Shown one piece after another: positions 1 through 37,654 of a stretch of DNA of 37,654 nt (positions are counted from its first letter, which is position 1; every line of letters starts with the position of its first letter). The translations under genes and the position numbers were made by a program. The stretch is from an uncultured Lachnospiraceae bacterium. GTDB taxonomy: Bacteria; Bacillota; Clostridia; Lachnospirales; Lachnospiraceae. Below the pieces are notes generated by a model, which had not been told where the DNA came from, made no database searches, and was given only the letters and a program-made list of their open reading frames with translations. Location: contig CANRIG010000026.1 in assembly GCA_947630595.1 (NCBI GenBank), positions 1 through 37,654 of the forward strand, given 5' to 3'.

Positions 1-1620
1 GCCAGGCAGCAATTCGCAGCCGGAACGGCAGCCCGCATTGAAGCCGACCAGAATTACCTTGCCGCCAAGGAGGATTACTATTCACAGCAGGAAGACCTGG
101 ACAAAGACTATGCGGACAGGAAAAAAGAGATCGACGACGAGCTGGCAGACAGCCTCAAAGACCTGCAGGACGCCTATGACGATGCGGTAAAGAGCCGGGA
201 GCAGGAAATCAAGTCGTCCATGAACCTGTTTGAGGCATGGGACGCGGAGGGGTACCGCCCGGATAAACTGATCAAAAACCTGAAGACCCAGGTCGAGGGT
301 TTGAAGTTTTGGGAACAGCAGCTGCAGGCTCTGGGCAAGAAAGGGCTTTCCGCGTCGCTGATGGAAGAGTTGGAAGCACTGGGTCCGGAAGCCGCCGCAA
401 ATATCTGGTCACTCAACCAGATGACCGCGGAACAGCTGGAAGAATACCAGAAGCTGTGGACGGACAAGAATAATCTGGCGCATAAGCAGGCGCTGAAGGA
501 TAACGAGGATTTGCTGCAGGAGACGCAGCAGTCGATCGCGGAGGCGCGCAAGAAAGCACAAGACGCGATGACTGACCTGCAGAACGATTACCGCAGTGCG
601 GTGGCGGAGTTAAATACCGGGATGTCGGATGGGCTGCGGATGCTGGTGACGCAGGCACAGAATATCGGCGAAAATGCGGTAGCCGCCCTGATCGAGGCCG
701 TGCGGAACGGCGCTACCGATGTATCCAACATCATTGCGGATGCGGCAGCGGAAGCAGCGGCAGAGGCAGCGGAGGCGGCCGCCGCGAGCGGATACGGAAG
801 CAGCAGCTATTCGTCGTCGTCATCGTCGTCATCCAGCAGCACCGGACCGTCGGAAAAAGATCAAATTCTCGATGTTATCCAGACCGGCACGAAGCGCAGC
901 TCAACGCTGACGGCAAAAGAGAAAGAGAGCCATTCCACCCTTTGGCAGCGTATCGTGAAAAACTATGGCTATGCTGTCACCGAGGCGCAGATGAAGGCGA
1001 TCGCGGACATCCTCGGTATCCCGGTCAGCAAAAACATGACCGAGGAGGAAAAGAAAAAGGTCCGTGCTGCAATGGCAAAGAAAGGCTATGCACGCGGTAC
1101 GCGCAGCGTTGAACAGGATGAGTTGGCGTGGCTGCTGGAGAACAGCCAGACGGAATATCTGCTCCGCAAGTCAGATGGGGCCATCATGCAGCCGTTGAGG
1201 AAAGGCGACAAGATCGTCAATCCGCAGGGGGCGGAAATCCTCTACAATTTCGCCGAGAATCCGGATCGTTTCCTGGCGGGCCGCATCCAGACCGCGTTTG
1301 ACATGGCGCAGCGCAGGATGGCACAGCAGCAGGCCGCACTGGAATATCAGATGTCTGCCCTGGATGTGTCCGGGATTGCGAGACTAAACCGGATGGCAGA
1401 GCAGTATCAGCCGCCGGCGCCGGTTGTGAACGTGGACAGCAGCAATGTGCTGTCTATGCTGGGGACGCTCGCGGCATCGGTAGACCGGTTGGTCAGCCTG
1501 ATGGAGGATGGCCAGAATATCGTGCTTGACACCGGTGTTCTGGTGGGCGAGCTGCAGCAGCCTATGAGCCAGGCGAATGCTGCTGCGACGGTGCGGAAAA
1601 ACAGGGGGCGAATGAGGTAA
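1..1620 (+). CDS. Phage tail tape measure protein, C-terminal part
   Basis: The reading frame is open from base 1, so the gene starts to the left of the window. Tape measure proteins fill the tail tube, set tail length and are ejected during DNA entry. The visible 539 residues begin with a charged, Gln/Glu/Asp/Lys-rich coiled coil, as expected for this family. An Ala/Glu-rich stretch follows, then a poly-Ser linker (encoded near 790-840). The last part is a globular end with a GTRS...ELAWL...TEYLLRKSDGAI pattern typical of tape measure C-termini. The stop codon TAA shares its last base with the ATG of the next gene, so translation is probably coupled. Position before a Dit-like gene agrees with the standard siphovirus order. 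Confidence 0.85.
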   Translation, partial: ARQQFAAGTAARIEADQNYLAAKEDYYSQQEDLDKDYADRKKEIDDELADSLKDLQDAYDDAVKSREQEIKSSMNLFEAWDAEGYRPDKLIKNLKTQVEGLKFWEQQLQALGKKGLSASLMEELEALGPEAAANIWSLNQMTAEQLEEYQKLWTDKNNLAHKQALKDNEDLLQETQQSIAEARKKAQDAMTDLQNDYRSAVAELNTGMSDGLRMLVTQAQNIGENAVAALIEAVRNGATDVSNIIADAAAEAAAEAAEAAAASGYGSSSYSSSSSSSSSSTGPSEKDQILDVIQTGTKRSSTLTAKEKESHSTLWQRIVKNYGYAVTEAQMKAIADILGIPVSKNMTEEEKKKVRAAMAKKGYARGTRSVEQDELAWLLENSQTEYLLRKSDGAIMQPLRKGDKIVNPQGAEILYNFAENPDRFLAGRIQTAFDMAQRRMAQQQAALEYQMSALDVSGIARLNRMAEQYQPPAPVVNVDSSNVLSMLGTLAASVDRLVSLMEDGQNIVLDTGVLVGELQQPMSQANAAATVRKNRGRMR

Positions 1621-2348
1621 TGAAGATCAACGGATGGGATATTGCGGTCGAGAATGCAAGGCAGCACACTGCCTCATACGGTCATAACAGCATAACCAAC
1701 AAAAGCGAGTGGATTGCCGGCAGCCTGTCCCCTGTGTTCGCCGGCAACGAGGTCGGCTTTCAGGATTTGGAGATCGTGCTTGTGGTAAAGGGCTGCGGGC
1801 GCGATGAAATTCTCCGCCATGTCAGCCGGATACTGGCTCATTTAAAGGGTCCGGTGGAACTGGAGTTGGACGGACGCGCCAGCCATAAGTTTTATGGAAT
1901 ATTGAAAAAATGCACCAGGAAAGAAACGTCCATGAACCGGTGGCACAACCTGACATTGACATTCAATGGCTACGAATTTTCCGGGCTGATCGTCCGGCAG
2001 TCTGCCGGACGGCCGGAATTTGATGCGGACAACCCGGGGACGCTTACGACCCCTGTTTTGGTGGAAGTTACGCCACGGGCCGGATGTACGTCGGCTGTCC
2101 TTTCCGGGCTGTGCCGGGATGCGGTATCCGGCGCCGGTTTGCCAATCAGGATGAAAAATCTTGTTGCCGGGAAGACGGTTGCCATCGACGGGGAGACCGG
2201 CCTTGTGACGCAGGACGGGGAGCAGAAAGCGGGAGATGTGGAGTTTTGGGACGTCCCGGCGCTTCTGCCGGGCGAGAACCGGATTGCGGTGGATGGGAAC
2301 GGAGGCACGGCAGATGTCGTGCTGAAATACCATCCGAGGTATATGTGA
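1620..2348 (+). CDS. Distal tail protein (Dit-like phage tail protein)
   Basis: The 242-residue product most likely forms the hub ring at the tail tip, joining the tail tube to the spike and fibre. Support is partly positional (directly after the tape measure and before the spike) and partly from sequence. The N-terminus MKINGWDIA, the central part about a domain measured against neighbours (KGCGRDEILRHVSRI), and the FNGYEF segment resemble Dit-type/phage tail family proteins of Clostridia. The ATG overlaps the previous stop as TAATG. No separate carbohydrate-binding insertion is obvious. Family placement is from memory of the pattern, not from a search. Confidence 0.72.
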   Translation: MKINGWDIAVENARQHTASYGHNSITNKSEWIAGSLSPVFAGNEVGFQDLEIVLVVKGCGRDEILRHVSRILAHLKGPVELELDGRASHKFYGILKKCTRKETSMNRWHNLTLTFNGYEFSGLIVRQSAGRPEFDADNPGTLTTPVLVEVTPRAGCTSAVLSGLCRDAVSGAGLPIRMKNLVAGKTVAIDGETGLVTQDGEQKAGDVEFWDVPALLPGENRIAVDGNGGTADVVLKYHPRYM

Positions 2349-2370
2349 TGCGTGTGGGCTGTAAAGGCAG

Positions 2371-4749
2371 GTGGTACGGTTGCTGAAAATCTTTGACGAA
2401 AAGCATGATGCCGCGGGATATATCATCAAATATAAAGACGATAAGGTGGAGAGCGATATCGCAACCGGCGATAAGACGCTCTCTTTTACTTATCTGGCGA
2501 GGCACCATAATATCCGGAATGAATTTTACGTGCAGACGCAGGAAGATGAGTATGTGGTCAAGGAGATCAGCGAATCATCCGACGGTTTCCCGCAATTTGT
2601 CTGCGCGTTAAACCTTGAGGGCTTGATGCGCAGGAGCTGGGAATCCTATGCTGCGACCGATGCCACGATTGAGGAGGCTGTGCAGCCCCTGCTGGAGGGT
2701 ACCGGTTGGACGGTCGGGGAATGCGGCATCACAAAGCGCAGGAACGCCGCCATGATACAGGTCACCACCCTTGCCGCCGTCCGCAACCTCTGCACAGCAT
2801 TTATCTGTGAGCCGGTATTCGACACGATCAATAAAACGGTATCGTTTTATGAGGAACGCGGTGAGGACAGGGGCGTGTATTTGCTGCAGGGTCTGAACCT
2901 GCGCAAGCTGAATAAAAAGAGTGACAGCTACGATTATTACACGCAGATCATCCCGATCGGCGCGGAAGGCCTGACGATTGAAAACGTCAATGGTGGGAAA
3001 AAGTATCTGGAGAATTACCAGTATTCCACAAAAGTGTTGTCATACATCTGGCGGGATGATTCCTATACGGATGCGCAGGCGCTGAAAGAGGATGCAGAGC
3101 TGAAACTGAAAGACCTGTCCCGGCCGGCGGTATCATATGCCGCAGATGTGATTGACCTGGCGGCCCAGCGGCCGGAATACAGCATCTTGTCGTATAAATT
3201 GGGGGACAGGGTGACGCTTATCGACCGCAATACCGGCACGATGGACAAGCAGCGCATCGTCCGGATGGTGGAATACCCACAGAACCCGCAGAAAAACACC
3301 TGTGAGCTGGCGAACACCATGCTGACGTTTGAGGAGCTGCAGGAGCGGCTGCAAGCAGCGGCAGACATCGTTAATTATTCCCTGACGTCTGACGGAAAAA
3401 TCCATGTGTCCGACATCTTGGGCTGGGAAAAGGGAATCGAGGACAGTGTGGCTGTTGGCGAGATCAAAGACCAGCTGAGCGGTGTTGTCGCAGTGTCATA
3501 TGACGATGTGGCGCCGGCTGATGCAAAGGCCGGGGATGTGTGGTTTGACACGCAGAACGGGAACAAGCCGAACCAGTATGACGGCGAGGAATGGCAGGAA
3601 GAACCATTTGGCAGCGGTGCGCTGGAAGATAAATCCGTCACAGAACCGAAGATATCGGAGAATGCAGTAAGCGCGGAAAAGATACAGACGGACGCGGTCA
3701 CAGCGGAAAAGATAAAGGCCGGAGCGATTACGGCGGATAAAATACAGGCCGAGGCAGTCACGGCGGAAAAGATAAAAGCCGGCTCGATCACGGCGGACAG
3801 AATCAATGTTTCTGACCTGTTTGCGCAGGACATTACGGCGTCCGGGACGATACGAGGCGCACAGCTGGTTGGCAATACAATCAGCGGAGGAACGATCAGT
3901 GGCACTGCGGTTAGCGGCGGTACGGTAAGTGGTGCAACGGTTACTGGAGGAACCGTAAGCGGCGCAACGATTAGCGGCAGCACGATACAGAGCAAAGAGG
4001 GATACGACAGTGTAACCATAACAAAAGGAACTATCAGTGTTGAATACACTATTCCGTCCGGTTATTACTATACAACAATCGCAAGTGGCGCATTAACAGT
4101 ATCCAACGGCGTGGAATATACGATGCTGGACTATAGCGGCGTGCAATGTGTCAGTTCCAAAGGCAATGTAACTCTTCAAAACGGTTCAGTATATGCAAAG
4201 AACGTATATATAAATGGTTCGTCGATCAATAGTCTATTCGCGTCAAATGACCATTATAAACATGCTTGCTCAGACGGTACATCACGAAGGGCGATTGGAT
4301 GCCCTGATTCCAACCCGATCGCATACATAGGTGCAAGGACTGCCCAGAATGATATCCGCGTCAACACTGACTGGGGCGATGGAAAAGGATACACCAGCAG
4401 GAGTATCTCCTGTCCGGCGTCGGATATCCGGCTGAAAGAAAATATAGCCGATACGGATGTAGAAGCACTTCCTATTATTGAGCAGATGCGGATACGGCAG
4501 TTTGACTGGCAGGGCAAGGGCACCCACCAGAAGATCGGTTTTGTCGCGGATGAGCTGGAAGAAATTGACCCGAGGTTGTCCATTGGCGGCGGTTATGATG
4601 AGGACGGGTGCATGGACGTAAAATGCGTGGACACGTTCTATTTGCTCGGCTACCTGACAAAGGCAGTGCAGGAGCTGGGCGAAATCGTGCGGCGGCAGGG
4701 AAATGAGATAAGCAGGCTGTATGGTATCATCCGTGAGGCAGGAAGCTGA
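2371..4749 (+). CDS. Phage tail spike / tail-associated endopeptidase with S74 chaperone domain
   Basis: A long tail-tip protein of about 790 residues. Residues 1-330 resemble the Tal/prophage endopeptidase tail domain that caps the tail hub. Around residues 425-480 is a repeated 10-11 residue unit of the TAEKIKAGAITADKI type, followed by short SGGTVSGAT repeats that look like a beta-helical stalk. Near residue 684 the sequence SDIRLKENI opens an intramolecular chaperone of the peptidase S74 family. Ser684 and Lys689 are the expected self-cleavage dyad, and the chaperone ends in a coiled coil that helps trimer assembly. The start is uncertain. GTG at 2371 has its ribosome site too close, whereas TTG at 2380 lies 5 bases after AGGTGG and gives an N-terminus MLKIFD that is usual for the family. 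Confidence 0.82.
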   Translation: MVRLLKIFDEKHDAAGYIIKYKDDKVESDIATGDKTLSFTYLARHHNIRNEFYVQTQEDEYVVKEISESSDGFPQFVCALNLEGLMRRSWESYAATDATIEEAVQPLLEGTGWTVGECGITKRRNAAMIQVTTLAAVRNLCTAFICEPVFDTINKTVSFYEERGEDRGVYLLQGLNLRKLNKKSDSYDYYTQIIPIGAEGLTIENVNGGKKYLENYQYSTKVLSYIWRDDSYTDAQALKEDAELKLKDLSRPAVSYAADVIDLAAQRPEYSILSYKLGDRVTLIDRNTGTMDKQRIVRMVEYPQNPQKNTCELANTMLTFEELQERLQAAADIVNYSLTSDGKIHVSDILGWEKGIEDSVAVGEIKDQLSGVVAVSYDDVAPADAKAGDVWFDTQNGNKPNQYDGEEWQEEPFGSGALEDKSVTEPKISENAVSAEKIQTDAVTAEKIKAGAITADKIQAEAVTAEKIKAGSITADRINVSDLFAQDITASGTIRGAQLVGNTISGGTISGTAVSGGTVSGATVTGGTVSGATISGSTIQSKEGYDSVTITKGTISVEYTIPSGYYYTTIASGALTVSNGVEYTMLDYSGVQCVSSKGNVTLQNGSVYAKNVYINGSSINSLFASNDHYKHACSDGTSRRAIGCPDSNPIAYIGARTAQNDIRVNTDWGDGKGYTSRSISCPASDIRLKENIADTDVEALPIIEQMRIRQFDWQGKGTHQKIGFVADELEEIDPRLSIGGGYDEDGCMDVKCVDTFYLLGYLTKAVQELGEIVRRQGNEISRLYGIIREAGS

Positions 4750-4801
4750 GCCGCGGACTGTGGAATGCTGTGATTCAGAGGCAGCGGAAAGGAAATGAAG
4801 C

Positions 4802-6688
4802 ATGAAGGAAATGACGGTATTTGATCAGTACGGGAATTCGTTAAATGATGTCGTCCAGTATGATGTCGATGTCATGGTGTATGTCAAGCGGGATGAGATC
4901 ACCAAGGAATACCCGGTGCATTTTTTCAACCGGAAATGCACGTCGGCATATGTTGTGGAATCCAAATATTCGGAGGGGACGCTGAAAGCGAAGATTCCCA
5001 ACCGTCTGCTGCGTGAGGAGTATCCGGTGGTCGGGTACGTATACGTCACGGATGATGCAGGGGAATCGAAAAGCCTGTATGGTTTCAAGCTGTCCGTAAC
5101 CCCGCGGCCGAAACCGTCCGATGTTGTGTTCGTCGACACAAAGGATTACATAGACGTCACCGAGGTGCTGGCGGAATGCAGGGAATACGCCCAGAATCTG
5201 GAAGAATCCGTGAGTGCCGCCGAGGCATCTGCACAGGCATCTGAGGCAAGCCGGCAGGCTGCCGATCAGAGCGCAACGGATGCGGAAGCGGCGAAAACTG
5301 CGGCTGAAACGGCAGCCGGGAACGCTGCGGATTCTGAACAGAGCGCGTCGGAAAGTGCACAGAGCGCTGCGGATAGTGCGGCCGAGGCAAAAGCGGCAGA
5401 AACGGCCAGCGAGCAAAACGCGGCAGCCGCGGAGAGTGCGCAAACTGCGGCGGCAGAATCCGAGAAAAATGCAAAAGTGTATTCCGATAACGCGGATGCA
5501 AAAGCCGAACAGGCAGACGATGCCGCCAAAAGGGCTGCGGCCAGTGCGGCCGAGGCTGCCGCATCGGAAACGGCCAGCGGCCAAAATGCAGCGGCCGCGG
5601 AAGAATCCAAAAATGCAGCGGCGGCATCTGAGCAGAACGCAAAGACCAGCGAGACGGCCGCGGAGAAGTGGTCGAAGCTGTCCGAAAGCTATGCGCACGG
5701 CGGAACGGGTACGCGCGATGGGGAAGGCGTGGACAATTCCCAGGCATACTGCGAGCGGGCGGAAAAGGCCGCCAAACAGGCCGAGTCCATTGTTGGCGGC
5801 GATTTTGTGCCGAACTCTGACCGGGGCATCCCGGGAGGCGTCGCGACGCTGGATGATACCGGGAAAGTGCCGGAAAACCAGATTCCTGACAGTGTCGGGA
5901 GCGTGAAGGGCGTCAAGGGCGAAAAGGAAGATAAATACCGCACCGGCGAGGTCAATATCACGAAAGAAAATATCGGCCTTGGCACGTCGGAGGAGCTGAT
6001 CGGGGTGCTGGGTTACACGCCGGTCAATAAGGACGGCGGCGACACGGCAGATACGGTGACGACGTTTGAGTCTGCTGATACGGTCACGGAGACAGAGCTT
6101 ACCGCATGGACGGATGTGCCAAAGCTGGAAAGCGGGGAGAAGCATTCCTCTATTTTCGGCAAGGTATCTACGATGTTCAGAAATGCGCGGTATCTGTTCA
6201 AGCTGATGGGAAAGACAGACATCTCGAAGATCGGCGATGCGACGGTCACCGGCGCGCTGGCGGCGTTGATGCGGGACAAGCTGAATGTGTCGGATGTAGT
6301 CGACAACCTGCTTTCGACAGCGGCAGACAAGCCCCTGAGCGGCAATATGGGAAAGGAACTCAAGACGCAGCTTGATGAACTAAACACGAGAACGAGTAAA
6401 CTGACTTCATTTGTAATTTATAAAGAAACAATACAACCCAACAATAAATTAGATATAAATATCTATATTGAAGAAAATACACTGCCAAACTGCTGCATAA
6501 TAGGCGTAACAAACACGACGCTTGCAGATACGGGAGTTTATATTTCATCTGGATATACACCAAATCGTCACAAGATCAGCGCCTTAATCGACACGTCCAA
6601 TATTAAAGTTGAAACAACCGAGGGTAACTGGTTTAGCATTACAAACAACTCAGGCTTTGCATGTTTTGTTAAAATATTAGCATTCTAA
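4802..6688 (+). CDS. Phage tail fibre / receptor-binding protein with switchable C-terminus
   Basis: The 628-residue product has an N-terminal beta domain (about 1-115) like BppU-type baseplate proteins. Next comes a long Ala/Glu/Ser-rich coiled coil (about 135-310), a fibre motif of the GGVATLDDTGKVPENQIP type near 340-360, and a small tip domain. The constant part ends near residue 530 at an inverted repeat (6378-6392). The last 98 codons are AT-rich, unlike the GC-rich upstream part. The stop lies tail to tail with the opposite-strand cassette. The tip should contact the host surface; by analogy with other phages, its exchange changes adsorption range. The start has ATG with GGAAATGAAGC upstream, a modest ribosome site, and follows the spike gene by 52 bases. 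Confidence 0.83.
   Translation: MKEMTVFDQYGNSLNDVVQYDVDVMVYVKRDEITKEYPVHFFNRKCTSAYVVESKYSEGTLKAKIPNRLLREEYPVVGYVYVTDDAGESKSLYGFKLSVTPRPKPSDVVFVDTKDYIDVTEVLAECREYAQNLEESVSAAEASAQASEASRQAADQSATDAEAAKTAAETAAGNAADSEQSASESAQSAADSAAEAKAAETASEQNAAAAESAQTAAAESEKNAKVYSDNADAKAEQADDAAKRAAASAAEAAASETASGQNAAAAEESKNAAAASEQNAKTSETAAEKWSKLSESYAHGGTGTRDGEGVDNSQAYCERAEKAAKQAESIVGGDFVPNSDRGIPGGVATLDDTGKVPENQIPDSVGSVKGVKGEKEDKYRTGEVNITKENIGLGTSEELIGVLGYTPVNKDGGDTADTVTTFESADTVTETELTAWTDVPKLESGEKHSSIFGKVSTMFRNARYLFKLMGKTDISKIGDATVTGALAALMRDKLNVSDVVDNLLSTAADKPLSGNMGKELKTQLDELNTRTSKLTSFVIYKETIQPNNKLDINIYIEENTLPNCCIIGVTNTTLADTGVYISSGYTPNRHKISALIDTSNIKVETTEGNWFSITNNSGFACFVKILAF
6378..6392 (+). repeat. Left inverted repeat of the invertible tail-fibre segment
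   Basis: AACTAAACACGAGAA lies inside the fibre gene, spanning codons for Leu-Asn-Thr-Arg. Its exact reverse complement occurs at 7011-7025. Extending outward by six bases, 4 of 6 positions also match, so the site is about 21 bp with 19 matches. This is the expected crossover site for DNA inversion. Confidence 0.85.
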
Positions 6689-7010
6689 TGGAATTGCACT
6701 GTGAACGATGTTTCAAAAGCGGCAACATAGTTACTATATTTGTCACTCCCAGCAATAATGTATTTTATATTTGCAATATCTCCGGTTTTTGTTATTGAAT
6801 AAGACGTTACAGGTGTAGGATTTAATGGTTGCCCGAAAACATAAGCACCGTTGCACCTTATAACAGCTTTGGGATCATATAATCTCATGCCAGAAATATT
6901 TGACAATCCTTTCCCTAAATACAAACTAAAATACGCCACGTTTCCCATCTCTGTTAAGTATCCGCAACACATAACATTGATGGAAATTTCGTCGCCGGGG
7001 TTAAAATTGC
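6685..7010 (-). CDS. Silent alternative C-terminus of the tail fibre (no start of its own)
   Basis: On the minus strand an open frame runs from the right inverted repeat (7011-7025) to a TAG at 6685-6687, giving about 108 residues. It begins SNFNPGDEISIN and ends FTVQFH. No ribosome site precedes the internal ATG at 6970-6972, so I do not read it as an independent gene. If the segment between the repeats were inverted, the codons run on from the constant fibre part in frame through ACG AGA AGC AAT. The product resembles the present tip in plan: a short Pro-x-x-x-x-Ile-Asn start (PNNKLDIN versus PGDEISIN) and a similar length. It is therefore a stored alternative receptor-binding tip. Confidence 0.8.
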
Positions 7011-7025
7011 TTCTCGTGTTTAGTT
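7011..7025 (-). repeat. Right inverted repeat of the invertible tail-fibre segment
   Basis: TTCTCGTGTTTAGTT is the perfect reverse complement of the site at 6378-6392. It sits directly at the 5' edge of the minus-strand cassette, exactly where a crossover would join that cassette in frame to the fibre. The 79 bases from here to the next gene hold only an A-rich leader with a ribosome site. Confidence 0.85.
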
Positions 7026-7104
7026 AATTAACATCACGTCGAAACCGGCGCAAAAATATGTAACCAAAAAACAACCCACCAAAACCAGAAAGGGGAAAAG
7101 AAAC

Positions 7105-7497
7105 ATGGATAAAATTATTTTAAAAGACGGAACAGAAATCGAAATTCGCAGAGGGGCCGGGCTGTCCGGCATCACGACGGACGTTGCTGACTATGACGCC
7201 TTGGCGGAGCTGTCCGGCAAGCTCACAGTCGAAAACCTTGCCGAGATAAAGGTGGTCGGCCCGGAAACGGTCATTGTAGATGATGACGGCGCGGAAAGCC
7301 GCAACGTGATCGGTATCTATACCAATATGACCACGATCGAGCCGAAATTCCGCGTGACCGAGAAAAAGGAAGGCGGCCTTGCGGTGACGTTCGGCCTGCG
7401 GGAGCGGACGCCGGAAGAGATGCACTACAGCGACCTTGCGCAGCAGATGACGGACACACAGATGGCGCTCTGCGAAGTCTATGAACTGCTGGCATAA
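7105..7497 (+). CDS. Small phage late protein, function unknown
   Basis: A 130-residue acidic, soluble protein beginning MDKIILKDGTEIEI. It follows a good ribosome site (GAAAGGGGA, about 10 bases before the ATG). No membrane segment, signal peptide or known catalytic motif is visible. It lies between the fibre tip cassette and the CD1375-type genes, where many Clostridia prophages carry a short protein with a similar start. That suggests a tail-tip accessory or structural role, but this is inference from position only. The frame and codon use match the surrounding late genes, so the gene itself is well supported. Confidence 0.75.
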   Translation: MDKIILKDGTEIEIRRGAGLSGITTDVADYDALAELSGKLTVENLAEIKVVGPETVIVDDDGAESRNVIGIYTNMTTIEPKFRVTEKKEGGLAVTFGLRERTPEEMHYSDLAQQMTDTQMALCEVYELLA

Positions 7498-7517
7498 AAG
7501 AAAGGGGGATGTGACAG

Positions 7518-7625
7518 ATGGCAAAGGTATATGCAGACCTTATCAGGAAAGGCATGAAGACTATTGGCGATGTGCCGGAGAAATTGCGGGACGCCGTCCA
7601 GAAGATTCTGGATGGTGAAGCATGA
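7518..7625 (+). CDS. CD1375-type small phage protein, copy 1
   Basis: A 35-residue protein beginning MAKVYADLIRKGMKTIGDVP, preceded by AAAGGGGGATGTGACAG. The pattern VY-x-x-LI-x-KG-x-KTI-x-DVP-x-x-LR matches the short CD1375/XkdX-like proteins found after tail fibre genes in Clostridia and Bacillus prophages; their function is not established. The stop overlaps a possible ATG of the next frame (CATGATG). The next gene is a clear paralogue, so the two probably arose by duplication. Confidence 0.75.
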   Translation: MAKVYADLIRKGMKTIGDVPEKLRDAVQKILDGEA

Positions 7626-7681
7626 TGCGCATGTTGCTTTGGCTGGTCATAAAATTCATGTGCCAAGGGGAGGTGAGGGAT

Positions 7682-7810
7682 ATGGCAGTGGTATATGCGA
7701 CGCTGATCGTCAAGGGGAAAAAGACGATCGGGGACGTACCGGAGAGAATCCGGGAACAGGTCAGGCAGGTGCTGATCGACCTTGACTGCCCGGAGCTGGC
7801 CGGGGAGTAA
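7682..7810 (+). CDS. CD1375-type small phage protein, copy 2
   Basis: A 42-residue protein beginning MAVVYATLIVKGKKTIGDVP. It is alignable along most of its length to the preceding gene. I chose the ATG at 7682 because GGAGGT lies 7 bases upstream and the protein then aligns with copy 1 from its first residue. An in-frame ATG at 7622 overlapping the previous stop would add a 20-residue hydrophobic extension. That alternative could be used by translational coupling but is less likely. Confidence 0.72.
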   Translation: MAVVYATLIVKGKKTIGDVPERIREQVRQVLIDLDCPELAGE

Positions 7811-7945
7811 AACGCCGGATTGCAGACGTTCACCTCTCAGTCTATGATGGGGCTGGGAGGTGATTTTGTGGATATACGGGAAACTATTATTGATACGGTT
7901 ATGGCCGCCAAATAGACGCATATGAGCACCGGTGAATCCGGCGTT
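7811..7945 (+). ncRNA. Candidate structured RNA with sequestered ribosome site
   Basis: The element is closed by a perfect 11-bp inverted repeat, AACGCCGGATT (7811-7821) with AATCCGGCGTT (7935-7945). Inside, TCACCTCTCAG (7830-7840) pairs with CTGGGAGGTGA (7853-7863) in an 11-bp stem with one G-U pair and a 12-base loop. This second stem covers the whole ribosome site GGAGGTGA of a 15-codon ORF. A run TTTTATTTT follows shortly after the closing stem. The nested architecture resembles type I toxin mRNAs or a regulated leader of prophages, but no known family is claimed. Confidence 0.5.
7868..7915 (+). CDS. Putative 15-residue peptide behind a masked ribosome site
   Basis: GTG at 7868 follows a near-ideal ribosome site (GGAGGTGA, 4 bases before the start codon). 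It encodes MDIRETIIDTVMAAK, ending at TAG. An in-frame ATG at 7844, in the hairpin loop, would give 23 residues. The peptide is amphipathic rather than strongly hydrophobic, so it is not an obvious membrane toxin. Such a strong ribosome site buried in a hairpin suggests controlled translation. It may be a real small protein, a leader peptide or a decayed toxin; the sequence alone cannot decide. Confidence 0.35.
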   Translation: MDIRETIIDTVMAAK

Positions 7946-8003
7946 GATATGCTTTTATTTTGCATCAAAAATGGGAGGCTGCTATGAAATACAGAATCAG
8001 GGC

Positions 8004-8023
8004 AGAGCCGCAGGGCTCTTTTT
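8004..8023 (+). terminator. Possible intrinsic terminator
   Basis: AGAGCC and GGCTCT form a 6-bp stem with a 4-base loop, followed by five T residues. The stem is short but GC-rich. It would separate the small-gene region from the lysis genes or act as a partial stop. A 26-codon ORF (7984-8064) reads through it and is not convincing as a gene. Confidence 0.45.
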
Positions 8024-8067
8024 GTATGCGTTTTTGCCGGCAGATGCCGGGGAAAGGAAGGTAAGAC

Positions 8068-8325
8068 ATGACACAATGGGATGTGGTGACGGTGATCATC
8101 GCCATAGTGGGGCTTGCGCTGTCCGTGGGCGCGCCGATTATCAAGCTGAATACGTCCATCACAAGGCTGACCACCAAGATCGACGGGATGGAAGACAGCA
8201 TGGATGAGCTGACCGCGCGGAACAGTAAATCGCATGAACGGCTGTGGCAGCATAATGACAAGCAGGACAAAGAGATCGCTGATCACGAAAAGAGGATCAC
8301 AGTTCTGGAACATGAAAAGCAATAA
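8068..8325 (+). CDS. Small membrane protein with coiled coil, lysis-region
   Basis: An 85-residue protein with one N-terminal membrane segment (about residues 5-25, VVTVIIAIVGLALSVGAPII). A Lys/Glu/Asp-rich coiled coil follows to the end, with heptads such as ITRLTTKIDGMEDSMDEL. The ribosome site is GGAAAGGAAGG before the ATG. It precedes the holin and endolysin genes, so a role in lysis or as an XhlA-like partner of the holin is likely. XhlA has its membrane segment at the C-terminal end, so the topology differs. A spanin-like role is not expected if the host has no outer membrane. Confidence 0.68.
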   Translation: MTQWDVVTVIIAIVGLALSVGAPIIKLNTSITRLTTKIDGMEDSMDELTARNSKSHERLWQHNDKQDKEIADHEKRITVLEHEKQ

Positions 8326-8360
8326 ACAGGCCGAGGAGCCCGGTAGAAAGTGAGGTTGTT

Positions 8361-8699
8361 ATGGAAGACGTTAGAGTTTTAATGCAGTACTTATCATATG
8401 CCTTGATGGCGATCGGCGTGTTGGCGTTTGTGGTCAGCATGGTAGTGCAGGTGATCAAGGAGATGCCGAAGCTGGCAGAAATCCCGACCAATGCAGTTGC
8501 CCTGGTGGTATCGCTGATTCTGTGCCCGGTGGCGGTGATCGTGGCGTGCCAGTATTTTAAGATCGTAATCACTTGGTACTATGTGTTTGCATCATTCATC
8601 GCAGCATTTATTGTGTACCTGGTATCAACCGGCGGGTGGGAACGTGTCCGCGAAATGTGGGACAGAACACTGTATAAAGACGATGGAGAGGGCGAGTGA
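8361..8699 (+). CDS. Phage holin-type membrane protein
   Basis: A 112-residue protein with three hydrophobic segments: about residues 10-30, 45-63 and 70-91. The C-terminus is charged and acidic (WDRTLYKDDGEGE). Holins form lesions in the cytoplasmic membrane that release or activate the endolysin. Size, topology and the position just before the endolysin all fit, although the exact holin family is not recognised. The ATG follows GTGAGGTTGTT, a moderate ribosome site, 35 bases after the previous gene. Confidence 0.75.
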   Translation: MEDVRVLMQYLSYALMAIGVLAFVVSMVVQVIKEMPKLAEIPTNAVALVVSLILCPVAVIVACQYFKIVITWYYVFASFIAAFIVYLVSTGGWERVREMWDRTLYKDDGEGE

Positions 8700-8708
8700 T
8701 ACAGCGCC

Positions 8709-8789
8709 ATGGGAAAGTGCGAGATTGTTGCAGGCATTATCCTGGTGCTGCTGGCTCTAGTGGTGGCTGCTGGCAGCGGCGATGATTGA
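8709..8789 (+). CDS. Very short membrane peptide in the lysis cassette
   Basis: ATG at 8709 opens 26 codons: MGKCEIVAGIILVLLALVVA followed by AGSGDD. It is almost entirely one membrane segment with an acidic tail. It starts 9 bases after the holin stop, and GGAGAGGGCGAG inside the holin end could serve as a distant ribosome site. A terminator-like hairpin follows 20 bases later. It might be a holin modulator or pinholin-like peptide. The weak ribosome spacing keeps confidence low. Confidence 0.4.
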   Translation: MGKCEIVAGIILVLLALVVAAGSGDD

Positions 8790-8809
8790 CGTCGCTGGTT
8801 TGAATTTGA

Positions 8810-8834
8810 GAGGGTCGGAAACGGCCCTCTTTTT
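8810..8834 (+). terminator. Intrinsic terminator before the endolysin gene
   Basis: GAGGGTC and GGCCCTC pair (one G-U) around the loop GGAAAC, followed by TTTTT. It lies between the lysis membrane genes and the endolysin, so it may lower endolysin transcription from upstream. Confidence 0.65.
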
Positions 8835-8873
8835 GTATCTATGCTGCAGATGGGCAGCAGAAAGGAGTGGGAC

Positions 8874-10520
8874 ATGTCAATAAATGTAGATGGCGAAAAA
8901 CGAGCATATGCTGTACTGATTGCCGCAGGGCTTACACCGGAGGGCGCGGCCGGCCTGATCGGCAACATGGAGGCGGAAAGCGATGGATTCTGGCCGTGGC
9001 GGGTGGAATACCTTTGTCTGAAACGTCTGAGAGAATACGGTGTAAAGGATCGCAGCGGAAACTACTATACGCAGGACAGCTACACGGCAGCACTCGACAG
9101 CGGCGAGATCAGCGCGGAGGAATTCCTGCATCCGCTGCCTGGGAAGCAGTATGGCTATGGCTATGCGCAGTGGACGAGCCCGGGGCGCAAGGCAGGACTG
9201 TGGAATATGGCGCATGAAAAGGGTGTTTCGATGGCAGACGAGAATATGCAGATTGAATATTTGCTGTACGAGCTCAAGACCAGCTACGCGAGCGTCCTGA
9301 AGGTCCTCAAGAGCGCGACGAGCATCCGGCAGGCGTCCGATTACGTCCTGAAGCATTTTGAGCAACCAGCGGACACAAGCGAGGTAGTGTGCGCCGGCAG
9401 AGCAGCGCGCGGCCAGTTGTTCTATGATAAGTACGTGAAGACGGGAGAGGTGACCGGAACGGAAGCACCAGTGAAGACCGGAGGCCGGACCGCGGACAAG
9501 TATCTGAACGCGTTTAAGTCATGGGAGGGCTACAGCGAGGCGAACGGACGGTTCCGGGAAATCATAGACCTGTACAACAGCGTGAAGCCTCTCCCGCGTG
9601 GGTATGCGGTGCAGTACAAGGATGAATGGTGTGATACGACGGTGTCAGCTGCCGGGATCAAGGCCAGCATGTCGGAGTTGATCGGGCGCGAGTGCGGATG
9701 CGAGGAGCATATCAACATCTTTAAGAAGCTGGGCATCTGGATCGAGGACGGGACCATCACGCCGAAGCCAGGCTATGTCATTGTGTACAGCTGGCGGGTG
9801 GCCAAGCAGCCGAACGATGCATATGCGGACCACATCGGCGCGGTCGTATCGGTGCAGAATGGCACGATCACGGTGATCGAAGGTAACAAAGGCGAGGCAG
9901 TCGGCTACCGTACGATCCCGGTCGGCTGGGGCTACATCCGCGGATATGCGGCGCCGAAATATGATGCTGCAGCAGCGTCCGGCAGCGCGCCGGCCGGGGA
10001 CGATACCACCAGCGGCAGCACGGAAACGTATCTCGCCAGGGGAATGACCGGGTCTGCGGTCAAAAAGATGCAGACGATGCTTATTGCGGTCGGTTTTTCC
10101 TGTGGCGGCTGCGGAGCAGATGGAGATTTCGGGAACGATACCTATGCGGCGCTGTGCAAATTTCAGGCGGCAAACGGCTTGGCTGCCGACGGGATTTTTG
10201 GGCCGGACAGCGAAAAGGCCCTCAAGAGGGCCTACAAGGCAAAGAAGAAAGCCGGCAGCGGGAGCGCGGAAAGCAGCGGCGCCGGCGGCCTGAACGAAAA
10301 ACCGCAGTGGGTAGGAAAATGCACCGGTAACGGTGTGAATGTCCGTGCATATGCCGGGACGATCTACCCGAACATTAAGAGCTGGCCGAAGCTCAACAAG
10401 GGCAATCTCGTTGACGTCTGCGACAGCGTGCCCGATGAGGACGGTGCGAAGTGGTACTTTGTCCGAATCGACGGGCATATTTTCGGATTCGTCCACAGCA
10501 ACTACATTGCGAGGGCATAA
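8874..10520 (+). CDS. Modular endolysin: lysozyme-like, CHAP, PG-binding and SH3 domains
   Basis: This 548-residue cell-wall hydrolase should cut host peptidoglycan at the end of infection. Residues 1-185 match a phage tail-lysozyme-type fold, with the acidic NMEAES motif near 31-36 and the YGYGYAQW segment near 93-100. Residues 205-360 are CHAP-like, with Cys253 in EWCDTTVSAAG and His320 in YADHIGAV as the likely catalytic pair. Residues 388-455 are a PG_binding_1 repeat (AVKKMQTML...FGNDTYAALCKFQ). Residues 485-548 are a bacterial SH3 domain. I place the start at the ATG at 8874, 6 bases after AGGAG; an upstream in-frame ATG at 8841 lacks a ribosome site. There is no signal peptide, so export would need the holin. 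Confidence 0.88.
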   Translation: MSINVDGEKRAYAVLIAAGLTPEGAAGLIGNMEAESDGFWPWRVEYLCLKRLREYGVKDRSGNYYTQDSYTAALDSGEISAEEFLHPLPGKQYGYGYAQWTSPGRKAGLWNMAHEKGVSMADENMQIEYLLYELKTSYASVLKVLKSATSIRQASDYVLKHFEQPADTSEVVCAGRAARGQLFYDKYVKTGEVTGTEAPVKTGGRTADKYLNAFKSWEGYSEANGRFREIIDLYNSVKPLPRGYAVQYKDEWCDTTVSAAGIKASMSELIGRECGCEEHINIFKKLGIWIEDGTITPKPGYVIVYSWRVAKQPNDAYADHIGAVVSVQNGTITVIEGNKGEAVGYRTIPVGWGYIRGYAAPKYDAAAASGSAPAGDDTTSGSTETYLARGMTGSAVKKMQTMLIAVGFSCGGCGADGDFGNDTYAALCKFQAANGLAADGIFGPDSEKALKRAYKAKKKAGSGSAESSGAGGLNEKPQWVGKCTGNGVNVRAYAGTIYPNIKSWPKLNKGNLVDVCDSVPDEDGAKWYFVRIDGHIFGFVHSNYIARA

Positions 10521-10583
10521 GCGCTCTGGTGGCCTTGGTGATCCCGCCAGGGAAAGCGCAGGGGCGGTCATTACGACTGCCCC
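10521..10583. terminator. Paired hairpins between convergent genes
   Basis: Two stems lie end to end. The first is GCGCT...AGCGC enclosing CTGGTGG...CCCGCCAG. The second is GGGGCGGTC and GACTGCCCC around ATTAC (10561-10583), which overlaps the stop codon of the minus-strand gene. They separate the endolysin from the convergent accessory operon and could stop transcription from both sides, although neither side shows a strong T run. Confidence 0.45.
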
Positions 10584-10846
10584 AAATTCTTGATTTTCTT
10601 TTCAATTTCTGCTTCTGACAATGTTTCTTCGGTTCCTCTTTCAATCAGATCTCCCAAGCGGGGATAGCCATTTGCAAAAGTTATAGGGTACATTTCATAT
10701 TTGTTTTTGCGGTAATCGTTTATTACAATGATACCCGTTGTGTTAAAAAATTTAGCATTAAAATCTGTATCCTTGCGGACGTATGTAATATATTCTTTCC
10801 CGTCAGAGTCAATTTGAGAATGCGACCAAAGTATCATGTTATTCAT
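10571..10846 (-). CDS. Small prophage accessory protein, function unknown
   Basis: A 91-residue protein. It contains a basic, Tyr-rich middle (NDYRKNKYEMYPITF) and an acidic helical end (EETLSEAEIEKKIKNLGQS). I chose the start at 10846 because AAGGAAGG lies just upstream on the minus strand; the longer frame to 10960 has no ribosome site and an unlikely Arg/Cys-rich leader. No recognised domain is seen. It is the second gene of a minus-strand pair driven from the promoter at 11196-11224, and may be a lysogeny or superinfection accessory gene. Confidence 0.62.
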   Translation of the reverse strand: MNNMILWSHSQIDSDGKEYITYVRKDTDFNAKFFNTTGIIVINDYRKNKYEMYPITFANGYPRLGDLIERGTEETLSEAEIEKKIKNLGQS

Positions 10847-10892
10847 AATTGCCTTCCTTTCTGCCGTCGTAACCTCCGGGGCGGGTAATTTT

Positions 10893-11165
10893 TTACATTG
10901 CAACTTTCGCTGTCGTTCGCCTCCTGTCGAACATCGGGATCGAAAGCATGATGTCCACATCGGCTCTGTCCCCGCCGTACCCGTAGCAGATTTCGCATTT
11001 GACGTCCATGAATGTCAGCTCTTGGTCAAAGTCAAACGGGTGTGTTTCCTTTGCGAAATATCCCGTTACCTTGCAATCCTTTCGTCCGAGTGCTTTGTTG
11101 GCGGCCGCTTCTGCCTTTTTGATCTCACTGCTGAGTAACCCGTCAAATTCTTTAATCTTCTTCAT
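10893..11165 (-). CDS. Small prophage accessory protein, function unknown
   Basis: A 90-residue protein beginning MKKIKEFDGLLSSEIKKAEA. An N-terminal charged helix is followed by a mixed alpha/beta part with CEICYGYGGDRADVDIML. Start 11165 is supported by GGAGGT 7 bases upstream on the minus strand. The longer frame reaching 11366 would run through the promoter region and is rejected. It heads the pair with the gene ending at 10571, from a promoter that overlaps a palindrome likely bound by the nearby HTH regulator. I do not recognise the family. Confidence 0.65.
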   Translation of the reverse strand: MKKIKEFDGLLSSEIKKAEAAANKALGRKDCKVTGYFAKETHPFDFDQELTFMDVKCEICYGYGGDRADVDIMLSIPMFDRRRTTAKVAM

Positions 11166-11195
11166 TTTGAATACCTCCGTTCCCTTGATGATGTC

Positions 11196-11224
11196 ATTGT
11201 AAACCAAATATGGTTTATTGTCAA
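11196..11224 (-). promoter_or_regulatory. Sigma-A promoter with overlapping operator (minus operon)
   Basis: On the minus strand TTGACA (11224-11219), a 17-base spacer and TACAAT (11201-11196). The spacer holds AAACCATATTTGGTTT, a palindrome with 6-bp arms. The same promoter-operator layout recurs at 11533-11561. Confidence 0.75.
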
Positions 11225-11256
11225 GCATAAAATAAACTTTTTTTGGATTATTTTTC

Positions 11257-11285
11257 TTGACATTTAATGAGCATAGATTTAAAAT
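11257..11285 (+). promoter_or_regulatory. Sigma-A promoter of the HTH regulator
   Basis: TTGACA (11257-11262), 17 bases, TAAAAT (11280-11285). The expected start of transcription is only a few bases from the ribosome site, so the leader is very short. It lacks the AAACCA palindrome seen in the two flanking promoters. Confidence 0.65.
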
Positions 11286-11305
11286 GACGAAAAGGAGGGA
11301 TGAAG

Positions 11306-11515
11306 ATGCTTGCGTATAAGATAGACGTGATCGAGACACTGAAAGAGTCTGGTTACAATAGCACACGTATTTTAAGGGAAAATATCCTCAGCCAGTCCGC
11401 CATGCAGAAGCTTCGCAAGGGCGAAATGATTGGAATCAAGACACTGGAACAGCTCTGCGAATTGCTCGATATGCAGCCGGGGAATATTATTAAATACGTA
11501 GAAAATAAACCATAA
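11306..11515 (+). CDS. Small Cro/CI-type HTH transcriptional regulator
   Basis: A 69-residue single-domain DNA-binding protein. The helix-turn-helix lies around residues 20-50 (ILSQSAMQKLRKGEMIG...TLEQLCELLDMQPGNII), the pattern of short XRE/YozG-type regulators of Gram-positive mobile elements. I favour the ATG at 11306, 7 bases after AGGAGG; the ATG at 11300 is too close. It sits between two promoters that share one palindromic operator, which makes it the obvious candidate repressor for both. Its own promoter is at 11257-11285. Confidence 0.8.
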   Translation: MLAYKIDVIETLKESGYNSTRILRENILSQSAMQKLRKGEMIGIKTLEQLCELLDMQPGNIIKYVENKP

Positions 11516-11532
11516 AAAGTTTAAAATAAGTG

Positions 11533-11561
11533 TTGACAATAAACCAAAAATAGTTTATAAT
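11533..11561 (+). promoter_or_regulatory. Consensus sigma-A promoter with operator-like palindrome
   Basis: TTGACA, 17 bases and TATAAT, both hexamers perfect. The first 14 bases (TTGACAATAAACCA) are identical to the start of the minus promoter near 11224. The spacer palindrome is AAACCA...TAGTTT. It drives the 45-codon gene at 11625. Confidence 0.8.
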
Positions 11562-11624
11562 GATATTATCAGATGAGGCAAGAACATCTGGTAATAACCG
11601 GGCAAGCGGGGAAAGGAGAATAGG

Positions 11625-11762
11625 ATGGAAGAGATGACAGATCGGCAATATGATGGAATTCTTCAGATGATCGAAATGATACTCGATGGATGTAAAGACA
11701 TCGAGGAGGCTAAGAAAAAGATCAAAGAGCTTCGAGAAGGTAAAAAAGAAAAGGCCGAGTGA
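11625..11762 (+). CDS. Small charged helical prophage protein
   Basis: A 45-residue protein beginning MEEMTDRQYDGILQMIEMIL and ending in a Lys/Glu-rich helix. It is preceded by GAAAGGAGAATAGG and by a near-perfect promoter at 11533-11561. It has no membrane segment and no known motif. Size and charge would fit an antirepressor, a small adaptor or an excision helper, but nothing in the sequence fixes its role. It is the last gene before the tRNA boundary. Confidence 0.6.
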   Translation: MEEMTDRQYDGILQMIEMILDGCKDIEEAKKKIKELREGKKEKAE

Positions 11763-11852
11763 TCGGCCGGCACACACCAGGGAGGGCGGGCTTGCCACCG
11801 CTCCCCGGCTTATATTTAGGATAGCACATATTTTGAAAACAGGCAAGAAAAT

Positions 11853-11876
11853 TGGCGGCAGAATGATCTGCCGCCA
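11853..11876. terminator. Perfect 10-bp hairpin near the prophage end
   Basis: TGGCGGCAGA and TCTGCCGCCA pair perfectly around ATGA. There is no T run, so it may be a terminator helped by other factors, or a protein site. The rest of 11,763-12,032 holds no gene. Confidence 0.45.
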
Positions 11877-11895
11877 GATACCACAATCCTCGTTG

Positions 11896-11918
11896 TCGTG
11901 TTGCATTTCGTGTTGCAT
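11896..11918. repeat. Direct repeats resembling integrase arm sites
   Basis: TCGTGTTGCAT occurs twice with a 12-base period, about 115 bases from the 3' end of the tRNA gene. Short direct repeats of this kind beside an att core are typical arm-type sites for tyrosine integrases. Confidence 0.45.
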
Positions 11919-12032
11919 AGCTTCAATAAATGCGTTAAAACTACAATAAATCAATTACTGTACAAACATTAAGAATGCACGGTTTTACGTGGTTTTTCGC
12001 GATATGCCGTGTTTATAAAGAAAAATAAAGAA

Positions 12033-12105
12033 CACACCTGGAGGGAATCGAACCCCCGACACGTGGTACCGGAAACCACTGCTCTATCCCCTGAGCTACA
12101 GGTGC
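12033..12105 (-). tRNA. tRNA-Arg (anticodon CCG)
   Basis: The 73 bases fold as a full cloverleaf on the minus strand. The acceptor arms GCACCTG and CAGGTGT pair, the D-stem is GCTC/GAGC, and the anticodon stem GTGGT/ACCAC surrounds the loop TTCCGGT with anticodon CCG. The T-arm has loop TTCGATT, and G is the discriminator. CCA is not encoded. Its 3' end faces the prophage, consistent with integration into the tRNA 3' end. Confidence 0.95.
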
Positions 12106-12198
12106 CTGATCAATTGCTCAATCATCTTAGCACACTTCTTTCAAAAAGTAAAGCGTGATCTTGGTTTCTTTTTTAGGATTTCTTTAAGAAACGGCACC

Positions 12199-12227
12199 TT
12201 TACATACTTGTGCAGATATGCTAAAAT
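12199..12227 (+). promoter_or_regulatory. Sigma-A promoter of the SH3-protein gene
   Basis: TTTACA (12199-12204), a 17-base spacer and TAAAAT (12222-12227), about 65 bases before the chosen start codon. Confidence 0.6.
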
Positions 12228-12293
12228 TAGTATGAGATTGTAAGCTGTTTTTAAATGATATGGAAAACAGCGACGGCAGGGGGGATAAAATCA

Positions 12294-13301
12294 ATGCTGA
12301 ACGATATCAGGGAATGGATTTCCGACAATCTGCGTTATATTTTGCTCGGGGCAGCGGGCATTTTGCTGATTGTGATTATTGTTTTTGCAGTAAGGCTGAT
12401 CACCGGCGGCGGGTCTTCGAAGGAGGATAAGCAAAAAGCCGGACAGACGACGGAAGCACAGACGGACGGACAGACGGAGACACAGACAGAGGAAGGACAG
12501 GAGGCCGGAACAGGAAATGATTCAGGCGCTTCTGCGTCCAATATTACGGAGGATCTGGTTCGCAATCAGGTAGATGTGCTGAATATTGTGACCAAATATT
12601 ATACCGCGGTCGCCGACAAGGATTATGATACGCTGGCCGGCATGTGCGAAGTATTTGACGACAGCACGCGCACTGCGATCGAACAGCAGGATCGTGCGAT
12701 TGAATCTTTTGACAATATCATGACCTATTCCAAGACGGGTCTGAAAGCGGGTTCCTACGTCGTATACGTCTATTTCGATGCGAAGCTGACCGGGATTGAC
12801 ACCAAGGCGCCGACGCTGCGGGAGCTGTATCTGGAGACCGATGTGGAGGGCAATCTCATGGTGGCGGACGAGAGCGATCCGGAGGTCAAGGCGTTCCGCG
12901 AGAGCTGCCGCACCGATGCTGATGTGCAGGCGCTGCTTGCGGATGTGAAGAATCGGTTTGACGCGGCAGTGGAGAACGATGAGGCGCTGAAGAATTTTGT
13001 CGAGTCCGATTCGCAGGGAGATGCGGGAAATACGGACAGCGACGGAACGGCGAACGGTGACCTGGCTGATGACGGCGTGGTGATCAATGCCACGACAGGT
13101 ACGATGCAGGCGACGGCCAGCGTGAATGTCCGCGGGACACCGTCGGCAGACGGTACGCTTTACTGGACACTCTCGCAGGGTGAACAGGTGGAAGTACTGG
13201 AAAATGACGATACAGGCTGGTCCAAGGTTCGCTATATCACTTCGGACGGTACGACGATTGAAGGTTATGTGAAGTCCGAGTATCTGGGGCCGGTGGGGTG
13301 A
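12294..13301 (+). CDS. Membrane-anchored extracellular protein with SH3 domain
   Basis: A 335-residue protein with a short cytoplasmic start and one membrane segment (about residues 14-36, YILLGAAGILLIVIIVFAV). A Thr/Gln/Glu-rich linker follows (about 40-80). The middle domain (about 85-230) resembles the NTF2-like or DUF-type domains that precede SH3 domains in Clostridia surface proteins. The C-terminal SH3 domain (about 270-332) contains ASVNVRGTPS and WSKVRY. It is probably a cell-wall-associated protein; no catalytic motif is visible. I chose ATG 12294 because AGGGGGGAT precedes it, giving a normal membrane anchor; an earlier frame start at 12255 lacks a ribosome site. It is the first host gene beyond the tRNA. 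Confidence 0.75.
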   Translation: MLNDIREWISDNLRYILLGAAGILLIVIIVFAVRLITGGGSSKEDKQKAGQTTEAQTDGQTETQTEEGQEAGTGNDSGASASNITEDLVRNQVDVLNIVTKYYTAVADKDYDTLAGMCEVFDDSTRTAIEQQDRAIESFDNIMTYSKTGLKAGSYVVYVYFDAKLTGIDTKAPTLRELYLETDVEGNLMVADESDPEVKAFRESCRTDADVQALLADVKNRFDAAVENDEALKNFVESDSQGDAGNTDSDGTANGDLADDGVVINATTGTMQATASVNVRGTPSADGTLYWTLSQGEQVEVLENDDTGWSKVRYITSDGTTIEGYVKSEYLGPVG

Positions 13302-13393
13302 ACGTAAAAGCGCCGGAAGTCCGGAGTATAGTCCAGAGACTTTGAGTTTCGTCCCTGCCCGCCTGGCGGCATATACATGATTTGGGCGACAGG

Positions 13394-13447
13394 CTGCCGC
13401 AAAGCTGTGTCCTCCCTGCGGAGGATGATGCCTGCGGCAGTCTTTTT
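13394..13447 (+). terminator. Intrinsic terminator of the SH3-protein gene
   Basis: CTGCCGCA and TGCGGCAG form the base of a larger stem with an inner CCTCC/GGAGG hairpin, followed by TCTTTTT. Its left arm GCCGCAAAGCTGT also starts the repeat array that begins at 13458. Confidence 0.7.
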
Positions 13448-13457
13448 GCGCTCTTTT

Positions 13458-13620
13458 GCCGCAAAGCTGTTTGGTATTCTTTTGTAGCAAAGCTGTTTTG
13501 TATTCTTTTACAGCAAAGTTGTTTGTATTCTTTTGCAGTCTGTGTTTTTTACATTGTGTTTTACGTCGTGTTTTTACCTCGTGTTTTTGCATTGTGCTTT
13601 CACAGCGTGTTTTTACAGCG
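13458..13620 (+). repeat. Degenerate tandem repeat, 26-bp then 13-bp period
   Basis: Three copies of a roughly 26-base unit, GCAAAGCTGTTTTGTATTCT-like, are followed by about five copies of a 13-base unit of the TCGTGTTTTTACC type. The array fills most of the gap before the pseudouridine synthase gene. Open frames across it (13,382-13,718) are repeat artefacts without ribosome sites. The rest of the 413-base gap holds a terminator and a short leader. Confidence 0.75.
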
Positions 13621-13714
13621 GAATGGTGTTGTTTCGAACGGAAATATATGGTAAGATAATTTCAATTGTCTTGTCCGGGCGGACAGCCGGGCCGAAGCGG
13701 GGTAAACGAAACGA

Positions 13715-14458
13715 ATGAGAGAACAGTCCAGAAAAGAAAATACCGCCGGGGGAATCCGGTTGAATAAATATCTGAGCGATGCGGGTGTCTGTTCGCGGCG
13801 GGAAGCCGACCGTCTGATGGAGGCCGGACGTGTGACAGTGGACGGACGGGAAGCGTGTCCCGGGACAAGAGTGACGCCGGAGCAGCGTGTGGAAGTGGAT
13901 GGCCGGAACGTAGAGCCGGAGGATGAATTTATCCTGCTGGCGTTCAACAAGCCGCGGGGCGTAGTTTGCACGACAGACACGCGCTGGGGCGACCGCACTA
14001 TATATGACGTGCTGTCTTTCCCGAAACGTGTGTTTTCCATCGGGCGTCTGGACAAGGACTCAGAAGGGCTGCTTTTGCTGACCAACCGGGGCGAGATTCT
14101 GAATAAGATCTTGCGCGGCGGGAATTATCATGAAAAAGAATATGTTGTGACCGTGAACCGTAAGGTGACGCGGGAATTTCTCAGCTGCCTTTCCGGCGGC
14201 GTGTATCTGGAGAAACTGAAGATGCGGACGCGCCCCTGCCGTGTCTGGGCGGTTGGAGAGCAGCAGTTTCACATTGTGCTCACGCAGGGACTGAACCGGC
14301 AGATTCGGCGCATGTGCGAGGCATTTGACTATCGGGTGGTGCGGCTGGTGCGGGTGCGCGTCATGAATGTCCGTCTGGGACAGCTGCGACCTGGCGAATA
14401 TCGCAGCGTCACAGGTAAAGAGCTGGGGACGCTGCTGCAGCAGCTGACGCATGACTAG
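13715..14458 (+). CDS. rluF: 23S rRNA pseudouridine synthase, RluF type
   Basis: A 247-residue enzyme of the RsuA/RluB/E/F family that isomerises uridine in 23S rRNA; E. coli RluF modifies U2604. An S4 RNA-binding domain lies at about residues 14-62 (RLNKYLSDAGVCSRREADRLM). The catalytic motif is GRLDKDSEGLLLLTN, with Asp113 as the nucleophile. The late motif QGLNRQIRRMCEAFDYRVVRL is closer to RluF than to RsuA/RluB. The start has no strong ribosome site (GGGGTAAACGAAACGA), so initiation could be a little downstream. It stands alone between two repeat-filled gaps. Confidence 0.85.
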   Translation: MREQSRKENTAGGIRLNKYLSDAGVCSRREADRLMEAGRVTVDGREACPGTRVTPEQRVEVDGRNVEPEDEFILLAFNKPRGVVCTTDTRWGDRTIYDVLSFPKRVFSIGRLDKDSEGLLLLTNRGEILNKILRGGNYHEKEYVVTVNRKVTREFLSCLSGGVYLEKLKMRTRPCRVWAVGEQQFHIVLTQGLNRQIRRMCEAFDYRVVRLVRVRVMNVRLGQLRPGEYRSVTGKELGTLLQQLTHD

Positions 14459-14585
14459 CAGAACGTATTGCAAGTAATTACATGGAATATTATCTGTTTT
14501 CCCACATTATCTGCTTTCCGGCTATGCAGGTCAAAGTGTATGCTGCATTTGTTGTAGGAAAGCATATGGCAAGTCGGCGTTTGTT

Positions 14586-14792
14586 TCTAAGAGCTTTGGC
14601 ACGGCCGGCAAACAAAGCGTTGGTACGGCCTGACGAACAAAAGATTAGGCGTAGCCGGGTGAACAAAAACTTGGGCGCGGCTGGCGGACAAAAGATTTAG
14701 CGCAGATGGCAAACAAAAGCTTTAGCGCGGTCGGCAAACAAAACTTTGATGTGGCCTGGTAAGCAAAAACTTTAGCGTGGCCCGGCAAACGG
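14586..14792 (+). repeat. Degenerate 25-bp tandem repeat
   Basis: About eight copies of a 25-26 base unit, consensus GGCAAACAAAAGCTTTAGCG plus a GC-rich end, lie between rluF and ligA. Copies differ at several positions each, so the array is old. The 72-codon ORF reading through it (14,482-14,700) has no ribosome site and is not accepted. No terminator or promoter with good hexamers was seen in the rest of the gap. Confidence 0.78.
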
Positions 14793-14832
14793 TGCAAACA
14801 GGTAAAAAGGAAAGAAAAGGAAGCAAAAATCC

Positions 14833-16809
14833 ATGAACCAACAGATCGAACGGATGAAAGAGCTGTCACGCATTTTGACGCAGGCCTCCAGGGCATATTA
14901 CCAGGAAGACCGGGAAATCATGAGCAACCGTGAGTACGACAGCCTGTATGATGAGCTGCAGCGCCTGGAACAGGAGAGCGGGACGGTGCTTTCCGGCAGC
15001 CCCACCCTGTCGGTGGGTTATGAGGCGCTGGAGTCCCTGCCCAAAGAGCGGCATGAGTCCCCGATGCTTTCCCTTGATAAGACGAAGGAGCCGGAGGCTC
15101 TGGCGGAATTTGCCGGCAGCCATGCCGTGCTGGTTTCGTGGAAGCTGGACGGACTGACTGTGGTGCTCACGTACCGGGACGGCGCGCTGGCCAAGGCGGT
15201 TACGCGCGGTAACGGCGAGATCGGAGAGGTGATCACCAACAACGCCCGCGTCTTTCAGAACATCCCGCTGCGCATTGCTTATCGGGGCGAGCTGGTTCTG
15301 CGCGGCGAGGCGATTATCACTTATACGGATTTTGAGCGGATCAATGAGGAAATCGGGGATGCGGGGGCCAGATACAAAAATCCGCGCAATCTCTGTAGCG
15401 GGTCGGTGCGGCAGCTGAACAATGAGGTTACGGCTGCGCGCCGCGTGCAGTTTTATGCGTTTGCGCTGGTGAAGGCGGACGGCGTCGATTTCGGCAATTC
15501 GCGGGCGGCGCAGTTTGAATGGCTGCGCGGTCAGGGCTTTGACGTCGTGGAGTACCGGAAGGTTTCTGCGGCGCAGATCGCAGATACTATTGCATATTTT
15601 GCGGAAAAAATTCAGCATTATGACATTCCATCCGACGGCCTGGTGGCGACGTACGACGACATTGCCTACGGGCAGTCGCTGGGGCGCACGGCCAAGTTTC
15701 CGCGCGATTCCATTGCGTTCAAATGGCAGGACGAGACCTGTGAGACGACGCTGCGGGAGATCGAATGGAGCCCGTCGCGCACCGGACTGATCAACCCGGT
15801 GGCGATTTTTGATCCGGTGGAGCTGGAGGGCAGCACGGTCAGCCGCGCCAGCGTGCACAACCTGAGCGTGATGCGCGCACTGAAGCTGGGCATCGGCGAC
15901 ACGATTACCGTATACAAGGCTAACATGATTATTCCACAGATCGCGGAAAACCTGACGGGCAGCGGAAATGTGAAAATTCCCGAGGTCTGTCCGGTCTGCG
16001 GCGGGCCGACCGCGGTTCGGGCCGTCAACGACGCAGAGACGCTTTACTGCACCAACAGCAAATGCAGCGCCAAGAAAATCAAGTCCTTTACGCTGTTTGT
16101 CAGCCGCGGTGCGATGAATATTGAGGGCCTGTCCGAGGCTACACTGGAAAAATTCATCGCGCACGGATATATTCACACCTATGCGGATATTTTCCGCCTG
16201 CAGCGCTTCCGCGACGAGATCGTCGCGCTGGAGGGGTTCGGGGAAAAGTCCTACGCCAACCTGACCGCGAGCATTGACCGGGCGCGCCATACGACACTGC
16301 CGCGTTTGATTTACAGCCTGGGCATTCCCAATGTCGGGGTGTCCAATGCGAGGCTGCTGTGCCGGTTTTTCGGGGACGACCTGGATCGAATCATAAGCTG
16401 CACAGAGGAGGAAGTGGCACAGATCGACGGCCTCGGCGAGGTGATTGCCGCGTCTGTGACCGGCTATTTCCGGGATGAGGACAACCGGCGCGTGCTGGAC
16501 GACCTGCGCACGGAGCTTATCATCGAGCAGCCGCAGGAGACGGGACAGGCGCAGGTCTTTGCGGGCAAGACATTCGTGATCACCGGCGCGGTACATCAAT
16601 TTGACAACCGCAGTCAGCTGAAAGCCTACATCGAGGAACGCGGAGGCAAGGTCGCCGGTTCTGTGTCCAAAAACACGGATTACCTGATCAACAACGATAC
16701 GACATCCACTTCGTCCAAGAATAAGAAAGCGAGAGAGCTGGGGATACCGATTTTGTCGGAGGAAGCATTCCTCACGCTGGAGGAAGCCGGGACGCCGACA
16801 GATGTGTAA
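14833..16809 (+). CDS. ligA: NAD-dependent DNA ligase (LigA family, divergent)
   Basis: The 658-residue enzyme seals nicks in duplex DNA using NAD as AMP donor. An N-terminal Ia domain contains REYDSLYDEL. The adenylation domain has the nucleophile Lys104 in SWKLDGLTV. An OB fold follows, then a four-Cys zinc site (CPVCGG...CTNSKC), helix-hairpin-helix repeats (about 430-560), and a C-terminal BRCT domain (about 580-655, GKTFVITG). All domains of a full ligase are present. Two motifs differ from the usual family: TRGNGEIGEVITNN instead of RGDGxxGEDVTxN, and SWKLDG instead of EPKLDG. It may be a second, specialised ligase rather than the replicative one. The ribosome site is AAGGAAG about 9 bases before ATG. 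Confidence 0.88.
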   Translation: MNQQIERMKELSRILTQASRAYYQEDREIMSNREYDSLYDELQRLEQESGTVLSGSPTLSVGYEALESLPKERHESPMLSLDKTKEPEALAEFAGSHAVLVSWKLDGLTVVLTYRDGALAKAVTRGNGEIGEVITNNARVFQNIPLRIAYRGELVLRGEAIITYTDFERINEEIGDAGARYKNPRNLCSGSVRQLNNEVTAARRVQFYAFALVKADGVDFGNSRAAQFEWLRGQGFDVVEYRKVSAAQIADTIAYFAEKIQHYDIPSDGLVATYDDIAYGQSLGRTAKFPRDSIAFKWQDETCETTLREIEWSPSRTGLINPVAIFDPVELEGSTVSRASVHNLSVMRALKLGIGDTITVYKANMIIPQIAENLTGSGNVKIPEVCPVCGGPTAVRAVNDAETLYCTNSKCSAKKIKSFTLFVSRGAMNIEGLSEATLEKFIAHGYIHTYADIFRLQRFRDEIVALEGFGEKSYANLTASIDRARHTTLPRLIYSLGIPNVGVSNARLLCRFFGDDLDRIISCTEEEVAQIDGLGEVIAASVTGYFRDEDNRRVLDDLRTELIIEQPQETGQAQVFAGKTFVITGAVHQFDNRSQLKAYIEERGGKVAGSVSKNTDYLINNDTTSTSSKNKKARELGIPILSEEAFLTLEEAGTPTDV

Positions 16810-16880
16810 AAAGCAAAAATGAAAAGCGGCATTCCATTCACGGGAAAGAGTAACAATGAAAGAAAAGTGATAGATGAAAA

Positions 16881-17310
16881 AAACAAGAAGTAAAAAATCA
16901 AGAAATAAAAGAAATCAAGAAGTAAAAAGGGCCAAGAAATAAAAGAAATTGAGAAATAAAAGGGACCAAGAATTAAAAGAAATTGAGAAATAAAAGGGAC
17001 CAAGAAATTAAAAGAAAGCAAGAAATAAAAGGAACCTAGAAATAAAAAGAACCAAGAAATAAAAGAAATCAAGAAATAAAAAGAACCAAAAATAAAAGAA
17101 ATCAAAAAATAAAAGGAACCAAAAAATAAAAAAACAAGAAATAAAAAAATCAAAAAATAAAAGAAATTAAGAAATAAAAAGAACCAAAAAATAAAAAGAA
17201 TCAAGAAATAAAAGAAACCAATAGATAAAAGGAACCAATAGATAAAACAAGATAATAAATAAAAGTTAGTAATAAAAAGGCTAATAATAGAAAGGCCAAT
17301 AGACAAAAAC
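16881..17310 (+). repeat. A-rich degenerate 17-18-bp tandem repeat
   Basis: More than twenty imperfect copies of a unit such as AAGAAATAAAAGAAATC or AAGAAATAAAAAGAACC fill almost the entire 646-base gap between ligA and metA. The sense strand is nearly free of T and rich in A. A 208-codon minus-strand frame (16,680-17,306) reads as Phe/Leu/Ile repeats and runs antisense into ligA; it is a composition artefact. A GC-rich hairpin-like stretch (17,400-17,435) follows before the metA ribosome site. Confidence 0.82.
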
Positions 17311-17455
17311 CAAATGTAAAAGGCCAGGGGTTAGAAGAAACCAATGGCAAACAATCAGAACATCAGCATAATTTGACAAGAGACACAGACATAAACAGCA
17401 CCCGGCGATGAAAGAAAATCACCGAACCGCCGGGCCAGCCGAGGAGGAAAAGAGC

Positions 17456-18382
17456 ATGCCGATCAAAGTAAAAGGGAATTTGCCGGCGCGGGAGATATTG
17501 GAACGGGAGAATATTTTTGTGATGGATGAAAACCGCGCGCTGCATCAGGACATCCGTCCGATTCAGATTGCCATTCTGAATCTGATGCCGCTGAAGGAGG
17601 AGACGGAGCTGCAGCTTCTGCGCTCCCTGTCCAACACGCCGCTGCAGGTGGACGTGACCTTTGTAAAAGCGCATTCCCACGAGGCGAAAAATACATCCAC
17701 CAGTCATTTGAACGAATTTTATGTGGAATTTTCCGATATCTGTTCCCGGCGCTTTGACGGGATGATCATTACCGGCGCGCCGGTGGAAATGCTGGAATTT
17801 GAGGAAGTGGATTACTGGAGCGAGCTGGAGCAGATCATGGACTGGACGGAAAAGAACGTTACCTCCACCATTTATCTGTGCTGGGCGGCGCAGGCGGCTC
17901 TCTACCATTATTATGGCCTGCAGAAACGGCTTCTGGACAAAAAAATGTTCGGCCTGTTCTGGCACCGTGTCCTCAACCGCAAGATTCCGCTGGTGCGCGG
18001 CTTTGACGACGTTTTTCTGGCGCCGCACTCCCGGCACACGGAGGTGCCGATCGAGGAAATCCGAAAGGTGAAAGAATTGACGATTCTGGCGGAGTCCGAG
18101 GAAGCGGGCCTGTTTCTGGCGATGGCCGACGAGGGTCGCAAAATCTTTATCATGGGGCATCCGGAGTATGACCGGGTCACGCTGGACGGGGAATACCACC
18201 GTGATCTCTCAAAGGGACTGCCGATTGAGATTCCGAAAAATTATTACACGGACGATAATCCGGACGTCAAGCCCCTGCTGCGGTGGCGTTCGCATGCCAA
18301 CAACCTGTATACGAACTGGCTCAATTATTATGTCTACCAGGTGACGCCGTACAATCTGATGGGGACGCCGGATTTTCATTGA
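17456..18382 (+). CDS. metA: Homoserine O-acetyltransferase (MetA family)
   Basis: A 308-residue enzyme for the first committed step of methionine synthesis, activating homoserine by acylation. The catalytic Cys142 lies in YLCWAAQAA, with His235 and Glu237 in MGHPEYD, exactly as in the MetA family. Residue 111 is Glu (TGAPVE). Glu at this position is known to favour acetyl-CoA, whereas Gly gives succinyl-CoA. Start 17456 follows GAGGAGGAAAAGAGC; an upstream ATG at 17408 lacks a ribosome site. No S-box (SAM-I) leader could be recognised upstream, where the A-rich repeat lies instead. The peptidase gene follows closely. Confidence 0.92.
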   Translation: MPIKVKGNLPAREILERENIFVMDENRALHQDIRPIQIAILNLMPLKEETELQLLRSLSNTPLQVDVTFVKAHSHEAKNTSTSHLNEFYVEFSDICSRRFDGMIITGAPVEMLEFEEVDYWSELEQIMDWTEKNVTSTIYLCWAAQAALYHYYGLQKRLLDKKMFGLFWHRVLNRKIPLVRGFDDVFLAPHSRHTEVPIEEIRKVKELTILAESEEAGLFLAMADEGRKIFIMGHPEYDRVTLDGEYHRDLSKGLPIEIPKNYYTDDNPDVKPLLRWRSHANNLYTNWLNYYVYQVTPYNLMGTPDFH

Positions 18383-18430
18383 CGAACACTATTGATGGGC
18401 ATAATGCTGAAAGCCAATTCTGAAAAAATC

Positions 18431-18961
18431 ATGACAGAATATACGATTATCCGCTCCTCACGCAAAACGGTGGCGCTACAGCTGGACCGGGACGGCAATC
18501 TGATCGTACGTGCGCCGTACCGCATGTCCCAAAAGGCGATTCAGACGTTTGTTCTGGAGCATACAGACTGGATTGAAAAGAAGTTAAAGACGCTGGAAAC
18601 CATCCGGCAAAACCGCCGTCTGCTCACGGAACAGGAGCGGGAGGCCGGCATACGGGACGCGCTGGTCCGCATACCGCAGCGGACGGCTTATTTTGCACAG
18701 CGGATGGGCGTAAGCTACGGCCGCATTACCATCCGCGAGCAGAAAACCCGCTGGGGCAGCTGCAGCAGCGAGGGCAATCTGAATTTCAACTGGAAGCTTG
18801 TGCTGATGCCGGAGCGCGTTCTGGATTACGTGGTGGTTCACGAGCTGGCGCACCGGCGGGAGATGAATCACTCCGAGCGTTTCTGGGCGGTGGTGGCCGC
18901 GGTGCTTCCGGATTACCGGGAGCGGCGGCAGGAATTAAAAAAATACGGTTCTCTGCTTTGA
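18431..18961 (+). CDS. YgjP-like zinc metallopeptidase (DUF45)
   Basis: A 176-residue cytoplasmic protein. The zinc site is HELAH at residues 137-141 with a further His147 in MNHSERFW, and the RWGSCS signature lies at 108-112; both are typical of YgjP/DUF45 proteins. Substrates are not known for most members. I prefer the ATG at 18431, which starts the protein where family members start; in-frame starts at 18392 (TTG), 18395 and 18404 are possible, and none has a good ribosome site. It probably shares the metA transcript. The last six codons and the stop lie within a 44-bp direct repeat that recurs at 20,666. Confidence 0.82.
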   Translation: MTEYTIIRSSRKTVALQLDRDGNLIVRAPYRMSQKAIQTFVLEHTDWIEKKLKTLETIRQNRRLLTEQEREAGIRDALVRIPQRTAYFAQRMGVSYGRITIREQKTRWGSCSSEGNLNFNWKLVLMPERVLDYVVVHELAHRREMNHSERFWAVVAAVLPDYRERRQELKKYGSLL

Positions 18962-18982
18962 GGCAAAAGATACATATTATTT
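18939..18982 (+). repeat. 44-bp direct repeat, left copy
   Basis: This copy spans the final codons and stop of the peptidase gene (CTCTGCTTTGAGGC core) and the next 22 bases. It matches 20666-20709 at 43 of 44 positions. The single difference is synonymous for the final Leu codon (CTT or CTC). Confidence 0.88.
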
Positions 18983-19067
18983 GCGGGACGGCGCGATTGA
19001 ACTGGATACGGCGGCAGTGATGAGTCATCGAAAAACTGGTAGTTGTCTGTGAGTAAAGGAATAAAAG

Positions 19068-19958
19068 ATGTCCATATTACTTGATCATCAATTGCAGGAG
19101 CAGATACCGCATGATATTTTAGCTTTTCCCATTGCATTTTATTGCAATGAACTTGCCGCTTTGCCAAACTGTGCGGGATCCATGCACTGGCATCCTTATT
19201 TTGAGATTGCCACGGCGCAAAGCGGTGTACTGGATTTTCAAGTTGGCAGACAGCACATCATACTGGAGGCAGGCGACAGCATATTTGTTAACAGAAATAT
19301 GCTGCATGGAATAAAGCAGTTGTCCGGCGATGTTCCTGATCCGATGCCGAACATTGTCTTTTCCGGTGCTGCGATTGCCCCTGAAACCAGCGCAATTTAC
19401 GAAAAATATATTCATCCCATAGCTTCCTGTGATACATTACCCTTTATCGTGTTTAAGCATAAAAACGATTGGCATAATGAAGTAAATCGTTCAATGGAAA
19501 ATATTTACGGTCAGATGTATGAACAAGGCCAATGTTATGAAATGGCTGTTCAACGTGAGCTTAGCAGTATATTTGAATATATATTTTTGAATTTTGAAGA
19601 TTTGCCCAAATCTGAAACTACACGCATACAAATCAACGCCCAAATACGCCTCCAGAAAATGCTCTCGTATATTTACGGGAATTATGCCCAAACGGTCACT
19701 CTGGCCGATATCGCTGGCGCCGCCAATATCAGCCGGAGCGAAGCGGGGCGGTGTTTCCAGTCGTATCTTGCGTGTTCTCCGGTGGAGGCACTCATTCAAT
19801 ATCGCCTTCAAACGGCGCAGCGGCTGCTGCAGCAAACCACGCTGACTCTGCAGGAGGTCAGTTTTTCCTGCGGGTTTCATTCTGTGAATTATTTCAGCCG
19901 TCAATTTCGCAGAAGGTACGGATATTCGCCAGGGGAAAAACGTGAATTGGGTAAATAA
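19068..19958 (+). CDS. AraC-family transcriptional regulator
   Basis: A 296-residue regulator with an N-terminal cupin-like sensor domain (about 15-120, with HWHPYFEIATAQSG). The C-terminal pair of AraC helix-turn-helix motifs (about 190-292) includes LADIAGAANISRSEAGRCFQ and LQEVSFSCGFHSVNYFSRQF. Such proteins typically sense a sugar or related effector and activate nearby genes. The ribosome site is AAAGGAAT before the ATG. It lies with a DUF1349 gene inside a segment bounded by 44-bp direct repeats, so it may control that gene. Codon use is less GC-rich in its first half than that of the flanking housekeeping genes. Confidence 0.85.
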   Translation: MSILLDHQLQEQIPHDILAFPIAFYCNELAALPNCAGSMHWHPYFEIATAQSGVLDFQVGRQHIILEAGDSIFVNRNMLHGIKQLSGDVPDPMPNIVFSGAAIAPETSAIYEKYIHPIASCDTLPFIVFKHKNDWHNEVNRSMENIYGQMYEQGQCYEMAVQRELSSIFEYIFLNFEDLPKSETTRIQINAQIRLQKMLSYIYGNYAQTVTLADIAGAANISRSEAGRCFQSYLACSPVEALIQYRLQTAQRLLQQTTLTLQEVSFSCGFHSVNYFSRQFRRRYGYSPGEKRELGK

Positions 19959-19984
19959 TGCTTTTGTCTGACGTTATAGTGCCT

Positions 19985-20012
19985 TTGCCTTTAGAGATTT
20001 TGATTATATAAT
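19985..20012 (+). promoter_or_regulatory. Promoter of the DUF1349 gene
   Basis: TTGCCT (19985-19990), 16 bases, TATAAT (20007-20012), about 30 bases before the ribosome site GGAAGGAG. Confidence 0.55.
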
Positions 20013-20045
20013 ACGCTTAAATACGAGTGTGGAAGGAGTTTCATC

Positions 20046-20633
20046 ATGGAATTTAAGTGGTTAAACAAAAGCTCGATTCAGCAGACGGGAGACAGGATTG
20101 AGATCATGGCGCCGGCTCAGACCGATTTCTTCTGCGGCAGCATCGACGAGTGCCAGGAAGGGATCCTTCCGGAGTCCCTTTGCAATGCACCTTATTATTA
20201 TACGGAAGTGGAAGGGGATTTCGTGCTCAGGGTGAAAGTTTCCCATGCCTTTCAGGATACCTACGATTCCGCTTCTGTAATGGTTATGAAAGACCAGAGC
20301 TGCTGGGCAAAATGCTGTTTTGAACTTACTGATTTTGGCACACACGCTGCGGTAAGCGTGGTGACAAAGGGGGATTCCGACGATGCCAACGGATGCAATC
20401 TGGAGGGCAACACCGCCTGGCTGCAGGTTTGCCGGGTCGGCAACAACTTCGGGTTTCACTACTCTATGGATGGAGTCAATTTCTATATGATGCGGTATTT
20501 TCATCTTCCCGCGGACCCTGTCATCAAAGTGGGACTCCTGGCACAGGCTCCGACAGGAAACGGCGGTATCCGGGTCTATGAAAATCTCAGCATTGAGAAA
20601 AAAACTGTAAAAAATATTCGGGCAGGTAAGTGA
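20046..20633 (+). CDS. DUF1349 family protein
   Basis: A 195-residue cytoplasmic protein with the beta-sandwich pattern of DUF1349 (concanavalin-like, YesU-type): ADFFCGS-like start, then YYYTEVEGDFVLRVKV, DSASVMVMKDQSCWAKCCFE and the end GGIRVYENLSIE. Members are often found with carbohydrate-use genes; the biochemical role is not settled. The ribosome site GGAAGGAG precedes the ATG. Together with the AraC gene it makes up the cargo of the repeat-bounded islet. No signal peptide or membrane segment is present. Confidence 0.82.
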   Translation: MEFKWLNKSSIQQTGDRIEIMAPAQTDFFCGSIDECQEGILPESLCNAPYYYTEVEGDFVLRVKVSHAFQDTYDSASVMVMKDQSCWAKCCFELTDFGTHAAVSVVTKGDSDDANGCNLEGNTAWLQVCRVGNNFGFHYSMDGVNFYMMRYFHLPADPVIKVGLLAQAPTGNGGIRVYENLSIEKKTVKNIRAGK

Positions 20634-20665
20634 TACGACCGAAAATCGAAAATATTAAAAACATC

Positions 20666-20709
20666 AAAAATACGGTTCTCTGCTCTGAGGCAAAAGATAC
20701 ATATTATTT
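20666..20709 (+). repeat. 44-bp direct repeat, right copy
   Basis: Second copy of the peptidase gene end, including the codons for Tyr-Gly-Ser-Leu-Leu and the stop, now without the rest of the gene. The remaining bases to 20,902 are AT-rich and hold no gene; a weak inverted repeat AAACGAAA...TTTTCGTTT (near 20,800-20,844) may end the minus-strand MATE transcript. Confidence 0.88.
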
Positions 20710-20902
20710 ACCGATTGTGTAATATCAATAAGACAGCAAATCGGAAAAATGAAAATTTAAACGAAATATACAAAAAATATGAATAAAAATAATTGACGCA
20801 AACGAAAGGGCAGTTACTGGGAATGTCAGGATTGCTTTTTCGTTTACACCATCTTCGATTCTTTCCTTAACGATTTGTCATATTTACTTAAATATACTGC
20901 AC

Positions 20903-22246
20903 TTACTTCTCAAACCCATGAATCCAGTCTGAGAAATGATAATAAATCATATAAATCACCGAGCTGATTCCCCAGGTCAGCGGATACGCCCAGTAAATGA
21001 ACGAGAGCTCGTGCGTAAAATGCATGACGGTCGTGATATAGGCGATGCGCAGCACGCACCATATCGACAGCATGATAAACATCGGCACGAACGCTTTGCC
21101 CGCGCCGCGGCAGACCGCGGCCACCGCATGGGAAAACGCCAGCAGGAAGTAGAACAGCGCTTCAATGTGCGCCTGCCGCGCGCCGATGGCGATTACCTGA
21201 GCGTCGTCCGTGAAGAAGCCGATCAGCGCAGGAGCAGAGACGAAGATGCCGAGGCCGATCAGCTCGGCCAGCAGCACCGCCGACAGAATCCCGAAGCGGG
21301 AGCCTTTCCGGGCGCGGTCGTACTCCATGGCGCCCAGATTCTGGCCGGTGTAGGTCGTGAGCGCCATGGTGAAGCTCGTGACCGGCAGAAAAGCAAAGCC
21401 CTCGATTTTCGCGTAGCTGCCGTAGGCCGCGGTCGCCAGCTTTCCAAACGAGTTGATGTTGGTCTGGACGATGACGTTGGCGAGGCCGATCACGGAGTTC
21501 TGCACGCCCGAGGGGAAGCCGTAGCGGATGATTTCGCGCATGATGCGGCCGTCGATTTTCATCTTCCGCAGCTGTACCTGATAGATGGTGCCGGGCTTGC
21601 ACAGGTGAATCAGGCAGAGGATCATGCTGGCCGCCTGGGAGATGGTGGTGGCCACCGCCGCCGACCACACGCCCCAGCCGAAGCCGCCGATGAACAGCAG
21701 ATCCAGCACAATGTTCAGCAGTGAGGAAAAGATCAGATAGTAAAGCGGGCGTTTGCTGTCGCCGAGCGCATTCATGATTCCCTTTAAATTGTTGTAGCCA
21801 ACGACCGCCAGCGCGCCCAGAAAATAATAGCGGAAATATTCCACCGCCTGCGGCATCACATCCGGGTCCGTGTCCATCCAGCGCAGCAGCGTCGGTGTGA
21901 ACGCGACGCCGACTACGGTCAGAAATACGCCGCAGAGAATGCTCAGGGCCACCGTGGTGTGGATGGCTTTGGAAACATGGTCGTACTCCCTGGTCCCGAA
22001 ATAGCGGGAGATCACGACGCCGGCTCCGAGCGCGGTGCCGGCAAAAAAGCTCACCAGAAGAAAAATCAGATTCCCGGAGGAGCTGACCGCCGCCAGCGCC
22101 TCGGTTCCGAGAAATTTCCCCACGATCAGCGTGTCCGCAGTATTGTAAAACTGCTGAAACACCTGACTCAAAAAAATAGGCAGTGCAAATCCCAGTATCA
22201 GGCGATAGGGGTTTCCCGTCGTCATGTCTTTTACATTGTCCTGCAT
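20903..22246 (-). CDS. MATE family multidrug/toxic compound exporter
   Basis: A 447-residue integral membrane protein with about twelve hydrophobic segments and the MATE start pattern PYRLILGFALPIFLSQVFQQFYNTADTLIVGKFLG. An internal repeat is seen at GFPSGVQNSVIGLANVIVQTNIN. These transporters export cationic or organic compounds in exchange for Na+ or H+. I chose the ATG at 22246; a TTG at 22282 would extend the protein by 12 residues, and GAGG lies between the two starts at a rather long distance (13 bases). It is divergent from the LacI-led sugar operon. Confidence 0.87.
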   Translation of the reverse strand: MQDNVKDMTTGNPYRLILGFALPIFLSQVFQQFYNTADTLIVGKFLGTEALAAVSSSGNLIFLLVSFFAGTALGAGVVISRYFGTREYDHVSKAIHTTVALSILCGVFLTVVGVAFTPTLLRWMDTDPDVMPQAVEYFRYYFLGALAVVGYNNLKGIMNALGDSKRPLYYLIFSSLLNIVLDLLFIGGFGWGVWSAAVATTISQAASMILCLIHLCKPGTIYQVQLRKMKIDGRIMREIIRYGFPSGVQNSVIGLANVIVQTNINSFGKLATAAYGSYAKIEGFAFLPVTSFTMALTTYTGQNLGAMEYDRARKGSRFGILSAVLLAELIGLGIFVSAPALIGFFTDDAQVIAIGARQAHIEALFYFLLAFSHAVAAVCRGAGKAFVPMFIMLSIWCVLRIAYITTVMHFTHELSFIYWAYPLTWGISSVIYMIYYHFSDWIHGFEK

Positions 22247-22341
22247 ATGGTTTTCACATCCTCTTTCTGTATTTGACCGCAAATATTTCTCTGTGATTGT
22301 ATGACTGATTATATGGAATACGTTTTGATGCTGGTTTTTTC

Positions 22342-22371
22342 AGTATAACATATGTTTCCAATTTTGAAACA
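22342..22371 (-). promoter_or_regulatory. MATE promoter region with palindrome
   Basis: Minus-strand TATACT (22347-22342) is a good -10 box. Just upstream is TGTTTC-N7-GAAACA (22353-22371), an inverted repeat in the spacer/-35 position, which may be an operator. No clean -35 is present. Confidence 0.45.
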
Positions 22372-22422
22372 AAAAATTGCACCATTAGCATTATGACAAA
22401 AAACCGGGGCAAAACGGCATGG

Positions 22423-22446
22423 AAATGTGGACACATGACCACATTT
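22423..22446 (+). promoter_or_regulatory. Candidate operator of the sugar operon
   Basis: AAATGTGG and CCACATTT are perfect 8-bp arms with an 8-base spacer, ending 7 bases before the -35 box of the regulator gene. The spacing suits a dimeric regulator, possibly the LacI protein itself. Confidence 0.5.
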
Positions 22447-22453
22447 TATACGC

Positions 22454-22482
22454 TTGTGCCGGTATTTTTTGCTTGTTATAAT
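22454..22482 (+). promoter_or_regulatory. Promoter of the lacI-led sugar operon
   Basis: TTGTGC (22454-22459), 17 bases, TATAAT (22477-22482). Transcription should start near 22489, which rules out upstream ATG codons for the regulator. Confidence 0.6.
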
Positions 22483-22555
22483 AAAAATGACGATAAATCT
22501 TTCATGCTGTTTCTCAGGTATTTGGAGTTTTGACAAAACGCGGGATGATGATAAT

Positions 22556-23659
22556 TTGGAAAAGGCTCAGATAACAAAGAGGGTAACGAGAAAACATATT
22601 GCTGATCTGGCAGGCGTGTCGGTTTCTGTCGTATCGCGGGCGCTGAATAACAGCGGATACGTGAAAAAGGAAGTAAAAGAAAGAGTTCTGCAGATTGCGG
22701 AAGAACTGGGATATATCCCGAATCCAATCGCCATGTCTTTGCAGCAGAAGCGGACAAAACAAATCCTGTTTTACTGCAAAGACCTGCACAATGCTTTTTA
22801 TATTGATCTTTATTTTGGGGTAATGCGTGAGGCGAAGAAACGCGGTTACATGGCTTTCCTGAATGCAAATCTGAATTTTAACAGACTGCGCGATACAATG
22901 ATTGACGGGATCATTCTGCAGAATGAAGGACTGGCCGTGGAATTTCTTGAAACCTGTGGAATGAACTATCGTCTTCCTGCAGTGGTCGCCGGTTTCGGCA
23001 GCCGGCTCCCTATGGAGCGCAGTATTCCGCTGGTCGAATGGGATTTGTATCAGGGTATGGAGATTGCCATCGAATATCTGATGAAAAACGGGCATACCAG
23101 AATCGCATATGCGCACAACGGTTCATTCGGAGATCCTGACGCAAGAAATGTGGCGTGGATCAACTGCATGCAGCCGTATCTGAAAAAGAAGCTGCAGGAC
23201 TATCATCTGGGCATTGAGCAGAATGAGAAGAAGAGATATCAGGCTGGTGATCGATACGCGAATTTCAAGGCTGTGTGCGGCGAAAATGAAGAAGACTTTT
23301 TTAAAGAAGGCATCTCGGGTGCCAAAGAATTTCTTCGCCGCGGACTGAACGCGACGGCTATTCTCTGCTTTAATGATGAATATGCATTTGGAATGATTCA
23401 GGAATTTCAACGGCAGAAGATTCGGGTACCGGATGACGTTTCCCTGATTAGTTTTGACGGCAGCTACCGGAGAAATTATGTGTTTCCGGAAATGACCTGT
23501 ATAACCTGCGAACCGGAATACCAGGGCGAGGTTCTGGCCAGAACGCTGATTGATCAGATCGAGGGAAAACCATTCCACTATATAACACGGATTTCATCCA
23601 AGCTGCTGGAAGGCGGCACAGTCAAAAATCTGTATCTCACAGACCGGCCGAAGGTCTGA
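22556..23659 (+). CDS. LacI-family transcriptional regulator of the sugar operon
   Basis: A 367-residue repressor-type protein. The N-terminal helix-turn-helix is TRKHIADLAGVSVSVVSRAL with the hinge YIPNPIAMSLQQKRT, followed by a periplasmic-binding-like effector domain (DDVSLISFDGSYRRN). I place the start at TTG 22556 because the promoter at 22454-22482 lies just before it, and an earlier ATG at 22487 would coincide with the transcript start; the ribosome site is weak. The binding-protein gene follows 32 bases later without a promoter, so the regulator probably controls its own operon. Confidence 0.82.
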   Translation: MEKAQITKRVTRKHIADLAGVSVSVVSRALNNSGYVKKEVKERVLQIAEELGYIPNPIAMSLQQKRTKQILFYCKDLHNAFYIDLYFGVMREAKKRGYMAFLNANLNFNRLRDTMIDGIILQNEGLAVEFLETCGMNYRLPAVVAGFGSRLPMERSIPLVEWDLYQGMEIAIEYLMKNGHTRIAYAHNGSFGDPDARNVAWINCMQPYLKKKLQDYHLGIEQNEKKRYQAGDRYANFKAVCGENEEDFFKEGISGAKEFLRRGLNATAILCFNDEYAFGMIQEFQRQKIRVPDDVSLISFDGSYRRNYVFPEMTCITCEPEYQGEVLARTLIDQIEGKPFHYITRISSKLLEGGTVKNLYLTDRPKV

Positions 23660-23691
23660 AAAGATAAAAAATATTAAGGAGGAATTACAAG

Positions 23692-24963
23692 ATGAAAAAG
23701 AAAACAGTAGGGTTACTTGTTGCTTTGGCACTGGCGAGCCTGCCGATGGCTGCTCAGGCGGAGGGTGAGGTTCTCACGATGATGATGAACAGCTCGGAGT
23801 CGGATTCTCAGGCGGCCGGGTACAAAAACATCATTGAGAAATTCAATGAGTCAAACGAGAGCGGTGTGACGGTAGAATGCACATTTTATTCAAACTCTGA
23901 TTACAAAACGGCGCTTTCCACAATGATGGCATCCGATTCCGAACCGGATATTATTTTTACCTGGGAGCTTGGGTATCTCGGAAATTATGTAAATGGCGGC
24001 AAAATTGTCAGCCTGCAGTCTTATCTGGATGCAGATGAAGAGTGGAAAAACCATTTCAATGACGGTACTTTTGAGCTGCTTACTTATGACGGTGAGATTT
24101 ATGGAATCCCAACCCAGCAGTGCCTTGGCATTATGTACTACAATACAAGAATCTTTGAAGAAAATGGTCTCAGCGTTCCCACTACCTGGGACGAATTCGT
24201 TAATGTCTGCCAGACTTTGAAAGACAATGGTGTGACGCCGATCTCCATGGCATCCACGGCTGCCGACGCATGGCTGGTTTCACAGTATATTCAGGAGATC
24301 AGTAACGGTATCAAAGGATATGAACTGTTCGATTCCATCTATCAGGGCGGCGGCGCATGGAATGATCCGGCGTTTGTCGAAGCTGCACAAAAGTTCCAGG
24401 AGCAGGTAAATGCAGGTTATTTTGAAGATGGCTTTACCGGCGTCAGCGGCGACGAGGCCCGCGAGTTCTTCCGTATGGGCATGTCGGCAATGTACTTCAA
24501 TGGTTCCTGGGAGATCTCTAACGTAGGGGATGCTACGCTGTCTCCGGAAGCAGAAAATATCAGCTGTTTTGTAATTCCGAAGATCAATGCGGAATATGAC
24601 GGCGTGACGCTTGGTTCGGTGGATACCTCGTTCGCAGTGACAAAGAACTGCCAGAATGTAGACGCGGCAATCGAATTCCTGAAATTCTGGACCAATGAAG
24701 AAAACGCTTCCATGCTCGCTTATGATTACGGCCGTATGCCGGCTACAGACTGGGAACTGGACGAAAGCAAACTGACTCCGCTTCTGGCGAAAGGCATTGA
24801 GCTTCTGGGCGAACAGAAAAATATGACTCCGTGGTTTGACCGCGTAAACGCAGACTATGGAAATGAGTTCAACAACCAGAGCATCGCGATTGCCAATGGC
24901 GATGATCCTCAGACCTGCTTCGACGCACTCCAGGCATATGTGGAATCTCATCCGGCGGAATAA
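23692..24963 (+). CDS. Sugar ABC transporter substrate-binding protein, no lipobox
   Basis: A 423-residue extracellular solute-binding protein of family 1 that should capture an oligosaccharide for the two permeases encoded next. The signal peptide MKKKTVGLLVALALASLPMA ends AQA, with a probable cut after residue 23. There is no Cys in that region, so it lacks the lipid anchor usual for Gram-positive binding proteins. The family pattern is seen in PDIIFTWELGYL, IPTQQCLGIMYYN and the late FLKFWTNEENA. The ribosome site AAGGAGGAATTACAAG is strong. A stable hairpin follows its stop, which fits higher expression than the permeases. Confidence 0.87.
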   Translation: MKKKTVGLLVALALASLPMAAQAEGEVLTMMMNSSESDSQAAGYKNIIEKFNESNESGVTVECTFYSNSDYKTALSTMMASDSEPDIIFTWELGYLGNYVNGGKIVSLQSYLDADEEWKNHFNDGTFELLTYDGEIYGIPTQQCLGIMYYNTRIFEENGLSVPTTWDEFVNVCQTLKDNGVTPISMASTAADAWLVSQYIQEISNGIKGYELFDSIYQGGGAWNDPAFVEAAQKFQEQVNAGYFEDGFTGVSGDEAREFFRMGMSAMYFNGSWEISNVGDATLSPEAENISCFVIPKINAEYDGVTLGSVDTSFAVTKNCQNVDAAIEFLKFWTNEENASMLAYDYGRMPATDWELDESKLTPLLAKGIELLGEQKNMTPWFDRVNADYGNEFNNQSIAIANGDDPQTCFDALQAYVESHPAE

Positions 24964-24997
24964 TTCCGCAGAATAGAAATTCTGAACAGCAGTACGC

Positions 24998-25025
24998 AGA
25001 ATAGCCGCCTCCGGACGGCTATTCT
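24998..25025 (+). terminator. Intercistronic hairpin after the binding-protein gene
   Basis: AGAATAGCCG and CGGCTATTCT form a perfect 10-bp stem with an 8-base loop, without a clear T run. It probably stabilises the upstream message or stops part of the transcripts. Confidence 0.6.
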
Positions 25026-25059
25026 ATTATAAAAGTATGGGTTGATTCGAGGTGTCTGT

Positions 25060-25941
25060 ATGAAAAAAACATTTGGCAACAAAAAAACAATTGCGATCTT
25101 TGTTCTTCCTGCGCTGATCATTTATTCTGTTTTCGCCCTGATTCCGATTGTTTATAACGTTTACCTTTCCTTTTTCGAGACAAATCTGATGGAGGTAAAT
25201 AAATTTAACGGTCTGAAAAACTATATTGACCTGTTTCATGACGGAACATTCCGGAAAGCGCTGCTGAACAATATTATTATGGTGATTGGTTCCCTGATCG
25301 CACACATGCCGCTGGCAATGTTTTTTGGAAACGCAATCCACCGGAAAATTAAAGGAGCTTCTTTTTTCCAGACTGTCTTTTTCCTCCCGAGCGTCATCTG
25401 CGGAGTAGCCGTAGGTCTGACCTGGACGTTTATTTATAATGGAAATTACGGTTTGCTGAACGGACTGCTGAAAGCGATCGGACTTGGAAAATACACGCAG
25501 GTCTGGCTGTCAAACGCTAAAATTGCGATTATCATGATTATTATCGTTGTCATGTGGCAGTATGTCGGCTACCATATGATTATCCAGCTGGCCGCTATGC
25601 GCAATATTGACGCTGAGCTGTTTGAGGCGGCGGAAATTGACGGCGCAACGGAATGGCAGCAGTTTAAAAGCATCACTTTCCCGCTGCTGAAACCGATTCT
25701 GAAAATTGACGCAGTGCTGATTATCACCGGATCGCTTAAATATTATGACCTGGTTGCGGTTATGACAAACGGCGGGCCGAATCACGCGACAGAGGTTATG
25801 TCAACTTATATGTACTATCAGGCATTCAATATCCTGCGGTACGGATATTCCGCAACCATCGGCGTTGTACTGATGCTGCTGTGTATCCTGTCGGTTGGCA
25901 TTTCCAACGTGGTATTCAGAACGGAAAAAGAAGGAAGGTGA
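25060..25941 (+). CDS. Sugar ABC transporter permease (MalF/UgpA type)
   Basis: A 293-residue inner permease with about six membrane segments, starting FVLPALIIYSVFALIPIVYNV. The EAA loop EAAEIDGATEWQQFKSITFP contacts the ATPase subunit. No ATPase gene is in the operon, so it probably uses a shared MsmK/UgpC-type ATPase, as is common in Firmicutes. Start 25060 has GAGGTG upstream; a TTG at 25042 would add six residues. Four bases separate it from the next permease gene. Confidence 0.88.
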   Translation: MKKTFGNKKTIAIFVLPALIIYSVFALIPIVYNVYLSFFETNLMEVNKFNGLKNYIDLFHDGTFRKALLNNIIMVIGSLIAHMPLAMFFGNAIHRKIKGASFFQTVFFLPSVICGVAVGLTWTFIYNGNYGLLNGLLKAIGLGKYTQVWLSNAKIAIIMIIIVVMWQYVGYHMIIQLAAMRNIDAELFEAAEIDGATEWQQFKSITFPLLKPILKIDAVLIITGSLKYYDLVAVMTNGGPNHATEVMSTYMYYQAFNILRYGYSATIGVVLMLLCILSVGISNVVFRTEKEGR

Positions 25942-25945
25942 AAGT

Positions 25946-26782
25946 ATGAAACGTAGTCCGTCAGAAAAAATCTGGCTTGTTATCAAATATGTACTCCTGA
26001 TCGCATTTACCATTACCTGTCTGTATCCACTGCTGTGGCTGCTTCTTACGTCCTTTAAGACAAATCAGGAGCTGTACATAAATACCTGGGGACTTCCGCA
26101 GAATTTCAGTTTCAAGAATTACGTGGATGCGGTTGTAACGGGAGGAATCCTGCGCTATTTCGGCAATTCCGTACTGATTTCGGTTACCGTGGTAATTGTG
26201 ACTGCAATTTTGGCGACTATGGCATCCTACGCCATCACCAGAATGGAATGGAAACTGTCGAAACTGGTGTACGCGCTGTTTATTGCAGGCATGACGGTTC
26301 CGATTTACGGACTGATTATCCCCATGTTCTCGATTTTTAAGCGAATGGGTGTGCTGAATACGCACATAGCAGTTATTATTCCGCAAATTGCGCTTGGATT
26401 TCCAATGTCGATTTTCATCATCTGCGGTTTTATGCAGTCCATTCCGCGGGAGCTGGAAGAAGCGACGGTGATCGACGGCTGCTCGGTGTTCCAGTGCTTC
26501 TGGAAAATCATCGTGCCGATCTCCAGATCCTCTGTCGTAACGGTGATGGTCGTTCAGTTTATCAACGTGTGGAATGACCTTCTCCTTCCGCGCATCTTTC
26601 TCACGGACCAGTCCAAGATGACGCTGCCGGTAGGACTGACCAACTTTAAGGCGCAGTATTCCACAAACTATGTGGGGATGATCGCGGCGGTTATTTTGAC
26701 CATTATTCCGAGTATTGTCGTTTATATCGTGCTCCACAGGCAGATCATGGAAGGCATGGTCGCGGGTGCGGTAAAAGGCTGA
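25946..26782 (+). CDS. Sugar ABC transporter permease (MalG/UgpE type)
   Basis: A 278-residue permease with about six membrane segments. It is the usual partner of the preceding permease. The EAA loop is EATVIDGCSVFQCFWKIIVP, followed by the NVWNDLLLPRIFL segment typical of the MalG/UgpE branch. The ATG follows GGAAGGTGAAAGT closely after the upstream stop. Both permeases with the binding protein would import the substrate of the GH42 enzyme encoded next. Confidence 0.88.
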   Translation: MKRSPSEKIWLVIKYVLLIAFTITCLYPLLWLLLTSFKTNQELYINTWGLPQNFSFKNYVDAVVTGGILRYFGNSVLISVTVVIVTAILATMASYAITRMEWKLSKLVYALFIAGMTVPIYGLIIPMFSIFKRMGVLNTHIAVIIPQIALGFPMSIFIICGFMQSIPRELEEATVIDGCSVFQCFWKIIVPISRSSVVTVMVVQFINVWNDLLLPRIFLTDQSKMTLPVGLTNFKAQYSTNYVGMIAAVILTIIPSIVVYIVLHRQIMEGMVAGAVKG

Positions 26783-26836
26783 AATTTCATATACAATACA
26801 GACTTATATATTTGAACCGGAAAGGATATTGGGCTT

Positions 26837-28891
26837 ATGAGAAAAAATCAGAATTTTCAATGGAACACCCTGCAGCTTGGCACCTGCTATTACCCGGAAC
26901 ACTGGGACCGCACGCTCTGGGAGGATGATCTGAACCGGATGCTTGCCTGCGGCATTGAAACAGTCCGCGTCGCAGAGTTTGCATGGAATCTCACGGAGCC
27001 GAGGGAAGGGGAATTTACGTTTGCGCTTTTTGACGCGTTTCTGGAAACGGCGCAGAAAACCGGCATGAAAGTTATCTTCTCCACACCGACGGCGACGCCT
27101 CCCGCATGGCTCACGGAAAAATATCCGGAGGTACTCAACGCCCGCATGGACGGCGTGCTGTACCGGCACGGCATGCGGCGGCATTATAATTATAATTCGC
27201 CAAAATATCGGGAACTGGCGGCGCGCATTGTGGAGCAGCTGGGCGCTCACTATGCGAAGCATCCAAGCATTATCGGCTGGCAGATTGACAATGAAATCAA
27301 CTGTGAGACGAATGAATTCTATTCGGAGAGCGATACCGCTGCATTCCGTATCTTTCTGAAAGAAAAGTACGGTACGCTGGATGCGCTGAATCAGGCCTGG
27401 GGAACCGTTTTCTGGAATCAGACATATACGGACTGGACGGAAATCTACGTGCCGCGGACGACGGTACATAACAGTGTCAATCCGCACCAGACGCTGGATT
27501 ACATCCGTTTTGTCTCCGAAAGCGCGGTCGGCTGGTGCCGGATGCAGAGTGATATCCTGAGAAAATATGTGAAGCCGGGCGATTTTATTACCACCAACGG
27601 TATGTTCCAGCGACTGGATAATCACAAAATGGCTGACACCGCTCTGGATGTCTTTACTTATGACTCATATCCGAATTTTGCCTATTGCCTGGATCAGGAT
27701 CCGCTGCATTCCGACGGCCTCAATGACCGCAAATGGAGCAGTAATCTTACGAATGTACGCTCGGTTTGCCCGCATTTCGGCATCATGGAGCAGCAGTCGG
27801 GGGCGAACGGGTGGAATACCCGTATGGAAGCGCCTGCGCCGAAGCCGGGCCAGATGATGCTCTGGGTGATGCAGAGCATCGCCCATGGGGCGGATTATGT
27901 GAGCTTTTTCCGCTGGCGCACCTGTACGAAAGGCACGGAGATATACTGGCACGGCATTCTGGATTACGACAACCGCGACAACCGCAAGCTGGAAGAAGTC
28001 TGCCGCATCCGCGACCGGGTGAGGGCAATCGCTGAGACGGCCGGATCCAGTTATCAGGCAAATGTTGCGATGCTTCGCGATTATGATAATGTCTGGGATG
28101 CGGAAGTCGATCTGTGGCATCAGCGCCTGGCCTGGAGCAGCGAGGAAGAAATTTTCCATGCGGCGCAGACTTCGCACACGCCGCTGGATTATGTTTATCT
28201 GTGCGACAGCACATCTCTGGATGAGCTGACGGCTTATTCCGTGCTGATTTATCCGCACCCGCTGATTCTTACTGAAAAACGGGCGGCGCTGCTGAAAGCC
28301 TACGTGGAACAGGGCGGCACCCTGATTTTTGGCGCGCGTACCGGTCAGAAAGAGATCAGCGGCCAATGCGTGATGAGGCCGATGCCGGGACTGCTGGCGG
28401 AACTGTCCGGAAGCGATGTCCGCGAATTTACCTTTGTGGGGCCGGCGGATGAGCCGCAGTCCATGACCTGGGACGGACAGCAGGTGGGAACAGGGCTTTT
28501 CAGCGATATCATGGATGCGGTTGGAGAGAATGCCAGAGTTCTCGCCGTCTATGACCGTGATTTCTATCAGGGCCGCGCGGCGCTGATCGAAAGCCGCTGC
28601 GGCAAAGGCCGGGTTTTGCATTTCGGCGGAACCTTTACCAGAGACAATACCGTGCGTTTCCTGGATGATGCGGGCGTGCTGGATCCATACCGGAATTTGC
28701 TCAGTCTCCCGGCGTGCTGCGAGCTGGCGGTAAAGGAAAAGGACGGCAGGAGATACCTGTTTGTGCTGAATTACACCAGTCAGCCGCAGACCGTTACCCT
28801 GCATGTGACGGCAACGGATATGGATAACCAAACAGAAGTGTCCGGCGACGTATCCATAGAGGCTTACGGGACCAGGGTATACCGTATATAA
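26837..28891 (+). CDS. GH42 beta-galactosidase
   Basis: A 684-residue cytoplasmic glycoside hydrolase of family 42. The start LGTCYYPEHWDR is the family hallmark. The catalytic acid/base Glu153 is in GWQIDNEIN, and the nucleophile Glu318 is in FGIMEQQSG. A trimer-forming middle domain and a beta C-terminal domain (ending VYRI) complete the usual length. It releases galactose from small beta-galactosides taken up by the neighbouring transporter; no signal peptide is present, so action is intracellular. The ribosome site AAAGGAT lies about 11 bases from the ATG, a little far. A hairpin follows the stop codon. Confidence 0.9.
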   Translation: MRKNQNFQWNTLQLGTCYYPEHWDRTLWEDDLNRMLACGIETVRVAEFAWNLTEPREGEFTFALFDAFLETAQKTGMKVIFSTPTATPPAWLTEKYPEVLNARMDGVLYRHGMRRHYNYNSPKYRELAARIVEQLGAHYAKHPSIIGWQIDNEINCETNEFYSESDTAAFRIFLKEKYGTLDALNQAWGTVFWNQTYTDWTEIYVPRTTVHNSVNPHQTLDYIRFVSESAVGWCRMQSDILRKYVKPGDFITTNGMFQRLDNHKMADTALDVFTYDSYPNFAYCLDQDPLHSDGLNDRKWSSNLTNVRSVCPHFGIMEQQSGANGWNTRMEAPAPKPGQMMLWVMQSIAHGADYVSFFRWRTCTKGTEIYWHGILDYDNRDNRKLEEVCRIRDRVRAIAETAGSSYQANVAMLRDYDNVWDAEVDLWHQRLAWSSEEEIFHAAQTSHTPLDYVYLCDSTSLDELTAYSVLIYPHPLILTEKRAALLKAYVEQGGTLIFGARTGQKEISGQCVMRPMPGLLAELSGSDVREFTFVGPADEPQSMTWDGQQVGTGLFSDIMDAVGENARVLAVYDRDFYQGRAALIESRCGKGRVLHFGGTFTRDNTVRFLDDAGVLDPYRNLLSLPACCELAVKEKDGRRYLFVLNYTSQPQTVTLHVTATDMDNQTEVSGDVSIEAYGTRVYRI

Positions 28892-28914
28892 CCGAAGGTA
28901 ACACCGATTATTCC

Positions 28915-28944
28915 GAGACGCGGGGGCCTGTGCTCCTGCGTTTC
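28915..28944 (+). other. Intercistronic hairpin after the GH42 gene
   Basis: GAGACGCGGGGG can pair with CTCCTGCGTTTC (12 bp with three G-U pairs) around CCTGTG. No T run follows, so it is more likely an mRNA-stabilising or processing element than a full terminator. Confidence 0.4.
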
Positions 28945-28964
28945 TGATTGGCAGGAGGATTGAC

Positions 28965-30032
28965 ATGGAACTGAGAAACGGAAAATATGCCTTAATGGCA
29001 GTGACAAGTATGGGCGTCCGGCTCACCCCGGAAAACCGGCAGCCGGTAAATATCAGCCGCCGTTATGAAATGCAGGCGACCAGCGCGGAGAGCAATGTCC
29101 TGAATATCAGCGCATCTCTTGGCCTTCCGGTCTGTGTACTCACAAAATTTGTAAAAGGAAGTCCGATAGCGGCTTTTATCCAATCTGAACTGCGCAGACG
29201 AAATATCGCTTATATCGGCAGCGAAATAGAACAGGACGACCCATGGGGCTACCGCCACCAGTTTAATATTGCAGACGGCGGTTACGGGCTGCGTGCTCCG
29301 CAGGTGACGAACGACCGCGCGGGTGAAGTGGGACGGACGCTGTGCGCACAGGATTTTGATCTGCAGCAGATCTTTGAGAAAGACGGTTGCAAAATTCTTC
29401 ATCTGTCAGGGCTTATCGCAGCGCTGTCGCCGGAAACAGGTCAATGCTGTCTGGAGATTGCGAGGACGGCAAAGAAAAATGGAACGCGGATTTCGTTTGA
29501 CCTGAATTACCGTGAGAGCTTCTGGAAAAACCGCAAAGAGGAACTGAAGGACGTTTTTCATGAGATTGCCTCACTGGCAGATATTCTGATCGGAAACGAG
29601 GAAGATTTTCAGCTTGCGCTGGGGCTGGATGGCCCGAAAGTGAACGGAGCCGATATGGGAACTGCCGGGTTGTTCCGCCAGATGATCAGCCGGGCGGGAG
29701 AGGCCTATGCAAATGCTTCTGTGTTTGCAGCTACGCTGCGGCAGGTGAAAAACGCGAATGAGCATCTCTGGGGTGCTCTTATGTATGCGGAAGGAAACTG
29801 GTACGAAGAAGAACAGCGGGAAATTCCGGTCTTTGACCGAATCGGCGGCGGAGACGGATTCGTGGGCGGAATGCTGTACGGAATCCTGCGCGGCTGGGAA
29901 CCGTATCAGTGGATACAGTTCGGATGGGCGACCGGCGCGATGGCAGCAACTGTGGCGGATGATTATGCGACACCCATGAGCGAAGACCAGGTATGGGATA
30001 TCTACCGGGGCAACGCCCGTGTAAAGCGTTAG
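28965..30032 (+). CDS. PfkB-family sugar kinase (KdgK-like)
   Basis: A 355-residue kinase of the ribokinase/PfkB family. The family signature near the end is IGGGDGFVGGMLYG, with Asp297 as catalytic base; the Gly in place of the usual Ala (GAGD) is a mild variation. ISFDLNYRESFW and ADILIGNEEDF are typical of 2-keto-3-deoxygluconate kinases. In this operon with 6-phosphogluconate dehydrogenase, the real substrate could instead be gluconate or a related acid; the sequence does not decide. The ribosome site GGAGGATTGAC precedes ATG. Confidence 0.83.
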   Translation: MELRNGKYALMAVTSMGVRLTPENRQPVNISRRYEMQATSAESNVLNISASLGLPVCVLTKFVKGSPIAAFIQSELRRRNIAYIGSEIEQDDPWGYRHQFNIADGGYGLRAPQVTNDRAGEVGRTLCAQDFDLQQIFEKDGCKILHLSGLIAALSPETGQCCLEIARTAKKNGTRISFDLNYRESFWKNRKEELKDVFHEIASLADILIGNEEDFQLALGLDGPKVNGADMGTAGLFRQMISRAGEAYANASVFAATLRQVKNANEHLWGALMYAEGNWYEEEQREIPVFDRIGGGDGFVGGMLYGILRGWEPYQWIQFGWATGAMAATVADDYATPMSEDQVWDIYRGNARVKR

Positions 30033-30042
30033 GAGGACACAT

Positions 30043-31494
30043 ATGAGACAATCGGATATTGGACTGATCGGGCTTGCGGTTATGGGAGAGAACCTTGCAA
30101 TGAATATAGAACGCAGGGGATTTACCGTGAGCGTATACAACCGGACGGTTAAAAAAGTAGAGGATTTTTTAAACGGCCGCGCGAAAGGGAAAAACATTCT
30201 CGGGGCGATGAGTCTGGAAGAACTGGTCATGCAGCTGAAGAAGCCGAGAAAAATCATGATGATGCTGAAAGCCGGAAACCCGGTGGACGAGACAATCGAA
30301 AAACTGATTCCTTTGCTGGAACCGGGCGATATTATTATTGACGGCGGAAACTCACACTTTCCGGATACGCAGCGAAGATGCGCCCTCGTGGAGAGCAGGG
30401 GACTGCTTTACGTTGGCATGGGGGTGTCCGGCGGAGAAGAGGGCGCTTTGAACGGCCCGTCCCTGATGCCGGGCGGTTCGGAAAAGGCATGGCCGCACGT
30501 GAAAGACATTTTTCAGAAAATCAGCGCAAGACTGGAGGACGGTACTCCCTGTTGTGACTGGGTCGGCAGCGGCGGTGCAGGTCATTTTGTAAAAATGGTG
30601 CACAACGGAATCGAATATGGAGACATGGAACTGATCTGCGAAGCATATCAGCTGATGCGCTGCGGACTGCATATGACAGCGGACGAAATGCACACTGTTT
30701 TTGCGGAATGGGACTGCGCAGAGCTGGACAGCTATCTGATTGAAATTACAGGAAATATTCTTGCTTACAGGGACAGCGACGGTACGCCGCTGATTGACCA
30801 TATTCTGGATACGGCCGGACAGAAAGGCACCGGGAAGTGGGCTGCGGCTGCGGCTCTGGATGAAGGCGTACCTCTGACGCTGATCACGGAGGCAGTGGCG
30901 GCCCGCAGCCTGTCTGCATCAAAGGAGGAGCGCGTCTATGCTTCCGGCATTCTTACCGGGCCGTCCCCGGAACTTGCCGGAGACAGAGAACAGCTGCTCT
31001 GTGATATCCGTCAAGCTCTTTATGCGTCAAAGATCGTATCCTATGCGCAGGGATATGCGCTGATGCGGACCGCCTCCGACACATACGGCTGGAATCTGAA
31101 TTACGGAGAAATCGCATCGATGTGGGGAGGCGGCTGTATTATCCGCAGCGCTTTTCTCGGCGAAATCCGGCGGGCCTACGACCGAAACCCGGATTTGCGC
31201 AATCTGATGCTGGATGACTATTTTAAGGAAAGTATCAGCCGGGCGCAGGATGGATGGCGTCGGGTCTGTGCTTCCGCGATGATGGCCGGAATCCCCATTC
31301 CAGCGATGAGCGCCGCTCTGTCCTATTACGACGGTTACCGCTGCAGCCGGCTGCCGGCAAATCTTCTCCAGGCACAGCGCGATTACTTCGGAGCGCATTC
31401 CTATGAACGGACGGACGCGCCCCGCGGAGCCTTTTTTCACACCAACTGGACCGGAAAAGGAAATGCAACTTCGGCATCTGTGTACACTGCATGA
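30043..31494 (+). CDS. gnd: 6-phosphogluconate dehydrogenase, decarboxylating
   Basis: A 483-residue NADP-type enzyme converting 6-phosphogluconate to ribulose 5-phosphate and CO2. The nucleotide-binding start is GLIGLAVMGENLAMN. The catalytic segment GGAGHFVKMVHNGIEYGDM carries the Lys and Glu used in catalysis. The C-terminal RGAFFHTNWTG completes a full-length protein. It begins 10 bases after the kinase stop with TAGGAGGACACAT as ribosome site, so both are translated from one message. It converges with the pcp gene 53 bases downstream; no strong terminator was seen in that gap. Confidence 0.92.
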   Translation: MRQSDIGLIGLAVMGENLAMNIERRGFTVSVYNRTVKKVEDFLNGRAKGKNILGAMSLEELVMQLKKPRKIMMMLKAGNPVDETIEKLIPLLEPGDIIIDGGNSHFPDTQRRCALVESRGLLYVGMGVSGGEEGALNGPSLMPGGSEKAWPHVKDIFQKISARLEDGTPCCDWVGSGGAGHFVKMVHNGIEYGDMELICEAYQLMRCGLHMTADEMHTVFAEWDCAELDSYLIEITGNILAYRDSDGTPLIDHILDTAGQKGTGKWAAAAALDEGVPLTLITEAVAARSLSASKEERVYASGILTGPSPELAGDREQLLCDIRQALYASKIVSYAQGYALMRTASDTYGWNLNYGEIASMWGGGCIIRSAFLGEIRRAYDRNPDLRNLMLDDYFKESISRAQDGWRRVCASAMMAGIPIPAMSAALSYYDGYRCSRLPANLLQAQRDYFGAHSYERTDAPRGAFFHTNWTGKGNATSASVYTA

Positions 31495-31547
31495 GGACGT
31501 TCGGAATATATTGCGCCCGCATGGCCGTCTGTTGATTCCATACCTTT

Positions 31548-32171
31548 TCAGTCTGCGTCAAGGTACCTCCCAACCGTCTCAGCGGCGATCGTCAGCCCTT
31601 TCACCATCGTCTCCAGCGGGAGAGACGGAACGGAGGCGGAATGCTCGCAGACCTGATCGCAGCTGAAGGGCAGATGGATAAAACCGCCCAGGACCCGCGG
31701 GAAGCGCAGGCTCAGCAGATCGAGCAAATGGTACATGATGCAGTTACAGACATAGGCCCCGGCGGTGTAGGAGAGCACTGCCGGCACGCCGGCCGCTTTC
31801 AGATTTGCGACGATATCGCGCACCGGGATCGTGGCGAAATAGGCCGCCGGGCCGTCCGCGCGGATGGGCTCGCCCGCATAGGAAACGCCGGCGTTGTCCG
31901 GGGAGACGGCATCCTTGACGTTGACGGCCACGAGCTCCGGCGTGATCACGGAGCGTTTTCCGGCCTGGCCGACGCAGATCACCGCGTCCGGCTGTTCCTC
32001 CCGCACGGCCTGCTCCAGGAGGGCGGCCACGCCGTCGTATTCCACCGGCATTTGTCGACGGACGATACGGATGTCGCCGATCTGCTCCGGGAGCCGGCTG
32101 ACCGTTTCCCAGGAGGGGTTGGTTTTGTCGCCGCCGAAAGGTGCAAACCCGGTAAATAAAATTTTTTTCAT
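31548..32171 (-). CDS. pcp: Pyroglutamyl-peptidase I
   Basis: A 207-residue cytosolic cysteine peptidase removing N-terminal pyroglutamate from peptides. The catalytic residues are in place: Glu79 (SVITPE), Cys142 (GAYVCN) and His166 (GFIHLP), giving the E-C-H triad of the family. The start MKKILFTGFAPFGG is typical. I chose ATG 32171, 8 bases after GGAG; a GTG at 32180 would add three residues. It is divergent from the aldo-keto reductase gene. Confidence 0.93.
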   Translation of the reverse strand: MKKILFTGFAPFGGDKTNPSWETVSRLPEQIGDIRIVRRQMPVEYDGVAALLEQAVREEQPDAVICVGQAGKRSVITPELVAVNVKDAVSPDNAGVSYAGEPIRADGPAAYFATIPVRDIVANLKAAGVPAVLSYTAGAYVCNCIMYHLLDLLSLRFPRVLGGFIHLPFSCDQVCEHSASVPSLPLETMVKGLTIAAETVGRYLDAD

Positions 32172-32226
32172 ATGATTCACTCCAGTTATTCTGATGATGA
32201 TGACAGGATGATATGGTCACAAAGCC

Positions 32227-32255
32227 ATACTATAGTAAAAGACGGTTTCTGTCAA
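32227..32255 (-). promoter_or_regulatory. Promoter of pcp
   Basis: Minus-strand TTGACA (32255-32250), 17 bases, TAGTAT (32232-32227). Its -35 is back to back with that of the aldo-keto reductase promoter, and together they form the inverted repeat GTCAAT-N5-ATTGAC. Confidence 0.55.
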
Positions 32256-32262
32256 TTAACGA

Positions 32263-32292
32263 TTGACGAATGCGCCCGGCGGGGGATAAAAT
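32263..32292 (+). promoter_or_regulatory. Promoter of the aldo-keto reductase gene
   Basis: TTGACG (32263-32268), 18 bases, TAAAAT (32287-32292), about 40 bases before the start codon. Confidence 0.6.
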
Positions 32293-32333
32293 GAAGAAAA
32301 ACGTGCATACGCAAAGGGAAAGGAGCATTATCT

Positions 32334-33452
32334 ATGAAAAAATTAGGCTTCGGGCTGATGCGGCTGCCGCTGCTTGACAGCAACGACGCGGCCAGCATCG
32401 ATGTGGAACAGGTGAAAAAGATGGTGGACGCGTTCCTCGAAAGAGGCTTCACATATTTCGATACAGCCTGGATGTACTGCGGGTTCAACAGCGAAAACGC
32501 GGCCAGAGAAGCGCTGGTGGAGCGCCATCCGCGCGACAGCTTCACGCTGGCGTCCAAGCTCCACTCGGAATTTTTTAATTCTCTGGAGGATCGGGACAAA
32601 ATATTTAACGAGCAGCGACGGAAGACGGGCGTAGAATATTTTGACTACTATCTTCTGCACGGGATTGAGGCCGGCAGCTATCCGAAATACGAGCAGTTTG
32701 ACTGCTTCTCCTGGCTTCGGGAAAAGAAAGAGCAGGGGCTGGTAAAGCACATCGGCTTTTCGTTCCACGATACGCCGCAGCTGCTCGACCAGATTCTCAC
32801 GAAGCACCCGGAGGTGGAATTTGTACAGCTGCAGATCAATTATCTGGACTGGGAGAGCGAGTGGGTGCAGTCGCGCGCCTGCTATGAGACGGCCACCAGG
32901 CACGGCAAGCCGGTGATCGTGATGGAGCCGGTCAAGGGCGGCACGCTGGCGCAGCTTCCGCCCGATGCGGCAAAGCTCCTGAAAGACTACGCGCCGGAGG
33001 CTTCCCTGCCGTCGTGGGCGATCCGCTTCGCCGCGTCCCTCGACAATGTGATGGTGGTGCTGTCCGGCATGAGCAATATGGAACAGCTGCTGGACAATAC
33101 CGCATTCATGTCGGATTTCCATCCCATGACGGAAGAGGAGCGGAAGCTGACGGAGCAGGCGGCCGCCATGATCCGCGCGAACATCGCCGTTCCCTGCACC
33201 GGCTGCGCTTACTGCACGGAGGGCTGCCCGCAGCACATCGCGATTCCGCAGTATTTCTCTTTATATAATGAAGACATGCGCGAAACGCTGGGCAAGGGCT
33301 GGACGCCGAATGCCACGCAGTATGAGCTGCTGACGAAGAACTTCGGCCGGGCCGCGGACTGCGAGCAGTGCGGGCAGTGCGAGGGCGTCTGTCCGCAGCA
33401 TCTGCCGATCATCAGGTATCTGCAGGCGGTATCGCAGCATTTTGACAAGTAA
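32334..33452 (+). CDS. Aldo-keto reductase with C-terminal Fe-S domain
   Basis: A 372-residue oxidoreductase. The TIM-barrel part carries the family tetrad Asp43, Tyr48, Lys75 and His109. The C-terminal ferredoxin-like part has two motifs of the C-x2-C-x2-C-x3-CP type: CTGCAYCTEGCP near residue 287 and CEQCGQCEGVCP near 344. These imply two [4Fe-4S] clusters, a version common in anaerobes. The physiological substrate is unknown. The ribosome site AAAGGAGC precedes the ATG. It is a single-gene unit with its own promoter and a long palindrome downstream. Confidence 0.9.
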   Translation: MKKLGFGLMRLPLLDSNDAASIDVEQVKKMVDAFLERGFTYFDTAWMYCGFNSENAAREALVERHPRDSFTLASKLHSEFFNSLEDRDKIFNEQRRKTGVEYFDYYLLHGIEAGSYPKYEQFDCFSWLREKKEQGLVKHIGFSFHDTPQLLDQILTKHPEVEFVQLQINYLDWESEWVQSRACYETATRHGKPVIVMEPVKGGTLAQLPPDAAKLLKDYAPEASLPSWAIRFAASLDNVMVVLSGMSNMEQLLDNTAFMSDFHPMTEEERKLTEQAAAMIRANIAVPCTGCAYCTEGCPQHIAIPQYFSLYNEDMRETLGKGWTPNATQYELLTKNFGRAADCEQCGQCEGVCPQHLPIIRYLQAVSQHFDK

Positions 33453-33469
33453 CCGCAAGCAAATTTTAT

Positions 33470-33526
33470 GCGGGGCTGCCGTAAATTCGTTCGTTTGCAA
33501 ACGACCGTTATTTGCGGCTGCCCCGC
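33470..33526. terminator. 57-bp near-perfect palindrome after the aldo-keto reductase
   Basis: GCGGGGC and GCCCCGC form the base; GCCG/CGGC-type, AAAT/ATTT and CGTTTGCAAACG continue to a central TTTGCAAA. A few mismatches interrupt the arms. It is probably a strong terminator, although only short T-rich runs follow. It also lies about 100 bases before glgC. A TATAAT at 33591-33596 may be the glgC -10 box, but no good -35 is seen. Confidence 0.6.
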
Positions 33527-33630
33527 TTTCAATTTTGAAATTTTTACATAAAAATTGTGCAAAAAACTACCAAATTTTAGAAATATAGTGTATAATTTGA
33601 CCATAAGATTTTTTACAGGGAGGAAGCATT

Positions 33631-34836
33631 ATGGCAAAAGAAATGATTGCAATGCTTCTGGCCGGCGGACAGGGTTCCCGACTGTACGCACTGACGCAGA
33701 AGCTTGCAAAACCGGCAGTTCCGTTCGGAGGAAAATACCGCATCATCGATTTTCCCCTGTCCAACTGCGTCAATTCAGGCATCGATACCGTCGGCATTCT
33801 GACCCAGTATCAGCCGCTGGTACTGAATGAATACATCGGAAACGGCCAGCCGTGGGATCTCGACCGTCTCCATGGCGGCGTCTTTGTCCTGCCGCCGTAC
33901 CAGAAAGCCTCCGGCTCCGACTGGTACAAGGGCACGGCCAACGCCATCTACCAGAACCTTTCGTTCATCGAGCGCTATGACCCGCAGTACGTGATTATTC
34001 TCTCCGGCGACCAGATCTGCAAGCAGGACTACAGCGACTTCCTGCGCTTCCACAAGGAGAAAAACGCAGAGTTCAGCGTGGCGGTCATGGAAGTCCCGTG
34101 GGAGGAGGCGCCGCGTTTCGGCCTCATGGTCGCGGACGAGAACGACCGGATCACGGAGTTCCAGGAGAAGCCGAAGAATCCGAAGTCCAATCTGGCTTCG
34201 ATGGGCATTTACATCTTCAACTGGGACATCCTCAAACGCTACCTGACCGAGGATGAGGCGGACCCGGATTCCGAGAACGATTTCGGCAACAACATCATCC
34301 CCAACCTGCTGCGCGACCAGCGCAGAATGTACGCGTACCGTTTCAGCGGCTACTGGAAGGACGTCGGAACCATCAGTTCCCTGTGGGAAGCGAACATGGA
34401 GGTGCTCGACCCGGAGCACAGCGGCATCAACCTCTTTGACGACAACTGGAAGATTTACAGCCGCAACAGCGGCATGACCGGCCACAAGATCAGCAGGGGC
34501 GCGGTGGTGGAAAACTCCATGATCACCGACGGCTGCCGCATCAAGGGCAGCGTCAAACATTCGATTCTGTTCGCGGGCGTGCAGGTGGAAAAGGGCGCCG
34601 TGCTTGAGGACGCCGTCGTCATGGGCGGCACGGTGATCAAGTCCGGAGCCGTCGTCAAGCACTGCATCATCGCGGAGAACGTCACGATCGGCGAGGGCGC
34701 CGTGGTGGGCGCGATGCCGCAGGGCGAGGCGAACGGAGTGGCGACCGTGGGCGCCGGCGTCGTGATCGGCAGAAACGCCAAGATCGGCCCCAACGCCATG
34801 ATCAACGAAAATGTAGAGGATGGTGAAGAAAAATGA
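33631..34836 (+). CDS. glgC: Glucose-1-phosphate adenylyltransferase, catalytic subunit
   Basis: A 401-residue enzyme making ADP-glucose from ATP and glucose 1-phosphate for glycogen synthesis. The pyrophosphorylase loop [14 protein letters not shown] is intact, with [20 protein letters not shown] following. The C-terminal third is a left-handed beta-helix of hexapeptide repeats ([17 protein letters not shown] onward). The ribosome site GGGAGGAAGC precedes the ATG. Its end overlaps glgD by four bases (ATGA), so the two subunits are co-translated. Confidence 0.94.
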
Positions 34837-35975
34837 CGAAATCAAATACAAGTGCCCTGGGCATCATATTCCCGAACAGTTACGACGCGCTCGTGCCGGA
34901 GCTGGTCAACGTGCGTCTGATGGCGTCCATCCCCTTTGCCAGCCGTTACCGTCTGGTCGATTTCATTCTCTCCAGTATGTCAAACTGCGGGATCGCCAAC
35001 ATTTCCGTGATGGCAAACAACAACTACCAGTCCCTGATGGATCACCTCGGCTCCGGCCGTGAGTGGGATCTGGTGCGCAAAAGCGGCGGCCTTCACATTT
35101 TCCCGCCGTTCGCGGACAAGTCCTCCAAGCCCTACACCGGGCGTATCGGGGCTTTGGCCAGCATTCTGGACTTCCTGCGGGTGCAGAAAGAAAAATACGT
35201 GATTCTCGCCGACTCCAATATCGTGGTCAATTTTGACTATAGCGCGATGATCGACGCGCACATTGCCAGCGGGGCGGATGTCACCATCGCCTACAACGAG
35301 CAGGAGCTCCCGGCCAGCGTCCAGGCCTACAAGGGCAACGACCGCGGGATTTACTATACCTTCGGCATCGAAAACGGCCGCATCACCAAGATTTTCGTCA
35401 ATCCCAGAGAGCCGGGCGTGCAGAATTTCTCGATGAACTTCTACCTGATCGAGCGCGAGATGCTGATCGATATGGTGAGCGCGGCTTCCGTACACGGCCT
35501 GCATTACTTCGAGCGCGACGTTTTGCTGCCGCAGCTGAACCGCCTGAATGTGCAGGGATTCAAGTATGACGGCTATATCGCGCGGATCAGCAGCCTCCAG
35601 AGCTATTTCGAGGAGAACATGAAGCTCCTGGACGACTACAACCTTGACGCTCTGTTCTCCAGAGCGCCGATCTACACCAAGATTCGTGACGACAACCCGA
35701 CCGTCTACGCTTCGGGCGCAAAGGTACAGAACGTGATGGCGGCCGACGGCTGCATCATCGAGGGCGAAGTGGAAAACAGCATCCTGTTCCGCGGCGTGAA
35801 AGTGGGCAAGGGCGCAAAGATCAAAAACTGCATCCTGATGCAGGACACTGTCGTCGAGCCGGGCGCGGAGATCGAATATCTGATCACCGACAAGAACGTG
35901 ACGATCACCGCCGGAAAGACCATGAGCGGCACGGACACGTTCCCGGTATACATTGCAAAGCATCAGGTGGTCTGA
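34833..35975 (+). CDS. glgD: Glucose-1-phosphate adenylyltransferase, GlgD subunit
   Basis: A 380-residue homologue of GlgC. The catalytic glycine loop is missing: the start reads [20 protein letters not shown] where GlgC has GGQGSRL. The rest of the fold is kept, including [24 protein letters not shown] and the hexapeptide helix. Such GlgD proteins form mixed complexes with GlgC in Firmicutes and raise or modulate its activity. Its ATG lies inside the glgC stop region. A terminator hairpin follows. Confidence 0.92.
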
Positions 35976-36042
35976 GCGGAGCAAAGACCGCACATAGCTG
36001 AGAAATCAGAAAATCATGGCCTGCCGGTTACCGGCGGCAGAG

Positions 36043-36072
36043 GAAAGCCGTTCTGCGGAGCGGCTTTCTTTG
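36043..36072 (+). terminator. Intrinsic terminator of glgCD
   Basis: GAAAGCCG and CGGCTTTC form an 8-bp stem around TTCTGCGGAG, followed by TTTG. A second small stem (GCCGGTTACCGGC) lies just upstream. Confidence 0.65.
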
Positions 36073-36203
36073 CAGATGATGATTAGATACAACTAACTCA
36101 CATATGATTTCATGATGAAAGGAAGATTGATATTTCGTGTCGTTTAATGTAAGTTTAAAAGAATTATTCATGCATTTTAATGTGAATTTATCATGAAAAA
36201 GCG

Positions 36204-36232
36204 TTGATTTTTACATGAATGTGCGTTATACT
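36204..36232 (+). promoter_or_regulatory. Promoter of the AAA/DUF4143 ATPase gene
   Basis: TTGATT (36204-36209), 17 bases, TATACT (36227-36232), about 18 bases before the ribosome site. The AT-rich region before it (36,080-36,200) repeats short TCATGA motifs, including TTTCATGATGAAA, whose meaning is unclear. Confidence 0.6.
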
Positions 36233-36260
36233 ATAAGCGACTTCTGAGAGGAGGGCGCTT

Positions 36261-37556
36261 ATGTACCGCAAAATCATGCTTTTTCTGGAAACGTGGAAGA
36301 AAAGCGAATACCGCAAGCCGCTGATTCTGCAGGGGGCAAGGCAGGTCGGCAAGACGTATTCCATTCTGGAGTTCGGGCGTACACATTATGAGAATGTGGC
36401 GTATTTCAATTTTGAGACCAATCCCAGGCTGAACGAAACCTTTGAGGAAAACCTCAGTCCCGGTTATCTGATTCCCATTTTGTCGCATATTGCGGGGCAA
36501 ACGATCGTCAGGGAAAAGACGCTGATTGTCTTTGACGAAATACAGCTTTGCGAACGGGCGCTTACCTCGCTGAAATATTTTTGCGAGGACGCCCCTGATT
36601 ATCATATTATCGTGGCGGGGAGTCTTTTAGGCGTTGCGGTAAGCAGGGCGAAATTCTCTTTTCCCGTAGGGAAGGTTGATATGAAAACGCTTTATCCGAT
36701 GGATATGGAGGAATTTATGCTTGCCCTGGGCGAGGACGCTCTGACGGAACAGATCAAAAAGAGCTTTCAGACGGATACGCCGCTGCCTTCCGCCATGCAC
36801 GACGCTGCGATGCAGCTCTATCGCCAGTATCTCGTGGTGGGCGGCATGCCGGAGTGCGTCATGCAGTTCGCCCAGACGAGGGATTATATCCTTGTGCGCC
36901 ATACGCAGGATACCATTCTGGTCAGCTACCTCAACGATATGAGCAAATACAACAGCCTAAATGAGATCAAGAAAACACGGCTGGCCTATGACAACATCAC
37001 CGTGCAGCTCTCAAAAAAGAATACCCGTTTTCAGTATAAACTGGTCAGGAAAGGCGGCCGGGCATCTGAATTTGAGAACGCGATGGAATGGCTCTGCCTG
37101 TCTGGGATCGTGTCTCGGGTGTTTCGGGTGGAGCAGATTAAGAAGCCTCTGGAAAATTACCGCAATATCGATGCGTTTAAGATTTATGTTTCCGACTCTG
37201 GCCTGCTTGCCGCCAAAAAGGATTTAGCGGCGAACGACGTTCTCTATATGGTGGAAGAATTAAACGACTTCAAGGGCGGCATGGTGGAAAACTATGTGAA
37301 TGTGCAGCTTATGATCAGCGGCTACCAGACTTATTACTGGGAATCCGAGCGCGGAGCTGAAATAGATTTTGTCATCCAGCGGCAGGGAAAGCTCATTCCC
37401 ATTGAGGTCAAGTCCGCTGACAACACGAAGGCCAAAAGCCTGAAAGTCTATATGGATGCCTACAGGCCTGCATACGCCATCAAGCTCTCCGCGAAAAACT
37501 TCGGTTTTGAGGACGGAAAAAAGACGGTTCCCCTTTACGCCGCATTTTGCATCTGA
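36261..37556 (+). CDS. AAA ATPase with DUF4143 domain
   Basis: A 431-residue protein of a large family often found in anaerobes. The Walker A motif is GARQVGKT (residues 25-32) and Walker B is LIVFDEIQ (about 88-95). A DUF4143 part follows, ending in a PD-(D/E)xK-like nuclease pattern: ERGAEIDFVIQ, then LIPIEVKSADN. The cellular role of the family is not settled. The ribosome site GAGAGGAGGGCGCTT is strong. It stands alone, with its own promoter and a new promoter downstream. Confidence 0.87.
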   Translation: MYRKIMLFLETWKKSEYRKPLILQGARQVGKTYSILEFGRTHYENVAYFNFETNPRLNETFEENLSPGYLIPILSHIAGQTIVREKTLIVFDEIQLCERALTSLKYFCEDAPDYHIIVAGSLLGVAVSRAKFSFPVGKVDMKTLYPMDMEEFMLALGEDALTEQIKKSFQTDTPLPSAMHDAAMQLYRQYLVVGGMPECVMQFAQTRDYILVRHTQDTILVSYLNDMSKYNSLNEIKKTRLAYDNITVQLSKKNTRFQYKLVRKGGRASEFENAMEWLCLSGIVSRVFRVEQIKKPLENYRNIDAFKIYVSDSGLLAAKKDLAANDVLYMVEELNDFKGGMVENYVNVQLMISGYQTYYWESERGAEIDFVIQRQGKLIPIEVKSADNTKAKSLKVYMDAYRPAYAIKLSAKNFGFEDGKKTVPLYAAFCI

Positions 37557-37588
37557 ATCATGTGTGCGGAGAGAATGCGAAATGCGAA

Positions 37589-37618
37589 TTGACAGATCCT
37601 TTTGCCCTGTGTTATAAT
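37589..37618 (+). promoter_or_regulatory. Consensus sigma-A promoter at the right edge
   Basis: TTGACA (37589-37594), 18 bases, TATAAT (37613-37618). It drives the gene starting at 37647. Confidence 0.75.
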
Positions 37619-37646
37619 TTTGACGTTAAAGGAGAGGGGTGAAAAG

Positions 37647-37654
37647 ATGAGGAG
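37647..37654 (+). CDS. Start of a gene cut by the window edge
   Basis: ATG AGG AG follows AAAGGAGAGGGGTGAAAAG and a consensus promoter. Only two codons are visible, so nothing can be said about the product. Confidence 0.5.

Follow-up and report, generated by a model that had tools for sequence, protein, structure and literature searches.

How might a prophage exchange the tip of its tail fibre when a second, reversed tip lies behind the fibre gene between inverted repeats and no recombinase gene adjoins it? This question is raised by contig C26 of an uncultured Lachnospiraceae bacterium, probably from the gut (genome G000), which was analysed at its full length of 37,654 bp (the window) and belongs to an assembly of 151 contigs that is 99% complete by markers. 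The contig opens with a long ORF that is cut at the contig start and that we read as a tape-measure gene, followed by an SPP1-type Dit gene (PF22768, 1620-2345), a prophage endopeptidase-tail gene (PF06605, 2371-4746), the fibre gene, the putative switch, a small conserved gene, a set of small genes that includes one with a weak holin match, and an endolysin gene, to the right of which the genes look chromosomal. The fibre product matches tail PHROGs, and PF22337 below the cut-off. Coordinates of the features are given in the table.

Features of the putative fibre-tip switch on contig C26
Feature	Position	Strand	Basis
Tail-fibre gene, 628 aa in the present orientation	4802..6688	+	ORF list, Pfam and PHROG searches
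Constant part of the fibre	4802..6377	+	last ~120 aa share 66% identity with the C5 fibre's constant end
Left putative crossover site, AACTAAACACGAGAA, read in frame as (E)LNTR	6378..6392	+	repeat search, genome search, matrix
Predicted invertible segment, 618 bp, GC 0.36	6393..7010	.	in silico inversion, GC
Tip A, 97 aa plus stop, currently joined to the fibre	6395..6688	+	ORFs, in silico inversion, BLASTP
Tip B, 108 aa plus stop, silent; in frame with the fibre after inversion	6685..7011	-	
Right putative crossover site, reverse complement of the left	7011..7025	-	
Conserved gene 3' of the switch, 130 aa, no assigned function	7105..7497	+	homologue searches

A sequence-only reading of this DNA had reported a perfect 15-bp inverted repeat, extending outwards with about 19 of 21 positions paired, and both copies were recovered at the same places, with an extension of 21 nt at 90%. 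At an arm spacing of 200-1500 bp, the window has no second perfect inverted repeat that is 15 bp or longer, and when 4801-8500 was shuffled by a first-order Markov model such a repeat arose in 4 of 2000 trials. The enclosed segment is AT-rich, as had been described, when set against flanks with GC contents of 0.57 and 0.52. Inverting it in silico yields an open fibre of 638 aa through LNTR-SNFNPGDEISIN, bearing out the claim that the second frame joins the constant part without a shift or stop. However, 7.4% of sham inversions at other breakpoints (n=30,250) also give at least 95 codons past the left breakpoint, and the open frame taken alone is thus modest evidence for a switch.

The two tips are each about 100 residues long, as the sequence-only reading had it. 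Its remark that they start alike carries no weight, as they have no significant similarity to one another (best BLASTP E 9.9), and neither Pfam nor PHROGs gave a usable match to the tips at an E limit of 1 (best E 0.026). The minus-strand frame had also been described as having no start of its own; an internal ATG is in fact present (ORF 6685-6972), and what stands of the description is that 13 codons of the frame precede it.

The same two-tip plan is found in a second prophage of this genome, on contig C5, and with it the evidence for a switch becomes strong. Searching the genome with the 15-mer at up to two mismatches gave four matches, all of them exact, two on C26 and two on C5; a backwards-read control gave nine matches at up to two mismatches and none at up to one. 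The C5 copies form an inverted pair 566 bp apart at the end of a fibre gene whose N-terminal part is different from that of the C26 fibre and whose constant end is related to it (see table), and the gene downstream is 91% identical to its C26 homologue over 116 aa. Both orientations of the C5 fibre are open in silico (366 and 359 aa), with tips of 92 and 85 aa that differ from those of C26. No significant similarity was detected among the four tips, the best pair being the two from C5 (E 0.046). The identical site pair on C5, at a switch that likewise has no recombinase gene on its contig, lay outside the DNA open to the sequence-only reading, and the marks that the two loci have in common suggest that one enzyme could serve both prophages.

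Among 397 genomes of the family the exact 15-mer is present in one, namely its own, and absent from the other 396; the family-wide control pattern has two matches, in two other genomes. It is likewise in one of the 47 genomes of the genus. With one mismatch, it occurs as a single copy in each of five further genomes of the genus, where the control has eight matches, and no inverted partner was seen at those five loci. In viral contigs the 15-mer was found in 21 stretches, one copy each, with no inverted pair. A chance origin of the repeat was considered and rejected in view of the Markov shuffles, the C5 pair and the absence of the 15-mer from the 396 family genomes.

No match to PF00239 or PF00589 is present on C26 at E 0.001, in keeping with the earlier statement that the window lacks a recombinase. 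Seven PF00589 and five PF00239 matches are found in the genome, the latter confined to C24, C32 and C53, and none of the twelve is on C26 or C5. The sequence-only reading had proposed looking through the genome for a recombinase beside a similar 15-bp site, and this search came back only to C26 and C5, neither with a recombinase. Both prophages are broken off at a contig end within the putative tape-measure gene, such that their left arms are not on these contigs. G000 gave no match to the capsid-like protein of L181, the left part of a phage whose C5-like fibre is described below (L077); this says little about the left arm of the C5-type prophage, as this module may differ. On contig C6 a stretch with integrase, repressor-like and ATPase-like genes (L036 9785-19001; G000:C6:54784-64000) has the appearance of a prophage left arm and is possibly the missing arm of the C26 or C5 prophage. 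A tandem pair of tyrosine integrase-like genes, encoding 428 and 400 aa, is located on C16 (L034 10388-12889; G000:C16:25387-27888).

Fibre tips are exchanged by inversion in the Gin, Cin and Min systems of phages Mu, P1 and p15B, which use a serine invertase; Gin/Hin-type sites are palindromic, with a dyad about a two-base core, and a recombinational enhancer is bound by Fis. The C26 locus had been likened to this Mu/P1-type plan, and the likeness holds in that a fibre tip would be exchanged by inversion; we do not file the locus there, and the evidence points instead to an Xer-like tyrosine recombinase. Unlike the Gin/Hin systems, the window has no adjacent serine recombinase and its site has no dyad, the best symmetry about a two-base centre being 6/12, as anticipated by the comment that the repeat does not resemble Gin/Hin sites. 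Should a Gin/Hin-type serine invertase act nonetheless, the 192-aa serine recombinase on C24 would be a candidate (L028 17716-18294; G000:C24:39715-40293, near a contig end), as it matches the PHROG 'DNA invertase' family phrog_125 at E 2.1e-58. Against this stand not only the form of the site but also the absence of TAAACACGAG from nine stretches of this genome that hold PF00239 or PF00589 recombinase genes, and the tyrosine recombinases carried by related fibre loci, and we consider a serine invertase very improbable.

These related loci were reached in part through the conserved gene downstream of the switch, which is present in eight of the 397 family genomes, including its own, and also lies 3' of other two-tip or multi-tip fibre loci. 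Seven loci in six of the seven other genomes were analysed, with G127 left out. Two of them (L069 and L074) encode, within the fibre-tip cluster, an Xer-like tyrosine recombinase (331 or 351 aa), and a third (L075, in genome G117) has the same plan as the window: fibre, reversed tip, inverted site pair and no recombinase. No reversed tip was seen in L071 or L073, and L072 is truncated by the end of its contig. The remaining locus (L070 11323-11974, in G203) has the two-tip layout with a reversed tip, with repeats that are just 78% complementary, and is perhaps a dead switch. The C26 locus could likewise be a relic that inverted while its lineage had an invertase and is now locked in one orientation, an account in line both with L070 and with the failure to find the invertase family described below in the same assembly. 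However, in two prophages the sites match perfectly and the fibre is open either way round, and each prophage runs off the end of its contig, which therefore lacks the left arm, so that a relic appears unlikely.

Searching genome_contigs with the constant end of the fibre recovered seven loci in four assemblies, five of the loci labelled as MAG and two as isolate C51_74_MI_BP; the titles of six name Lachnospiraceae or Acetatifactor and that of one 'Akkermansia'. The last of these (L077, CANQSY010000035.1) is titled 'uncultured Akkermansia' despite its C5-like fibre and is perhaps mis-binned. Among viral contigs, the full fibre and tip B have no relative, tip A has one weak match (38%), and the constant part has one short relative (L058). 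Roseburia phage Jekyll, the constant end of which matches at 62%, was considered as a relative of the switch and rejected, as it has no inverted pair at the corresponding place.

Several of these relatives change tips at the site. The contigs L080 and L081, from a single MAG, agree at every position for 6,206 bp, as far as the last base of CTAAACTCAAATTTAA, after which their tips differ. Ahead of the site, L077 and C5 are 95-96% identical in windows of 100-600 bp; the two part inside the 15-mer, where L077 continues into a third tip. Of the seven genome_contigs relatives, six break off 16-276 bp from where the site core begins, and the seventh (L082) has N joins there, as is expected of assemblies in which alternative continuations exist; these tip changes and contig ends all come from relatives, none being the window's own locus. 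L078 and L079, from MAG NALB_7861_4, have different upstream genes and GAGCTAAACACGGGTATGG in common, end 16-19 bp from the start of CTAAACAC, and are perhaps another case of two phages sharing a site in one genome. A search of related prophages for the flipped arrangement, as had been suggested, revealed no relative of this same C26 prophage in the opposite orientation, and its yield was instead the finding that tips change exactly at the site.

A two-tip inversion alone cannot give the third tip of L077, so tip exchange between phages also happens. The 15-mer might accordingly be viewed as a conserved joint for swapping tips between phages, with inversion not the main event, and the C26 and C5 fibres, which are otherwise different and have a constant end in common, would fit this too. 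Such a joint has no need of a second, inverted copy beyond a silent reversed tip, which is nevertheless present in both prophages and in L075, L165 and L084. Swapping can coexist with inversion, and as the principal account we think it improbable. An invertible fibre-tip switch at C26 is well supported by comparison with the C5 copy, the recombinase-bearing relatives and the tip changes at the site in relatives.

In one genome_contigs relative (L082) tips, sites and recombinase pieces lie in an N-joined scaffold, with single N joins at 8867 and 9994 inside the tip and recombinase cluster, and the scaffold order is probably wrong owing to inversion variants. Its recombinase led to an IMG/VR locus (L084) ordered as fibre, site, tip, reversed tip, site, recombinase, site, tip, reversed tip, site. 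Two different inversions there would give open fibres of 318 and 312 aa in place of the present 306 aa, and in silico inversion similarly gives alternative open fibres at L075 and L165.

At E 1e-50 or better the L084 recombinase has at least 58 matches in at least 50 of the 397 family genomes, a lower bound in that at most five candidates per genome were scored. Twenty neighbourhoods were taken, mostly of the best-scoring matches (19 of the 58, plus one from a separate profile search). All five tested loci with an hsdS-like appearance (L153, L158, L160, L161 and L163) have an hsdS domain by Pfam, and the IMG/VR locus L085 contributes a sixth hsdS-linked recombinase. In other neighbourhoods six upstream genes were compared with PHROGs: five have tail or fibre matches, and the one at L156 matches only families of unknown function; the L084 fibre has no PHROG match, and the remaining neighbourhoods were judged by eye. 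A profile of four recombinases (A3) retains R, K, H, R, H and Y, the residues expected of tyrosine recombinases, and its best relatives of solved structure are XerC-like, XerA and XerD proteins. In the recombinase tree, L084, L082 and L166 lie on one side of a branch from the six hsdS-linked recombinases with support of 100/100, and the fork joining L166 to L084 and L082 is weak (85/30). At L166, a perfect 20-bp inverted pair of GAATTAAACACGAAGAGGAT bounds about 330 bp (5588-5917; G481:C51) and ends about 100 bp before the recombinase start, such that inversion there could switch the recombinase's own promoter.

The sites at these loci, many of which consist of TAAA(C/T) and a few further bases, often followed by a TTTA-like half, bear on which enzyme would act at C26. 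Inverted pairs of at least 12 bp with TAAA or TTTA were recovered at 20 of 23 loci; some of these pairs, for example at L149 and L152, have the look of gene-length repeats or of coincidence. Site likeness follows the recombinase clade, as with the sister recombinases L157 and L165, which share AAATAGTGATTTAG. A matrix of 11 TAAACAC sites (10 distinct) from L084, L082 and L166 places the two window sites first and second among all positions on both strands, and the C5 sites first and second within their 24-kb stretch; because the training sites were selected for likeness to the window site, the ranking is a consistency check and no blind test, and a third window position nearly equals the window sites (14.05 vs 14.09 bits). 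With a matrix from other clades (13 sites) the window sites are at rank ~197. Part of the TAAACAC conservation could stem from the coded Leu-Asn-Thr, although the first L166 site pair bounds the 330-bp stretch, which has no open frame of 90 aa or more. The window site is, by its sequence, consistent with the TAAACAC type of the L084, L082 and L166 recombinase loci.

No member of this invertase family was found at E 1e-50 in the G000 assembly, in which both prophages are cut at contig ends. The best matches there to the invertase profile are an XerD-like gene on C62 (2.5e-37) and a gene encoding 351 aa on C23 (4.1e-29), and one or other of these host chromosomal tyrosine recombinases might throw the switch, particularly as the genome is nearly complete by markers and these are its recombinases most similar to the profile. 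Both, however, are on long branches far outside the invertase family, site type tracks the invertase clades, and the 15-mer is absent from 396 family genomes that presumably have Xer genes of their own; a host enzyme is for these reasons rather unlikely.

That the enzyme may instead act in trans from another element is supported by genome G117, where, with one mismatch allowed, the site TAAATAGTGATTTAG is found at four places (three of them exact; reversed control 0): two bound a solo switch on its contig C7 and two lie beside a recombinase on C44. Both loci have open alternatives in silico, of 286 and 300 aa and of 147 and 129 aa, respectively. This sharing of a site is a correlation, in which a solo switch and an enzyme elsewhere in the genome co-occur.

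Among described systems, the window resembles the Rin shufflon of bifidobacterial prophages more than Mu or P1. Rin has a constant receptor-binding protein with alternative tips of ~95-100 aa, short asymmetric sites in the gene and inverted beyond the silent tips, and an XerD-like tyrosine invertase (PMC6109161, 2018, Sci Rep); a Rin-like counterpart with 8-bp sites is described from Eggerthella lenta (PMC8778435). The window likewise has a constant part with opposed alternative tips, dissimilar and of about 100 residues, and an asymmetric site in the gene that recurs, inverted, past the silent tip; in C26 as in C5 the fibre is open either way round. In Rin the invertase is adjacent, there are several tips, and the sites are of 11 bp (TTCCCTAACCC) (PMC6109161), whereas the window has two tips and a 15-bp site, neither C26 nor C5 carries an invertase, and the XerD-like invertase is found only in relatives. 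As no tyrosine invertase lies next to the tips, we do not file the window as a Rin member. A simpler locus that lacks a recombinase and has an 8-bp site (CAGGGTTA) is described in the same article, with help in trans suggested (PMC6109161), and this is the nearest published match found. In Streptococcus pneumoniae, the tyrosine recombinase PsrA inverts hsdS at 15-bp inverted repeats in coding DNA (PMC7096588), which is like the window in its repeats and recalls the hsdS loci in which members of the invertase family sit elsewhere; the PsrA target, by contrast, is a methylase specificity gene. Prophage inversions are also described in four species of Proteobacteria (PMC5903667). Among the open-licence PMC titles and abstract openings listed, none told of such switches in Lachnospiraceae phages or of a site common to two prophages in one genome, which is no proof of absence.

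We favour, with a probability of roughly 0.7, the explanation that the C26 locus is a two-tip fibre switch without a recombinase of its own, on which a tyrosine invertase from elsewhere acts. The two tips lie tail to tail between the inverted 15-bp sites, the left of which is translated within the fibre gene, and a site-specific recombinase would invert the segment between them and so replace tip A with tip B on the same shaft, presumably with a change in the binding target of the virion. Most probably, the enzyme is an Xer-like tyrosine invertase of the kind that adjoins TAAACAC-type sites in related fibre loci, supplied from outside the locus, either by the unassembled left part of the C26 or C5 prophage or by another element, and the same enzyme would also serve the C5 switch. 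The site and its type, the layout, both open frames, the second copy and the relatives are observed; for C26 itself we infer which enzyme acts, that it acts in trans, that the segment inverts, and that the tips bind receptors. More tentatively, and at somewhat less than even odds, co-resident prophages in the Lachnospiraceae may carry solo switches with a common site that are thrown together in trans by one Xer-like invertase of another prophage or element, from a family found elsewhere in hsdS loci, such that a single enzyme would set the host-binding state of several phages.

If this is true, fibre switching would be a distributed trait, in which small enzyme-less switches ride on the invertase of another element. 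It may explain both the enzyme-less look of such loci and the breaks of metagenome contigs inside them. It would also become testable whether a site can predict the invertase that serves it, as site type and recombinase clade covary here, and whether prophages that share a cell coordinate their host-range switching or exploit one another's.
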